From: Microtetraspora fusca
Lineage (GTDB): Bacteria > Actinomycetota > Actinomycetes > Streptosporangiales > Streptosporangiaceae
NCBI RefSeq assembly: GCF_001570365.1
Contig: NZ_BBYK01000040.1
Location: 124,001 to 188,000, forward strand
Length of the DNA: 64,000 nucleotides
Direction of reading: 5' to 3'
Shown here: positions 1-64,000 of the stretch, piece by piece
Numbering within the stretch: position 1 is the first letter of the stretch
How the letters are laid out: every line of letters begins with the position of its first letter
Translations under genes and position numbers: made by a program
The notes under the pieces: model-generated
What the model was told of the DNA's origin: nothing
The model's database searches: none
The model's input: only the letters and a program-made list of their open reading frames with translations

Positions 1-507
1 GACCTCGAAGATCTCGGCCGGGTCGGGCAGCCGCCCGGGGCCGCTGTCCGCCCCCGTGAGCCGTCCGACCGCCGGATCGATGACGATCGCGCCGCGCTCG
101 CGCAACGTCGCCACGTTGGCCCGGGTGGCGGGGTGCTCCCACATCTCGGTGTGCATCGCGGGCGCGAACACCACCGGACAGCGGGCCGTCAGCAGGGTGT
201 TGGTGAGGAGGTCGTTCGCCAGGCCGTGCGCGGCCCGGGCGAGCACGTCCGCGGTGGCGGGCGCCACGACGACGAGGTCGGCGTGCTGCCCGATCCGCAC
301 GTGCGGCACCTCGTGGACCGACTCCCACACCTCGGTGGTCACCGGGTTGCCCGACAGCGCGGCCCAGGTCGGCTCGCCGACGAAACGCAGCGCGTCACGG
401 GTCGGGACGACCCGCACGTCGTGGCCGGACTCGGTGAACAGGCGGAGCAGTTCGCACGCCTTGTAGACCGCGATGCCGGCGCTGACCCCAAGGACCACCG
501 ATCTCAC
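1..507 (-). CDS. coaBC: Phosphopantothenoylcysteine decarboxylase/synthetase CoaBC, N-terminal part (cut by window edge)
   Basis: Coenzyme A biosynthesis: CoaB couples cysteine to 4'-phosphopantothenate and CoaC decarboxylates the product. Only about 169 N-terminal residues lie in the window, covering the flavoprotein CoaC half. Visible are the flavin-binding start VVLGVSAGIAVYKA and the active-site stretch APAMHTEMW, the actinobacterial version of the PAMN motif. The GTG start at 507 follows a GGGAGG ribosome site. The gene is last in a same-strand run mihF-gmk-rpoZ-coaBC, an order common in actinobacteria. The CoaB ligase half lies beyond base 1. Confidence 0.93.
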   Translation of the reverse strand, partial: MRSVVLGVSAGIAVYKACELLRLFTESGHDVRVVPTRDALRFVGEPTWAALSGNPVTTEVWESVHEVPHVRIGQHADLVVVAPATADVLARAAHGLANDLLTNTLLTARCPVVFAPAMHTEMWEHPATRANVATLRERGAIVIDPAVGRLTGADSGPGRLPDPAEIFEV

Positions 508-563
508 GTTGTGAAACCTCCCGCGCGCCTCCCGCGCGAGCGGGGCGGGCGCCTTGAGCGCCG

Positions 564-827
564 TCAGCCCTCGATGGGCTCGGAGGTGAGCAGGCCGTCG
601 CTGACCTCGCGCAGGGCGATGGACAGCGGCTTCTCCTGGGCGTGGGTCTCCACGAGGGGCCCGACGTACTCCAGCAGGCCCTCGCCGAGCTGGGAGTAGT
701 AGGCGTTGATCTGGCGCGCCCGCTTCGCGCCCATGATGACAAGGCTGTACTTGCTGTCGACGATGTCGAGCAGCGAGTCGATCGACGGGTTGGTGATGCC
801 TTCCGCATAGGTGCCGCTGGTTGCCAC
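564..827 (-). CDS. rpoZ: DNA-directed RNA polymerase omega subunit
   Basis: Omega subunit (87 aa) that helps beta' fold and join core RNA polymerase. The N-terminal stretch [20 protein letters not shown] and the following [10 protein letters not shown] match the conserved omega core that grips beta'. Length is normal for actinobacterial omega. It sits 56 nt upstream of coaBC and 46 nt downstream of gmk on the same strand, the usual neighbourhood. Confidence 0.96.
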
Positions 828-873
828 GTTGATGCTTCCCCTAGCTAGGTGGACGTCCGGTCGTCTCGGAGTC

Positions 874-1524
874 CTAAGCCTCCGCAGTACCGGCCAACAA
901 GGCTATCAGGCGACCGCATACGCCCTGGACGGACGTGTTGACAAGAGTGAGGTCGAATTCCTTCTCGGCGGCCATCTCCACGCGCCCGGCGTCGAGGCGG
1001 CGCTCGATGACGTCGGGGGGTTCCGTGCCGCGCCCGCGCAGCCGCCGCTCCAGTTCCTCCCAGCTCGGCGGGGCCAGGAAGACGAGCAGCGCCTCGGGCA
1101 TGCTCTCACGCACCTGCCGCGCGCCCTGGAGGTCGATCTCCAGCAGCGTCGGCACACCCGCGGCCAACCGTTCGAGTACGGGCGTGCGGGGCGTCCCGTA
1201 CCGGTTGCCGGCGAACTCGGCCCACTCCAGGAGCTCTCCCGAGGCGATCATGCGATCGAACTCGGCGTCGTCGGCGAAGTAGTACTCCACGCCATGGGTC
1301 TCGCCAGGGCGGGGTTTCCTGGTTGTCACCGAGACCGACAGCCACACCTCGGGGTGCGACCGCCGGAGCTCGGCGACGACCGTGGACTTCCCGACGCCCG
1401 ACGGACCGGAGAGGACCGTCAGGCGGCGGTGCGGAGGCATGGAGTCACCGGCACATGTCCCGGACCCGCTGGAAGCGGCTGCCTGGCGGGCCCGATCCTC
1501 GCCGGGCCAGGACGTATCGGTCAC
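874..1524 (-). CDS. gmk: Guanylate kinase
   Basis: Phosphorylates GMP to GDP with ATP. The P-loop GPSGVGKST lies near residue 40, followed by the GMP-binding stretch [11 protein letters not shown] and GVEYYF typical of Gmk. The GTG start at 1524 is preceded by a GGGGGA ribosome site about 8 nt away. A later ATG at 1440 would start just before the P-loop but has no visible ribosome site, so the longer form (216 aa, with a poorly conserved 28-residue lead) is preferred. It lies between mihF and rpoZ. Confidence 0.95.
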
Positions 1525-1560
1525 TCGATATCCCCCGTAAATCTTGCAGCGAAGCCGAGA

Positions 1561-1884
1561 TCAGCTCTCGGCGCCGCCGAACTCCCGCTCCAGGGAAGCG
1601 CGCTGGTTGGCACCGAGACCCCGCACGCGGCGGGACTCGGCGATACCAAGGCGCTCCATGAGCTGCTTGGCGCGGACCTTGCCCACGCCAGGGAGCGACT
1701 CCAGCAGAGCCGAGACCTTCATCTTGCCGATGACGTCATCGGTCTGCCCATCCTTCAGCACCTCAGCCAGAGAAACCGCGCCGTGCTTGAGCCGGTTCTT
1801 GACCTCGGCACGCTCCTTGCGAGCCTTGGCAGCCTTCTCAAGTGCCGCCGCGCGCTGCTCGGGAGTCAGGGGAGGAAGAGCCAC
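1561..1884 (-). CDS. mihF: Actinobacterial integration host factor (mIHF)
   Basis: Small basic nucleoid-associated protein (107 aa) of the mIHF family, unrelated in fold to proteobacterial IHF. It bends DNA and is essential in mycobacteria. The signature is the helix-hairpin-helix-like segment LLESLPGVGKVRAKQLMERLGIAESRRVRGLG. The GTG start has a GAGGTGA ribosome site 6 nt upstream. First gene of the gmk-rpoZ-coaBC group. Its upstream region (about 1970-2040) is conspicuously AT-rich for this chromosome and probably carries the promoter. Confidence 0.94.
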   Translation of the reverse strand: MALPPLTPEQRAAALEKAAKARKERAEVKNRLKHGAVSLAEVLKDGQTDDVIGKMKVSALLESLPGVGKVRAKQLMERLGIAESRRVRGLGANQRASLEREFGGAES

Positions 1885-2352
1885 GCCGGGTCACCTCGAA
1901 TTTCTGTCGATGTACTCGGACGGGAGGGGAAACTAGCTGGTCCATGCCCACTCCGGCAACGTCAAGCCAGGTTTCTCTCACCACAAAATTGAATCTATTA
2001 CTTTGAGTACCTGGAAAATCACACTCTGTCGATGAAAACCGCCTCATCAGCCACGGAGGAGAGCCCTCCTCCGAACCGTCCGTGACGGGCCTCGTACGGG
2101 GCTCCGGGACCGGCCGGCGGCCGTACGCCGACGGGCCGCGGAACGCCGGGAAACGGCTCCACAGGGGGCCTTCCGGAGGCTCGCGGGCGGACATCCACGA
2201 ACCGGGAGCCGCCCCAGAGGGCCCGTGCGGAGCCCCCCAGAAGGGCCCACGGGGCGGCATCGGCGAGGGGTGTGACGCGAGCGCGGGAAAGATCTGGGAT
2301 GATCTTTGCCACAGAAACCGGCGACGGCCCCTCCGGACGCCGCCGGGGTCTC
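1885..2352. other. Intergenic region upstream of mihF, no gene recognised
   Basis: 468 bp between the start of mihF and the end of pyrF, both on the minus strand. About 1970-2045 is AT-rich relative to its surroundings and should hold the mihF promoter, though I cannot assign a convincing -35/-10 pair. The part next to pyrF contains a loose direct repeat around 2212-2256 (two blocks of CCCCAGAGGGCCC type). Open frames across this stretch look like codon-bias shadows. Confidence 0.5.
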
Positions 2353-3084
2353 TCAGCGTGCGTGCGAAGCCGCGCCCGCTGAACGGGACACGTCCACCTT
2401 GCGGAGCGCCGCGGCGATCGTCGCGGCGGCGGCACCCGGGTCCGACGAGCCCGTGATGGGCCGGCCGATCACCAGAAGATCGGCCCCGTCGACGAGCGCG
2501 TCCTCCGGGGTCGCTACTCTTGCCTGATCCTGGGTGTCGGCGCCGGCGGGCCGCACACCCGGAGTGATCAACGTGATCCCGGGTCCGACCTCGGCACGCA
2601 CCGCGGCGACCTCGCGGGGCGAGCAGACCAGGGCCTGGGCTCCCGCGCCCACGGCGAGAGCCGCCAGGCGGCGCACGGAGTCGTCGGGACGTCCCTCGAA
2701 GCCGATGGCGGCGAGATCGGCCTCCGAGAGCGACGTGAGGACCGTCACGGCGGCGATCTGGGTCTGCGGACCGGCCGCCTCGACGGCGGCCCGGATCATC
2801 GCGGACCCGCCCGACGCGTGCACGGTCAGGATGGACGGCTTGAGCCGCGCCACGGCGCGGGTCGCCCCGGCGACCGTGTTCGGGATGTCGTGCAGCTTGA
2901 GGTCGAGGAAGACCTGGACGCCGCTCGCCCCGCGCACGGAATCGATCACGTCGGGCCCGTAACGGAGGTAGAGTTCCAGCCCGACCTTCACCGTCGAGAC
3001 GTGGGGCGTCACCAGACTCGCCCACCGGGCCGCGGTCTCCAGGTCGGGCGCGTCGAGGGCGACGGCGATGGGTGCGGGGGTCAC
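2353..3084 (-). CDS. pyrF: Orotidine 5'-phosphate decarboxylase
   Basis: Last step of UMP synthesis, OMP to UMP. About 243 aa. Motifs: substrate-binding VALDAPDLETA at the N-terminus, catalytic FLDLKLHDIPNTV (Lys/Asp network) near residue 65, and the phosphate-binding end LVIGRPITGSSDPGAA. The GTG start at 3084 overlaps the stop of pyrD by 4 nt (GTGA), indicating translational coupling. A longer in-frame extension upstream is only the pyrD shadow. Final gene of the pyr operon in this window. Confidence 0.96.
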   Translation of the reverse strand: MTPAPIAVALDAPDLETAARWASLVTPHVSTVKVGLELYLRYGPDVIDSVRGASGVQVFLDLKLHDIPNTVAGATRAVARLKPSILTVHASGGSAMIRAAVEAAGPQTQIAAVTVLTSLSEADLAAIGFEGRPDDSVRRLAALAVGAGAQALVCSPREVAAVRAEVGPGITLITPGVRPAGADTQDQARVATPEDALVDGADLLVIGRPITGSSDPGAAAATIAAALRKVDVSRSAGAASHAR

Positions 3085-4055
3085 AGGGAGCTCTCCTCCA
3101 GTTCGATGCGGTTCCGGGGACCTGCCCCGGCGGGTCGGTGCGCCAGCCCGACGGCATCGGCCAGGCGGTCGAAGCCGCGCGCCTGCAGGAGCTCTTCCAG
3201 CTCCCTCAGGATGCGCTGGCAGGCATAGGGGTCGTGGAACAGGGCGGTGCCCACGGCGACGGCGCAGGCGCCCGCCAGGACCAGCTCCAGGGCGTCCCTG
3301 CCCGTCATCACGCCGCCCATGCCGACGATGGGCACGCCCGGAAGCGCCGCGTGGACCTGCCAGACGCAGCGGACCGCGAGCGGCCTGATCGCCGGCCCGG
3401 ACAGGCCGCCGGTGCCGGCGGCGAGCGACGGGCGCATGGTGTCGACGTCCACGCTCATACCCAGTGGGGTATTGATCATGGAAAGTGCGTCGGCCCCGCC
3501 GTCCACGCACAGGCGGGCCAGCGAGACGACGTCGGCCACGTCCGGCGCGAGCTTCGCGATCACCGGGACGTCGTAGCGCGTCGCGGCCCGCACGGACGCG
3601 ACGACCTCCGCCGCGGCCGAGCCGTCCCGGGCGAAGACCCGGCCCCGGTCTTCGACGTTCGGGCAGGACAGGTTCACCTCGACGGCCGTGATCCCCGGGG
3701 CGTCGGCGAGCCGCCGGGCCAGGGCGGTGTACTCCGCCACGCTGCCGCCGCCGATGGAGACGATCGTGCGCGCTCCCCGCTGGGCCAGCCAGGACAGCTC
3801 CCGCTCCGCGAACACCTCCACGCCGGGCCCCTGGAGGCCCACGGCGCTCAGCATGCCCGACGGCGTCTCCGCCATCCTCGGCGTCGGACGCCCGGCTCTG
3901 GGGGCCATCGTGATCGAACGGGTCACGAACGCGCCGATCCGCGTCACGTCGAAGAACTGCGCCAGCTCCCGGCCGGTGCCGCCGCAGCCGGAGGCCGTCA
4001 GGACGGGGTTGGGCAGCTCCACGTGGCCCAGGTAGCTCCTCAGGTCAACGGCCAT
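3081..4055 (-). CDS. pyrD: Dihydroorotate dehydrogenase, catalytic subunit (class 1B type)
   Basis: Oxidises dihydroorotate to orotate. 324 aa TIM-barrel flavoprotein with FMN. Visible are the N-terminal NPVLTASGCGGTGRE, the substrate motif VNLSCPNVEDRG, and GGVMTGRDALELVLAGACAVAVGTA near the C-terminus that binds FMN phosphate. It follows pyrK, the electron-transfer partner, so the enzyme should be the NAD-linked class 1B heterotetramer (inference from pairing). Its stop overlaps the pyrF start. Confidence 0.94.
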   Translation of the reverse strand: MAVDLRSYLGHVELPNPVLTASGCGGTGRELAQFFDVTRIGAFVTRSITMAPRAGRPTPRMAETPSGMLSAVGLQGPGVEVFAERELSWLAQRGARTIVSIGGGSVAEYTALARRLADAPGITAVEVNLSCPNVEDRGRVFARDGSAAAEVVASVRAATRYDVPVIAKLAPDVADVVSLARLCVDGGADALSMINTPLGMSVDVDTMRPSLAAGTGGLSGPAIRPLAVRCVWQVHAALPGVPIVGMGGVMTGRDALELVLAGACAVAVGTALFHDPYACQRILRELEELLQARGFDRLADAVGLAHRPAGAGPRNRIELEESSL

Positions 4056-4094
4056 GCCGCTCCCCGTCCCGCCCCGGGACCGCAGCGCGTGAAC

Positions 4095-4158
4095 CCGTCA
4101 CACCCACGCCCCGCGCCGCCTCCGGGAGTGACACCGTCACGCCCACGTCCCGCGCCGC
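4095..4158. repeat. Imperfect direct repeat between pyrK and pyrD
   Basis: Two about 25-bp copies, at about 4095-4120 and 4133-4158, share the pattern CCGTCAC(A/G)CCCACG(C/T)CCCGCGCCGC. They fill the 143-bp spacer between pyrK and pyrD, which is unusually long for this otherwise overlapping operon. No function is evident. Confidence 0.6.
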
Positions 4159-4198
4159 GGACGCGCCGCACGCGATGGGGCCCGGGACACTCTCACGC

Positions 4199-5056
4199 CT
4201 ACCCATGCCGCCCTCCAGGAGCGCCCAGAGCGTCGAACGGGATCGTCCCGACGTCGTCGAAGCGGACCCGCTCGCCCAGGAACACCGGGCCGTCCGTGCA
4301 GGCCCGGACCATGCGCGTCACGCCGTCCTCGTCGATGACCGGGACGACGCACGTCATGCAGATGCCGACGCCGCACGCCATGGACTGCTCCACCGACACC
4401 TGCGCCGGGATGCCGAACTCGACGCACACCCGCGTCACACCGCGCAGCATCGCCATCGGCCCGCACGCGTAGACCACGTCCGCCCGCGCGTCCGCGATCA
4501 CGCCCGCGAGCACGTCGGTCACCTCCCCGCGCATTCCCAGCGAGCCGTCCTCGGTCGTCAGCGTCGTCGTCTCGCCCATCCGGCGGGCGCGCAACGCGCC
4601 GAACACCCGGTCGGCGCTGGAGGCGCCCAGCACGAAGTCGACCCGGCACCCCCGGCGCTGCAGGACGTCCGCCAGCACGAAGAGAGACGCGGAGCCGTAC
4701 TCGCCGCCGACCAGCACGCACGTGCACGGATCGCGCGGCAACGGGAACGGACGCCCGAGCGGGCCGACCAGGTCCAGCGTGTCCCGCGCCCTGCGGTCCG
4801 CCAGCCACGCCGTCCCCGGACCGCGCACGCTGAAGACGAACTCCACCGTGCCGCCGTAGTCCGGTTTCACGTCGTGGATCGCGAACGCCCGCCGCGTCAA
4901 CATCGACGTGTACGGCCCGCCCACGCCGACGGTGACGAAGTGGCCCGGCCGGAACCGGTCGGCGACGGCCGGCGCCACGACGGTCAGCGCATGGTAGGCC
5001 TCCACCCGCCGAGTCGTCAGCACCGTTCCCGTCACCTGCACCGGGGAACCGGCCAC
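4199..5056 (-). CDS. pyrK: Dihydroorotate dehydrogenase electron-transfer subunit
   Basis: FAD and 2Fe-2S subunit that passes electrons from PyrD to NAD. About 285 aa. N-terminal ferredoxin-reductase beta barrel with the FAD stretch MLTRRAFAIHD, a NAD-binding domain (LVGGEYGSASLFVLADVLQRRG), and a C-terminal cluster motif CGVGICMTC with a fourth Cys in VRACTDG. The GTG start at 5056 follows GGAGGTGAGGGA; the in-frame extension upstream to 5167 is arginine/cysteine-rich and not conserved-looking. It lies 338 bp downstream of carB, separated by repeats. Confidence 0.92.
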   Translation of the reverse strand: MAGSPVQVTGTVLTTRRVEAYHALTVVAPAVADRFRPGHFVTVGVGGPYTSMLTRRAFAIHDVKPDYGGTVEFVFSVRGPGTAWLADRRARDTLDLVGPLGRPFPLPRDPCTCVLVGGEYGSASLFVLADVLQRRGCRVDFVLGASSADRVFGALRARRMGETTTLTTEDGSLGMRGEVTDVLAGVIADARADVVYACGPMAMLRGVTRVCVEFGIPAQVSVEQSMACGVGICMTCVVPVIDEDGVTRMVRACTDGPVFLGERVRFDDVGTIPFDALGAPGGRHG

Positions 5057-5174
5057 TCCCTCACCTCCGCCGTGGCACGGGCCCGCCGTCCCGCGACACT
5101 CAGTCCCACAGCCACATGCCGACGGCCGGCCTCGCTCCACGCGGCGCCGGGAGCGCCTCCCCGGCACCGTACCC

Positions 5175-5393
5175 GCGGGCCACTCCGTTCGCTCAGTCCC
5201 TCAGCCTCGCACGCATGGTCGGCCTCGCTCCCTCGCTCACTCCGCGGACCCCGCGTCGTGCAGGAGGCGCGCCTCCTGCATCGCCCTCGCGGCCCACTCC
5301 GTTCGCTCAGTCCCTCAGCCTCGCACTCATGGTCGGCCTCGCTCCCTCGCTCACTCCGCGGACCGCTCGTGCCTCGCGGGCCACTCCGTTCGC

Positions 5394-5409
<16 letters not shown>
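5175..5409. repeat. Direct repeats derived from the carB 3' end, with a palindrome
   Basis: A 76-bp unit occurs at 5175-5250 and again at 5289-5364 with only two differences in its aligned core. A third, partial 34-bp copy at 5376-5409 covers the carB stop codon and last few codons. Each unit starts with the motif CACTCCGTTCGCTCAGTCC and ends with CTCGCTCACTCCGCGGACC. Between copies 1 and 2 lies a perfect 22-bp palindrome at 5259-5280 (half-site TGCAGGAGGCG). The block interrupts the pyr operon between carB and pyrK and may act as a transcript processing, pausing or terminator element; that role is inference. Confidence 0.9.
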
Positions 5410-8670
<3,261 letters not shown>

Positions 8671-8678
<8 letters not shown>

Positions 8679-9882
8679 CCTTCTCCCCCGTTTCGCTCGT
8701 CGTCTCCGGCCGGCCGCCGTTCGCCCGCCCCATCAGCTCGCAGAACTCGTCGAAGAGGTATGCGGCGTCGTGCGGCCCGGCCGCGGCCTCCGGGTGGTAC
8801 TGCACGCTGAAGCCCGGGTAGTCGAGCAGCCGCAGCCCCTCCACGCAGCCGTCGTTCAAGTTCACGTGGCTCACCTCGGCCCGCCCGTACGGCGTGTCGA
8901 ACGGCCCGTCGAGCGGGGCCTGGACGGCGAAGCCGTGGTTGTGCGCCGAGATCTCCACCTTGCCGGTCCTGCGGTCCTGGACCGGCTGGTTGACGCCCCG
9001 GTGGCCGTACCGGAGCTTGTAGGTGCCCAGCCCCAGCGCGCGGCCGAGGATCTGGTTGCCGAAGCAGATGCCGAAGAACGGCCGGCCCGCGTCCAGCACG
9101 CCGCGCAGCGCCTCGACGGCGAAGTCGGCGGTGGCCGGGTCGCCGGGGCCGTTGGAGAAGAACACGCCGTCCGGCTCGATCGCGAGGATGTCCGCCGCGG
9201 TCGCGGTCGCGGGCAGCACGTGCACCTCACAGCCCCGCTCGGCCATCCGCTCCGGCGTCATCGCCTTGATCCCCAGGTCGACCGCCGCGACCGTGAACCG
9301 CTTCTCGCCCACGGCCTTCACCACGTACGGCTCGGCCGTGGAGACCTCGCGGGCCAGGTCGGCGCCCTCCATACCGGGCGAACGCCGTACCCGCTCCACC
9401 AGCTCGTCGATGTCGACTCGCGCCGGGTCCGCGCCGGTGCCGGCCAGCGCCGCGCCGGAGAACACCCCGGCCCGCATCGCGCCGCGCTCGCGCAGGTGAC
9501 GGGTCAACGCCCGCGTCCCCGCCATGGCGATCCCCACCACGCCCTGATCACGCAGGTACTCGTCCAGGCTCTTGGTGGACCGCCAGTTCGACCGGACCCG
9601 CGAGGGCTCGCGCACCACGTAGCCCGACACCCAGATCCGGCCCGACTCCGGGTCCTCCTCGTTCACGCCGGTGTTGCCGATGTGCGGCGCGGTCATCGCC
9701 ACGATCTGCCGGTGGTACGACGGGTCGGTCAGCGTCTCCTGGTACCCGGTCATCCCGGTGTTGAAGACCATCTCGCCGAACGTCTCGCCGACGGCTCCGA
9801 AGGCCGTCCCCTCGAAGACCCTGCCGTCCTCCAGCACGAGCAGTGCCGTGTTCACGGTCTCGCTCTCCTCACTCATCGTCAC
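8671..9882 (-). CDS. carA: Carbamoyl-phosphate synthase small subunit (glutaminase)
   Basis: Hydrolyses glutamine and channels ammonia to CarB. About 403 aa. The class I glutamine amidotransferase domain is in the C-terminal half: [13 protein letters not shown] holds the nucleophile Cys and [11 protein letters not shown] the catalytic His/Glu. The GTG at 9882 overlaps the pyrC stop (GTGA) and is 8 nt from AAGGG, so I prefer it. An ATG two codons later at 9876 (MSEESETVN) is nearly equal. A longer frame upstream is the pyrC shadow. Confidence 0.95.
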
Positions 9883-11179
9883 ACCAGCTTCCCTTCGAGA
9901 ACGGTCGGGCGGCCGCGCAGCAACGTGGCCACGACCCGGCCAGGAAGCGTCATCCCCTCGTACGGCGTGTTGCGGCTCTTTGACGCCATCGCCGCCGGAT
10001 CCACCGCCGTACGGACCGAGGGGTCGCAAAGCGTGATGTTGGCGGCCGCGCCGGCCTCCAGCGGGCTGCCGTGGCCGCTCAGCCTGCCGATCCTGGCCGG
10101 CCGGTACGACATGCGGTCGGCGACGCCGGCCCAGTCGAGCAGGCCGGTCTCGACCATGGCCTCCTGGACCACGGACAGGGCCGTCTCCAGCCCGATCATG
10201 CCCATGGCGGCCGCGGCCCACTCGGTCTCCTTGTCCTCGACCGGGTGCGGGGCGTGGTCGGTGGCGACGCAGTCGATCGTCCCGTCCGCGAGCGCCTCGC
10301 GCAGCGCGAGGACGTCCTCGTTCGTGCGCAGCGGCGGGTTCACCTTGTAGATCGGGTTGTACGGCCCCACCGGGGAACGCTCCACGCACGCGTCGGTGAG
10401 CAGCAGGTGGTGCGGGGTCACCTCGGCGGTGACGTCCCAGCCCTTCGACTTGGCCCAGCGGATGATCTCGACCGATCCCGCGGTGGAGACGTGGCACACG
10501 TGCAGCCGGGAGCCGACGTGCGCGGCCAGCAGGCAGTCGCGGGCGATGATCGCCTCTTCGGCGACGGCCGGCCACCCGGTCAGGCCGAGCCTGCCGGAGA
10601 TCTCGCCCTCGTTGACCTGGGCGCCCTCGGTCAGCCGCGGCTCCTGGGCGTGCTGGGCGACGACGCCGTCGAACGCCTTGACGTACTCGAGCGCCCGGCG
10701 CATCAGGACGGCGTCGGAGACGCACTTTCCGTCGTCGGAGAAGACCCGGACCCGGGCGGCGGAGTCGGCCATGGCGCCCAGTTCGGCGAGCTGCCTGCCC
10801 TCCAGGCCCGACGTCACGGCGCCGACCGGCTGGACGTCGCAGTGGCCGTACTCCTGGCCGAGCCGCCAGACCTGCTCGACGACGCCCGCGGTGTCGGCGA
10901 CCGGCGAGGTGTTGGCCATGGCGTGGACGGCGGTGAACCCGCCGCGCGCGGCGGCCTGGGTGCCCGTCTGGACAGTCTCGGCGTCCTCACGGCCGGGCTC
11001 GCGCAGGTGCGTGTGCAGGTCGACCAGGCCGGGCAGCGCGACCAGGCCGGTCGCGTCGATCGTCTCGGCCTTGCCCGACTTGCCGGCGGCCGCGCCGACC
11101 TCGGCGATGACGCCGTCCCTGATGAGGATGTCGCACGGGTCCCCACCGAGGACGCGGGCGTTCTTGATCAGAATGGTGG

Positions 11180-11183
<4 letters not shown>
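9879..11183 (-). CDS. pyrC: Dihydroorotase
   Basis: Cyclises carbamoyl aspartate to dihydroorotate; 434 aa, class I metal-dependent amidohydrolase. Zinc ligands are visible in [15 protein letters not shown], in [10 protein letters not shown] and in the ATDHAPH motif. GTG start overlaps the pyrB stop by 4 nt, and the stop overlaps the carA start. Position and length are normal for actinobacteria. Confidence 0.96.
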
Positions 11184-12753
<1,570 letters not shown>

Positions 12754-12941
12754 GTGTCTGGCGGCCCCAGGCTACCAGTCCGCTTCCGACGCGCCCGACG
12801 GGGTCACCCCCTCCTGCCAGCGGCGATGGCGGCGAAGAGGCCCGCCGTTCGCTCTGGGCGTCACTCCCCCGAAACCCGAGGCAGTCTCGGATGGGGGGAT
12901 TGAGGGGAGAACACTGTTTGGCGCTCTTTTTTCCAATCAGC

Positions 12942-12970
12942 TTGACCTTTGCGAGTGGCGGCTTTACCGT
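12942..12970 (+). promoter_or_regulatory. Predicted bldD promoter
   Basis: TTGACC at 12942-12947, a 17-nt spacer, and TACCGT at 12965-12970 make a good housekeeping-type promoter reading towards bldD, implying a leader of about 150 nt. Confidence 0.65.
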
Positions 12971-12983
12971 CACTGTGCGTAAC
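12969..12983. promoter_or_regulatory. BldD-like operator on the bldD promoter
   Basis: GTCACTGTGCGTAAC matches 8 of the 9 defined positions of the published BldD box nTnACnCWGnGTnAn. It overlaps the downstream edge of the -10 box and the expected transcript start, a position suited to autorepression, which is established for Streptomyces BldD. Confidence 0.65.
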
Positions 12984-13128
12984 CGCAACACATGACCTTC
13001 CTGGGTAAAACCCGACGCAGCGGTCACCGAAGGTGCCTGTCTCAGGCGCCCGCCCCGGTGTTCTGTGCATACGGGTCAAGGAAGGAGAATCAAGTTGAGA
13101 ACAGACATAGAGAGCCGGGGGCCACACG

Positions 13129-13623
13129 ATGCCGTCTGACTACGCCAAGTCGCTCGGCGCGCGACTGCGCGCGATCCGCACCCAGCAGGGGCTCTCCCTG
13201 CACGGGGTAGAAGAGAAGTCCCGTGGCCGGTGGAAGGCCGTCGTGGTCGGCTCCTATGAGCGCGGCGACCGCGCGGTGACCGTGCAGAAGCTGGCCGAGC
13301 TTGCCGAATTCTACGGTGTTCCGGTGTCTGAGCTGCTTCCCGGAGGTGCCGCTCCCAGCCCGCTGGCACCCGCGCCGAAGCTTGTCATCGACCTGGAGCG
13401 GCTCTCGCAGCTTCCGAAGGACAAGGCGGGCCCGCTCGCCAGGTACGCCGCGACCATCCAGAGCCAGCGTGGTGACTACAACGGCAAGGTGCTGTCGATC
13501 CGCCAGGAGGACCTGCGCTCGCTTGCGGTCATCTATGACAAGTCGCCGGTGGAGCTGACCGAGGAGTTCATCAGCTGGGGCGTGCTGGACGCGGAGGCCC
13601 GCCGGGCCGTGGAGTCCTTCTGA
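13129..13623 (+). CDS. bldD: BldD, c-di-GMP-responsive developmental regulator
   Basis: 164 aa. N-terminal helix-turn-helix (residues about 7-70, GARLRAIRTQQGLSL ... VVVGSYERGDRAVTVQKLAELAEFYGV) and a C-terminal domain that dimerises around tetrameric c-di-GMP. The c-di-GMP signature RXD-X8-RXXD is complete: R114-G-D116, then R125-Q-E-D128. In Streptomyces BldD represses sporulation genes during growth. Divergent from the pyr operon. Autoregulation is suggested by the operator at 12969-12983. Confidence 0.96.
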   Translation: MPSDYAKSLGARLRAIRTQQGLSLHGVEEKSRGRWKAVVVGSYERGDRAVTVQKLAELAEFYGVPVSELLPGGAAPSPLAPAPKLVIDLERLSQLPKDKAGPLARYAATIQSQRGDYNGKVLSIRQEDLRSLAVIYDKSPVELTEEFISWGVLDAEARRAVESF

Positions 13624-13667
13624 CCGGCGACGCCGTCGTCCCGTTCTGAACACGCGCGATCGTTACG

Positions 13668-13703
13668 GGGCCCCGAGCCGCCCGGTCCGGCCGCTCGGGG
13701 CCC
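13668..13703 (+). terminator. Terminator-like inverted repeat after bldD
   Basis: An 11-bp perfect stem (GGGCCCCGAGC / GCTCGGGGCCC, 13668-13678 and 13693-13703) with a 14-nt loop lies 45 nt after the bldD stop. No T-run follows, as is usual in actinobacteria. Confidence 0.6.
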
Positions 13704-13780
13704 TGACCATGAGAGAACCGACGCCGTCATAAGAGGCACGCCGTTCTGACCGTTCCGGGCTCACGCCCGACAGCGGCCGC

Positions 13781-14218
13781 TCATCCCGCCATGGGCAGGG
13801 CCGACTGACCCGGCACCCCGAGAAGAGCCTCGATCTCGCCGACGAACCTGTCCGCCTCGGCGACGAGCTCCTCGGCGTCGCGCTGACTGACCACGCGGGT
13901 CATCCCCGCCTCCGCCGCCGCGCGCTTGGTGGCGCTCACCGCGAAGAACGCGGCCCAATCCGCCAGCTTGGGCTCGGCCTCGGGCAGCAGCTCCCATGCG
14001 CTGCGCAGCCGACGCCGCCGGCCGTCCATGGGACGGGGACGAGCGGCCAGCACGGCCGCCGCCGCCTTGAGCGCCGCGAGATGGGCCGACACGTACCTGT
14101 CCGCCGGCGTGGAGCCGCCGAGAGCGTCCGCCAGGCAGGCACGGGCGTCCGCGAGATGCGCCAGAACGGCCTGGGGGATTTTGGGCCCGCTCCTGCGGTC
14201 ATCGACCTGTCCAGTCAC
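13781..14218 (-). CDS. SAV_6107-family HEPN-domain protein
   Basis: 145 aa, mostly alpha-helical and alanine-rich. The pattern VLAHLADARACLADAL ... RYVSAHLAALKAAAAVLAARPRP ... WELLPEAEPKLADWAAFFA fits the actinobacterial SAV_6107 HEPN family. HEPN proteins are often RNases or nucleotide-binding partners, but the RX4-6H catalytic motif is not clear here, so no activity is claimed. The GTG start has AAGGAGG 5 nt upstream. Its promoter about 210 nt upstream carries LexA-like boxes, suggesting induction by DNA damage. Confidence 0.8.
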   Translation of the reverse strand: MTGQVDDRRSGPKIPQAVLAHLADARACLADALGGSTPADRYVSAHLAALKAAAAVLAARPRPMDGRRRRLRSAWELLPEAEPKLADWAAFFAVSATKRAAAEAGMTRVVSQRDAEELVAEADRFVGEIEALLGVPGQSALPMAG

Positions 14219-14300
14219 GCCCGCCTCCTTGAGTCGTGGCTTCCGGCGCTGCTCGCCGGTGAGATCACCCTTGCAGACGGCACCGACAATCTGTCACGGC

Positions 14301-14336
14301 GGCCGGACGAGGAGCTTCCCCTCTCCCCGTCCGGCC
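14301..14336 (-). promoter_or_regulatory. Hairpin in the HEPN gene leader
   Basis: Perfect 9-bp inverted repeat GGCCGGACG / CGTCCGGCC with an 18-nt loop, in the predicted untranslated leader about 80 nt before the start codon. Role unknown; it could slow or terminate transcription. Confidence 0.45.
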
Positions 14337-14395
14337 AACGCCGTGGACCGCACCGCGCTCGTCTCCGCCGACGACGAAGGCACGGCATCCAACGG

Positions 14396-14427
14396 GGTGA
14401 GTGCGAGCCGCGAGTCCCGCACTCACC
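14396..14427 (-). promoter_or_regulatory. Hairpin at the 5' end of the HEPN gene transcript
   Basis: Perfect 10-bp inverted repeat GGTGAGTGCG / CGCACTCACC with a 12-nt loop. It begins at about the predicted transcript start, so the RNA would open with this stem. It could protect the 5' end or act in attenuation; both are inference. Confidence 0.5.
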
Positions 14428-14430
14428 GCC

Positions 14431-14446
14431 TCGAACATAAATTCGA
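14431..14446. promoter_or_regulatory. LexA-like box 1 (over the -10 box)
   Basis: TCGAACATAAATTCGA matches 11 of 12 defined positions of the actinobacterial SOS box TCGAAC-N4-GTTCGA. It covers the -10 element of the HEPN gene promoter, so LexA binding would block transcription. Confidence 0.65.
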
Positions 14447-14462
14447 CCAGGTTCACTGTCAA
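14434..14462 (-). promoter_or_regulatory. Promoter of the HEPN gene
   Basis: On the minus strand TTGACA (14462-14457), a 17-nt spacer and TATGTT (14439-14434) form a near-consensus housekeeping promoter. Its -10 box lies inside a LexA-like box. Confidence 0.75.
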
Positions 14463-14470
14463 GCATCATG

Positions 14471-14486
14471 GCGAACATGGGTTCGA
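14471..14486. promoter_or_regulatory. LexA-like box 2 (upstream of the -35 box)
   Basis: GCGAACATGGGTTCGA matches 11 of 12 positions of the SOS box, with the GAAC-N4-GTTC core intact. It lies 40 bp (about four helical turns) from box 1, just upstream of the -35 box. Confidence 0.65.
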
Positions 14487-14650
14487 TTGATCATGCGGTC
14501 GCGGAACGATCGCTGACCACCGGAAACGCGGAAAGCCCTACCGGCAAGGGGTTTCGAGAGCGGGCGATCGTCGTCAGTGCGACCGGAGCACTCTTCGAAG
14601 ATTGAAGCCCGGCGCGGCTTCCCGGGCAGCGCGCGATCCGGAGCATGACG

Positions 14651-14679
14651 CGGGCCCGGAGCGAAACGCCCCGGGCCCG
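14651..14679 (-). terminator. Terminator after the L,D-transpeptidase gene
   Basis: Perfect 9-bp stem CGGGCCCGG / CCGGGCCCG with an 11-nt loop, 31 nt past the stop codon of the minus-strand gene at 14710. Confidence 0.6.
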
Positions 14680-14709
14680 GTGATCGGCCTGGACGAGCAG
14701 GACCGCGCG

Positions 14710-15579
14710 TCAGCGGACGAACTTCCCCCGCACGTGGACGGGAACGCCGGTCCCGAGCATTCCGGGCAGGATCTCGGCCACGTTCATCGGCAACCGCACG
14801 CACCCGTGGGACGCGGGGTAGAGCGGCACGGACAGCGCGCCGTGGAGGGCGATGCCGCCGTTGAAGAAGATCGGGTTGTAAAGCTGCCCCAGGTAGGACC
14901 GGTGCCAGCCGCTTCGGCGCCAGGTCGTCTTGTAGTCGCCCGTCGGCGTCCTGGCGCTCCCGGTGAACTTCGTCCGCTTGCCGTTCCACATGGCGTACTC
15001 CGTGTACGGGATCCCGCTTCCGGAGGAGACGTGCGAGATGAGCTTCACCTCACCGCCGGAGTACAGCACCATGATCTGCTGGGTGAGGTTGACCTCGACC
15101 CGGTCCGGCTTGCCGCGCGGCACCAGGACCTTGGGCGCCTTGGGGTTCTCCAGCGCACGCCAGGTGCGGCTCGCCACCGTGCTCGTCGGCGCGATGCCCT
15201 GGACCTTCTGGAACGCCCACACCGCCATCTGGGTGGTCCCGCCGTACTTGCCGTCGAGCGGGCCGGGCACGTAGCCGAGTTCCTTCAGCCGCGCCTGCAA
15301 CGCCTTGACCTCGGTTCCCTTGGAGCCGGGCTTGAGCGTACGGCCGGGCGCGGTGAACGGCGCGAACCCCGCGGAGGCCGCGCTCACCCCGGCGCCGGTC
15401 GTCGCCGCGACCGGCGTCACGCGCGTGGGCTCCATGCGGATCGGCGCGGTGGCTGCGGCCGGCCGCAGCCGTGTGGCGTCCGTTCTCGCCTCTCCTGCTC
15501 CAGCCATGCCGCAGCCCGCGACCGTCACGGCCCCCACCGCGACGAGCGTCGCGGCGGCAGTCCACCGTCGAGCCCCCAT
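14710..15579 (-). CDS. L,D-transpeptidase lipoprotein with peptidoglycan-binding domain
   Basis: About 289 aa. Predicted lipoprotein: basic start, hydrophobic stretch and lipobox VAGC near residue 22. A PG_binding_1 domain follows (LKPGSKGTEVKALQARLKELGY ... AVWAFQKVQGI, about residues 90-150). The C-terminal YkuD domain carries the catalytic motif SHGCVRLP. Such enzymes form 3-3 cross-links in peptidoglycan or attach proteins to it outside the membrane. The ATG at 15579 is chosen because AAAGGG lies 9 nt upstream and the signal then starts at MGARRW. Confidence 0.9.
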   Translation of the reverse strand: MGARRWTAAATLVAVGAVTVAGCGMAGAGEARTDATRLRPAAATAPIRMEPTRVTPVAATTGAGVSAASAGFAPFTAPGRTLKPGSKGTEVKALQARLKELGYVPGPLDGKYGGTTQMAVWAFQKVQGIAPTSTVASRTWRALENPKAPKVLVPRGKPDRVEVNLTQQIMVLYSGGEVKLISHVSSGSGIPYTEYAMWNGKRTKFTGSARTPTGDYKTTWRRSGWHRSYLGQLYNPIFFNGGIALHGALSVPLYPASHGCVRLPMNVAEILPGMLGTGVPVHVRGKFVR

Positions 15580-15712
15580 TCGGACCAACCCTTTCAGTTG
15601 TCTCCCAGTGTTGGATCAATGGACATTAACCCACGGAACCGATAATCCCGTGTAGTCACCATGGGGCCGTAATGCGTGGCCCATGGCCTGTCCACCTGAT
15701 TAGAGTTGCCTG

Positions 15713-16189
15713 ATGCTCGAAAAGTTGCATCCGAACGTCGCCCGCGTGACAGAGGTCCTGCGTTCCCACGACGTCGAGGGCGATGTCGTGGTTTTTCCCG
15801 AATCCGTGCCGACCGCCGCGGCCGCCGCCGAGCGACTCGGCTGCGAGGTGGGGGCGATCGCCAACAGCCTGATCTTCGACGCGGACGGTGAGCCGCTCCT
15901 GGTCCTCACCAGCGGCGCGCACCGGGTGAACACGGAGCTGATCGCGGGACTTGTGGGCGCCGCCAAGGTACGGCGTGCCTCGCCGGAGTTCGTACGCCTT
16001 CACACCGGGCAGGCGATCGGAGGCGTGGCGCCGGTGGGCCATCCGGCCCCCGTACGCACGCTGGTGGACACCTGGCTGGGCAAGCACGAGGTCGTCTGGG
16101 CCGCGGCCGGCCACCCGCACACGGTCTTCCCCACCTCGTTCGACGAGCTGATAAGGATCACCGGCGGCACCGCGGCCGAGGTGGAGTGA
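15713..16189 (+). CDS. YbaK/EbsC-family aminoacyl-tRNA deacylase
   Basis: 158 aa. YbaK-fold editing domain that removes wrongly attached amino acids from tRNA. Typical features are VFPESVPTAAAAAERLGCEVGAIANSLIF, then KVRRASPEFVRLHTGQAIGGVAPVGH and the C-terminal AAGHPHTVFPTSFDEL. The exact tRNA substrate cannot be read from sequence. TAGAGT at 15701-15706 lies 6 nt before the ATG with no ribosome site, so the mRNA is probably leaderless. Confidence 0.9.
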   Translation: MLEKLHPNVARVTEVLRSHDVEGDVVVFPESVPTAAAAAERLGCEVGAIANSLIFDADGEPLLVLTSGAHRVNTELIAGLVGAAKVRRASPEFVRLHTGQAIGGVAPVGHPAPVRTLVDTWLGKHEVVWAAAGHPHTVFPTSFDELIRITGGTAAEVE

Positions 16190-16694
16190 CGCGCTCCCCG
16201 GTCTGAACCCGGAGCACCGCGGACGACGCCGACAGCGGCCACTCCCCTGACCGCGCCCCCGCATTCCGGGTATTCCGCTCTTCCACCGGAGAGAGCAGAC
16301 CCACCGCGGGCGATCCACGCGCCGCCGTACGCCGGGAACGCCCGCCGTGGGCGCCGCCGCCACGCGGCCCATCAGCGGAGTTCTCGCCGGGCGGCGGCGC
16401 GGGAAACGGCTTTGCTAATGTGCGGAAATCGGCGTCCTTCCGCGGCTGAAAGCCGGGGGAAACAGCGCCCGGCCTTCCCGCCGAGGTCGGCGCGCGGTTC
16501 GCAGAAAGGCGGTCCGAATCGCGGCGGTCCCGATTCCTTCCGGCGCGGACACGGTGCTCCCCGCCGGGTTCCCGACCAGAAAGCAGACGTGCATTGGCCA
16601 TCGCGGAATCCCCTGAGCCCCTTGGACCGGACAGGTACGGCGGCGAGGGCGCTCCCCTCGCCCGGAGGGGCGGGGCCTGCGCCCGGGATGCGCG
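16190..16694. other. Intergenic region, no gene recognised
   Basis: 505 bp between the deacylase and the GNAT gene. Frames through it look like GC-bias shadows: proline/arginine-rich, no domain and no ribosome site. No strong inverted repeat or promoter was noticed. Confidence 0.4.
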
Positions 16695-17249
16695 ATGATC
16701 GAGCTGCGGCGGATCGGTCCCGACGAGTTCGTCGGGGTGCTCGACACGGTCCTCGCCATCTATACGGCCGCCATGCGACCGCCCCCCGACCAGCTCTCCG
16801 GCCGTCTCGGCATCATGCGCAATCACGCGACATATCCAGATTTCGTCTGCGTTGTCGCGGAAACTCCGGAAATCATTGGCTTTGCTTATGGATTTCACGG
16901 GATGCCGGGGCAATGGTGGCACGACATCGTGGCGAGATCCCTGACAGACCAGTCCGGCGGCGCGGCCACCGAGGAGTGGTTCGGCGACGCGCTGGAAATC
17001 GCGGAGATCCACGTCCTCCCCGGCCACCAGGGCAGGGGCATCGGCCGCCGGCTGATCCACACCATCTGCGAGGGCCGGCCGGAGCGTACGGCCGTGCTCT
17101 CGACGCACGACGCCCCGACCGTGGCGCGGCGGCTCTATCGGGACATCGGCTTCGTCGACCTCATGACGGAGTTCGCCTTTCCCGGCAGCCGCGAGAGCTA
17201 CGCGATCGCCGGGACCCGGCTCCCCCTCACGCCGAGGAACCGGGCCTGA
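16695..17249 (+). CDS. GNAT-family N-acetyltransferase
   Basis: 184 aa. Acetyl-CoA binding motif A is clear: EIAEIHVLPGHQGRGIGRRLIHTI (residues about 97-120; the core is Q-G-R-G-I-G-R), followed by the motif B region RRLYRDIGFVDL. Substrate unknown. It stands alone between unrelated genes. Confidence 0.85.
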   Translation: MIELRRIGPDEFVGVLDTVLAIYTAAMRPPPDQLSGRLGIMRNHATYPDFVCVVAETPEIIGFAYGFHGMPGQWWHDIVARSLTDQSGGAATEEWFGDALEIAEIHVLPGHQGRGIGRRLIHTICEGRPERTAVLSTHDAPTVARRLYRDIGFVDLMTEFAFPGSRESYAIAGTRLPLTPRNRA

Positions 17250-17364
17250 CCGAAAGTCCCGCACTCCGCGTACTGGCCGCACACCACGAGAGCGCCCGGC
17301 TGCCGGGAGACGGCCACCCCGGCCCAGGCCGACTGCGGCCGGCGGCGAGAAAGCCGGGAGCGAC

Positions 17365-18294
17365 TCAGGCGGTGAGCGCGGTGGGGCTCGCGGCGAGCGC
17401 CTGGAAGACCTCGCGGGTCGCGCTCGACCTGTTGAAGGTGATGAAGTGGATGCCCGGCGCGCCCTCGTCCAGCAGCGTCTGGCACATCTCCGCCGCGTGC
17501 TCGACGCCGAGGCGGCGTACCGCCGCCGGGTCGTGCGCGACCTTCTCGAACCGGGCCGCCACCTCCGGCGGGAACGGGGCGCCCGACAACTGCTCGGAAC
17601 GGGCGATCGTGCTCATCTGGGTCACCGGCATGACGCCCGGGATGATCGGCGTGTCGCAGCCCTTGGCGGCCACCCGGTCCCGCAGGCGCAGGTAGTCCTC
17701 CGCGCGGAAGAACATCTGCGTGATCGCGTAGTCGGCTCCGGCCCGGCACTTGCGCACGAAGTACTCGGTGTCCGACTCGACCGTGGCGGACCGGGGGTGC
17801 TTGTACGGGAAGGCCGCCACGCCCACGCAGAAGTCGCCGGACTGGCGGATCAGCCGGACCAGCTCCTCGGCGTACGTCACGCCCTCGGGGTGCTTGACCC
17901 ACTCGTCCAGCGGGTTGCCGCCGGGCGGGTCGCCGCGTACGGCCAGGATGTTGCGCACGCCCGCGTCGGCGAACCTGCCGATCAGGTGGCGTAGCTCCTT
18001 GAGGGAGTGGTCGACCGCGGTGAAGTGCGCGACCGGGGTCAGCGTGGTCTCGTGGGCGAGGCGCTCGACGATCTCGACCGTGCGGTCGCGCGTGCTGCCG
18101 CCGGCGCCGTACGTCACGGACACGAAGGTGGGCCGCAGCGCCTCCAGCTCACGGATCGCGCGCCACAGCTGCCGCTCCCCCTCGTCGTTCTTCGGCGGGA
18201 AGAACTCGAACGAGAACGACCGCTCCCCCTTCGCGAGCAGCTCGCGGATCGTGGGAACGCGGTCCGGAAGTCGTGACGGGAGACCCAAAGCCAT
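17365..18294 (-). CDS. metF: Methylenetetrahydrofolate reductase
   Basis: Reduces 5,10-methylene-THF to 5-methyl-THF for methionine synthesis. About 309 aa. Conserved segments: [14 protein letters not shown] at the N-terminus, [24 protein letters not shown] and [12 protein letters not shown] with the FAD/folate residues. The ATG at 18294 is 7 nt after TAGCCT with no ribosome site, pointing to a leaderless mRNA; the in-frame extension to 18396 lacks conservation. Confidence 0.94.
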
Positions 18295-18435
18295 GGTGAC
18301 CAGGCTACCGTCCTGGCCTCCGCCGACAGCGGGGCCTCTCACCATACGGACGAAACGCGGTCGCTTTGTTACCTGTGACCACTTAAGTCTCCCCACGTCT
18401 CCACTGTTCCATCTATGCCGGTTACGCTCAGAGTC

Positions 18436-19503
18436 ATGACGACGTCCGCCGCCCCGCTCGACCTTGTACGTTTCGAAGTGGATCGATCGCTACGAAGGTT
18501 CCTCGACGAGCAGCGTCCGTTCTTCGACGACCCCCAGTTCGCCGTGCTGCTGTCCGCCGTGGACGACTTCATCGCGGGGGGCAAGAGACTGCGTCCGGCC
18601 TTCTGCCACTGGGGGTGGCGGGCGGCCGGCGGCGGTGACGACCCGGCGGTATACCGTGCCGCCGCCTCGCTCGAACTCCTGCAGGCGAGCGCGCTCATCC
18701 ACGACGACGTGATGGACGCGAGCGACCTGCGGCGCGGCATGCCCGCGGCGCACCGCCGCTTCGAGCGGCTGCACGCCGAGTCGGGGTGGCACGGGTCGGC
18801 GGAGCAGTTCGGTGAGGGCGCGGCGGTGCTGCTCGGCAACCTCCTCCTCGTCTGGGCGGGACAGATGTGGCGGACCAGCGGCGTGTCCGACGAGGCACTG
18901 GCCGCCGCGCAGCCGGTCTACGACCACATGCGCACCGAGCTGATGTTCGGGCAGTACCTCGACCTGCTCGAGCAGGCCAAGGGCGAGAGCACCTTCGAGA
19001 GCGCCCTGCGCGTGGCCCTGTACAAGAGCGGCAAATATTCGGTGGAGCAGCCGCTGCGGCTCGGCCTCGTCCTCGCCGCGCGCGGCGTGACCCCGTGGAT
19101 CGACCGGCTCTGCGTCGAGTACGGCCAGAAGGTCGGCATCGCGTTCCAGCTTCGCGACGACGTCCTCGGGGTCTTCGGCGACCCCGCCGAGACGGGCAAG
19201 CCCGCGGGCGACGACCTGCGCGAGGGCAAGCGCACCATGCTGATCGCGCGCACGCTCGCCTCCGCCACCGACTCCCAGGCCGAGGTCGTACGCACGTTGC
19301 TGGGCGACCCGAAGCTGGACGAGGAGGGCGTGGCGCGGCTCCGCCTGGTCATCGAGGAGACCGGCGCGCTGGCCCAGTGCGAGGACATGATCAAGCGCTA
19401 TCTCGACGACGCGCTCCGATCCCTCGAACGCGCGCCGATCAAGGCCGAGGCGCGCGACGCGCTGGGCGCGCTGGCCGTCGCCGCCACCACGCGGCGCACC
19501 TGA
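18436..19503 (+). CDS. Polyprenyl (geranylgeranyl-type) diphosphate synthase
   Basis: About 355 aa, all-trans prenyl chain elongation. The first Asp-rich motif DDVMD sits in [16 protein letters not shown] and the second in [30 protein letters not shown] lies upstream. Product chain length cannot be fixed by eye. The ATG at 18436 is preceded by TACGCT and 7 nt with no ribosome site, so it is likely leaderless; an ATG at 18415 would add seven residues. Divergent from metF. Confidence 0.92.
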
Positions 19504-19521
19504 CAGCGGGCCGGAGGGCTC

Positions 19522-20169
19522 TCAGAGGGAGACGGCGTCGAGGCGGGCGCGCAGCTCGGCCGTCGCCGCCGCCGGGTCCTCCGCCTCGGTGATCGCCCGT
19601 ACGACGACGACCCGGCGCACGCCGTGGGAGAGGACCTCGTCGAGGTTCCCGAGATCGATGCCGCCGATGCCGAACCACGGCCGGTCCGTGTCCAGCCGGG
19701 AGGCGTGATCCAGCAGCGCCACGCCGGGAGCGGGACGGCCGGGCTTGGTCGGCGTCGGCCAGATCGGCCCACAGCAGAAGTAGTCCACGCCGGGCTCGGA
19801 CGCCGCCGCGGTGGCCTCCTCGGCCGAGTGGGTGGACCTGCCGATCAGGATGTCCGGCCCGAGGATCTCCCGGGCGACGGACACCGGCAGGTCGTCCTGG
19901 CCGAGGTGCAGGATGTCGGGGCGCGCGGCGCGGGCGACGTCGGCACGATCGTTCACCGCGAGCAGCGCGCCGTGCCGGTCGCAGGCCTCGCGGAAGACCT
20001 CCAGGAGCGCGAGCTCCTCGCGCGCCTCCAGCCCCTTCTCGCGGAGCTGGACGATGTCCACACCGGCGGCCAGCACGGCGTCGAGGAACTCGGGCAGATC
20101 GCCACGGCCACGCCGGCCGTCGGTGCAAAGGTAGAGCCGGGCGTCGGCCAGCCGCTTTCGGAGATTCAC
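19522..20169 (-). CDS. thiE: Thiamine-phosphate synthase
   Basis: Joins HMP diphosphate and HET phosphate to thiamine phosphate. 215 aa TIM barrel. Landmarks: [17 protein letters not shown] (pyrophosphate/Mg site), [33 protein letters not shown] and [13 protein letters not shown] start at 20169. It lies 30 nt downstream of the Rv2175c-like gene on the same strand. No TPP riboswitch is visible ahead of this transcript. Confidence 0.95.
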
Positions 20170-20199
20170 CCCACTACCATGCCACGCCCGGCGAATCGG

Positions 20200-20574
20200 T
20201 CAGAATCCGAGAGCCTGCGCCCTGCGCTTGACCTCGGTGTGCCGTCCGGCGCTGATCGCGTCGATCGGCGCCCCTGGAAGCGAGTCGTCCGGTGTGAAGA
20301 GCCAGCGGATCGACTCGACCTCGTCGTATCCTGCGTCCGCCAGCACGGTGAGCGTGCCGGGCAGTCCCTTGAGCACGTCGCCCTGGTCCAGGAACCGCGC
20401 CGGGATCTGCGGCTCTCCGGAGCCCCTGCGGGCGCCCACGAGCTTCTTGTCCTTCAGTAGCTGCTTGGCCCGGCCGATGGTGAGTTCGAGCCTCTTCGCG
20501 ACCTCAGAGAGGGAGAGCCACTCCCCTACGAGCCGGTCGGTCTCTCTGTCGATCTGCGCAACAGTAAGCGTCAC
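20200..20574 (-). CDS. Rv2175c-family DNA-binding protein
   Basis: 124 aa with an N-terminal winged helix-turn-helix (WLSLSEVAKRLELTIGRAKQLLKDKKLVGARRG) and a conserved C-terminal part (GLPGTLTVLADAGYDEVESIRWLFTPDDSLPG). In Mycobacterium tuberculosis Rv2175c is a DNA-binding substrate of the adjacent Ser/Thr kinase PknL. Here a PASTA kinase lies about 4 kb away (24451), suggesting the same partnership (inference). The N-terminal TLTVAQIDRETD contains Thr residues that could be phosphorylated. Confidence 0.88.
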   Translation of the reverse strand: MTLTVAQIDRETDRLVGEWLSLSEVAKRLELTIGRAKQLLKDKKLVGARRGSGEPQIPARFLDQGDVLKGLPGTLTVLADAGYDEVESIRWLFTPDDSLPGAPIDAISAGRHTEVKRRAQALGF

Positions 20575-20773
20575 AAATCCACGATTACCACAGGTGGCCG
20601 CCGCAAAACACCTCGATTGCGGAGCGCCCGGTAAAGCCTGACGCGCGTCGCGGCCGACACGCCGGCCACTTCGCGTTCTCCTCCGGCCCGCCGTCCGTAC
20701 TCCGTCTGCCCGCTGCGGACCGTCGCCGGGCCGTCCGAGAGCCTCCGCCCGCTTCCCGCACGTCCGCCGCCGG

Positions 20774-21949
20774 CTAGGTCAGGACGCAGTCGCGGAGGTG
20801 GGTCGCGGGGTCGGAGATCCGGGCCACGTCCATCCGCCGCGCGGCCTCGATCAGACGCCGCCCCTGCACGAGGTCGCGGGGCCGATCGACGGTCAGCACG
20901 GCGGCGAGCCGATCGTCGTCGGTGAGCCAGCAGGCCGCCCACTTCCGGTCCGATTCGGGCTTCCCTCTCAGGATCCGGCGGGCGTTGTCACGGCATCCGG
21001 CGAACTGCACCATCCGGCCGAACTGCTCCGACCAGAAGTACGGGACGGGGTCGTACACCGCCTCCTCGCCGAGCAGGGTGGCGGCGGCGGTGTCCGGGGC
21101 GCCGAGCGCGTTGTCCCAGTGCTCGACCCGCATCCGCCTGCCGAACCTGCGCGACCACCAGTTGGCGCAGTCGCCCACGGCGACGACGCCGGGCACGGAC
21201 GTGCGCAGGTGCTCGTCCACGACGACGCCGTTGTCGAGCTCCACGGCCGAGCCCTTCAGCCAGTCGACGGCGGGACGTACGCCGACCCCGGTCACGACGA
21301 CGTCCGCCGGGATGCGCGTGCCCGACATGAGCGTCAGGCCGTCGGGATCGACGGAGCCGACCACGGCGCCGAGCCGCAGCTCGATGCCCGCCTCGGCGTA
21401 CCAGCCGGTGGTGTACGCGCCGGCGGTGGTGCCGAGGGCCGCGGCCAGCGGAGCCTCCCCGGCCTCGACGACCGTGACGGCGCACCCGGCCTTCGCCGCC
21501 GCGGTGGCCACCTCGGCGCCGATCCAGCCGGCGCCGATGACGGCGACGCGGGCGCCGGGCACGAGCCGGGAGCGCAGCTCGATGGCGTCGTCGATGGTGC
21601 GCAGGACGTGTTGCCTGCCCTCGCCGCGCAGCCGTACGGGCGTGGCGCCCGTGGCGATGACGAGCCCGTCGAACGCGAGCTCCCCTTCCGTGGTCTCCAG
21701 TACGCCGGCGCCGAGCCCCTTGGCGGCGGTCCCGAGGAGCAGCCGCACGTCGAGGGCGTCCAGGTCGGAGTCGACCACGGTGGAGTCGGTCTCTCCGAGC
21801 AGCACCGCCTTGGAAAGGGGCGGCCTGTCATAGGGGCGATGACGTTCTTCGCCGATCAGCGTGATCCGGCCGGCGAACCCATGGGCTCGCAGGGCCTCGA
21901 TGCTCCGTATCCCGGCCAGGCCGGCGCCTACCACCACGACGTGATCCAC
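20774..21949 (-). CDS. FAD-dependent NAD(P)H oxidoreductase (ferredoxin/rubredoxin reductase type)
   Basis: 391 aa. The FAD dinucleotide motif GAGLAGIRSIEALR is at the N-terminus; YDRPPLSKAVLLGE and the NAD(P)H motif VIGAGWIGAEVA (near 150) are typical of ferredoxin/rubredoxin reductases. The C-terminal VAVGDCANW binds FAD. The natural electron partner is unknown; no ferredoxin gene is nearby. GTG start at 21949, with TAGGGT 6 nt upstream, suggests a leaderless mRNA. Divergent from the riboswitch-thiO transcript. Confidence 0.88.
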   Translation of the reverse strand: MDHVVVVGAGLAGIRSIEALRAHGFAGRITLIGEERHRPYDRPPLSKAVLLGETDSTVVDSDLDALDVRLLLGTAAKGLGAGVLETTEGELAFDGLVIATGATPVRLRGEGRQHVLRTIDDAIELRSRLVPGARVAVIGAGWIGAEVATAAAKAGCAVTVVEAGEAPLAAALGTTAGAYTTGWYAEAGIELRLGAVVGSVDPDGLTLMSGTRIPADVVVTGVGVRPAVDWLKGSAVELDNGVVVDEHLRTSVPGVVAVGDCANWWSRRFGRRMRVEHWDNALGAPDTAAATLLGEEAVYDPVPYFWSEQFGRMVQFAGCRDNARRILRGKPESDRKWAACWLTDDDRLAAVLTVDRPRDLVQGRRLIEAARRMDVARISDPATHLRDCVLT

Positions 21950-22084
21950 GCCCTGACCCTAGATCGGCCACCGGGGCACCCGCCAATGGAGATTTGGTAA
22001 CGAGTTGAGCAAGTAGCCCGCACGAGCGGCATTGACCATGTTGTGCGTGACACTCCCGATCAAGACTAGTCTTGAGGCGTAAGA

Positions 22085-22265
22085 CGCGCGGGAGCCCGGT
22101 GAGCCGGGCTGAGAGGAGAGCGTACGGAGCGGCGAGGGCCGCAGTGAGTGGAGTGGCAGGCGAGGAACGAGCCTCCCGCGAAGCGAACGAGGACCCGAGC
22201 GCGACCGTGTGACAGCTCTCGACCGCCAGAACACCTGATCCGGGTAATGCCGGCGAAGGGAGCGC
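22085..22265 (+). ncRNA. TPP riboswitch (THI element) with an enlarged P3 arm
   Basis: Conserved THI-box pieces are present: GGAGCCCGGTGAGCCGGGCTGAGAGG at the 5' side (22091-22116) and CCTGATCCGGGTAATGCCGG at the 3' side (from 22234). They bind the pyrimidine and pyrophosphate ends of TPP. The 3' strand ends in GAAGGGAGCGC, which contains the thiO ribosome site, so control is probably at translation. The P3 stem GAGAGC/GCTCTC encloses 93 nt (22122-22214), much more than usual. Confidence 0.93.
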
Positions 22266-22269
22266 AGAG

Positions 22270-24355
<2,086 letters not shown>

Positions 24356-24450
24356 CGTTCCACCCCAAGATCCGCATTATGGTCCAATTCGGTCACAGTC
24401 TCGGAGCCGAAAGGGCATACCCGTGACAAAGGACCCGTAAACTCAGGCGG

Positions 24451-26556
24451 GTGGACACGTCGTTAACCGACCCGTTGGTGGGGCAGCTGCTCGACGGACG
24501 TTATCGCGTCGAGTCGAGGATCGCCCGGGGCGGCATGGCCTCCGTTTACCTCGCGATGGACACCCGGCTCGACCGGATGCTCGCCCTCAAGGTGATGCAC
24601 CGGTCGCTGGCCGAGGACCCGAAGTTCGTCCAGAGGTTCATCGGCGAGGCCAAGTCGGTCGCGAGCCTGTCCCACCCCAACGTGGTCCAGGTCTTCGACC
24701 AGGGCATGGACGGGTCCACCGTCTATCTCACGATGGAGTACGTGCCGGGCAAGACCCTGCGCGACGTGCTGCGCTCGCGCGGGCCGCTGCCCGCCCGGGA
24801 GGCGATCGAACTCCTGATCCCCGTCCTGGCCGCCCTCGGCGCGGCCCACCAGGCGGGGCTCATCCACCGGGACGTCAAGCCGGAGAACGTGCTGCTCGCC
24901 GACGACGGCCGGGTCAAGGTCGTGGACTTCGGCCTGGCCCGTGCCGTCGAGGCGAGCAACCAGACCAAGACCGGCATGATGATCGGCACGATCGGTTACA
25001 TGTCTCCCGAGCAGGTGACCTCGGGGGTCGCGGACGCCCGCAGCGACGTCTACGCGGCCGGGGTCATGCTGTTCGAGCTGATCACCGGGCGTCAGCCGTA
25101 CGAGGGCGAGACCCCGATGTCCATCGCCTACCGGCACGTGCACGACAGCGTGCCGCCGCCGTCCTCGATCGTCTCCGGTATCCCTCCGCAGGTCGACGCC
25201 CTGGTGGCCGCCGCCACCGCGAGGGACCCCGCCCGCCGCCCCGCCGACGCGACCGCCATGCTGGTGGCCGCCGTCGAGGCGCATCGTACGATGCCGCGTG
25301 GGCCGGCCGACCGGCCCATGGCGCCGGGCGCTCCGGGAAGGGCGGCCGGCGGGGCGCACAGCATGCCGGGGACGCACAGCCAGCCCGGTGTGTCGCACAG
25401 CCATCCCGGAGTGTCCAGGACGTCCGGTGTGCACAGCGCACCCGGAACGCAGAGCATGCCGGGCACGCACCCCTCGTCGCCGGGGATGCAGAGGTCTGCG
25501 GGGATGCACAGCTCGCCCGGGATGCACAGCTCGCCGGGGGCCGTCACGACGGCGTACAACGGCCGCGGGCCGGACGCGCCCGCGCACACCATGATCCAGC
25601 CGAAGCACGAGATCGCGACGACGGAGACGCGCAAGACCCGGCGGTCCGGACGGCGATCGACCTGGTTGCTCATCGGCCTCGTCGTGGTGATGCTCGGCGG
25701 CATCGCGTTCAGCGGCTGGTTGTTCTCCCGGGTGGAGTACAAACGGGTCCCCGACCTGCTGGGGAAGCAGATCGTGGCGGCCCGCCAGCAGGCGGAGAAC
25801 GCGGGCTTCGTGGTCAAGCTCGGGGAGCCCAGGTTCGACGAGAAAGTCGGCAAGGATCTGGTCCTGGAGATCACGCCCGCTCCCGGCAGCGAGGTCGAGG
25901 AGGGGTCGCAGCTGACGCTTGTGGCGTCCAAGGGCCCAGAGACCGTCCCGGTGCCGAACGTCGAGAAGCTCAGCGTGGGCGACGCCAAGGTCAAGATCGC
26001 CGAGGCCGGCCTGGAGGTCGGCCAGGTGAGCACCGTCTCCAGCAACACCGTCGAACGCGACGCCGTCATCGGCACCAAGCCGCCGGTCGGCAGCCGGGTC
26101 AGGAAGGGCGAGACGATCAACCTGGTGGTCAGCGCGGGCCTGCTGATGCCGGACGTCTCGAAGATGATGAAGGACCAGGCGGTGCAGTTCCTCCAGGAGC
26201 GGGGCTTCCAGGTCCAGGTCGACGAGACGGCCGACGCCAACCCGCCGGGCACGGTGATCGCGCAGGATCCGGCGGCGGGTGCCGCCGTGGCCGGCGGCGC
26301 CAACGTACGGCTGACCGTCTCCAGGGGGCCGGACACCGGCTGGCACTGGCCGTGGGAGACCGACCCGTCGCTCGCCACCCCCGACTTCGTGGCCGTCCCC
26401 AACGTGCTCTTCAAGGACGTGGGCGAGGCCAAGCGCGAGCTGGAGGCCGCGGGGTTCCCGGTGGAGACCCGCGCGCTGGCCGGCGGGCAGCGCGTCCTCG
26501 GGCAGAACCCGACCGGTGACCAGCCCCGGGGGACGACCGTCATCCTCTGGCACTGA
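24451..26556 (+). CDS. PASTA-domain Ser/Thr protein kinase (PknB/PknL type)
   Basis: 701 aa. Kinase domain, residues about 18-275: Gly-rich IARGGMASVY, catalytic Lys47, HRDVKPEN with D141, DFG 159-161. A linker (about 285-375) rich in Gly, His, Ser, Pro and Met contains repeated HSxPG units. One transmembrane helix lies near 403-425 (WLLIGLVVVMLGGIAFSGWLF), then about four extracellular PASTA domains to the C-terminus, which bind peptidoglycan or lipid II in this family. TAAACT lies 7 nt before the GTG start, so the mRNA is probably leaderless. Likely partner: the Rv2175c-like protein at 20200. Confidence 0.94.
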   Translation: MDTSLTDPLVGQLLDGRYRVESRIARGGMASVYLAMDTRLDRMLALKVMHRSLAEDPKFVQRFIGEAKSVASLSHPNVVQVFDQGMDGSTVYLTMEYVPGKTLRDVLRSRGPLPAREAIELLIPVLAALGAAHQAGLIHRDVKPENVLLADDGRVKVVDFGLARAVEASNQTKTGMMIGTIGYMSPEQVTSGVADARSDVYAAGVMLFELITGRQPYEGETPMSIAYRHVHDSVPPPSSIVSGIPPQVDALVAAATARDPARRPADATAMLVAAVEAHRTMPRGPADRPMAPGAPGRAAGGAHSMPGTHSQPGVSHSHPGVSRTSGVHSAPGTQSMPGTHPSSPGMQRSAGMHSSPGMHSSPGAVTTAYNGRGPDAPAHTMIQPKHEIATTETRKTRRSGRRSTWLLIGLVVVMLGGIAFSGWLFSRVEYKRVPDLLGKQIVAARQQAENAGFVVKLGEPRFDEKVGKDLVLEITPAPGSEVEEGSQLTLVASKGPETVPVPNVEKLSVGDAKVKIAEAGLEVGQVSTVSSNTVERDAVIGTKPPVGSRVRKGETINLVVSAGLLMPDVSKMMKDQAVQFLQERGFQVQVDETADANPPGTVIAQDPAAGAAVAGGANVRLTVSRGPDTGWHWPWETDPSLATPDFVAVPNVLFKDVGEAKRELEAAGFPVETRALAGGQRVLGQNPTGDQPRGTTVILWH

Positions 26557-26569
26557 GCCCGGCATCGAG

Positions 26570-26606
26570 GAGCCCGTCCATCCCGTGAACCGGGGTGGAC
26601 GGGCTC
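26570..26606. terminator. Bidirectional terminator between the kinase gene and alc
   Basis: Stem GAGCCCGTCCA / TGGACGGGCTC (11 bp), extended inwards by a G-U and three G-C pairs, between two converging genes. Confidence 0.7.
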
Positions 26607-26612
26607 TTCCGC

Positions 26613-27578
26613 TCAGGAGACCAGGGAGCCGAGCAGCCGCAGCCGGGCCAGCCCGCCGTCGGGGAAGATGTCGATCCGGGCGTGGGTCAGCGGTCTGTCG
26701 TCGTCGAGGCGGAACCGGTGCCGGGTGTCGGGCTGGAGTCGCGTCTCAGGCAGCAGAGGGAACCAGGCGTCCTCGTCGTCGAGCGCGGCCGACCGGCCGT
26801 CGATCCCCCGCAGCGCGGCCGCGCCCGGGGCGTTGTACAGGAGGTTCGTCGTGTCCAGCTCGGCCACGGCGACGGTGCCCGGCCCGGCGAGGGCGACGAC
26901 CAGCCAGTCGTTGCCACCGTCGCGCCGGCGCGCGGTCTCCCAGCCCTCGGCCTGGTTCCTGGCGAGCCCCGGCGCGAGCGCGTTCTCGGGCGAGGAGTAG
27001 AACTCGTCCGAGCATGCGACGACGAGCGCCCCGTTCTCCAGCGCGGCCAGATCGACGGTCAGACCGGACAGGAGCCGCGGATCCGGCACCACCTCCCCGT
27101 ACACGCGCAGCCGCGCCACGCCGCCGTCGGGGAAGACGTTCAACCGCACGTGCGTGAACCGCCGCGGGTCGCTCACCTCGAACTCGTGCGCGGCGTCGCC
27201 CTTGAGCGCGGCGCGCGGCACGATCTCCACCCACCCGGTCAGCTCGTCCGGCGCCGGGTAGCCGTCCGCCGCGCACGCCTCGACGGACGCGAACGGCGGA
27301 TAGTTGCCGGTGAACCAGGCGGTGTCGATCACGACCGACCTGATCACGCCGGGCAGGCCGAGCCGTACCAGGGCCCATTCATGGCCGGGCTCGCGCCGCC
27401 TGCGGGTCTCCCACCCGTCGTAGACCTGGCCCTTGGCGCCGAACGTGCGGGGGCGGAACTCGGGGCGTCCCGGCCTGATCAGCGCCTCCTTCGCGGCGAA
27501 CGACTCGTCGCTCGCCGCCAGCACCGAGCCTCCGTACGTGCGGAGCGCGAGGTCGGGGAGCCTGCCGTGCCCTCTCAT
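26613..27578 (-). CDS. alc: Allantoicase
   Basis: Hydrolyses allantoate to ureidoglycolate and urea. About 321 aa with the two homologous allantoicase repeats: [16 protein letters not shown] in the first and [15 protein letters not shown] in the second, each followed by an [19 protein letters not shown] or [19 protein letters not shown] block. The ATG at 27578 overlaps the allB stop (ATGA). Last gene of the purine-catabolism operon. A longer frame upstream is a shadow of allB. Confidence 0.95.
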
Positions 27579-29026
27579 CCGATCCCCTCCCCGGCGAGGA
27601 GCCGGCCGCGCGGGGCGTCGGCGCCGGCCGGTCGGCCGCGCAGCCAGGTGCGGACGACGACCCCGGTCAGCGTCCTGCCGTCGTAGGGCGTCACCGGGTG
27701 CCGGTGGTGCAGCGCGGCGGCGTCCACGGTGAACCGCCCCTCCGGGTCGAAGGCGACCAGGTCCGCGTCCGCGCCCGGCCTGATCGCCCCCTTGTACGGC
27801 AGGCCCACCAGCGCTGCCGGCCCCTCCGCCATCCACCGCGCCACCTCGCTCAGGCCGTAGCCGCGTTCCCTCGCGGACGTCCAGACGACGGGGAGACTGA
27901 GTTGCAGCGAGGAGATCCCGCCCCAGGCCGCGGCGAAGTCGGGCGCCTTGAGGTCGGGCGGGGACGGCGAGTGGTCGGAGACGACGCCCATCAACAGCCC
28001 GTCGGCGAGTCCCCGCCAGAGGGCCTCGCGGTTGGCGGCCTCCCTGATCGGAGGGCAGCACTTGTAGGCGGGCCCGCTGACCTCCTCGGCGCTCAGGGTG
28101 AGGTAGTGCGGGCAGGTCTCCGCGCTGATCCGCACGCCGTCCCGGCGCGCCGCCCGCAGCACGTCGAGGCAGGACGCGGACGACACATGGACGATGTGGA
28201 CGCGGGCGCCGATCTCGGCGGCCAGCTCGACGACCTGCTCGACGGCCCTGCGCTCGGCCTCCGCCGTACGGGATGCCAGGAAGTCCGGGTACGTCGGGCC
28301 GAGCGGGTCGGTGAGGAGCGCCGGATCCTCGGCATGGACGATCATCAGCCCGTCGAACGCCGCCAGCGTCCGCAGGGCCTCCCGCAGCCCGGCGCGGTCA
28401 AGGGCGGGGAACTCGTCCACGCCGGACGGCGAGAGGAAGCACTTGACGCCGAAGACCCCGGCCCGGTGCAGCGGCTCCAGCTCACCCGCGTTGCCGGGGA
28501 CCGCCCCGCCCCAGAAGCCGACGTCGACGTGGCACCGCCCCTCGGCGGCCTGCCGCTTGATCTCCAGGGCGGCCACGCTCACCGTGGGCGGCAGCGCGTT
28601 GAGCGGCATGTCGACGACGGTCGTGACTCCCCCGGCGGCCGCCGCCCTGGTGGCCGAGGCGAACCCCTCCCAGTGCGTACGGCCCGGCTCGTTGACGTGG
28701 ACGTGGGTGTCGACCAGGCCGGGAAGCAGCGCCACCTCCCCCAGGTCCACCGCCTCCCGTGCCGCCCCCTCCTGTCGGGTTTCGAACGTGTCGTACGCGA
28801 GCAGCGCCGCGATCCTGCCGTCCTGTACGGCCACCGTGAGCGGCCGCACGCCCTCCGGGGTGACCACCCGCCGAGACCGCACGACCAGGTCGAACCCGGG
28901 CCGCCCACCCCGTGCGGACGCGAGAGAACCGGACGCCCCGGGCTCGGAAAGCCCGGCGGAAAGTGGGCCCCCGGGCGTTCCCGGCGCGGGAACCTCGGCC
29001 GTCCCGGGGGCGAGCGGCTCAGTCAT
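27575..29026 (-). CDS. allB: Allantoinase
   Basis: Opens allantoin to allantoate. 483 aa, longer than usual because of about 47 N-terminal residues rich in Pro, Gly and Ser before the conserved start [16 protein letters not shown]. Metal ligands: [10 protein letters not shown], the carboxylated Lys in [20 protein letters not shown] and SDHSPSP. The real start could be further downstream than 29026, but no better ribosome site was found. Confidence 0.93.
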
Positions 29027-29047
29027 GGCGGGATGGTCCGGGTCGGA

Positions 29048-30331
29048 TCATGCGGAACCTCCGTTGGCGTCGTCGTGGCGACCGGCGAACGGTGACAGGT
29101 GGTCGGACGCGATGAGCGCGGCCAGGCGCTCCAGCAGCGGCCCCGGCTCGGCCATGCACTTCTCGACGTCGGGTTCGAGATCGGTCAGCGCGTACGCCTG
29201 GGAGATACCCGCCGAGCGCAGTTCCTCGCCCGAGATCGACCGGCGGCCGCAGACCGCGACGACCGGGACGCCGTGCTTGGCCGCCGCCGCGGCCACCCCG
29301 AGCGGGGCCTTGCCGCGCAGGGACTGCTCGTCGAGCGCCCCCTCGCCGGTGATGACCAGCCGGGCGCCCTCGACGTGCCGGTCGAACTCCAGCAGGCCGA
29401 GGAGGTACTCGATGCCGGGGCTGATCTCGGCGTGGAGGAAGGCCAGCGCGGCGAAGCCGACGCCCCCGGCGGCCCCGGCACCGGGCCGTCCGGCGACGCC
29501 CATGGCCCGGACGACCCCGTCGTGCTCGGCCGCCCCCACCACGCCGTGGGTGTGCGCGGCGACGGCGGCGAGCCGGGCCAGCCCGGCCTCCAGCACCGCC
29601 ACGTCCTCCGGCCCGGCGCCCTTCTGCGGGCCGTACACCGCCGCGGCTCCGTGCGGGCCGAGGAGGGGGTTGTCCACGTCGCTCGCGACCACGAACTCGA
29701 CGTCCGCGAGACCGCGCCCGGCATGGCCATGCCCGTGTCCGTGTCCGTGCCCGTCCGCCTGGCCCTCGGCCTGGCCGTGCTCGTGCTCATGCCCGTGAGC
29801 GTGGCCGGCGCTGAAGGCGGAGATGTCGACGGTCGCGAGCCTCCGGAGCGCGGCTCCGCCGGGCGGCAACTCCTCGCCGTTCTCATCCAGCAACCGGGCG
29901 CCGAGCGCTTGAAGCATGCCCGCGCCGCCGTCCGTGCAGGCGCTGCCGCCGAGGCCGAGCACGACCTTGCGGGCGCCGTGCCGTACGGCGTGGGCGATCA
30001 GCTCGCCGGTTCCGTAGCTCGTGGCGGTCAGGGGCGCGGGCCCGCCGGGCAGCCGCCGCAGGCCGGACGCCTCGGCCAGCTCGACCACGGCGACGCCGTC
30101 CCGGGCGGCGTAAGAGGCACGGACGGGATCGCCGACGGGACCGGTCACCTCGACCTCGACCCGGGTGAACCCGCAGGCGACGACCGCGTCCACCGTGCCG
30201 TCACCCCCGTCGGCCACCGGGATCCGCAGGGTCGGCACGTCGCCCAGCCCCGCTGCCACCCGCGCGGCGACATCGGCGGCGGTCAGCGACCCCCTGAACT
30301 TGTCCGGCGCGATGACGACGTGGTCCCTCAT
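29048..30331 (-). CDS. Glycerate kinase (GarK/GlxK family) with a His-rich insertion
   Basis: Phosphorylates glycerate, the end of the glyoxylate branch from allantoin. About 427 aa. Family motifs: VIAPDKFRGSLTAADVA, PVADGGDGT, GLGGSACTDGGAGMLQALGA, and VVASDVDNPLLG. Between residues about 177 and 203 there is an unusual His/Gly/Glu tract with ten histidines, encoded by a short-period GTGxCC-type repeat around 29720-29807. The ATG at 30331 follows GGGAGA; the frame open to 30382 adds an unlikely N-terminus. Confidence 0.93.
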   Translation of the reverse strand: MRDHVVIAPDKFRGSLTAADVAARVAAGLGDVPTLRIPVADGGDGTVDAVVACGFTRVEVEVTGPVGDPVRASYAARDGVAVVELAEASGLRRLPGGPAPLTATSYGTGELIAHAVRHGARKVVLGLGGSACTDGGAGMLQALGARLLDENGEELPPGGAALRRLATVDISAFSAGHAHGHEHEHGQAEGQADGHGHGHGHGHAGRGLADVEFVVASDVDNPLLGPHGAAAVYGPQKGAGPEDVAVLEAGLARLAAVAAHTHGVVGAAEHDGVVRAMGVAGRPGAGAAGGVGFAALAFLHAEISPGIEYLLGLLEFDRHVEGARLVITGEGALDEQSLRGKAPLGVAAAAAKHGVPVVAVCGRRSISGEELRSAGISQAYALTDLEPDVEKCMAEPGPLLERLAALIASDHLSPFAGRHDDANGGSA

Positions 30332-30419
30332 TACTGTTCTCCCGAGTCCGGCGAAAGATGGCGAAAGATGACGATCCATCATCGTCGAACGGTGGCGCCC
30401 GGCCGTGACCGGCTGCCCG

Positions 30420-31784
30420 TCACGGGGTCGCGGCCGTCAGGCGCCGATGTGCCGCCACCCCCGCCCTGGCGGCCTCCGCCGCGGACACGGTCCGGAGTTC
30501 ACCGTCTTCGACCAGCGTGCGGCCGCCGACCAGCAGCCGGGCCGGCGGCGGCGAACCCCCGTACGCCAGGGCGACCACCGGGTCGTCGATCGCGGCGAGG
30601 AAGCCGTCCAGCCGCCACAGGGCGACGTCGGCCAGCTTGCCCGGCTCCAGCGTCCCGATCTCCGCCTCGCGGCCGAGGCAGCGCGCCCCGCCCAGCGTGG
30701 CGAGTTCCAGCGCCTGGCGGGCGGTCAGGGCGTGCGGGCCGTGTCGGGCGCGCTGCATCAGCATCGCCGTACGCATCTCGCCCGCCATCGTGGTCATCTC
30801 GCTGGACGCGGCTCCGTCCACGCCCAGGCCGACGGGAGCTCCGGCGCGCAGCAGTTCGGGGACCCGCGCGACGCCCGAGCCGAGACGGCCGTTCGACGAC
30901 GGGCAGTGTGCGGCGCCCGTGCCGGTCTCGGCGAACCTCCGGACGTCCTTGTCGGTCAGGTGGACGCAGTGGGCCAGCCAGACGTCGGGCCCGAGCCAGC
31001 CGATCCGGTCGAGGTACTCCACCGGCAGGACCCCGAACCGCTCCTTGCAGTGGTCGTCCTCGTCCAGGCTCTCGGCGATGTGGGTGTGCAGCCGTACGCC
31101 ATGGGAGCGGGCGAGCTCGGCGGAGCGGATCATCAGCTCGCCGCTCACGGAGAAGGGCGAGCAGGGCGCGACCGCGACCCGGAGCATCGCCCCGAAGGAC
31201 GGGTCATGATATTTCCGGATAGCGTCCTCGGTGGCGGCGAGGATCTCGTCGATGTCCTCCACGATCTCGTCCGGCGGCAGACCTCCCTTTGACCGGCCGA
31301 GATCCATCGACCCCCGGCACGGATGGAACCGCAGGCCGACCGCGCGGGCCGCCTCGATCTCCGCGTCGAACAGGTCGCCGCGCCCCTTCGGGAAGATGTA
31401 GTGGTGGTCGGTCGTCGTGGTGCACCCCGACGCCGCCAGCCAGGCGAGCCCCGCCGTGGCCGCGCCGTGCACCACCTCGGCGTCCATCCGGGCCCACACC
31501 GGATAGCTGGCGACCAGCCACTCGAACAGCGTCCCGTCAGGGGCGATCCCCTGCGCGGCCCACTGGTAGAGGTGATGGTGGGCGTTGACCAGGCCGGGCG
31601 TGGCCAGGCAGCCGCTCCCGTCCACGCGCACGGCGCCGGCCGGTACGGCGTCCGCCCGGCCCGGCCCGACGGCGACGATGCGATCCCCTTCGATCACGAT
31701 GTGACCGCCGGGGATCTCCGCACCGGCCACCGGAGCGATGTACGCGTTCTCGATGACCACGCTCGGCCGTTCTCGGTCAGTCAT
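30420..31784 (-). CDS. 8-oxoguanine deaminase (amidohydrolase family)
   Basis: 454 aa. Converts 8-oxoguanine to urate, which fits its place beside uricase. Motifs: LVNAHHHLYQWAAQG near residue 65, TTTTDHHYIFP, CRGSMDLGRSKGGLPPD, HTHIAES, WLAHCVHL and LGVDGAASSE. The family also includes atrazine and guanine deaminases; the CRGSMDLGRSxGGLPPD stretch favours 8-oxoguanine deaminase. Its start overlaps the end of the XDH iron-sulfur gene by 8 nt. Confidence 0.9.
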   Translation of the reverse strand: MTDRERPSVVIENAYIAPVAGAEIPGGHIVIEGDRIVAVGPGRADAVPAGAVRVDGSGCLATPGLVNAHHHLYQWAAQGIAPDGTLFEWLVASYPVWARMDAEVVHGAATAGLAWLAASGCTTTTDHHYIFPKGRGDLFDAEIEAARAVGLRFHPCRGSMDLGRSKGGLPPDEIVEDIDEILAATEDAIRKYHDPSFGAMLRVAVAPCSPFSVSGELMIRSAELARSHGVRLHTHIAESLDEDDHCKERFGVLPVEYLDRIGWLGPDVWLAHCVHLTDKDVRRFAETGTGAAHCPSSNGRLGSGVARVPELLRAGAPVGLGVDGAASSEMTTMAGEMRTAMLMQRARHGPHALTARQALELATLGGARCLGREAEIGTLEPGKLADVALWRLDGFLAAIDDPVVALAYGGSPPPARLLVGGRTLVEDGELRTVSAAEAARAGVAAHRRLTAATP

Positions 31785-32376
31785 CGGCCCCTCCCGGCAC
31801 AGACCGCGCGTTTTCCGTGGCGGCGCGGGCGTGCGCGCGCGCCGCGGCCAGCCGTACGGCGTCGAGGATCTTCTCGTATCCGGTGCACCGGCACAGGTTG
31901 CCGGCCAGGGCCTCGCGGATCTCGGCGTCCTCGGGCACCCGCGAGGCGCCCGCGATCAGCGCGTGGGCCTGCACGACCAGCCCGGGCGTGCAGAACCCGC
32001 ACTGCACGGCTCCCGCTTCGACGAAGCAGCGCTGCACCTCGTCCAGGCCGTCGAGCGGCGGCCCGGCGACGTCGTCCACGTCCGGGTCCGGCCGCGGGTT
32101 CCGGTCGGGAGCGCCGCCGCGCCGCCGGGCGCCTCCCCCGGAGAGCCCCTCGACGGTCACCACCTCGCGCCCTTCAGCCTGGCCCGCCGCCACAAGGCAC
32201 GCGCACACCGTGATCCCGTCGAGGTAGACGGTGCACGACCCGCACTCGCCCTGCTCGCAGGCGTTCTTCGCGCCGGGCAGGCCGAGCCGCTCGCGCAGCA
32301 CGTACAGCAGGCTCTCCCCCTCCCATACGTCGTCGGCGACCATCGGCTCACCGTTGACGCGGACGTTCACCCGCAT
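31777..32376 (-). CDS. Xanthine dehydrogenase 2Fe-2S subunit
   Basis: 199 aa. Two 2Fe-2S clusters: N-terminal plant-type CEQGECGSC plus C in VCACLVA, and C-terminal QCGFCTPG with NLCRCTGYEKI. Carries electrons from the molybdenum centre to FAD. An acidic/arginine-rich insert lies between the two domains (residues about 78-107). The molybdopterin-binding subunit that normally accompanies it is not encoded here. Confidence 0.94.
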   Translation of the reverse strand: MRVNVRVNGEPMVADDVWEGESLLYVLRERLGLPGAKNACEQGECGSCTVYLDGITVCACLVAAGQAEGREVVTVEGLSGGGARRRGGAPDRNPRPDPDVDDVAGPPLDGLDEVQRCFVEAGAVQCGFCTPGLVVQAHALIAGASRVPEDAEIREALAGNLCRCTGYEKILDAVRLAAARAHARAATENARSVPGGADD

Positions 32377-32437
32377 CGGACCTCCCGCGGGCGGTTCTCG
32401 GACGAGCCGCGGACATGGGATCGTGAAGCGCTGTCAT

Positions 32438-33364
32438 TCATCCGTTTTCACCCGACTTCTGGTGATAAGTCCCCGACGCGTCTGATGTCCCCGGGACCGA
32501 GCCGCGCTCCGCCCACGCCCACCCGAGCGACCGGCGCGCCATCACGGCCAGGGCGTGCCGCCGGTAGTCCGCCCGGCCGCGCACGTCGTCGATGGGCGCG
32601 GCCGCCTCCGCCACCAGCTCGCCGAACCTGTGGGCCAGCGCGGGATCGAGCGGCCCCGCGCCGTCCCAGTCGAGCTCTCCGGCGAGGAACTCCTCGGCCG
32701 CATGTGCCCGGCGTGGAGTGGGGGCGGCGGAGCCGATCCCGGTGCCCGCGCGCCGCGCCCGCACGTCGAGGGCGACGGCGAAGGAGCAGACCGCGATCAC
32801 CATGGCGTTCCTCGTGCCGACCTTGGCGAAGCACTGCGGACCGGCGGCCGGGGGGACGTGGACCGCACGGATCAGCTCGTCGCCCTCCAGCGCGTTGCGC
32901 TTCACGCCGGTGTAGAACTCGATGATCGGGATGAGCCGGGTCCCGCGTACCGACTCGGCCTCGACCAGCGCGCCGGACGCCAGCAGCGGCGGGTGGCCGT
33001 CTCCGGCGGGCGAGGCCGCGCCCAGGTTGCCCGCGAGCGTGCCCCTGTTCCTGATCTGCGGCGAGCCGACGGTACGGGACGCCTGGGCGAGCCCCGGCAG
33101 CCACGTGCCCAGCTCCGAGATCAACCGCGTGTACGTGACGCCCGCGCCCACGCGGAGCATCGGGGCGGGCCCGGCCGTCCAGGACCATCGGGCCAGCTCG
33201 GCGACGGGGTTCAGGTCGAGGAGCGCCGTCGGACGTCCCTTGTCGAGGTTGATCTCGACCATGACGTCCGTGCCGCCCTGGATCGGCGTCGCGTCCGGCC
33301 TCGCGGCCTTCATCGCCAGGGCGTCCTCCCATGTGGCGGGGCGCAGGAAGTCCATCGCGGTCAC
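32438..33364 (-). CDS. Xanthine dehydrogenase FAD-binding subunit
   Basis: 308 aa CO-dehydrogenase/XDH medium-subunit family. The FAD motifs are PIQGGTDVMVEIN near residue 30 and TVGSPQIRNRGTLAGNLGAASPAGD near 100. The GTG start overlaps the uricase stop by 4 nt. It precedes the 2Fe-2S subunit by 61 nt. Confidence 0.93.
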   Translation of the reverse strand: MTAMDFLRPATWEDALAMKAARPDATPIQGGTDVMVEINLDKGRPTALLDLNPVAELARWSWTAGPAPMLRVGAGVTYTRLISELGTWLPGLAQASRTVGSPQIRNRGTLAGNLGAASPAGDGHPPLLASGALVEAESVRGTRLIPIIEFYTGVKRNALEGDELIRAVHVPPAAGPQCFAKVGTRNAMVIAVCSFAVALDVRARRAGTGIGSAAPTPRRAHAAEEFLAGELDWDGAGPLDPALAHRFGELVAEAAAPIDDVRGRADYRRHALAVMARRSLGWAWAERGSVPGTSDASGTYHQKSGENG

Positions 33365-34257
33365 TCCCAGGCCGGGCCGGCCGGGGGCGCGTCGTCGCGC
33401 AGGACCGTCCCCTCAATCAGTCCGTACGGCCGGTCGGCCGCGAGGTAGACCTCGTCGGGGTTGTCCAGCCCGAACGGCGCGAGATCGACCAGGAAGTGGT
33501 GCCTGTTCGGCAGCGAGAGCCGTACCTCGCAGATCTCGGGGCAGTCGGCGATAACGCGGGCTCCCATGGCGTACAGCGTCTGCTGCAGGGAGCGGCTGTA
33601 GGTCCCGGCGAAGGCGGCGAGCAGCGCCTGACGGGCGCTCTCGTACGACTTGTCCCAGTCGGTCGGGGCCTCTTCGCCTTCCGCGCCGGTCCCGCCGGGA
33701 GGCGTCGCCGCGTGCCGCCAGGACGCCTCCACCGCCGTGGCGAGGATCCGGTCACCGGTCTCCGGAAGCGTCGTGTACGCGTCCTTGACGAACCCCCGGA
33801 ACTCGGAGTTCGTCGTGTTGAGCACGACGAGGTCGCGCAGCCCGCACACCATCCGCGCGGCCGATCCGTCGTAGTGGGCGACGCAGGTGCGCACCTCGCC
33901 GCCCGAGCGGACGAATGAGTGCCCGGAGCCGGCGTTCCGCTCCCAGGCGTACTCCTCGATCGCGACCCGCGCCCGGTGGACGGATGGCTGGGAGTCCACG
34001 AAGTGCCTGGCCAGCAGCAGGGCGAAGTCCTCGATCGCGCCGATGCCGTGCTTCCTGGCGAAGGCGTACACCGTGTTCTTCTGCGCGTCGGTGGTGAGCA
34101 CGGCCGAGTTGTCGCCGGTCAGGTGCACGTCGTCCATCGCGCCGCACAGCGACGTGCTCACGTTGAGATCTTTCAGGCGGTGGGCGTCCCCGTTCCGGGT
34201 GACCCTGAGCACCCTGATCTCGGCCTTGCCGTACCGGTTGGGACCCAGGACGATCAC
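33361..34257 (-). CDS. Urate oxidase (uricase)
   Basis: 298 aa cofactor-free enzyme, urate to 5-hydroxyisourate. Active-site region LTTDAQKNTVYAFARKHG (Thr and Lys), SFVRSGGEVRTC, LVVLNTTNSEFRGFVKD and the C-terminal PNRHHFLVDLAPFGLDNPDEVY. GTG start at 34257, immediately after the hiuH stop. The order uraD-hiuH-uricase places all three urate-to-allantoin steps together. Confidence 0.96.
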   Translation of the reverse strand: MIVLGPNRYGKAEIRVLRVTRNGDAHRLKDLNVSTSLCGAMDDVHLTGDNSAVLTTDAQKNTVYAFARKHGIGAIEDFALLLARHFVDSQPSVHRARVAIEEYAWERNAGSGHSFVRSGGEVRTCVAHYDGSAARMVCGLRDLVVLNTTNSEFRGFVKDAYTTLPETGDRILATAVEASWRHAATPPGGTGAEGEEAPTDWDKSYESARQALLAAFAGTYSRSLQQTLYAMGARVIADCPEICEVRLSLPNRHHFLVDLAPFGLDNPDEVYLAADRPYGLIEGTVLRDDAPPAGPAWE

Positions 34258-34258
34258 G

Positions 34259-34606
34259 TTAGCTCCCGCGATAGGTCGAGTAGGCGTACGGGCTGAGCAG
34301 CAGCGGCACGTGGCAGTGGCCGTCGTGCTCGCGGATCGTGAAGACCACGCTGACCTCGGGGAAGAACGCGTCCTCCCCCAGGTACTCCCCCGTGTGGAAG
34401 ACCAGGCGGTAGGTGCCGGGGCGCGGGTCCGTCCCCTCGACCCACTCCGCGCTCACCGGTGACCACTCCCGGATCCGGCCGTCCCCGTCCGTACGGCCCT
34501 CGGCCGCGGCGAGGAAACCGTGCACGGTCATGCGCGAGAGCCGCACGAGCACGCCCGGGGCCGGGACGCCCTTCGCCGTGTCGAGCACGTGAGTGGAGAG
34601 GCTCAC
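34259..34606 (-). CDS. hiuH: 5-hydroxyisourate hydrolase
   Basis: 115 aa transthyretin-like enzyme, hydroxyisourate to OHCU. N-terminal LSTHVLDTAKGVPAPGVLVRL and the C-terminal signature tetrad YRGS, where the enzyme differs from transthyretin. The GTG start at 34606 overlaps the uraD stop (GTGA). The frame upstream of it is only a shadow of uraD. Confidence 0.96.
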   Translation of the reverse strand: MSLSTHVLDTAKGVPAPGVLVRLSRMTVHGFLAAAEGRTDGDGRIREWSPVSAEWVEGTDPRPGTYRLVFHTGEYLGEDAFFPEVSVVFTIREHDGHCHVPLLLSPYAYSTYRGS

Positions 34607-35091
34607 CCGCCGGTCACCGCCTTCTCCAACCGGATCCGGACGATCTCGGCCAGCTGGGCGCGGACGATCTCCTGCTCGGTCTCCTCGTCGTTCCCGAGCC
34701 GGGCGAGCAGCAGGCCGAGCATCTCCTCGGCGCTCCTGCCGGTGGCGCGTACCAGATAGACGTGCCCAAACCGCTCCTCGTAGACCGCGTTCCCCCTGGC
34801 GATGGCGTCGAGCACGCCCGGGGACGCGCCGGCCGCGCCGGACTGCTCGGCCCGGGACCACGCCTCCTCGCGCCCGCCGTCCGCCGTCCGCTCGGCCAGG
34901 GCGCGCTCGCCGATGCGGGGATGCGCCGCGAGCGCCTCCACGATGTCGGCCCAGTCCAGCGTCGCGACCGCGGCCTCACCGGCCTCCACCAGCGCGGCGA
35001 GGTCGGCGTACGGCTGTCGCGCCGCGACGGCGGCCATCCAGGTCGTGGACGCGCAGCAGGAGCGCAGTTCCTCCTGGCTGAGTTCTCGCAT
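34603..35091 (-). CDS. uraD: OHCU decarboxylase
   Basis: Decarboxylates 2-oxo-4-hydroxy-4-carboxy-5-ureidoimidazoline to S-allantoin. 162 aa from ATG 35091. Signature LAAHPRIGERAL with the catalytic His, and ARGNAVYEERFGHVYLVRATGRSAEEML. First gene of the purine-catabolism operon. Start is uncertain: ATG at 35109 or GTG at 35181 are in frame, and none has a clear ribosome site. Confidence 0.92.
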   Translation of the reverse strand: MRELSQEELRSCCASTTWMAAVAARQPYADLAALVEAGEAAVATLDWADIVEALAAHPRIGERALAERTADGGREEAWSRAEQSGAAGASPGVLDAIARGNAVYEERFGHVYLVRATGRSAEEMLGLLLARLGNDEETEQEIVRAQLAEIVRIRLEKAVTGG

Positions 35092-35269
35092 GCATGCAGT
35101 CAACATCGCCACGGAGGACGGGTCTAGCTCGAACGCACAACCGCCCGGTCGTGTCCCCCGCCCGGGTTCGCACGTTGCCACGAATGCTCGGGCACCGGTG
35201 ACGGAGCGTCGCGCGAGGTGACGCGACGGGGGCGAGGCTTGCCGGTCGGGACACTAGGCTGGAGCCATC

Positions 35270-36121
35270 ATGACCTCGAGAAATGCGATTGGCGCGCACG
35301 TTTCCGTCGCGGGCGGTCTCGCCACCGGCGGGTTGCGCTACGCGGCCGACGTCGGCGCCGAGATGGCCCAGGTCTTCGTCACCAACCCCCGGACCTGGGC
35401 ACTGAACGACGGCGACCCGGCCGAGGACGCGAAGCTCGCCGCGTCCGGGCTGCCGGTCTTCGCGCACGCCCCCTACCTGGTGAACTTCGGCTCGCCCACC
35501 CCGGCGACCCTGGACAGCTCCGTGGCGGTGATCAGGCACACGCTCAGGCGCGGCGCCCAGATCGGCGCCCTCGGCGTGGTGGTGCACACCGGTTCCGCGG
35601 TCAGCCAGTCGCGGGACGACGCCATGCGCCAGATCCACGAGCACCTCCTCCCACTGGTGGAGGAGATCCCCGAGGGCGGCCCCGACCTGCTCCTCGAACC
35701 CATGGCCGGGCAGGGGCAGATGCTCTGCGCGACCGTGCAGGACCTCGGGCCCTACCTGGACGCGCTGGAACACCACCCCAAGGTGGGCGTCTGCCTGGAC
35801 ACCTGCCACGCCTTCGCCGCCGGGCACGACCTGGCCGCCCCCGGCGGGGTGGCGGAGATGCTCGACGCGCTGCACGCGACCGCTCCCGGACGGCTCAAGC
35901 TGATCCACGCGAACGACTCGAAGGACGTGTGCGGCTCGAAGAAGGACCGCCACGAGAACATCGGCGCCGGGCACATCGGCGCGGAGCCCTTCGCCGAGAT
36001 CATGCGCCACCCCGTGACCGCCGGGGTGCCGCTCTGCATCGAGACGCCCGGCAAGGCGGACAAGGACCGGGAGAACATCGCGCTGCTGAAGAAGCTCCGG
36101 GAGCCCGCGGCCAGCGGCTGA
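35270..36121 (+). CDS. nfo: Endonuclease IV (deoxyribonuclease IV)
   Basis: 283 aa AP endonuclease of base-excision repair. TIM barrel with three zinc ions: IGAHVSVAGGLATG, VVHTG, LLLEPMAGQG, VCLDTCHAFAAGHDL, LIHANDSKDVCGSKKDRHENIGAGHIG. ATG start with GGAG 5 nt upstream and TAGGCT 9 nt before the start. Divergent from the purine operon. Confidence 0.95.
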   Translation: MTSRNAIGAHVSVAGGLATGGLRYAADVGAEMAQVFVTNPRTWALNDGDPAEDAKLAASGLPVFAHAPYLVNFGSPTPATLDSSVAVIRHTLRRGAQIGALGVVVHTGSAVSQSRDDAMRQIHEHLLPLVEEIPEGGPDLLLEPMAGQGQMLCATVQDLGPYLDALEHHPKVGVCLDTCHAFAAGHDLAAPGGVAEMLDALHATAPGRLKLIHANDSKDVCGSKKDRHENIGAGHIGAEPFAEIMRHPVTAGVPLCIETPGKADKDRENIALLKKLREPAASG

Positions 36122-36511
36122 CGCGCCTTCGGCGGCCGGCGGTCTCGGATAGATGGACCGCACGGGGCCCGCTCGCGGTCCGGCGCCCCCGATGGCCGGA
36201 CCGCTTTCGCGGATCCCGCGACAGGCCATATCCGACAGATGCCGACTTATGCGGCATTTTCGGATATTTCCCAGCGCCCTCACCCCCAGTGAGGGCTCGC
36301 CCGGCATCCGCGCGGCATGGTCACGAACTTCAGTCAGCTACGCGGCGTGGCCTTGCAATGACGGAGAGATTACGGCGGCGCGCCGCGCTCGCGGCCGGAG
36401 TTGGGACGAGCGGTCGCTGTTTCGCGACATGCGGCCATCCCCGTCGGGACCGACGGCGTCCCTGGCGCGACGAGCGGTCGCGCTCCCTCACCGCCGGTGA
36501 CCGCCCGAGGG
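36122..36511. other. Intergenic region with a composite hairpin and a terminator-like stem
   Basis: 390 bp between converging genes. At 36228-36267 ATATCCGA-cag-ATGCCG-acttatg-CGGCAT-tt-TCGGATAT forms nested 8- and 6-bp stems followed by TTTC. At 36276-36296 GCCCTCAC-cccca-GTGAGGGC forms a second stem. Either could terminate the nfo or LytTR transcripts. No gene recognised. Confidence 0.6.
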
Positions 36512-37267
36512 TCACATCGAGCCGACTGTCGAGGTGGGAACCCGGAAGCGCCGGACGAGTTGGTCGCGCACCTGGCGGGTGTGCCGCCTGCTCACGGGAA
36601 GGACCTCACCCCCCACCTGGAGCACCATCCGGCCGCCGTCATAGCGCAGTTCGCTGACGTGCCGCGCGTTCACCAGCGTGCTGCGGTGGGCGCGGACGAA
36701 GCCCGAGCCGCCCCAGCGGCGTTCGAGCGCCGCCAGAGGCATCCGTACGAGGTAGGTGCCGTCCACGGTGTGCAGCCGCACGTAGTCGCCGTAGGCCTCG
36801 GCGTACCAGACGGCCTGGCGCTGGACGAACTTGGTGCGGCCGCCCAGCTCGACGGGGATGACGTCGACGCCCTCCTCCTCGCCGCCCGCCGCCTCGGCCG
36901 CCGAGGAGAGCCGCCGCACGGCCTGCGCCAGCCGTTCGGGGCGTACCGGCTTGAGCACGTAGTCGACGGCCTCCAACTCGAACGCGCGGACCGCGCAGTC
37001 GTGGGCGGTGACGAAGACCAGCCGGGTCCGCCCAGGGAAGCCGACGATCATCTTCGCCAGCTCGAACCCGTCCAGCCCGGGCAGCCGGACGTCGAGGAAG
37101 ACTCCGTCGAGGCGCTCTCCGGCGCCGAGCATCGTCACGATCATGTGGAGCGCGGCCAGCCCGTCCTGTGCGGTGGTGACGTGCTCGATCCGCTCGTTCC
37201 GGCGCAGGAGGTAGACGAGCTCGGACAAGGCGGACGCCTCGCCGTCGACGGCCATAACACGCAGCAT
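36512..37267 (-). CDS. LytTR-family response regulator
   Basis: About 251 aa. Receiver domain, residues 1-120: phosphoacceptor D59 in GVFLDVRLPGLDG, T87 and K106 in the usual places; the acidic pair near the start is D8-G9-E10, so one acidic residue is replaced by Gly. C-terminal LytTR DNA-binding domain (about 145-240; WYAEAYGDYVRLHTVDGTYLVRMPLAALERRWG ... FVRAHRSTLVN). No histidine kinase is adjacent. ATG 37267 chosen because the upstream frame is not conserved. Confidence 0.9.
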   Translation of the reverse strand: MLRVMAVDGEASALSELVYLLRRNERIEHVTTAQDGLAALHMIVTMLGAGERLDGVFLDVRLPGLDGFELAKMIVGFPGRTRLVFVTAHDCAVRAFELEAVDYVLKPVRPERLAQAVRRLSSAAEAAGGEEEGVDVIPVELGGRTKFVQRQAVWYAEAYGDYVRLHTVDGTYLVRMPLAALERRWGGSGFVRAHRSTLVNARHVSELRYDGGRMVLQVGGEVLPVSRRHTRQVRDQLVRRFRVPTSTVGSM

Positions 37268-37361
37268 GACCACCACCGTGCCGCCTCGCCCGCCGGGCCC
37301 GCAAGGGTTTCGACGACGAAGAGTGGTCACGCGGACACGAAGGGGAGTGCCTCTCCGCCGG

Positions 37362-37973
37362 TCAGGGAGGACCCTCGCCCGGCTCCTCCTGGTAGGAGTA
37401 CCGCTGCTCGCGCCAGGGGTCGGCGATGTTGTGGTAGCCGCGCTCCTCCCAGAAGCCGCGCCGGTCCTCCGTCATGTACTCGACCCCGCGCACCCACTTC
37501 ACGCTCTTCCAGGCGTACAGGTGCGGGACCACGACGCGTACGGGGAAGCCACGCTCGGGGGTGAGCGGCTTGTCGTCCAGCGCGGTGGCGAACAGCGTCG
37601 TGTCGCGGTCGAAGTCGCTCATCCGGATGTTGGCGCTGTAGCCGTACTCGGCCCAGATCATGACGTGCCGTACGCCGGGGGCCGGGGGGACGCACTCCAT
37701 CAGCGTCCGCGCCGCGACGCCCGACCACTCGTTACCCATGATCGAGAACTTGGTGACGCAGTGGAAGTCCGCGATGACCGCGGTCCTGGGCAGCGCGGCG
37801 AACTCCTCCCATCCGAGCATGTGCGTGTCACCCGACGCCGTCGCGCCGAAGACCTGGAACCGCCAGCTCTCGGGACGGAACGCCGGGACCCGGCCGTAGT
37901 GGATGACGGGCCGGCCGCGTGGGATGTACTGCCCCGGGGGCAGACGGTTCTCCTCTTCGGGCATCTCCGGCAC
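37362..37973 (-). CDS. Sulfite-oxidase-like molybdopterin protein
   Basis: 203 aa, oxidoreductase molybdopterin-binding domain only. The Mo-ligand Cys lies in DFHCVTKFSIMGNEWSGV, and YGYSANIRMSDF ... ERGFPVRVVVPHLYAWKSVKWVRGVEY is typical of the family. No Tat signal peptide, no haem domain and no dimerisation domain are present, so it is probably cytoplasmic, like other short actinobacterial members. Electron partner unknown. Confidence 0.88.
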   Translation of the reverse strand: MPEMPEEENRLPPGQYIPRGRPVIHYGRVPAFRPESWRFQVFGATASGDTHMLGWEEFAALPRTAVIADFHCVTKFSIMGNEWSGVAARTLMECVPPAPGVRHVMIWAEYGYSANIRMSDFDRDTTLFATALDDKPLTPERGFPVRVVVPHLYAWKSVKWVRGVEYMTEDRRGFWEERGYHNIADPWREQRYSYQEEPGEGPP

Positions 37974-38080
37974 GTCGCCATCCTGCCACCAGCCGTTCCC
38001 TTCACCGGCACCGGGACCCCGCCAGCGGCCGGAAGGCCATCCACGATCACGAACGGTCCCGCCCGCTGCCGGACATGCGC

Positions 38081-38086
38081 TATATT
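38081..38086 (+). promoter_or_regulatory. -10 box of the aromatic leader transcript
   Basis: TATATT lies 7 nt before the ATG of the leader peptide, so transcription probably begins at that ATG. No clear -35 hexamer is visible 17-18 nt upstream. Confidence 0.55.
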
Positions 38087-38093
38087 GCGTGGC

Positions 38094-38162
38094 ATGCGTA
38101 CCGCTGAGTTTTGGTATGGCGACGGACCCGCAGGGACCGCTCGCCCCTTAGCGCTGCGCTGA
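38094..38162 (+). CDS. Aromatic amino acid leader peptide (Phe-Trp-Tyr)
   Basis: 22-residue open frame with three consecutive aromatic codons, F6 (TTT), W7 (TGG), Y8 (TAT), at 38109-38117, followed by a strong terminator and then the DAHP synthase gene. This is the layout of ribosome-mediated attenuation: shortage of any charged aromatic tRNA would stall the ribosome and favour readthrough. Codons 11-12 (GGA CCC) repeat the right arm of the terminator (GGACCC) and could pair with its left arm. Found by reading the leader; not shown experimentally. Confidence 0.8.
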   Translation: MRTAEFWYGDGPAGTARPLALR

Positions 38163-38178
38163 CAGCCAAGGCGAACGA

Positions 38179-38212
38179 AAAGGCCCCGGGTCCACACGGA
38201 CCCGGGGCCTTT
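38179..38212 (+). terminator. Attenuator terminator before DAHP synthase
   Basis: Perfect 15-bp stem AAAGGCCCCGGGTCC / GGACCCGGGGCCTTT with loop ACAC, followed by CGCGTTTT. It lies 16 nt after the leader stop and 43 nt before the DAHP synthase ATG, so it would stop transcription before the gene unless disrupted. Confidence 0.88.
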
Positions 38213-38254
38213 CGCGTTTTGCGAGGAAAACGACAGCACCCACTAGGAGTGACC

Positions 38255-39301
38255 ATGGTCATCGTCATGGGATCCGAGGCGACCCCGGACGACATCGAGT
38301 CGATCGTCGGGCTCGTCGCCACGGCCGGCGGCGAGGCGTTCGTCAGCCGCGGCGTGAGCCGGACGATCATCGGGCTGGTCGGCGACGTCGAACGGTTCGC
38401 GGCGCTGAACCTGCGCGGCAAGTCCGGCGTCGCGGACGTCATGCGCGTGTCCGTGCCGTACAAGCTGGTCAGCCGGGAGAACCATCCCGAGCGGTCGACC
38501 GTCAGGGTGGGCGGGGTGCCGATCGGCCCGGACACCGTGACGCTGATCGCGGGCCCGTGCGCCGTCGAGACCCCGCGGCAGACCCTGGAGGCGGCCGAGA
38601 TGGCCAAGGCCGCGGGCGCGACCCTGCTGCGCGGCGGCGCCTTCAAGCCGCGCACCTCGCCGTACGCCTTCCAGGGGCTGGGCGAGGAGGGCCTGCGGAT
38701 CCTCGCCGACGTACGCGAGAAGACCGGCCTGCCGATCGTCACCGAGGTGGTGGACGCCCACGACGTCGAGCTGGTCGCGTCCTACGCGGACATGCTGCAG
38801 ATCGGCACCCGTAACACGCAGAACTTCGCGCTGCTCCAGGCGGTCGGCAAGGCGGGCAAGCCGGTCATGCTCAAGCGCGGCATGAGCGGCACGATCGAAG
38901 AGTGGCTGATGTCGGCCGAGTACATCGCCCAGCGCGGCAACCTCGACATCGTGCTGTGCGAGCGCGGCATCCGCACGTTCGAGACCGCCACCCGCAACAC
39001 CCTGGACGTCTCCGCGGTCCCCGTCGCGCAGCGGCTCTCCCACCTCCCTGTGATCATCGACCCGTCCCACTCGGGCGGCCGCCGCGACCTCGTCCTGCCG
39101 CTCACCCGCGCGGCCGTCGCGGTCGGCGCCGACGGCGTGATCATCGACGTCCATCCCCACCCCGAGCAGGCGCTCTGCGACGGCCCCCAGGCCCTGGTCA
39201 ACGGCGACCTGCGCGAGCTCGCGCGGGTGATGCGCCAGTTCCCCCCGCTGCTGGGCCGTACGCTCACCGACGCCACGCACGCGGTCCCGGTGCCCGCGTG
39301 A
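38255..39301 (+). CDS. aroF: 3-deoxy-7-phosphoheptulonate synthase (DAHP synthase, class I)
   Basis: First step of the shikimate pathway. About 348 aa: an N-terminal ferredoxin-like regulatory segment (residues 1-70) and a TIM barrel. Motifs: LIAGPCAVETPRQ, GGAFKPRTSPYAFQG, TEVVDAHDVE, MLKRGM and PVIIDPSHSGGRRDLV. The ATG at 38255 has GGAG 5 nt upstream. A longer frame to 38111 reads through the terminator and is rejected. Control is probably by attenuation at 38094-38212. Confidence 0.95.
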   Translation: MVIVMGSEATPDDIESIVGLVATAGGEAFVSRGVSRTIIGLVGDVERFAALNLRGKSGVADVMRVSVPYKLVSRENHPERSTVRVGGVPIGPDTVTLIAGPCAVETPRQTLEAAEMAKAAGATLLRGGAFKPRTSPYAFQGLGEEGLRILADVREKTGLPIVTEVVDAHDVELVASYADMLQIGTRNTQNFALLQAVGKAGKPVMLKRGMSGTIEEWLMSAEYIAQRGNLDIVLCERGIRTFETATRNTLDVSAVPVAQRLSHLPVIIDPSHSGGRRDLVLPLTRAAVAVGADGVIIDVHPHPEQALCDGPQALVNGDLRELARVMRQFPPLLGRTLTDATHAVPVPA

Positions 39302-39391
39302 TCTCCGGCTCGCCTCGGGGCGCGGCCCGCCACCGCGTGGTCTCGCGCCCCTGACCTTCCGGCTGTCCGGCCGTCCGGACGCAGACGACCG

Positions 39392-39425
39392 GGTACGGCT
39401 TGCGCCACGAGCGGCGAGCCGTACC
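39392..39425 (+). terminator. Terminator-like repeat after DAHP synthase
   Basis: Perfect 9-bp stem GGTACGGCT / AGCCGTACC with a 16-nt loop, 90 nt after the stop codon. Confidence 0.45.
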
Positions 39426-39528
39426 GACCGGTGGGGCACATTAGTCGCGAAATCCGCATATAACCGCAGGTCGGAAGGCTTTCCTGGAATTCCAGCGGAC
39501 GCCCGAGCCGGGAAAATACGCTGCCCGC

Positions 39529-41124
39529 ATGTTGCCCAAACCTGACGACATCGTTGACCGCGACGAGGACTGGGAGATCCTGGAGCGGTTCGCGCGGCCT
39601 TCTCCCATCGGAACCCCGGGCTCGGGGGTGGCCGCACTGGCCGGCCGTCGCCGTACCGGGAAGTCCTACCTTCTCAAGCGGTTCACCAACGCGACCGGCG
39701 GGTTCTACTTCGAGGCGCGCCTCGAGGAGACGCTCGTACAAGTCCAGCAGCGGTTCCGTAAGGAGCTGATCACCTACGACCCGTCCCGGACCGCCGAACT
39801 GTCGGCCCTGACTCTCGACGCGCCCGACACGTGGGACCGGCTGCTCCAGATCGCGATGGACGCGACGTTCAGCAGGAGCGAGGGAAACCGGATACCCCCC
39901 GTCGTGATCGACGAGTTCCCCTATCTGCTGCGGGACACCCCGGACCTGCAGTCGATCGTGAAGGCGGTCTACGACACCAGCTCGTTCCGGCGCGGCGAGC
40001 CCGGCAAGCCGGGCCTCTGGATCGGCTACTACGACCGGCTCATCGAGGGGCGCATGCTGCTCTGCGGCTCGGCGATGTCGGTGATCCACGAGCTCGGTCA
40101 CGGCTCCCGGCCGCTCTTCGGCCGCCTCACCTTCAAGCTGACCATGGACCCTTTCGACCATGTCGACATGGCGCGGTTCTGGGGGATCGAGGACCGCCGG
40201 GTGGCGTTCACCCTCTTCGCGGCGCTCGGCGGCGCTCCGGGTTACCGGAATCCGCTCCTGCAACTGACGGGGCTCCCGGTTCCGCAGACGATGGAGGAGC
40301 TGGACGCCTGGCTCGCCGACGCACTGCTCCGACCTCGGCCGGACTTCTTCACCGAGGACGAGATCGATCGCCTGCTCCGCGAGGACCCGCGCATCACGGA
40401 CAAGGACATCTACCGGCAGGCGATGAAGGCGATCTCCGAGGGCAACACCACCCTGACGAAGATCGGCGGGGCCATCGGCCGTTCCAGGGATGAGACCGAC
40501 GGGATCGTCGCCCGGCTGGTGGCCATGCGGTACGTCGACGAGTGGCGCGACCTCCTGCGGCCCCGCGACTACCTGTTCCGGCTGAACGACCCGATCGTCC
40601 GCTTCCACCACGCCGTGGTCGGCCCGCGTATGTCCCTACTGGCCGAAGGGAATCTGACTCCGGAGGACGCCTGGCGCGGTGCCCAGCAGAGCTTCCGCTC
40701 CCAGGTGCTCGGCCCGGCGTTCGAGCAGATCGCGACCCGGAGCGCGTTCCGGCTGCTGTACAACCGGACCGACCTCGGCTCGGACGGCTGGGCACTGGTG
40801 CCCGACCCGGCCAGCCGGACCACCCACGAGGTGGACTACGTCGGTCTCGCGTTCAACACCAGTGGCCGCCCCAAGGGCTCGACGATCACCGTCATCGGCG
40901 AGACCAAGGCGACCGAGCGTCCGCGCGGCCTGAAGGACCTGGAGCGCCTTCGCCACATCCGGGCGCTGCTGTCCAAGGACCACAAGGCGGAGAACGCCGT
41001 GCTGGCGATCTTCTCCATGCACGGCTTCTCGGAGCACCTGCGCCAGGCGGCGAGGGAGGCCCCCGACGAGATCGCGCTGTACGACCTCGACGACATCTAC
41101 GCCTATCGGGAGCCGTCCTTCTGA
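39529..41124 (+). CDS. STAND-like AAA ATPase with a DUF234/nuclease-like C-terminus
   Basis: 531 aa. P-loop GRRRTGKSYLL near residue 42 and Walker B VVIDEFPYLL near 127, then a winged-helix region (SEGNTTLTKIGGAIGRSRDETDGIVARLVAMRYVDE, about 303-340). The C-terminal part has HEVDYVG ... VIGETKAT near 430-465, resembling the E/D-ExK core of PD-(D/E)XK nucleases in the archaeal-type ATPase/DUF234 group. Role unknown; defence or DNA maintenance has been suggested for relatives. TACGCT 6 nt before the ATG suggests a leaderless mRNA. Confidence 0.82.
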   Translation: MLPKPDDIVDRDEDWEILERFARPSPIGTPGSGVAALAGRRRTGKSYLLKRFTNATGGFYFEARLEETLVQVQQRFRKELITYDPSRTAELSALTLDAPDTWDRLLQIAMDATFSRSEGNRIPPVVIDEFPYLLRDTPDLQSIVKAVYDTSSFRRGEPGKPGLWIGYYDRLIEGRMLLCGSAMSVIHELGHGSRPLFGRLTFKLTMDPFDHVDMARFWGIEDRRVAFTLFAALGGAPGYRNPLLQLTGLPVPQTMEELDAWLADALLRPRPDFFTEDEIDRLLREDPRITDKDIYRQAMKAISEGNTTLTKIGGAIGRSRDETDGIVARLVAMRYVDEWRDLLRPRDYLFRLNDPIVRFHHAVVGPRMSLLAEGNLTPEDAWRGAQQSFRSQVLGPAFEQIATRSAFRLLYNRTDLGSDGWALVPDPASRTTHEVDYVGLAFNTSGRPKGSTITVIGETKATERPRGLKDLERLRHIRALLSKDHKAENAVLAIFSMHGFSEHLRQAAREAPDEIALYDLDDIYAYREPSF

Positions 41125-41129
41125 CCGGG

Positions 41130-41157
41130 TGACCGGGCCACCGCACCGGCCCGGTCA
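41130..41157. terminator. Bidirectional terminator between the ATPase gene and thiI
   Basis: Perfect 10-bp stem TGACCGGGCC / GGCCCGGTCA with an 8-nt loop between two converging genes; its right arm includes the thiI stop codon. Confidence 0.65.
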
Positions 41158-42363
41158 GACGCCTTCGAGCTTGTACTCCTGCAGGGAGTCGGCGAGCTGG
41201 ACGGCGAGCTCCTCGGCGTCGAGCCGCTTCTCGATCTGCTTGAGGTCCTCGATCTTGGCCCGGGTCTCGGCCGTACGCGGAGCGAGGAGCGTGCAGCAGT
41301 CCTCGTCCGGCAGCTCGGAGATCTCCAGCGTGCCGATCCGGCGCGCCTCGGCCATGATCTCGGTCTTGTCCAGCCCGATCAGCGGCCGCAGGATGGGCAT
41401 CGCGACCGCGTGGTCCTGGGCGGTGATGTTGGCCAGCGTCTGGGACGAGACCTGCCCGAGAGAGTCTCCGGTGACCAGCGCCTCCGCGCGGATGCGGTGG
41501 GCGACCTCCTCCGCCGTCTTCAGCATCAGGCGCCGCTGCGCGATCACGGCGAGCCGGTCCTGGCCGGACGCCCTGATCGACTGCTGGGCCTTGCCGAACG
41601 GCACCACCCACAGGCGCGACTTCCCCTGGAACCGGTCGAGCCGGCGGACCAGCGCGTACGCCTTGTAGATGGACTCGGACGTGGTGAACGGGATGCCGGA
41701 GAAATGCAGGAAATCCACCCGGAGACCGCGCCGCATCATCCGGTAGGCGGCGACCGGCGAGTCGATGCCGCCGGACATCAGGACCAGCGCCCGCCCGCTG
41801 GAGCCGACCGGCAGCCCTCCCTGGCCCGGCAGGCCGTCGGTGAAGACGAAGACCTCGTCCCTGTCCACCTCGATGAAGACGGTCAGCTCGGGCTTGCTCA
41901 GGTCGACCGGCAGGCCGTACGTGTCGTTGATGGTGCCGCCGACGAGGCGGTCCAGCTCGTTGGAGCGCAGCGGGAAGCGCTTGTCCCTGCGTCGCGAGCG
42001 GACGGCGAAGGACGCCTTGCGCGCGACCTCGTCCCTGTCCTTGATCAGCTCGATGGCCGCCTCGGTCACGGCCTCGGGAGTCTTGGCGACGCGCCAGGCG
42101 AGGTTGACCCGCACCAGACCGGGCACCTCGGACACGCGCTGCGCGACCGCCTCGGCGACGTCCACCGACGTGCCCTTCGGCAGGAACAGCGCGATCACGC
42201 CGTGCCGCTGCCGGATGTCGACCGTGAACTCCTTGAGCGCGGCCTTGATGTTGGAGCGCAGCCGGCTCTCGAAGAGCTCGCGGTTCCTGCCCTTGAGGAC
42301 GACCTCGCCCAGCTTGAGCAGCACGCAGGGCTCACCCAGGGCCGACATGGCCGTCACGGACAT
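41155..42363 (-). CDS. thiI: tRNA 4-thiouridine synthetase ThiI, short form
   Basis: 402 aa. N-terminal ferredoxin-like and THUMP domains (LLKLGEVVLKGRNRELFE ... LVRVNLAW), then the PP-loop ALVLMSGGIDSPVAAYRMM near residue 185 that adenylates U8 of tRNA. The protein ends soon after DEDCCTLLAP and lacks the rhodanese domain of Escherichia coli ThiI, as in Bacillus-type proteins that receive sulfur from a partner desulfurase. A role in thiamine thiazole synthesis is therefore less likely than tRNA modification. Confidence 0.94.
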   Translation of the reverse strand: MSVTAMSALGEPCVLLKLGEVVLKGRNRELFESRLRSNIKAALKEFTVDIRQRHGVIALFLPKGTSVDVAEAVAQRVSEVPGLVRVNLAWRVAKTPEAVTEAAIELIKDRDEVARKASFAVRSRRRDKRFPLRSNELDRLVGGTINDTYGLPVDLSKPELTVFIEVDRDEVFVFTDGLPGQGGLPVGSSGRALVLMSGGIDSPVAAYRMMRRGLRVDFLHFSGIPFTTSESIYKAYALVRRLDRFQGKSRLWVVPFGKAQQSIRASGQDRLAVIAQRRLMLKTAEEVAHRIRAEALVTGDSLGQVSSQTLANITAQDHAVAMPILRPLIGLDKTEIMAEARRIGTLEISELPDEDCCTLLAPRTAETRAKIEDLKQIEKRLDAEELAVQLADSLQEYKLEGV

Positions 42364-43167
42364 CGTGTTACCTCCGGCGAAGCGGTTCGAGACAGTACGG
42401 CTACCGCAAGTGTGGCGGGTACGGGCGGCTGCGGCGAACCGGAAACCGGCCCGGCAAGGGACAACGCCGCGATCCCGCTACTTTAGTCCGCGCGCGCCCC
42501 TCGTCCGCCCCCGGCGAGACGACCCCCCACGGGCACGGTCCCCGGTGCCCGCCCCGGCACGTACGGCCCCTCCACAACCCCCGCCTCCGCCGTACCCACG
42601 TCCCTTTCCGGGAGGGGGAGATCGGGGACTACGGTGCCGGCGCCGGTGAGCGCATGGCGGCCACCACCCCAAGAAGCTTTTCGGGCAGCCCGTCGCGCAT
42701 TTCGCCCCGCGCAGGCGCGGATCGTCCGATCAAACAAGAATTCGCACGCCGGAGGCCACTTAGGCGGCTCAGGATTCATCGGCCGACCGGCGTCCTGCGC
42801 TCGGAGCGGACCCCGCACCCGGAATTCGGTCGAGGCGAGAGCGGGTTTCCCGTCGGTATTCGAAGGCTGGATCCACCGAATCATCGTTCCTACCAGCCGC
42901 GACCCGACCGGTCGACGCGGACAGGGAACGATCGAACGTGAGGGAAATTCGGGCTTTCCATACGAGCCGGAGTCGGATTTCGCGATCACTGCACGAGAAA
43001 CGTGAACCGAACCTCACTCGGAGTGCACGTTTATCCACACATGAGGAACCCCCTCTCTCTCGGGACAAAAATTCTCCCTCTCCACCCCCCTAAATATCCC
43101 CCTATAGCTTTGTAAATGCGGCCCCATTGCCATACTCCCGGTGTCTCGAATTACCGAAGGTGAATTC
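42364..43167. other. Long intergenic region, no gene recognised
   Basis: About 800 bp between thiI and the MHYT gene. From about 42680 the base composition drops well below that of the flanking genes, and 43020-43140 is AT-rich with several TATA-like stretches (for example CCCTATAGC near 43100), probably the MHYT promoter. Frames here have no recognisable domain. No known riboswitch was identified. Confidence 0.45.
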
Positions 43168-44001
43168 ATGGCACACATAAACCACTTCGCGTACGGGCTG
43201 CTCACGCCGGTGCTCGCGTACGTGATGTCCAGCATCGGATCGATGCTCGGGCTGATGCTGACCGCGCGCGCCCGTTTCGCGGTCGGCGGCGCCCGGGTGC
43301 GCTGGCTGGTCGGTGGCGCCGTGTCGATCGGCGGCACCGGGATCTGGGTCATGCACTTCATCGCGATGATGGGGTTCGCGGTCGGGAACGTCCCGATCCG
43401 CTATGACATCCCGCTCACCGCCGCCTCGGCCCTCATCGCGGTGGCCGTGGTGGGCGCCGGCCTGTTCCTCGTCGCGTACGGCGGCACGCGGTCGGGACCA
43501 CTGCTCGCGGGCGGGCTGCTCACTGGAGGCGGCGTCGCCTGCATGCACTACGTCGGCATGGCCGCGATGAACATGCCGGGGCACGTCCACTACGACTTCG
43601 CCGTCGTCGCCGCCTCCGTGCTGATCGCCGTCGTGGCGGCGACGGTCGCGCTGTGGTTCACGACACGGGTGCGGGGCGCGCTCCCGACCGCCGGGGCCGC
43701 GCTGATCATGGGGGTGGCCGTCAGTGGGATGCACTACACCGGCATGTTCGCGATGAGCGTGCGGCTCGACCCCGATCCGGAGATGGTCCCCGGCGCCTCG
43801 GCCATCGATTTCCTGGTCCCGCTGCTGGTCACCATCAGCATGTTCACCCTGGTGATGCTGCTGTCGGCCATCCTCGCCCCCTCCGAGCGCGAACTGCGCG
43901 CGGAGGCGGAGTTGCTGGAGTGGCTGGCCGAGCGGCGGGCCGGATCGGCCTCGCCCCTCCCCCGCGAGCCGCAACACCACCAACACCGCCGACGTGAGTG
44001 A
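43168..44001 (+). CDS. MHYT-domain integral membrane protein
   Basis: 277 aa, about seven transmembrane helices. Three MHYT-type repeats are visible: VMHFIAMMGF near residue 62, CMHYVGMAAMNMPG near 125 and MHYTGMFAM near 188; the conserved Met/His are proposed to bind metal and sense oxygen, CO or NO. No GGDEF or EAL output domain is fused, and the C-terminus is a short charged, His-rich tail. The ATG at 43168 has GAAGG 7 nt upstream. Confidence 0.9.
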   Translation: MAHINHFAYGLLTPVLAYVMSSIGSMLGLMLTARARFAVGGARVRWLVGGAVSIGGTGIWVMHFIAMMGFAVGNVPIRYDIPLTAASALIAVAVVGAGLFLVAYGGTRSGPLLAGGLLTGGGVACMHYVGMAAMNMPGHVHYDFAVVAASVLIAVVAATVALWFTTRVRGALPTAGAALIMGVAVSGMHYTGMFAMSVRLDPDPEMVPGASAIDFLVPLLVTISMFTLVMLLSAILAPSERELRAEAELLEWLAERRAGSASPLPREPQHHQHRRRE

Positions 44002-44113
44002 GGACGGCGAGGGCCGTCTGCCCCAAGACGTCGCGATCGGAGGCGTACCCCCGGACGATGTGGGCGTGGGGACGCGAGCCTGGAGGGGCGTGCGTGCCGG
44101 CGCCCGGACAGGC

Positions 44114-44147
44114 GAAGGGCCGCCCCGGAACCCCGGGGCGGCCCTTC
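44114..44147. terminator. Strong bidirectional terminator between the MHYT gene and pfkA
   Basis: Perfect 15-bp stem GAAGGGCCGCCCCGG / CCGGGGCGGCCCTTC with loop AACC, followed by TTC, between converging genes. Confidence 0.88.
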
Positions 44148-44231
44148 TTCCCAGACCGGTCACCTCTCACCAGGACCGGTCGGCTCCTGAGACCGACGAC
44201 GCGTTGCCGCTCGCCTGGGCCGTCGGCCCGA

Positions 44232-45257
44232 TCAGCCGAAGAAGACCTCGGCCTCCTCGTAGCGCGAGGCCGGAACGGTCTTGAGCTCCGCGGTCGCCGC
44301 GTCGAGACCGACCCGCACGATATCGGTTCCGCTCAGGGCGATCATCTTGCCGTAGTCGCCCTCGTGGACGGCGTCGATGGCCCCGAGCCCGAAGCGGGTG
44401 GCCAGGACCCGGTCGTACGCGGTCGGCGTACCGCCGCGCTGGATGTGGCCGAGGACCGTGGTGCGGGCCTCCTTGCCGGTGCGCTTCTCGATCTCCTGGG
44501 CGAGGACCTCGCCGATGCCGCCGAGGCGTACGTGCCCGAACGCGTCGAGCTCGCCGGCCTGCAGCGCCATCTGGCCCTCGATCGGGTGGGCGCCCTCGGC
44601 GACGACGATTATCGGCGAGTAGCGGGTCTTGAAGCGGGACTCCACGTAGGCGCAGACGCGGTCGATGTCGAACGGCTTCTCCGGGATCAGGATGACGTTC
44701 GCGCCCGCGGCCATGCCGGCGTGCAGGGCGATCCAGCCGGCGTGGCGGCCCATGACCTCGCAGATGAGGGCGCGGTGGTGGGACTCGGCCGTGGTGTGGA
44801 GGCGGTCGATGGCCTCCATCGCGATGTTCACCGCGGTGTCGAAGCCGAACGTGTAGTCGGTCGCGTTGAGGTCGTTGTCGATCGTCTTGGGCACGCCGAC
44901 GACCCGCACGCCCCGGTCGTAGAGCTGCTTGGCGACCCCGAGGGTGTCCTCGCCGCCGATGGCGATCAGGGCGTCGACGCCCGCCGCGGCCAGGTTGTCC
45001 TTGATCCGCTCGACGCCGCCCTCGATCTTGATGGGGTTCGTACGGGAGGAGCCGAGAATCGTGCCGCCGCGCGGCAGGATGCCGCGCACGGCCGGAATGC
45101 CCAGCTCCATGGTCTCGCCCTCCAGCGGGCCGCGCCAGCCGTCACGGAAGCCGACGAACTCGTATCCGTAGACTCCGATGCCCTTGCGGACGACCGCGCG
45201 GATCACGGCGTTCAGGCCGGGGCAGTCGCCGCCTCCGGTCAGCACTCCGATACGCAT
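44232..45257 (-). CDS. pfkA: 6-phosphofructokinase, PPi-type signature
   Basis: 341 aa. The N-terminal GVLTGGGDCPGLNAVIR and VPKTIDNDL are standard. The two residues that set the phosphoryl donor are D104 (GGEDT) and K124 (PKTIDND), the pair found in pyrophosphate-dependent enzymes such as that of Amycolatopsis methanolica; ATP enzymes have Gly at 104. So PPi use is predicted. The ATG at 45257 is 7 nt after GGAGGAA; an earlier ATG at 45272 is less likely. Confidence 0.93.
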   Translation of the reverse strand: MRIGVLTGGGDCPGLNAVIRAVVRKGIGVYGYEFVGFRDGWRGPLEGETMELGIPAVRGILPRGGTILGSSRTNPIKIEGGVERIKDNLAAAGVDALIAIGGEDTLGVAKQLYDRGVRVVGVPKTIDNDLNATDYTFGFDTAVNIAMEAIDRLHTTAESHHRALICEVMGRHAGWIALHAGMAAGANVILIPEKPFDIDRVCAYVESRFKTRYSPIIVVAEGAHPIEGQMALQAGELDAFGHVRLGGIGEVLAQEIEKRTGKEARTTVLGHIQRGGTPTAYDRVLATRFGLGAIDAVHEGDYGKMIALSGTDIVRVGLDAATAELKTVPASRYEEAEVFFG

Positions 45258-45598
45258 GACGGGTTCCTCCATATGGATTCACGGCCAGACCCATGCCGGC
45301 TCTCCAGCACGTCAACGCAAGGCATTCTGCCCGAGGCGGCAGGAATGGTCTAGACCAAACGTGCGGTTCGGTGATCAAGCCTAACGAGCGGGTCCGCGCC
45401 GCGCCGGGATTCCGGCGACCGGCCGCGCGCCGCTCCTCTATCAGCCTCCCCCGGCACCTCGGCTCGGGTCGGATCGGCGTCCCGCCGCCGGTGAGACCGG
45501 GGCCCACTCGGGCATCCGCGTACACGCGCCGGCCGCGCGGCACGGGTTACGATCCGCCCAACAGCCACACTAGCCAACGTGCCGGTAAAGGAGGCGCG

Positions 45599-47044
45599 GT
45601 GAGCGTCCTGGCGATCGACGCGGGAACGACCGGTGTCACCGCCCTGGTGGTGTCCGAGGACGGCCGGATCGAGTCACGGGGATACGAGGAGTTCGCGCAG
45701 CACTTCCCCCGCCCCGGCTGGGTCGAGCACGTCCCCGAGGAGATCTGGCAGGCGACGCTCGCCGCCTGCCGTACGGCGCTCGACGGGGCCGCGACGCCGC
45801 CACGGTGCGTCGGCATCACCAACCAGCGGGAGACCGCGGTGCTGTGGGACCGGACCACACTCGCCGCCCCACGCCGGGCGATCGTGTGGCAGGACCGCCG
45901 CTCGTCGGACGTCTGCGAGAGGCTCCGCGAGCACGAGCCGCGGGTGGCGGAGCTGACGGGCCTGCGACTCGATCCCTACTTCACGGGCACCAAGCTGGCC
46001 TGGCTCGCCGAGAACGACCCGAGGGCGTGGAACACGGGCAACCTCGCGATCGGGACCGTTGACTCGTACCTGATCGCGCGGCTCACGAACGGCGAGCGGC
46101 ACGTCACCGACCCGTCCAACGCGTCCAGGACCCTGCTGTACGACATCACGCGCGGCGCCTGGTCGCCGGAGCTGTGCGACCTGTTCGGGGTGCCGGAGGA
46201 GGCACTGCCGGAGCTCGTCCCCAACTACGGGGAGATCGGCCGCACGTCCCCGGAGGCGTTCCTCGGGTTGGACCTGCCGATCAGCGGCGTCGCGGGTGAC
46301 CAGCAGGCCGCGCTGTTCGGCCAGACCTGTTTCTCGCCCGGCGACGTGAAATGCACGTACGGCACCGGCTCCTTCATCCTGGTCAACACCGGGGACGAGA
46401 TCGTCCGCTCGGCGGCCGGGCTGCTCACCACGGTGGCCTGGCAGGCGCCCTCCGGCGCCATGACGTACGCGCTCGAAGGGGCGGTTTTCGTCACCGGCGC
46501 CGCCGTCCAGTGGCTGCGCGACGGCCTGGGCGTGATCCAGAGCGCCGCGGAGACCGAAGCCGTCGCCCGGACGGTTCCCGACTCGGGCGGCGTGGTCTTC
46601 GTCCCCGCCCTGACCGGCCTCGGCGCACCGTACTGGGATCCGGATGCGCGGGGCACGATCCTCGGCATCACGCGCGGCACCAGGCGGGCGCACCTCGTGC
46701 GCGCGACCTTGGAGGCGATTGCCTTCGAGGTGCGCGACATCGTGGAGACGATGGACCTCCCCGTGCCCGTGTTGAAGGCCGACGGCGGGGCCAGCGCGAA
46801 CGACCTGCTGATGCAGCTGCAGGCGGACCAGATCGGCACCCCGGTCGAGCGCCCGGTCGTGCAGGAGACGACGGCCCTGGGCGCGGCGTTCCTCGCCGGA
46901 CTCGGCGCGGGCGTCTGGTCCTCGCAGGAGGAACTGCGCGAGACCTGGCGGCTCGACCGCCGCTTCGAACCCGGCCCGGACGACGGCGCCGCCTACGCGC
47001 TCTGGAAGAAGGCCGTCGACCGCGCGCGTGACTGGGCGTCCTGA
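45599..47044 (+). CDS. glpK: Glycerol kinase (FGGY family)
   Basis: 481 aa. VLAIDAGTTGVTALVV at the N-terminus, substrate residues in ITNQRETAVLWDR, GVAGDQQAALFGQ and GTGSFILVNTG, and the nucleotide-binding KADGGASANDLLMQLQADQ. The GTG start at 45599 is preceded by AAAGGAGG; the frame extending back to 45293 is upstream non-coding. No glpF or glpD lies beside it. Other FGGY sugar kinases are possible but less likely. Confidence 0.92.
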   Translation: MSVLAIDAGTTGVTALVVSEDGRIESRGYEEFAQHFPRPGWVEHVPEEIWQATLAACRTALDGAATPPRCVGITNQRETAVLWDRTTLAAPRRAIVWQDRRSSDVCERLREHEPRVAELTGLRLDPYFTGTKLAWLAENDPRAWNTGNLAIGTVDSYLIARLTNGERHVTDPSNASRTLLYDITRGAWSPELCDLFGVPEEALPELVPNYGEIGRTSPEAFLGLDLPISGVAGDQQAALFGQTCFSPGDVKCTYGTGSFILVNTGDEIVRSAAGLLTTVAWQAPSGAMTYALEGAVFVTGAAVQWLRDGLGVIQSAAETEAVARTVPDSGGVVFVPALTGLGAPYWDPDARGTILGITRGTRRAHLVRATLEAIAFEVRDIVETMDLPVPVLKADGGASANDLLMQLQADQIGTPVERPVVQETTALGAAFLAGLGAGVWSSQEELRETWRLDRRFEPGPDDGAAYALWKKAVDRARDWAS

Positions 47045-47068
47045 CGCCCTTTTCTCGGTGGGACGCGA

Positions 47069-48205
47069 TCAGCGGTGGAAGGGGCCGGTGACCTCGTAGG
47101 TGAGACTCGCGGCGGACGCGCCGCCGCCGTGCGATGCCGAGAAGTACAGCCTGGCGCCGTCGGGTGAGAAGGCCGGGCCGGCGACCTCCGAACCGCCGTG
47201 CCCGGGGATCCACAGGAACGGCGTGTAGGTGCCGTCCTCCCCGAGGATCGCCATCTCCGTGCCGTCGCCGTACTCGGCGATGACGAGAGCACGGACGTGC
47301 CCCGCCGTCACCCCGCCCACGGCACTCCGCCGCTCCGGGCCGGCGAGGACCGTGATCTGCTCGTTCTCCGCGTCGTACGCCCAGACACGGCCGTCGCCCG
47401 CCGTGGCGAAGTGGCAGAGGCCGCCGGAGTAGTGGCAGTCGCCGCTCCCGGCGAACCGCTTGGCCCCCTCGACCTGCTCGCGGGTCGGCTCGAACAGGCC
47501 GGCCGGGTTGGGGACCCGCCGCCAGGTGATTGGGCCGGGCCCCGGCCCGCCCACCATCACCTCCAGGACGCCGGTCGTCAGGTCGCCCCACTCCTCGGGG
47601 CGGAACCGGTAGAAGCAGCCGTCCGGCTCGCCCTCGGTCAGGTACACGGCCGTCCTGGACGGATCGAACGCCGCGCCCACGTGCCGGAACAGGCCCATCG
47701 CGAGGCGCGGCATGGCCGCGTGTTCGCCGTACGGATCGCACTCGAAGATCCGGCCGCGGCCGGTCTCCTCGCACGACAGCCAGGTGTCCCAGGGGGTGGC
47801 CTCGCCGGTGCGGTTCCGGTCGGTCCCGGACAGGATGCGATACGCGCTTCTGACGGCCCCGTCCGGGCCGAACCGGATCGCCGACACGCCGCCGAGCAGC
47901 GGGACGTCCGAGTTGGAGACGTAGATCCATCCGTCGCCGTCGGGGAAGCAGGCTCCCGCGCCGGGTTCGGCGTGCCAGGTCAACCCGCCCACCCGTTGAC
48001 CGGAGCGGCCGACGACCCTGCCGGTGTACCCGCGCGCGAGGGCGATCGTGTCGCCGTCCGGCGTCTCCAGGTCCCCGTACCGGCTCCCGGGAAGCATGGG
48101 GCCGCCACTTCCCCTCCGGAAGGACGCCTCTGCGAAGCCGGACGACCACAGGGGGCCGGTCAGCACGGGTATCGCCTCCGGCCGTACGGACGTATGACGC
48201 GACAT
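47069..48205 (-). CDS. DUF839 / PhoX-like protein
   Basis: About 378 aa, predicted beta-propeller of the DUF839 family. Visible: GPMLPGSRYGDLETPDGDTIALARGY, WDTWLSCEETGRGRIFECDPYG, GRFRHVGAAFDPSRTAVYLTEGE-like region, CFYRFRP and GPAFSPDGARLYFSASHGG. Family PhoX enzymes are calcium/iron phosphatases, usually Tat-exported; here no signal peptide is seen, so function is uncertain. The ATG at 48205 has AAGGAG 6 nt upstream; the longer frame is not used. Confidence 0.82.
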   Translation of the reverse strand: MSRHTSVRPEAIPVLTGPLWSSGFAEASFRRGSGGPMLPGSRYGDLETPDGDTIALARGYTGRVVGRSGQRVGGLTWHAEPGAGACFPDGDGWIYVSNSDVPLLGGVSAIRFGPDGAVRSAYRILSGTDRNRTGEATPWDTWLSCEETGRGRIFECDPYGEHAAMPRLAMGLFRHVGAAFDPSRTAVYLTEGEPDGCFYRFRPEEWGDLTTGVLEVMVGGPGPGPITWRRVPNPAGLFEPTREQVEGAKRFAGSGDCHYSGGLCHFATAGDGRVWAYDAENEQITVLAGPERRSAVGGVTAGHVRALVIAEYGDGTEMAILGEDGTYTPFLWIPGHGGSEVAGPAFSPDGARLYFSASHGGGASAASLTYEVTGPFHR

Positions 48206-48374
48206 GATCGTCTCCTTGGCCTGCTCGTGGCACGCGGCCCGGTCGGGTTCCGGACCCGTTTCCGCCGCCCGCCTCCGGGCCGTGTCCGCTGCGTCTCGTT
48301 GGCGCGCTACGCACGGTCGGTCCGGACAGCCGATCAAAAAGTTGTGAACGCCCGGGGGATCCCCACGCTTCGTC

Positions 48375-48391
48375 CGCGCAAACTTTGCGCG
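48375..48391. promoter_or_regulatory. Candidate operator, 17-bp palindrome
   Basis: CGCGCAAACTTTGCGCG is a perfect palindrome around one central base, in the 286-bp divergent region between the DUF839 gene and the KAP gene. Regulator unknown. Confidence 0.5.
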
Positions 48392-48491
48392 AGAAGTGCG
48401 TAATCGGCGCCGCCCGTCGCGATCATCTCCGACACGCCCGGGTCTACATTGAGGCCCCCACCAGCCCTCCAGCGACCACGGTGATCGATTC

Positions 48492-51400
48492 ATGAGGCAC
48501 GGCACGGTAGACGTCCCGGCTCCAGGCGCCCGCCCGGCGGCCGAGCGGGCGATCGGGCCGGTGCACGCGCGTAAGGCGCTGGTGTTCCTCGATCCCGAAG
48601 ATCCAGACGCCGGCGCCGACGCGGTCCGGGACGCCGCCTCCGCCCGGCCCGCCCGGAGGCTCGTCAACGCCCTGGCGACCAACGGGTACGTCGTGGAGTC
48701 CGTACCCGGCGAAGGTTCCGGGGACCATCACCACCTGGGACGCTTCCTCGACGCGGCGGAGCCGGGGGACCTGCTCGTCATCCGGTGGCCGACGGGGCGG
48801 GGCTGGACCCCGCGCGACTTCGCCGCCCTGATCAGCGGCTTCGCACGCCGCGCGGGCGACTGCGCGGCGGAGGCGATCGTGATGATCGTGGACTTCGGCT
48901 GGGTGGTGGACAGCGACCCCGACGACAGTGCCGGTTCGCGGCACGATGTCAGCGTTCTCCCCGTACGCGGAGATCCGCCCATCGTGGCGGCGGCGCTGAC
49001 GACCGGCCTGGCGATGGGCGAGCGCCCGCCGCGCCGCGGCCTCTCGCTCACCGGCGTGATCGCCGACGGGCTCCTCACCGGAGCGGCCGACGCCGACGGC
49101 GACGGCGTGGTCACCATCGCCGACCTGCACCGATACGCCGTCACCGCCTCTGCCGGCAGCTCGCTGCGCCCCCTGCTGAGCGTGTACGGCGACGCCCCCT
49201 CCGTCCCGCTCGCGCGGACCGGAGGGGCCGGGAGCGCGGCGGCCGGAGCCGTGCCCGACGGGCTGAGCGGGGCGGTCGACGAGCTCCGGAGGCGCGGGGA
49301 GAGCTCCGTCCCCTCGACCGCCGAGGAGATCGTCGCCCGGGTCTACGACGTGTACCTCGGCCCGGTCGCCCAGGACCTGCTGCGGCTGGCCGCGCTGCTC
49401 GAGGACGGCGAGCCGCTGACCTCCGACCTCGCGGCCCTGCTGCTCGCGGACCGCGACCACGGCGATCCGGCCGGCACGGGACCGGCCGAGAGCGCGGGCG
49501 ACGCGGCTCGGGCGCTCGCGGAGCTCGGCACGCCGTGGGAGCTCGTGGACGCCTCGGGGTTCCCGGCCCACCCCGCCGTACGAGAGGTCGGTCGGGCGCG
49601 GCTGACCCGGGACGAGCACGCCCGTGCCTGCGCCGTGCTGCGTCGATGGCGGGCCGCGCGCCGCGCTGTACGGCCCCGGGCGAGGCTCACGCCCGACCGC
49701 TGGACGACGGACGACCAGCTCGGGCACCGGATCTACGCGGAGGCGGTCGCGGCGTTCGTCCGCCATCCCGAGACGCTGCCGCCGCTGACGATCGGCGTCA
49801 AGGGCCCCTGGGGCACCGGCAAGACGTCGCTGATGCGGATGATCCAGGACCTGCTCGACCCGGGCACGGCGGACGGGCATCCGGCGGAGATCCACCTGGC
49901 CCGTCCCGGCTCGCCGCCGCGGAAGGCGGGGCGGGGGCGCCGTGCCGCCCTGCGCCGGAAGGCGCGGGGGGCGTCCCGGGTGACCATCGCCGAGGTGCTC
50001 TCGTACGCCAGGAGGCGCGGCGACCGGTCCCGCGAGGATCCCCGCCTCTCCGCACCGGAACGGCCGGCCCTGCGCGCCTCCGACTGGCGCCCGACGGTGT
50101 GGTTCAACCCGTGGATGTACCAGAACGGCGAGCAGGTATGGGCGGGTCTCGCGCACGAGATCATCACGCAGGTCACCGGCCGGTTGCCCCGCGGCGAACG
50201 CGAACGCTTCTGGCTGGAGCTCAACCTCGCCAGGATCGATCGCGAGGCCGTGCGGCGGCGGGCCTACCGGATGGCGATCACCCGGCTCACGCCCGTCGCG
50301 CTCGGGCTGGCCGCCACGATCGTGCTCACCTGCGCCTCGCTCGCCGCCGCGGCCCTGGTGCCGGCGCTCGGCCCCGCCCTGCGCGCCGCCGCGGCGGCCC
50401 TCGGCGCGTGCGGCTCGGTGGGCGTGCTCGCCGGCGGCGCCGTACGGCTCGCCCGGTTCCTGACCGAGTCGGCGGACACGGCGTTCGGCAGGCTGATCCG
50501 GCCGCCGGACCTGCTCGGCCCGGCTCCCGGACTGGCGGGCGACCTCGTCGTCGACCCGGGATACGGCGCGAAGACGGGGTTCCTGCACCTCGTCCAGACC
50601 GACATGCGCCGGGTGCTGCGGTTGGTGGCCACGGAAGAGCGCCCTCTCGTGGTCTTCGTCGACGACCTGGACCGATGCGGCTCCGGGACCGTCGCCCAGG
50701 TGATCGAGGCGATCAACCTCTTCCTCGCCGGGGAGTTCCCGAACTGCGTCTTCGTCCTGGCCATGGAGCCGGACGTGGTGGCGGCCCACGTGGAGGTCGC
50801 CTACCAGGATCTCGCGGAAGCCATGCCGGCGGACCTGCGTTCGGGGCTCGGATGGCGCTTCCTGGAGAAGATCGTCCAGCTTCCGCTCAGCCTTCCGGTG
50901 TTGGAGGACGCCCATCGCCTGCCCGGATATGTCGGCGCGCTACTGGGAGTCGACCGTTGCCGGGAGCGGCCGCGTCCGCCTTCTGACGGTATGGACCGGG
51001 GGCCGCGGGCGGAGGACGGCGCCGCGCCGGGGACGGGGGCCGCGGAGGAGCCGGGCGACTACGGGCGCGGGAGCCGCCACCGAGCGCGTGCCGCACGGGG
51101 CCGCGACCAGGCACAGGCCGCTTGGGGAGCGGATGCGCGTTGGGAAGCGGATGAGCGTCCGGTTCCGGCAGGACGATCCGGCGATCTCGGGGGCCGGACC
51201 CTCGGATCCGACGTCCACGCCGCTTCCGGAACAAGCGGGAGCGCGTCCGACCGCGGGCTCTCCCCCGGAAGGCGTCCCCTGAACCCGCGACTCGTCGAAA
51301 TCCTCGAAGCGACGATCCGGGCCGCCGCGCCGACCGCCGACACGCTGGACGCCGCGGCGCGCGAGGCGCAGGAGGCCGTGGCCGCGATGCCGGACACCGC

Positions 51401-52103
51401 GGCTCTTCTGGAGGCGCGGGACGTGTCGGCCGTCGCCGATCCGCCGGTAGGCGAACCAGGAAGGCCGTCGGGCGGCGACGCCGTACCGGACCTGTGGCCG
51501 GAGACGCGGCTCGCCGCCGACCGGGTGTATGACGATCTCTACACGGACGAGAACGCCTACCGGGCGATCGAGGCGGCGCTTCCCGTCCTCTCCTCCGCCA
51601 ATCCGCGCCAGCTCAAGCGCTATGTGAACGTCTTCAGGTTCTACTCGTTCGTGACGTACCGGCAGAGCCTGGCCGGCGCGGAACGCGCCGACGACGCCGC
51701 GGTGGCGAAGGTCGCGGCCCTGGCCGTCCGCTGGCCGCATCTGCTGTCCGCGCTGGCGAAGGAGTGCGGCTCCGGCGAGACGGTCCTGGAGGTGCTGGAG
51801 AAGGCGGCGTCCACAGGGAGCGTCGACGCGTGGGCGGAGGCCCTCGCCCGGCTCGGACCGGTGCCCGCCGCTCCGCGAGGCGTCGGCGGGCGGCAGGGGA
51901 AGGAGCCGCGGGAGGCCGACCGGTCCGGCGCGGGCGGGCCGCGGGTCCGGCCGGTGCGGCGCGGCGGCCCCGGCGCTTCCATGTGTGAGGTGAGCGACCC
52001 GAGCGCGCCGGAAACGCACGAGGGCGCCCCGGAATGGGACGCCCTTCGCGAGTTGCTGGCGAGCCGGCCGTCCGTCGCCGGTCTCGCCCGCAGGCTCCTC
52101 TGA
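48492..52103 (+). CDS. Degenerate caspase-like domain fused to a KAP P-loop NTPase
   Basis: 1203 aa. Residues about 28-220 follow the layout of bacterial caspase-like (C14) domains, ending in the typical LLTGAADADGDGVVTIADLHRYAV, which contains an EF-hand-like DxDxDG loop. The expected SGHG is TGRG and the expected DCC is DFG, so both catalytic residues appear lost. A winged-helix-like stretch follows (about 285-390). The KAP domain has Walker A GPWGTGKTSLM near 437, two membrane helices near 600-656 inserted before Walker B VVFVDDLDRC near 716, and FVLAMEPDVVAAHV. A low-complexity stretch lies near 820-930. Relatives occur in conflict systems; its role is unknown. Confidence 0.85.
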   Translation: MRHGTVDVPAPGARPAAERAIGPVHARKALVFLDPEDPDAGADAVRDAASARPARRLVNALATNGYVVESVPGEGSGDHHHLGRFLDAAEPGDLLVIRWPTGRGWTPRDFAALISGFARRAGDCAAEAIVMIVDFGWVVDSDPDDSAGSRHDVSVLPVRGDPPIVAAALTTGLAMGERPPRRGLSLTGVIADGLLTGAADADGDGVVTIADLHRYAVTASAGSSLRPLLSVYGDAPSVPLARTGGAGSAAAGAVPDGLSGAVDELRRRGESSVPSTAEEIVARVYDVYLGPVAQDLLRLAALLEDGEPLTSDLAALLLADRDHGDPAGTGPAESAGDAARALAELGTPWELVDASGFPAHPAVREVGRARLTRDEHARACAVLRRWRAARRAVRPRARLTPDRWTTDDQLGHRIYAEAVAAFVRHPETLPPLTIGVKGPWGTGKTSLMRMIQDLLDPGTADGHPAEIHLARPGSPPRKAGRGRRAALRRKARGASRVTIAEVLSYARRRGDRSREDPRLSAPERPALRASDWRPTVWFNPWMYQNGEQVWAGLAHEIITQVTGRLPRGERERFWLELNLARIDREAVRRRAYRMAITRLTPVALGLAATIVLTCASLAAAALVPALGPALRAAAAALGACGSVGVLAGGAVRLARFLTESADTAFGRLIRPPDLLGPAPGLAGDLVVDPGYGAKTGFLHLVQTDMRRVLRLVATEERPLVVFVDDLDRCGSGTVAQVIEAINLFLAGEFPNCVFVLAMEPDVVAAHVEVAYQDLAEAMPADLRSGLGWRFLEKIVQLPLSLPVLEDAHRLPGYVGALLGVDRCRERPRPPSDGMDRGPRAEDGAAPGTGAAEEPGDYGRGSRHRARAARGRDQAQAAWGADARWEADERPVPAGRSGDLGGRTLGSDVHAASGTSGSASDRGLSPGRRPLNPRLVEILEATIRAAAPTADTLDAAAREAQEAVAAMPDTAALLEARDVSAVADPPVGEPGRPSGGDAVPDLWPETRLAADRVYDDLYTDENAYRAIEAALPVLSSANPRQLKRYVNVFRFYSFVTYRQSLAGAERADDAAVAKVAALAVRWPHLLSALAKECGSGETVLEVLEKAASTGSVDAWAEALARLGPVPAAPRGVGGRQGKEPREADRSGAGGPRVRPVRRGGPGASMCEVSDPSAPETHEGAPEWDALRELLASRPSVAGLARRLL

Positions 52104-52201
52104 CGCGTGACACCCGCGCCTCTGAGCGGCGCGGCGGATCGGCCACGGCCTTCGCCGCGCCCCCTGCGAATGCTCGGGGGCACCGGCACAGCCGCGGACG
52201 A

Positions 52202-52669
52202 TCAGCGCTGAGCCTGCATCATCCAATGGTGCTTCTCGAGGTCACGGGTGATCCCGATGAGAAGGTCCTGCGTGACGGGGTCGGCCTTCTCAGTCGCGTC
52301 GATGCGCTCCCGCATGCGGCGGGTGATCGACTCGAGAACGTCGGTGAAGATCGCGATGACCTTGCCGTCCTCGATGTAGCCGCTGTCGACCCTCGTCACG
52401 TGGCTGTCGCGCGCAACGGTGCCGGGCCGGCCGTCGGGGTTCGCTCCCAGCGCGACCGCACGCTCGGCGACGAGGTCCGCGCTCTCGCGAGCGAAGTCCA
52501 CGACGTCGTCGAGCTGCAGATGGATCGAACGGAAGTGGCGCCCGATGACGTTCCAGTGGGCCTGCTTGCCCTCCAGGGACAGGTCGATCAGATCGATCAG
52601 CGCGCCCTGTAGGCAATCCGTGGCGATCTTCTTGTTGTCGGGCGAGAGCGGACTGCTTATCGAGGTCAT
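52202..52669 (-). CDS. Dps-family DNA-protection/ferritin-like protein
   Basis: 155 aa. The Dps ferroxidase signature KQAHWNVIGRHFRSIHLQLDDVVDFARESAD is complete (His, His, Asp ligands at subunit interfaces). Such proteins store iron, use peroxide and coat DNA under stress. ATG start with GGGAGGT upstream. Divergent from the MerR-type gene; the two share a 115-bp region containing the operator repeats. Confidence 0.94.
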   Translation of the reverse strand: MTSISSPLSPDNKKIATDCLQGALIDLIDLSLEGKQAHWNVIGRHFRSIHLQLDDVVDFARESADLVAERAVALGANPDGRPGTVARDSHVTRVDSGYIEDGKVIAIFTDVLESITRRMRERIDATEKADPVTQDLLIGITRDLEKHHWMMQAQR

Positions 52670-52748
52670 GAAGGTACCTCCCCCTCGATGGAGTCGTTCG
52701 TCATTACCAACGGACTAGCTGCCATACCCCTTCCACGCGAGCTAAACG

Positions 52749-52774
52749 TTGACAGTGTCACGATGACAGTGTCA
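52749..52774 (+). promoter_or_regulatory. Double operator on the MerR-VWA promoter
   Basis: Two identical near-palindromes TGACAGTGTCA at 52750-52760 and 52764-52774, centres 14 bp apart. The first contains a TTGACA -35 box (52749-52754), and the second lies within the spacer/-10 region, 10 nt before the ATG of the MerR-type gene. Probably the autoregulatory site of that protein. Confidence 0.7.
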
Positions 52775-52784
52775 TCATGGCGGC

Positions 52785-53705
52785 ATGGACGGCACGTGGA
52801 CCATCGGAGAGCTGGCCGAGCGCGCGGCGGCGCTGCTCGGCGCCGGGCCACGCCCCAACGGGCGGGTCCGCGACGTTCCGAACGCGCGGCTGATCCGGTG
52901 GTACGCCACGATCGGTCTGCTCGATCCCCCACTGGCCCGCCGTGGCAGGGTCGCCCTCTACGGCCGACGTCATCTGCTCCAACTTGTCGCGATCAAACGC
53001 CGCCAGGCCGAGGGCCTGTCGATCGCGGAGATCCAGACCGAGCTCGCCGGCGCGACCGACGAGATGCTGGAACGCGTCTCCGGGTTGGCCGGCGCCCCGC
53101 CCGCGATCGACGCTTCGGCGGGCCCGCCGGGCGGCGTCGCCCCCGCTCAGCCGGGTGGCGCGCCCGACGTCCGCACACCACCGCCGACCGACACGGGCCG
53201 ACAGCCGGGTCCCGACCGCTTCTGGACGCGCTCCTCCCCCGCTCCGGCTCCACTTCATACGGCGGGGAGCGACCCGGCGTGGCGCGACGGCGTGGCCGCC
53301 GTAGCCGAGAGAACCGCCGCGGGCGACGCGGCGCCGGTTGACGCCGGGACGGCCCGAGACGACATGACAGCCGTCACCGCCGGAGCACCGGGCTCGCCCT
53401 CCCCCGTACCCGCCTCGTCGAGACCGTTCGACACGATGGACGCCCGGTGGGCCGCCGACCTCACTCGCGCTTCCGCGGCCGACTTGGAGGACGGCCATGC
53501 GCGCGACGCCCTCCAACCCCTCCCCGCCGACCTCGTCTACGGCGTACGACTGGCTCCCGGCGTGACGGTCATGCTGCACCAGGCGACGCGCCCGCCCACC
53601 GAACGCGACCTGGCGGCACTCCGCGAGGCCGCCGCGCCCCTCATCGCCGACCTCGTCGCCAGAGGACTGGCCGCCCGGCCTGAGTCCGCCATGGAAGGGA
53701 GCTGA
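52785..53705 (+). CDS. MerR-family transcriptional regulator
   Basis: 306 aa. N-terminal MerR winged helix (WTIGELAERAAALL ... VRDVPNARLIRWYATIGLLDPPLARRGRVALYGRRHLLQLVAIKRRQAEGLSIAEIQTELAG, residues about 5-90). The middle (about 105-220) is Pro/Ala/Thr-rich and looks disordered. A short C-terminal domain follows (YGVRLAPGVTVMLHQATRPPTERDLAALREAAAPLIADLVARGL), a likely ligand or partner domain. It is 3 nt from the VIT/VWA gene, so they form one operon. Confidence 0.9.
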   Translation: MDGTWTIGELAERAAALLGAGPRPNGRVRDVPNARLIRWYATIGLLDPPLARRGRVALYGRRHLLQLVAIKRRQAEGLSIAEIQTELAGATDEMLERVSGLAGAPPAIDASAGPPGGVAPAQPGGAPDVRTPPPTDTGRQPGPDRFWTRSSPAPAPLHTAGSDPAWRDGVAAVAERTAAGDAAPVDAGTARDDMTAVTAGAPGSPSPVPASSRPFDTMDARWAADLTRASAADLEDGHARDALQPLPADLVYGVRLAPGVTVMLHQATRPPTERDLAALREAAAPLIADLVARGLAARPESAMEGS

Positions 53706-53708
53706 CCG

Positions 53709-56651
53709 ATGTCTGTCCCGATCATCACCCCCCTGCCGCCCGAGCGGTGTCATCCCGTACCGGACGCCGGGCTGGGCGCCCTGGAGACCGCCAGAGGCAA
53801 CCTTCCGCTGGAGAGCGTCGACATCACCGCCCGGGTCGCGGGCCTCCTGGCCGGCGTCGAGATGGCGCAGGGGTTCCGCAACCCCTTCGACGTCACCTTG
53901 GAGGCGACGTACGTCTTCCCGCTGCCGCCCCGCGCCGCGGTGACGGCCTTCCGGATGACCGCCGACGATCGGGTGATCGACGGCGTTTTGAAGGAGCGCG
54001 GACAGGCCAGAGCCGACTACGACCGCGCGCTCGCCGAAGGCCGCCGCGCGGCGATGGCCGAGGAGGACCGTCCCGACGTCTTCACCATCCGGGTCGGCAA
54101 CATCCTGGCCGGCGAGCGGGTGCAGATACATCTCACCCTCAGCCAGCCGCTCCCCTTCGAAGACGGCGCGGCCGAGTTCCGCTTCCCGCTCGTGGTGGCG
54201 CCGCGCTACATTCCGGGCACGCCGCTGGACGGCGGCCAGGTCGGCGACGGCACCGCACCGGACACCGACGCGGTGCCCGACGCCTCGCGGATCACCCCGC
54301 CGGTGCTCCTGCCCGGCTTCCCCAATCCGGTACGGCTTTCGCTGGTGACGACGATCGATCCCGCCGGTCTGGGGCTCGAGGAGATCCGTTCCAGCCTCCA
54401 CGAGGTCATCCAGGAGGGCGACACCCTCCGGCTGACGCCGGGCGAGCGCCTGGACAGCGACTTCATCCTGCGTCTCGGCTTCGCGCCGTCCACCTCGCTG
54501 GCGCTTGTCCCCGACCCTGCCCCACGCCCCGAGCCCGGTACGCCGGCCGAGGCCGGGTCACGCGGCTCCGGACCCGCCGTCGAGCACGAGGGCACCCCGC
54601 CTTCGGCGGAGGGCACGTTCACGCTGACGGTCGTTCCACCCGCTGAAAAGCCGGGCGAAACCGCTCCCCGGGACGTCGTCCTCCTGCTCGACCGATCGGG
54701 CAGCATGGCCGGGTGGAAGATGGTCGCCGCCCGGCGAGCCGCGGCGCGCATCGTCGACACGCTCACATCCCGCGACAGGTTCGCCGTGCTCGCGTTCGAC
54801 ACGGCCATCGAGCGTGCTTTCCCCGATGGGCTCACTCCGGCCACGGATCGCAACCGCTATCGCGCGATCGAGCACCTGTCCCGGCTGGAAGCGCGAGGCG
54901 GCACCGAGATCCTCGCCCCGATGGAGGAGGCGCTGCGGCTGCTCGCCCCGTCGACTCCCCCGCCGTCGGCAGAGCTGTCGCCCCCTCCTCATCCGACGTC
55001 CGGTGAGCAGGCGCTCAGCCATTCCCCTGGCCACTTCCCCGGCCAGGGGCCGGCGCGCCCGGTCTCGTACGAACCGCATTCCTCGCCGCCCCTCGGCTCG
55101 ACGCCCGCCGCCGGGCGCGATCGCGTGCTTGTGCTGGTCACCGACGGGCAGGTCGGCAACGAGGATCAGATCCTGGAACGCACCGGGGCACGGCTGAGCG
55201 GCGTCCGGGTGCACGCCGTCGGGATCGACCGCGCCGTCAACGCCGGCTTCCTCGGCAGGCTGGCCATGCTCGGCTCGGGGCGGTGCGAACTGGTCGAGTC
55301 GGAAGACCGCCTCGACGAGGCGATGGAGCACATCCATCGCCGCATCGGCTCTCCACTGGTCACCGGTGTCTCTCTCCGGGCGGACGGGTTCGACATCGTC
55401 CCGGGCACCGTCACGCACGCCGGATCGCTCTACCCCGGCGTTCCGCTGACGGTCTCCGGCCGCTATCGCGTCGGTACGGCCACCGGCGAGCCGGCGCGGA
55501 TCTCCCCACCTGACCTGGAGCGTGGGCCGGCCACCTCCGCGGACGCGGCCGGTGCCGCTGGCGAGAAGGCGCTGACCGTCCACGGACTGACCTCCGGCGG
55601 CCGGCCGTGGAACGCCCGCGTGCCGGCGGTGACCGTGAGAGGCGATGCCGCGAGTGGCGCCGCCCGGGCCGTGTGGGCGCGGGGCCACGTGCGCGATCTC
55701 GAAGATCGGTACGCGGTCGGCGACCGATCACTGGAACACGAGATCGTCGCGACGTCGCTGCGTTTCGGTGTGCTCTGCCGGTTCACGGCGTTCGTCGCGG
55801 TGGACACCCACGTGGCCGCCGACGGCAGGCCGGAGCACCACGTGATCCAGCCGGTCGAGCTGCCCAGCGGCTGGGAGCCGCCTCAGCCGGTCATGGCGGC
55901 CGCCATGACCACGATGGCCTTCTCCGCCGAGAGCGCGCCCGCGCCTGGCCGCCCCGCCGACGCGCCCATCGCCTGGATGGACACCGGCATCAGCCCGCCC
56001 TCGACCGCGGGGAGCGCGGCACCCGCTCCGGGCCCGTTCCCGCCGCCAGTGGCCCCGTCACCAGCGCCGCCGCCGGGTGCCGCACCGCCATCGGGCCCCC
56101 CGCCGCCCGCCGTACCGGGCTCCGGGCCGATCCCGAGGCGGACGACACCTGCGCCGTCGCGACCGCCTCGGCCCGGCCGAGGGTTCACCGGCGGGCAGGG
56201 GTGGTCTCCAGGTGGCGAGGTCGCTCCGACGACGAGCCTCGACGGCATCCGGCCGCAGTTGGCCGAGGAACTGCGGCGGCTCCACGCCGTGGAGTCGTCC
56301 CCCGAGCCGGTCCGCCGTCGCTACCTCGCGGATCTCGCCAGCCGCCTGCGGGTGCTCGATCACCTGATCGGCGGCTATGCGGAGCTGTCCGCGTTGGGAG
56401 AGGCGCTCGATCAGGCCGAACGGGCCGACGTCGACCTCGCCGATCTGTGGCGGCGAGCGGTCGAACTCCTCACCCGGCTTTCCCTCGGCTCCGCCGAGGA
56501 CACCTCCGCCGAGGACACCTCCGCCGCGCCACCGCTCCCGCCGGCGCAGTCACCTACGGCGGCGGATGCCGAAGAGGCGGGCACCTCAGCGGAGCCGCCC
56601 ACCGAAGAGCCACCCCGCTCCGAACGCCGCCCCTTCTGGAAGCGCCAATGA
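53709..56651 (+). CDS. VIT and von Willebrand factor A domain protein
   Basis: 980 aa. VIT domain, residues about 25-155 (VDITARVAGLLAGVEMAQGFRNPFDVTLEATYVFPLPPRAAVTAF). VWA domain from about 320 with the MIDAS motif DRSGSM, GGTEILAPMEEAL and VLVLVTDGQVGNED; the VWA carries a Pro/Ser-rich insertion near 415-470. After residue 740 comes a Pro/Gly-rich linker and a short helical C-terminus. No signal peptide or membrane helix is seen, so it is probably cytoplasmic. Same operon as the MerR gene. Function unknown; metal-dependent adhesion within a complex is the family theme. Confidence 0.9.
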   Translation: MSVPIITPLPPERCHPVPDAGLGALETARGNLPLESVDITARVAGLLAGVEMAQGFRNPFDVTLEATYVFPLPPRAAVTAFRMTADDRVIDGVLKERGQARADYDRALAEGRRAAMAEEDRPDVFTIRVGNILAGERVQIHLTLSQPLPFEDGAAEFRFPLVVAPRYIPGTPLDGGQVGDGTAPDTDAVPDASRITPPVLLPGFPNPVRLSLVTTIDPAGLGLEEIRSSLHEVIQEGDTLRLTPGERLDSDFILRLGFAPSTSLALVPDPAPRPEPGTPAEAGSRGSGPAVEHEGTPPSAEGTFTLTVVPPAEKPGETAPRDVVLLLDRSGSMAGWKMVAARRAAARIVDTLTSRDRFAVLAFDTAIERAFPDGLTPATDRNRYRAIEHLSRLEARGGTEILAPMEEALRLLAPSTPPPSAELSPPPHPTSGEQALSHSPGHFPGQGPARPVSYEPHSSPPLGSTPAAGRDRVLVLVTDGQVGNEDQILERTGARLSGVRVHAVGIDRAVNAGFLGRLAMLGSGRCELVESEDRLDEAMEHIHRRIGSPLVTGVSLRADGFDIVPGTVTHAGSLYPGVPLTVSGRYRVGTATGEPARISPPDLERGPATSADAAGAAGEKALTVHGLTSGGRPWNARVPAVTVRGDAASGAARAVWARGHVRDLEDRYAVGDRSLEHEIVATSLRFGVLCRFTAFVAVDTHVAADGRPEHHVIQPVELPSGWEPPQPVMAAAMTTMAFSAESAPAPGRPADAPIAWMDTGISPPSTAGSAAPAPGPFPPPVAPSPAPPPGAAPPSGPPPPAVPGSGPIPRRTTPAPSRPPRPGRGFTGGQGWSPGGEVAPTTSLDGIRPQLAEELRRLHAVESSPEPVRRRYLADLASRLRVLDHLIGGYAELSALGEALDQAERADVDLADLWRRAVELLTRLSLGSAEDTSAEDTSAAPPLPPAQSPTAADAEEAGTSAEPPTEEPPRSERRPFWKRQ

Positions 56652-56675
56652 ACCTCGGTCGGGCACACCGGGCTT

Positions 56676-56712
56676 CCGTGAACGCACGCCCTGGCCAAGG
56701 TTGCGTTCACGG
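56676..56712 (+). terminator. Terminator-like repeat after the VWA gene
   Basis: Perfect 11-bp inverted repeat CCGTGAACGCA / TGCGTTCACGG with a 15-nt loop, 24 nt after the stop codon. Confidence 0.55.
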
Positions 56713-57186
56713 GAGTGGTGTAAGAGTTTCCGCTCGTAGCCGGCGCGGCGTCGTGACATGAGGGCAGCCTCCGCGTGATCTGGCCACCACACTCGCGAAG
56801 CAGTGGGCCGGGCCGACCGAGGGATGGGCACGCCGCCGCAGACTTCCACCGCGCGCGGGGCGGCCGCTACGGCGCCCCGTGGGCACGGCCAGGGGCGCCG
56901 ACGACCGCTGAGCCCCCGCCTGGTCGCAGGCGGGGGCAGGCCGCGTCCGACGGCCCATCCCACGGGGACGGCCGGGGTCGCCGGACTCGGCCGAGGGCGC
57001 TCGTGCGGGCGGATCAGTGAGGTTCGTTCAGACGGATGACGTCGGACGGTGGGCGAGGCGCGGGACGCCGAGGTTCCCGCACTCCGCCCGTGTCGGGCCG
57101 GTCATCGCGTCCCCCTGCGGGGACGGGAGACCGGCGGCGCAGCACACGGAGGATGAGCCGTTTAAGCCCCATATGCCGCAAACGCA
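56713..57186. other. Intergenic region with a second stem, no gene recognised
   Basis: About 470 bp. A perfect 10-bp stem GCCCCCGCCT / AGGCGGGGGC with a 6-nt loop lies at 56912-56937 and may be a terminator. Small frames here are Pro/Arg-rich, without ribosome sites or recognisable domains. Confidence 0.5.
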
Positions 57187-57198
57187 TAGGGTTGTTCG

Positions 57199-58062
57199 GT
57201 GAGTTCCACATTGATCCTCGATGGCGGCCTCGCCACCCACCTTGAGGCCCTGGGCTGCGACCTTTCCGACGACCTCTGGTCGGCCAAGCTGCTGATCGAA
57301 GATCCCGGCATGATCCGGCAGGTTCATCTCGACTACTACGCGGCCGGCGCGGACGTCGCGACGACGGCGAGCTACCAGGCCAGCATCCCCGGCTTCGTAC
57401 GGCGCGGCCTGACCTCGCGCGAGGCGGCGGATCTCATCCGCCTGTCGGTCGAGCTGGCCGTACAGGCTCGGGACACTGCCGGGCATGGGCTCGTAGCCGC
57501 GAGCGTCGGGCCGTACGGCGCCTATCTTGCCGACGGCTCCGAGTACACCGGCGACTACGACCTCGACGAGGCGGAGCTGACCGCATGGCACCGGGACCGC
57601 CTGGAGATCCTTGCGAACGCCGGAGCGGACCTGCTGGCGTGCGAGACCATCCCGTCGCTGGCGGAAGCGCGGGCATTGGCCACGCTGCTGGGTGAACTGC
57701 CGTCGGTGCGCGCCTGGGTCAGCTTCTCGTGCCGCGACGACGAGCACATCAGTGACGGCACCCCGCTGCGCGAGTGCGCCGCACTGTTCGCCGAGCTGCC
57801 CCAGGTCATCGCGGTCGGCGTGAACTGCACGGCCCCGCGCCACATCCCGGGCCTGATCGGCCGGCTCAAGGGCAAGCCCGTCGTGGTCTATCCCAACTCG
57901 GGCGAGACATGGGACGCGGCCGGCCGCCGCTGGCTCGGCCTCACCGATCCCGTGGAGTACGGCGAGGCCGCCGCCCGGTGGCACGCCCTGGGCGCGGCGT
58001 ATGTCGGCGGCTGCTGCCGCACCACGCCCGAGCACATCCGCCAGATCCGCACCCGGATCTGA
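57199..58062 (+). CDS. mmuM: Homocysteine S-methyltransferase
   Basis: 287 aa. Transfers a methyl group from S-methylmethionine or SAM to homocysteine. LDGGLATHLEALGCDL at the start; zinc ligands in VGVNCTAPRH and the C-terminal GGCCRTTPEHI. GTG start; TAGGGT (57187-57192) is 6 nt upstream with no ribosome site, so a leaderless mRNA is likely. Confidence 0.93.
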   Translation: MSSTLILDGGLATHLEALGCDLSDDLWSAKLLIEDPGMIRQVHLDYYAAGADVATTASYQASIPGFVRRGLTSREAADLIRLSVELAVQARDTAGHGLVAASVGPYGAYLADGSEYTGDYDLDEAELTAWHRDRLEILANAGADLLACETIPSLAEARALATLLGELPSVRAWVSFSCRDDEHISDGTPLRECAALFAELPQVIAVGVNCTAPRHIPGLIGRLKGKPVVVYPNSGETWDAAGRRWLGLTDPVEYGEAAARWHALGAAYVGGCCRTTPEHIRQIRTRI

Positions 58063-58089
58063 GCCCAGGGACGGCCTCACCAGGGCTCA
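58061..58089 (+). terminator. Possible terminator after mmuM
   Basis: TGAGCCC / GGGCTCA, 7-bp stem spanning the mmuM stop codon region. Weak on its own. Confidence 0.35.
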
Positions 58090-58165
58090 GCAAGTGACCA
58101 TCAGAAGTCGGGCACCCCGCGACGAGACCCTCGATCCGTGACCGCTCGTGCCGTGGAACGGGCGG

Positions 58166-58873
58166 TCAGGACTTCGACGCGGCCGCCCGGGCGGCGCGGA
58201 CCATCTCGACCTTGGCGCTGGCGGCGTACTTGTCCACGTACTCCTGGCCGGACAGCTCCATCAACGCGTACATGATCTCGTCGGTGACGGCGCGGAGCAC
58301 GAGGCGGTCGCCTTCCATCCCGTAGTAGCGGGAGAAGTCGAGCGGCTTGCCGTACCTGACACCGGGACGGATGCCGAACTTGGGGATGGGGTGCCCGGGC
58401 GGCATCATCTCGAACGTGTTGACCATCGCCCACGGGATGACCGGAGCGCGGGACTCCAGGGCGAGCCGGGCGACACCGGTCTTGCCCTTGTACAGCCGGC
58501 CGTCGGGAGAGCGCGTCCCCTCCGGGTAGATGCCGAGGACCTGGTTGTCCTTGAGGATGCGCAGACCGGTACGGAGCGCCGCCTCGCTGGCCTTGCCCCC
58601 GGAGCGGTCGATCGGCACGGTTCCGACACCCGAGAAGAACGCGCGGCTGACCATGCCCTTGATGCCGCGACCGGTGAAGTACTCGGCTTTACCGAGGGAG
58701 ATGACCTTGCGCGGCAGGAACCCCGCTCCGAAGAAGTGGTCGGCGAACGACAGGTGGTTGCCCGCCAGGATGACCGGACCTTCGGCCGGCACGTTCTCCA
58801 TCCCCTGTGCCCAGGGCCGGAAAATGAGCCGGAGCAATGGCCAGATGGTGTACTTCACCACCCAATACAACAC
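58166..58873 (-). CDS. 1-acyl-sn-glycerol-3-phosphate acyltransferase family protein
   Basis: 235 aa. PlsC-type acyltransferase motifs: NHLSFADHFF (catalytic H-x4-D) near residue 39, FFSGVGTVPIDR, and the glycerophosphate site YPEGTRSPDG near 116; VIPWAMVNTF follows. Makes phosphatidic acid or acylates related lipids at the inner membrane; the N-terminus is hydrophobic. GTG start with AAGGAG upstream. Confidence 0.92.
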   Translation of the reverse strand: MLYWVVKYTIWPLLRLIFRPWAQGMENVPAEGPVILAGNHLSFADHFFGAGFLPRKVISLGKAEYFTGRGIKGMVSRAFFSGVGTVPIDRSGGKASEAALRTGLRILKDNQVLGIYPEGTRSPDGRLYKGKTGVARLALESRAPVIPWAMVNTFEMMPPGHPIPKFGIRPGVRYGKPLDFSRYYGMEGDRLVLRAVTDEIMYALMELSGQEYVDKYAASAKVEMVRAARAAASKS

Positions 58874-58997
58874 CGTGGGCGCTCCTTCGATCGGATGTGC
58901 AAGTCATCTTCCCATGTCTTAAGGTGCTCGCACTAACCATGGCCAACGTGCGACTATCGGGCGAATCTGGAGGAGCACCCGACACGGAGGTTCTCTC

Positions 58998-59762
58998 ATG
59001 CCGCTGCTTCCCGGCGCCGAGCCGTACCAGCATGACGGGGGCGAGATCGGCGTCCTGCTGTGCCACGGGTTCACCGGATCCCCTCAGGCGCTGCGTCCGT
59101 GGGGCGAGTATCTCGCGGAGGCCGGGCTGACGGTCTCCCTTCCCCGGCTGCCCGGCCACGGCACGACCTGGCAGGAAATGAACCGGACCCGCTGGGAGGA
59201 CTGGTACGCCGAGCTGGACAAGTCGTTCGCCGATTTGCGCGGCGCGTGCGCCGAGGTGTTCGTGATGGGCCTGTCGATGGGCGGGTGCATGGCGCTCCGG
59301 CTCGCGGAGGTGCACGGCGAGTCCGTACGCGGGGTGGTCGTGGTCAATCCGTCCGTGGTGCGCGACGTGCCGATGCTGCGGCTGGCTCCGGTGCTGAAGT
59401 GGTTCCTGCGGTCGGCTCCCGGCGTGGCGGGCGACATCAAGAAGGAGGGCGCGGTGGAGCTCGGCTACGCGCGGACGCCGGTCCGGGCCGCCGCCACACT
59501 GCCGCAGTTCTGGAAGCTCGTCCAGCGCGACCTGGACCGGATCACCCAGCCGGTGCTGGTGTACCGGAGCCCTCAGGACCATGTGGTGAAACCGGCGAGC
59601 GTGGAGTTCCTTCGGGAACGAATGGGGAACAATCTGGAAATCAGAGAACTACCGGACAGCTACCATGTCGCCACGTTGGACAACGATGCTCCCACGATCT
59701 TCGCGGGGAGCCTCGACTTCATCCGCACGCATGCCTCGGTACCCTTGACGAAGGACTCCTGA
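58998..59762 (+). CDS. Alpha/beta hydrolase (carboxylesterase/monoacylglycerol lipase type)
   Basis: 254 aa. Oxyanion region VLLCHGFTGSPQALRPW, lid with LPGHGTTWQEMNRTRWEDWY, nucleophile elbow GLSMGG (Ser near 93), Asp in YRSPQDHVV and His in DSYHVATLDND. This pattern matches the Est30/monoglyceride lipase group. Ribosome site GGAGG 7 nt before the ATG. Divergent from the acyltransferase. Confidence 0.92.
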   Translation: MPLLPGAEPYQHDGGEIGVLLCHGFTGSPQALRPWGEYLAEAGLTVSLPRLPGHGTTWQEMNRTRWEDWYAELDKSFADLRGACAEVFVMGLSMGGCMALRLAEVHGESVRGVVVVNPSVVRDVPMLRLAPVLKWFLRSAPGVAGDIKKEGAVELGYARTPVRAAATLPQFWKLVQRDLDRITQPVLVYRSPQDHVVKPASVEFLRERMGNNLEIRELPDSYHVATLDNDAPTIFAGSLDFIRTHASVPLTKDS

Positions 59763-59774
59763 CCCGGGATCGAA

Positions 59775-60212
59775 GTGACGCCGCAGAGTGACGAGGACGA
59801 GGTCTGGCGTCAGATCGTCGCCTCCTTCAATGAGAAGGCCGAGGACACCTCGGCCGGTCAACCATGGCCTGACCGGGAGAACGTCCCGGACGAGCCCCCC
59901 GCGGAGGAGAAAGAGGAGGACACCGAGCCCGTCCAGGCGGCCGTCCAGGAGCCGGGCGACGACGAGGACCACTACATCCCTCCGGCTCCTCCCCCGCTGC
60001 CCAAGGCGGACGGCGTCACCAAGCTGGCGTGGGCGGCCCTCTTCGGCGGCCCCGCGTACCTGCTGCTCGCTGCCCTGCTGAGCTGGCCGATGGACGGCTG
60101 GATCGTCTTCACCGCCGTGGCGGCGTTCATCGGCGGGTTCGTGGCCCTCGTCGTGCGGATGGGCGACGGACCGCCCGCCGACTCCGGCTGGGACGACGGC
60201 GCCGTCATCTGA
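59775..60212 (+). CDS. Conserved actinobacterial membrane protein
   Basis: 145 aa. Acidic, Pro-rich N-terminal half (residues 1-80), then LPKADGVTKLAWAALFGGPAYLLLAALLSW and WIVFTAVAAFIGGFVALVVRMGDG, two membrane helices, and a short tail. No function is known. GTG start 12 nt after the hydrolase stop, so probably co-transcribed. Confidence 0.8.
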   Translation: MTPQSDEDEVWRQIVASFNEKAEDTSAGQPWPDRENVPDEPPAEEKEEDTEPVQAAVQEPGDDEDHYIPPAPPPLPKADGVTKLAWAALFGGPAYLLLAALLSWPMDGWIVFTAVAAFIGGFVALVVRMGDGPPADSGWDDGAVI

Positions 60213-60214
60213 CC

Positions 60215-61354
60215 CTATTTGGCCGAGGTGCCGAACGTCTCGATCACGTCGTGGTAGCGGTCGTTCGCGTCGAGCGTGTGCCCGACCGCCATGGTGGTCG
60301 CGCCGACCCTGGTCACCGCCTGCAGGCGGACCGTACGGTCGGGCACCGAGTCGCCGTGCACGACCTTCCACTTCGAGCCGGTGTAGGTGAGCAGGAAGGC
60401 CGTCCCGGGCCGCGCGGGATCGTAGCCCGACACCCAGAACGCGCCGTCACCGTCGCCGGTCACGCCGTACAGCTCGGCCTGGGCGACGGGCAGCTTCTCC
60501 CTGGTCCAGCTCTCGCCGTCCCAGGACAGCACGAGTGGCCTGATCTTTCCGGAGCGCTGGTAGACCCCGCCGACCGCGACCGCGCGCTTTCGGCTCTGGA
60601 CGTAGATGTCGCGCAGGAAGCCGCCCTTCACCGCCGGGACGCGGGACACCTTCCAGCCGGTCGTGGTGAGCCGGAGGATCACCGGCCGGGAGCCTGAGTC
60701 GCCGACCGCCCAGCCCTCCGACTTGCCGGTGAGGCCGACGCCGTACAGGGCGCCGATCGGCCCCTGCACGGTCGCCCAGCCGGTCCAGGAGGGAGCGGCC
60801 GCGTCGGCGACGAACGTCCGGCCGTCCCGGCTGCCGACCAGCACCACTCTGCCGGTCGTCGCGGCCACCGCGCCGATCCAGTCGCCGCCGCGCAGTTGCG
60901 GCACGGCGAGCCGGTCGAACCCGTCGCGGTTTCCCCTGGCGACGTACGGCAGGCCGTCGTGGCCGTCCCCGACCGCCCACACATCGTTCTTGGAGGCGGC
61001 GGCGACGGAGCGCAGGTGCCCGGCGCCCGTGGTGTCGTTGCGGACGTCCACCTCCGTCCAGGAGCTGCCGTTCCAGTGCGTGATGACGCCCTGGTTCTGC
61101 CAGAAGTCCCAGACGTCCTGCTGGCCGACCGCCCAGACGTCCTTCTCGGAGAGTCCGGCGACGTCGGAGAGGGAGCCGTCCGCCTGGAGCTTGGCGGAGG
61201 ACGTCCGGCTGCGCGCGGCCTGCTTGCCCGACTCCGGGCTTCCGGGTTCGGCGTAGGCGGGCGCCACCGAGGTGGCGCACAAAAGGGAACCGGCCACGAG
61301 ACCGGCGAGGAGCACACCAAGCGGTGCCGCGCGCCGTCTGTGGCGGCGGGTCAT
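60215..61354 (-). CDS. Secreted protein with beta-propeller-like repeats
   Basis: About 379 aa. Signal peptide with basic start and cleavage near APAYA-EP (residue about 36). The rest has repeats of the form DVWAVG and GWAVGDSG separated by about 40-50 residues, with Trp-rich strands, suggesting a beta propeller. Enzymatic residues are not evident. TACGAT 6 nt before the ATG at 61354 suggests a leaderless mRNA. Convergent with the membrane-protein gene. Confidence 0.8.
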   Translation of the reverse strand: MTRRHRRRAAPLGVLLAGLVAGSLLCATSVAPAYAEPGSPESGKQAARSRTSSAKLQADGSLSDVAGLSEKDVWAVGQQDVWDFWQNQGVITHWNGSSWTEVDVRNDTTGAGHLRSVAAASKNDVWAVGDGHDGLPYVARGNRDGFDRLAVPQLRGGDWIGAVAATTGRVVLVGSRDGRTFVADAAAPSWTGWATVQGPIGALYGVGLTGKSEGWAVGDSGSRPVILRLTTTGWKVSRVPAVKGGFLRDIYVQSRKRAVAVGGVYQRSGKIRPLVLSWDGESWTREKLPVAQAELYGVTGDGDGAFWVSGYDPARPGTAFLLTYTGSKWKVVHGDSVPDRTVRLQAVTRVGATTMAVGHTLDANDRYHDVIETFGTSAK

Positions 61355-61424
61355 GAACAAATCGTACGGTGACGGGAGTGACCTGTGTGCGCGAGGTCAC
61401 CATTCCGGTCCTGAATGTGATGTA

Positions 61425-62138
61425 TTAGACCGATTTCTCGGCAGATTCGGTCGCCGCGCCGCCGAGTGTGTCTCCGTACAGATCCGCGACCACGGGGCGG
61501 TGGTCGCTGGCGATCACAAGGTCGGCGGGGTCGGCGTCCGCGGCTCCGCAGCACGCCACGGCGAGGCCGGGGGCGGCGAAGATCCCGTCGATCCGCTTCG
61601 CCGGCCGCCTGGCGGTGAAGGTCCCGCCCTCCCCCTTCGGCGACTCCCCGTAGCAGTCCGCGAAGCGCCGGGCGAGGTAGCGCCAGGTGGGCCCGCCGGG
61701 CTCCTCGTTGACGTCCCCGCACAGGACGGCGCGCGCCCCGAAGATCCGGGCGAGGCGCTCCACGATCGGCACGATCTCGGCGGCGTGCCGGAGCCGCGCC
61801 CCGGGGTGCAGATCGAGGTGGAAGCAGCACACCGCGAGCCGCAGGCCGCCCTTCTCGACGACCGCGAAGACGACGACGCGCGGCTCCAGCGCGGGGAACC
61901 AGCGCAGCCGGTGCTCCGCGGCGTACAGCACCCGCACGGCGGGGCCGGTGAGCACCGCCGTACCGGCCAGGCGCGATCCGGAGACGCGGCCGCCCGCCGC
62001 GATCGTCAGGCCGGTCTCCCGGGCGAGGCGGCGCCGCCTGCCGGGGAGTCGCGGGGCCTCCTGGACGCACAGCACGTCGGGCCGCATGGCGTTGACGACC
62101 CGCACGAGCGCCCGGCGGTCGTCACGCCCCGCCCGCAC
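61425..62138 (-). CDS. Endonuclease/exonuclease/phosphatase-family protein
   Basis: 237 aa from the first standard start (GTG 62138). EEP-fold motifs: VLCVQEAPR (Glu), CCFHLDLHPG, VLCGDVNEEPGG and ASDHRPVVAD. The frame continues upstream in the conserved form I-R-I-A-T-Y-N, and the Asn of that motif is a usual active-site residue, yet no ATG/GTG/TTG lies before the in-frame stop. The codon where ATG would be expected is ATC (62157-62159). So the true start may be non-standard. Substrate unknown. Confidence 0.85.
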   Translation of the reverse strand: MRAGRDDRRALVRVVNAMRPDVLCVQEAPRLPGRRRRLARETGLTIAAGGRVSGSRLAGTAVLTGPAVRVLYAAEHRLRWFPALEPRVVVFAVVEKGGLRLAVCCFHLDLHPGARLRHAAEIVPIVERLARIFGARAVLCGDVNEEPGGPTWRYLARRFADCYGESPKGEGGTFTARRPAKRIDGIFAAPGLAVACCGAADADPADLVIASDHRPVVADLYGDTLGGAATESAEKSV

Positions 62139-62228
62139 GTTGTAGGTGGCGATCCTGATGCCTGACAGCGGTCGCTCCCGACTCCCGTCCGTACGTCGCG
62201 TGCCCGGTGCGGTTTCGCACCGGCGGTG

Positions 62229-63170
62229 TCAGCGGACCCGGGCGAGGTCGGCGGCGCCCACCATGCCGGCGGCCGGTCCCAGCTCGGCGGCGCGGATGCC
62301 GGCGAGCGGGCGGTGCCCGCGCCCGGTGAGGCGGGCGGCGTAGTCGGCGCGGACCTGGTCGAGGAACAGGTCCGCCGCGCCGGAGACGCCGCCGCCGATG
62401 ATGAAGCAGCCGGGGTCGAGGACCGCGGCCAGGTCGGCCAGGCCCTGGGCCAGCCAGCCGGCGAGGAACTCGAACGCGGCGAGCGCGGCGGCGTCCCCGT
62501 CCCTGGCGGCGTCGGTGACGTGCTGTCCGACGATGGCGTCCGGGGAGCCGGCCAGCTCAAGCAGGCGGACCGCGGAGGACGGGTCGGCGGCGGCGTTGAC
62601 CCGCGCCCGCCGCACGAGCGCGTTCCCGCTGGCGTACTGCTCCCAGCAGCCGTGGTTGCCGCATCCGCAGGGCAGGCCCTCCGGCACCACCTGCATGTGG
62701 CCGAGCTCGCCCCCCATGCCCCAGCGGCCCCGGTAGAGCTCGCCGCCGAGGACGACGCCGCCGCCGATGCCGGTGCCGAGGGCGACGCACACGACGTGGC
62801 TCTCGCCCCGGCCCGCGCCGAAGCGATACTCGCCCCAGGCGGTGGCGTTCGCGTCGTTCTCCACCACGACGGGAAGGCCGACCAGCTCGGCGACCTTCTT
62901 GCGCAGCGGCTCCTCCCGCCAGGCCAGGTTGGGGGCGAACCGGACGACCGACCGGGTCTCGTCCACGAACCCGGCGGCTCCCAGCCCGACGGCCTCCACG
63001 GCGTGGCGCCGGGCCAGCTCGGCCACCGCGTCCGCGATGGCGTCGGCCACCAGCTCGGGACTGTCGGCCGGCGTCGGCCGCAGGGCGCGGTCGAGGACCT
63101 GCCCGTCCTCCGTGACGACACCCGAAGCGATCTTCGTGCCGCCGATGTCCACGCCGATGGTCAAGGCCAT
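62229..63170 (-). CDS. ROK-family glucokinase
   Basis: 313 aa. ATP motif GVDIGGTKIASGVV, VVVENDANATAWGEYRFGAG with the catalytic Asp, GTGIGGGVV, and the ROK zinc motif CGCGNHGCWEQYASG. Phosphorylates glucose at C6; in actinobacteria GlkA also takes part in glucose repression. ATG start with AGAGG about 10 nt upstream. Confidence 0.93.
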   Translation of the reverse strand: MALTIGVDIGGTKIASGVVTEDGQVLDRALRPTPADSPELVADAIADAVAELARRHAVEAVGLGAAGFVDETRSVVRFAPNLAWREEPLRKKVAELVGLPVVVENDANATAWGEYRFGAGRGESHVVCVALGTGIGGGVVLGGELYRGRWGMGGELGHMQVVPEGLPCGCGNHGCWEQYASGNALVRRARVNAAADPSSAVRLLELAGSPDAIVGQHVTDAARDGDAAALAAFEFLAGWLAQGLADLAAVLDPGCFIIGGGVSGAADLFLDQVRADYAARLTGRGHRPLAGIRAAELGPAAGMVGAADLARVR

Positions 63171-63186
63171 GTGCTCGAAACCTCTG

Positions 63187-63657
63187 TCAGCCCAGGTCGA
63201 TGTGTTCTACGTGCGGCTCTTCCGGCCGCTTGGGCGGGGTCGCCCGCTGTTGCAGGGCGTCCACCGCCTGGCGCAGCGCGGCGACCAGCTCGCCGCCCGC
63301 CGCGATCAGGTGATCGGTGACGTCGCCGCCGGACTCCTTGCCCGCGGCGATCACCCGGCAGACCGGGCAGGCCCGGCAGATGTACTCGTCGTGGTCGTGG
63401 GCGGCGACCGCCTCTCCCCACACGTCGTCGGTACGGCCACCGCCGAACGCCCCGCCGAGGCCACCGCCCAGCGCGCCGCCGAGCCCGCTCACGCCGCCCT
63501 TCACGAAGCCCTTGCCCAGCTCGCGGCCGACCCGCCGCTGCAGGGCGTCGAAGAGCTTCATCGCCTCATCCGCGATCGACCCGAGCGGGTCCTGACGCGG
63601 GGAGCCGTTGGTGTCCTGGGTTCCGTTGGACCCGTTGTTCGTGTTGCTTTCCGTCAT
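63187..63657 (-). CDS. DUF5304-type conserved protein
   Basis: 156 aa. Asn/Gly-rich start, a helical part, a Gly-rich hinge (GGVSGLGGALGGGLGGAFGGG) and a conserved CRACPVCR motif that could bind metal, followed by a helical C-terminus. Function unknown. Its ATG overlaps the stop of the ArsA-like gene (ATGA), indicating one operon. Confidence 0.82.
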   Translation of the reverse strand: MTESNTNNGSNGTQDTNGSPRQDPLGSIADEAMKLFDALQRRVGRELGKGFVKGGVSGLGGALGGGLGGAFGGGRTDDVWGEAVAAHDHDEYICRACPVCRVIAAGKESGGDVTDHLIAAGGELVAALRQAVDALQQRATPPKRPEEPHVEHIDLG

Positions 63658-64000
63658 TTCGCCCCTCCTGTCTCGAACCGTACCCGGAGGTGCCCGTCGC
63701 GGAGCACCGCACCGGCGATCCCCCTCCGGGCCAGGGCCGCGGGCAGGGCGATCACCCGCCGGTAGGAGCCCGCCGTGACGATCAGGTCCTCTCCCTTGCG
63801 GGCCAGATCCACGGCCTCCTTGTCGGCCAGAGGGAGGGCGAGGACCAGCTCGTCGGCGTCGACGCGCATCGGCGGCTCCGCGCTCGGAGGGGCGAACGGG
63901 TCGGCCGTGCCGTACAGCGCGGCGGCGACCTCCGCCAGGGCGCGCGGGCCCACCGGCTCGGCCGGGAGATAAGGGACGGTGTGGACCGGCAGGGGCGCGA
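63654..64000 (-). CDS. ArsA-family ATPase, C-terminal part (cut by window edge)
   Basis: Only about 115 C-terminal residues are inside the window; the frame is open to base 64000. VHTVPYLPAEPVGPRALAEVAAALYG is followed by an HSP20-like beta domain (ELVLALPLADKEAVDLARKGEDLIVTAGSYRRVIALPAALARR ... LRVRFETG), the tail of actinobacterial ArsA/Get3-like ATPases. The P-loop is outside the window. Confidence 0.85.
   Translation of the reverse strand, partial: APLPVHTVPYLPAEPVGPRALAEVAAALYGTADPFAPPSAEPPMRVDADELVLALPLADKEAVDLARKGEDLIVTAGSYRRVIALPAALARRGIAGAVLRDGHLRVRFETGGAK

Follow-up and report, generated by a model that had tools for sequence, protein, structure and literature searches.

A putative leaderless attenuator with Phe, Trp and Tyr codons ahead of DAHP synthase in Microtetraspora fusca and other actinomycetes

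The window, a stretch of 64,000 nucleotides from Microtetraspora fusca, contains a gene for a type I-beta DAHP synthase with Pfam matches to DAHP_synth_1 (E 4.1e-81) and DAHP_snth_FXD (E 1.6e-16), the protein having a ferredoxin-like N-terminal domain. The DAHP synthase of Microtetraspora sp. NBRC 16547 is 98% identical to it. Upstream of the leader locus lies an oppositely oriented gene with an oxidoreductase molybdopterin domain (Pfam). An earlier note on this DNA had described a leader ORF with the codons TTT TGG TAT, a TATATT element, a terminator and the word GGACCC ahead of the DAHP synthase gene, and its coordinates and letters were found to be correct when the sequence was re-read. The features of the locus are the following.

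38076 to 38086, + strand: extended -10 promoter element TGCGC-TATATT, in which T, G, C, G and C are retained in 72, 65, 58, 70 and 56 of 75 distinct leaders, respectively; TATATT (38081-38086) is 7 nt ahead of the leader ATG
38094 to 38162, + strand: leader ORF MRTAEFWYGDGPAGTARPLALR, with ATG at 38094, 22 sense codons and TGA at 38160-38162; probably leaderless, starting at the RNA 5' end
38096 to 38159, + strand: P0, a possible outer stem (38096-38100 with 38155-38159) joining the leader start and stop regions in the minimum-energy fold
38109 to 38117, + strand: control codons TTT TGG TAT, inside the leader ORF
38118 to 38145, + strand: P2 hairpin (38118-38125 with 38137-38145), which sequesters segment 1
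38124 to 38130, + strand: segment 1, the antiterminator 5' strand GGACCCG, with its partner at 38187-38193
38138 to 38177, + strand: a further helix that may serve antitermination, formed by 38138-38145 and 38170-38177 and found mostly in the GGACCC clade
38179 to 38212, + strand: intrinsic terminator stem-loop, a perfect 15-bp stem (38179-38193 with 38198-38212) with the loop ACAC and an interrupted T-rich tail (38213-38222)
38245 to 38249, + strand: Shine-Dalgarno-like AGGAG of DAHP synthase, by sequence
38255 to 39301, + strand: type I-beta DAHP synthase, 348 aa

The GGACCC of the leader (38124-38129) is identical to part of the right arm of the terminator. The combination of an FWY leader with a terminator is far from chance and recurs in relatives. 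Three consecutive codons that between them encode F, W and Y, in whatever order, are expected at about 3e-5 per site given the codon usage of 29 ORFs of the window, and the fold of 38081-38260 has a z score of -4.91, with none of 200 shuffles equally stable.

Leaders were sought with a pattern of TAnnnT 6-8 nt before ATG or GTG followed by an aromatic run. Upstream regions were inspected for 56 of 111 fetched loci (L001, L003-L056 and L084), the remainder being mostly from other phyla. The pattern was present in 43 of the 56 and absent in 12 (L021, L046, L048-L056 and L084), and L025 was too short. Alignment A1 holds 40 leaders (39 distinct rows) after same-genome repeats (L032, L034 and L045) were dropped, and covariance model R1 was built from 40 relatives. 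R1 has matches at E<1e-12 in 141 of 150 genomes of the window's family, at least 27 of which supplied model sequences, and these strong matches reach most of the 68 genera sampled in the family; a tally of 149 family genomes at E<=0.01 counts terminator-only matches too. In eight of the nine family genomes that have no strong match the orthologous enzyme was not found either, some of these genomes being incomplete (completeness of G107, G117 and G159 is 67-86%). Five of them (G018, G079, G117, G159 and G163) have no DAHP synthase match at E<=1e-40, and three (G035, G062 and G107) have merely a 51-53% identical stretch within frames of 714-855 aa. G140 is the genome with the enzyme (77%) and no leader.

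In a class-wide sample of 345 genomes, strong matches precede DAHP synthase in 34 (33 of the family plus G047), and in all 34 the leader ends 9-96 nt from the gene on the same strand. A leaderless frame with an aromatic run was found in 40 of 40 regions from further genera, which were chosen from strong R1 matches. Outside the family, 11 of 20 fetched upstream regions have a leader, eight have none and one was too short; five more leaders came from model matches (L131-L135), in addition to L029. The leader is thereby known in ten families, including that of the window (f1, f4, f10, f16, f22, f26, f29, f30, f33 and f40). The best E values in Streptomyces sp. 7-21, Jiangella and Amycolatopsis are 2.8e-8, 1.1e-6 and 3.3e-6, respectively. 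Weak class-wide matches in f19 and f35 genomes (L130 and L200-L202) have no leader, nor was one seen by eye upstream of position 3001 in L211, the plasmid-borne DAHP synthase of Streptosporangium sp. NBC_01495, which is abutted by a hypothetical gene. Extra leader copies in the window's own genome were considered and rejected, as there is one strong match and the rest have E values of 6.5e-7 or weaker, among them the opposite strand of the same place and matches to the terminator part only. Three genomes of genus g28 (L137, L138 and L139) have degenerate leader copies away from DAHP synthase, and those of L137 and L138 lack a start codon where one is expected.

The earlier note proposed that the leader peptide is translated from a leaderless RNA, and the relatives are consistent with this. 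All 75 distinct leaders have TAnnnT, a motif demanded by the search itself, at a distance of 7 nt (50 leaders), 8 nt (15) or 6 nt (10) upstream of the start; 59 leaders start with ATG and 16 with GTG. The TGCGC before the -10 hexamer is strongly kept, yet no conserved -35 element was found in the 75 leaders. A consensus scan called neither a sigma-70 promoter nor a terminator on the + strand at the leader locus. From the position of the hexamer we infer that the RNA 5' end is at the leader ATG. In some lineages that lack the leader (L214, L215, L228 and L232), a TAnnnT lies about 7 nt upstream of the DAHP synthase start codon, as in a leaderless gene.

The first 17 residues include F, W and Y in 70 of the 75 distinct leaders, and F and Y in the other five; the number and order of the aromatic codons differ among leaders. 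The codons chosen are rare ones: in 29 GC3-rich ORFs of the window TTT accounts for 1 of 331 Phe codons and TAT for 28 of 239 Tyr codons, and within the first 17 residues of the 75 leaders they account for 92 of 141 and 72 of 113, respectively. Conservation of the leader, its codons and the terminator backs the proposal of an attenuator that senses the aromatic family ahead of DAHP synthase; a lack of FWY codons and terminator in relatives, which would have counted against it, was looked for, and both are conserved.

In genomes of f20/g53, full-length R1 matches of moderate strength (E 1e-7 to 1e-13) precede a small chorismate mutase, and the f20/g53 genomes listed or fetched have no DAHP synthase match at E<=1e-60. 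Genus g53 is probably Streptomyces, judging from the nearest named homologs. The chorismate mutase assignment comes from Pfam CM_2 for one representative (P0003) and from a motif in all 27 members of the set, which comprises two f39 genomes plus 25 of the 27 listed g53 genomes; the two g53 genomes left out, G337 and G385, have short matches. Within the first 17 residues, F and Y occur in all 27 of these leaders and W in 2; W occurs beyond the first 17 residues in L121 and L197. The difference from the DAHP synthase leaders (W in 70 of 75 versus 2 of 27) has a Fisher p of 1e-16, uncorrected for relatedness. Judged by sequence, the leader before chorismate mutase is homologous to that before DAHP synthase, and the codon set appears to follow the product of the enzyme, with Trp absent as the chorismate mutase branch predicts. 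A search for the Streptomyces-type chorismate mutase at E<=1e-8 matched 3 of 41 genomes and gave no match in the window's own genome, and chorismate mutases beside non-ribosomal peptide genes on two Streptomyces plasmids have no leader by eye.

The RNA structures of the leader were assessed from the A1 alignment. The terminator has 96.4% of cells paired, and in 8 of its 15 pairs both sides have changed; RNAalifold independently finds the 15 terminator pairs, and predicts the terminator only. Its U-tract is short, interrupted (CCTTT CGCG TTTT) and weak. P2 has 80.3% of cells paired and both sides changed in 5 of 8 pairs. P0 has 87.2% of cells paired and both sides changed in 1 of 5, so that covariation lends weak support to what is a possible stem. 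For the whole off structure 90.2% of cells are paired, compared with 81.9 in shuffles. The competing pairing of segment 1 with the terminator left arm (38124-38130 with 38187-38193) is intact in 93.0% of cells across the 39 distinct rows, with 3 of 7 pairs double-changed, one pair being A-U in 18, G-C in 17 and G-U in 3, and another G-C in 19, C-G in 10 and U-G in 1. The nested helix (38138-38145 with 38170-38177) is paired in just 56.5% of cells. Two of five covariation measures for the antiterminator set do not go beyond shuffles (double-change pairs, 38/500; pair types, 212/500), and on the enzyme tree the exchange between GGACCC/GGGTCC and CGGCCC/GGGCCG is mostly one split. Independent row pairs for the exchange number two on well-supported branches and three on all branches; the mean fraction of these in which the partner side b moves in the same direction is 0.8 and 0.7, and it never reaches significance. 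The second GGACC copy (38134) was rejected as a general antiterminator strand since it pairs in the GGACCC clade only, its last pair being G-G in 20 of 40 rows, though it may help on a Tyr stall.

Comparison among families extends this picture, as the duplicated word varies by lineage yet fits its own terminator (for example CCGGGGCT/AGCCCCGG in L226, CGGGGCCT/AGGCCCCG in L133 and GGAGTCCGG/CCGGGCTCC in L199). The longest perfect helix (G-U allowed) between the 24 nt past the aromatic run and the terminator left arm averages 7.09 bp in the family (n=75; shuffled 5.38 bp), 6.78 bp before chorismate mutase (n=27; shuffled 5.38 bp) and 6.56 bp in leaders of other families (n=16; shuffled 5.26 bp), for some of which (L217, L224 and L229) the script's choice of terminator is doubtful, and it is at least 6 bp in 70/75, 27/27 and 12/16, respectively. 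A test of duplex energy was weaker, with p<=0.05 in 22/75 family, 7/27 chorismate mutase and 1/5 other-family leaders. The role that the earlier note gave to GGACCC as an antiterminator strand thus gains from pairing kept across relatives and across other families with different sequences, while independent changes within the family are few. The shuffles (5.3-5.4 bp) indicate that a GC-rich leader often pairs with a GC-rich arm at random, as would be expected if the locus were a chance arrangement in GC-rich DNA, but conservation of the arrangement in 141 of 150 family genomes and its presence in other families make that explanation scarcely credible.

Alternatively, the nascent FWY peptide itself could sense a free aromatic metabolite and then arrest the ribosome. 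TnaC arrests the ribosome in this way in response to tryptophan. Conservation of the peptide does extend past the aromatic run, to GDGP or GYRP and to an LR at the C terminus, which speaks for a peptide sensor, but the GDGP/GYRP stretch is accounted for by RNA pairing, and other families have different peptides after the aromatic codons with RNA that matches their own terminator. Since the number and order of aromatic codons differ as well, and arrest leaves the loss of Trp codons before chorismate mutase unexplained, a peptide sensor is an improbable reading of the locus.

How a ribosome on the leader would influence these pairings was examined by folding the 75 leaders. The measure was how far six bases of the left arm pair, on average, with the RNA upstream of them while the right arm is still missing, with the ribosome front edge set at 12 nt past the first base of the A-site codon. 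A ribosome on the first aromatic codon gives an antiterminator pairing of 0.93, versus 0.70 in shuffled leaders, which also score high because the region is GC-rich. With the ribosome stalled at the last aromatic codon the value is 0.42 on average (>0.5 in 34 of 75), and with no ribosome it is 0.74. For a ribosome at the stop codon the value is 0.88 when pairing across it is allowed and 0.04 when such pairing is barred. In the full transcript at equilibrium the terminator reaches 0.998 in both states tested. Simple equilibrium folding was rejected as a full explanation, since by itself it fails to produce the off state: the antiterminator also forms without a ribosome, and the outcome at the stop codon depends on whether pairing across the ribosome is permitted. 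Once the transcript is complete it adopts the terminator fold in all states modelled, so the switch must be kinetic, a view also held of known attenuators.

The very stable stem and the termination of the full transcript at equilibrium would also suit a constitutive terminator behind a small leaderless gene, acting as a fixed brake or as the end of a small RNA, with aromatic codons that serve the peptide. This reading has a marginally poorer standing than the peptide sensor: the antiterminator strand stays complementary across families, the codon set tracks the pathway branch, and the 17 nt between terminator and gene in L006 are too short for another promoter.

Ribosome-mediated attenuation would proceed as follows. 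Transcription would begin at the leader ATG, with a 70S ribosome trailing the polymerase. As long as the tRNAs for Phe, Trp and Tyr are charged, this ribosome would reach the UGA (38160) and cover the region between, and the terminator would form. A ribosome waiting on TTT, TGG or TAT would mask GGCGA with its front edge and so block P2, and the freed GGACCCG (38124-38130) would capture the terminator left arm (38187-38193), allowing transcription to proceed into the DAHP synthase gene. The enzyme is thus probably made when aromatic amino acids are short. The predicted folding energy of the antiterminator is -32.3 kcal/mol for a Phe stall, -28.3 for a Trp stall and -20.9 for a Tyr stall, and a ribosome on the Tyr codon hides about four bases of GGACCCG. 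In this model the Tyr codon, which comes last, is expected to have a weaker effect than the Phe and Trp codons. The claim that shortage of any one aromatic amino acid could relieve termination is accordingly supported by folding for Phe and Trp, whose stalls give a strong predicted antiterminator, and is weakened for Tyr.

Sequence comparison establishes the leader with its aromatic codons, the terminator and the mutually competing pairings, and these are very probably best explained by ribosome-mediated attenuation of DAHP synthase transcription on a leaderless RNA. It is also rather likely, with less assurance, that a single homologous family of leaderless attenuators, present in ten or more actinomycete families, senses the tRNAs of all three aromatic amino acids at the committed step, that in Streptomyces-like genomes it sits on an unrelated chorismate mutase with Trp codons dropped to fit the branch, and that the otherwise rare TTT and TAT make it a slow, sensitive sensor. 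If this is true, a single RNA switch would govern entry into aromatic amino-acid synthesis in a large actinobacterial order rich in antibiotic producers, and the same switch on two enzymes, with sensing codons that differ as the pathway branch predicts, would be a natural experiment. The leader would be a ready target for raising the supply of aromatic precursors and could be used to test how three amino acids are weighed against one another in a single leader.

The proposed attenuator is a known kind of switch and a widespread member of it, absent from Rfam and from the literature searched. Rfam 15 has no match in the window at the gathering score, the best weak match being 20 bits against a threshold of 61, and the literature searched, which largely lacked subscription papers, describes neither a DAHP synthase leader with Phe-Trp-Tyr nor any leader for the chorismate mutase of Streptomyces. 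Among the attenuators named in one review (PMC11802643) are trpL and pheL of E. coli. The E. coli leaders read one amino acid each and start from a Shine-Dalgarno sequence, unlike the leader of the window. They are similar to the attenuator proposed here in that the position of the ribosome picks antiterminator or terminator. The available text on the Acholeplasma uORFC-13-1 motif before aroF (PMC8632094) describes a small ORF and a terminator ahead of DAHP synthase, as in the window, but with at least one Phe, a ribosome-binding site and a different phylum. The accessible portion of a Streptomyces lividans study calls seven of eight leader peptides leaderless (PMC8079986), which runs counter to the earlier view that a leaderless start is unusual for an attenuator. 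The trp, leu and ilv leaders of Streptomyces (PMC8079986; trp attenuators, PMC1262725) share with the leader of the window a terminator, an actinobacterial host and, probably, a leaderless start of the peptide, and differ in their amino acids and genes; the portions available include no Phe/Tyr leader among the Streptomyces leaders (PMC8079986) and report no conserved structures for other amino-acid pathways (PMC1262725). Corynebacterium glutamicum has an aroF attenuator with an aroR leader that, per the accessible text of a review, answers to Phe and not to Tyr (PMC11802643, PMC4046766). As far as those sources describe it, aroR/aroF resembles the putative attenuator of the window in belonging to an actinobacterium and in placing a leader peptide with aromatic residues in front of DAHP synthase, here at the head of an operon, and the two differ, in a comparison by description only, in that the control run is Phe-Tyr-Phe without Trp in aroR and Phe-Trp-Tyr in the window.
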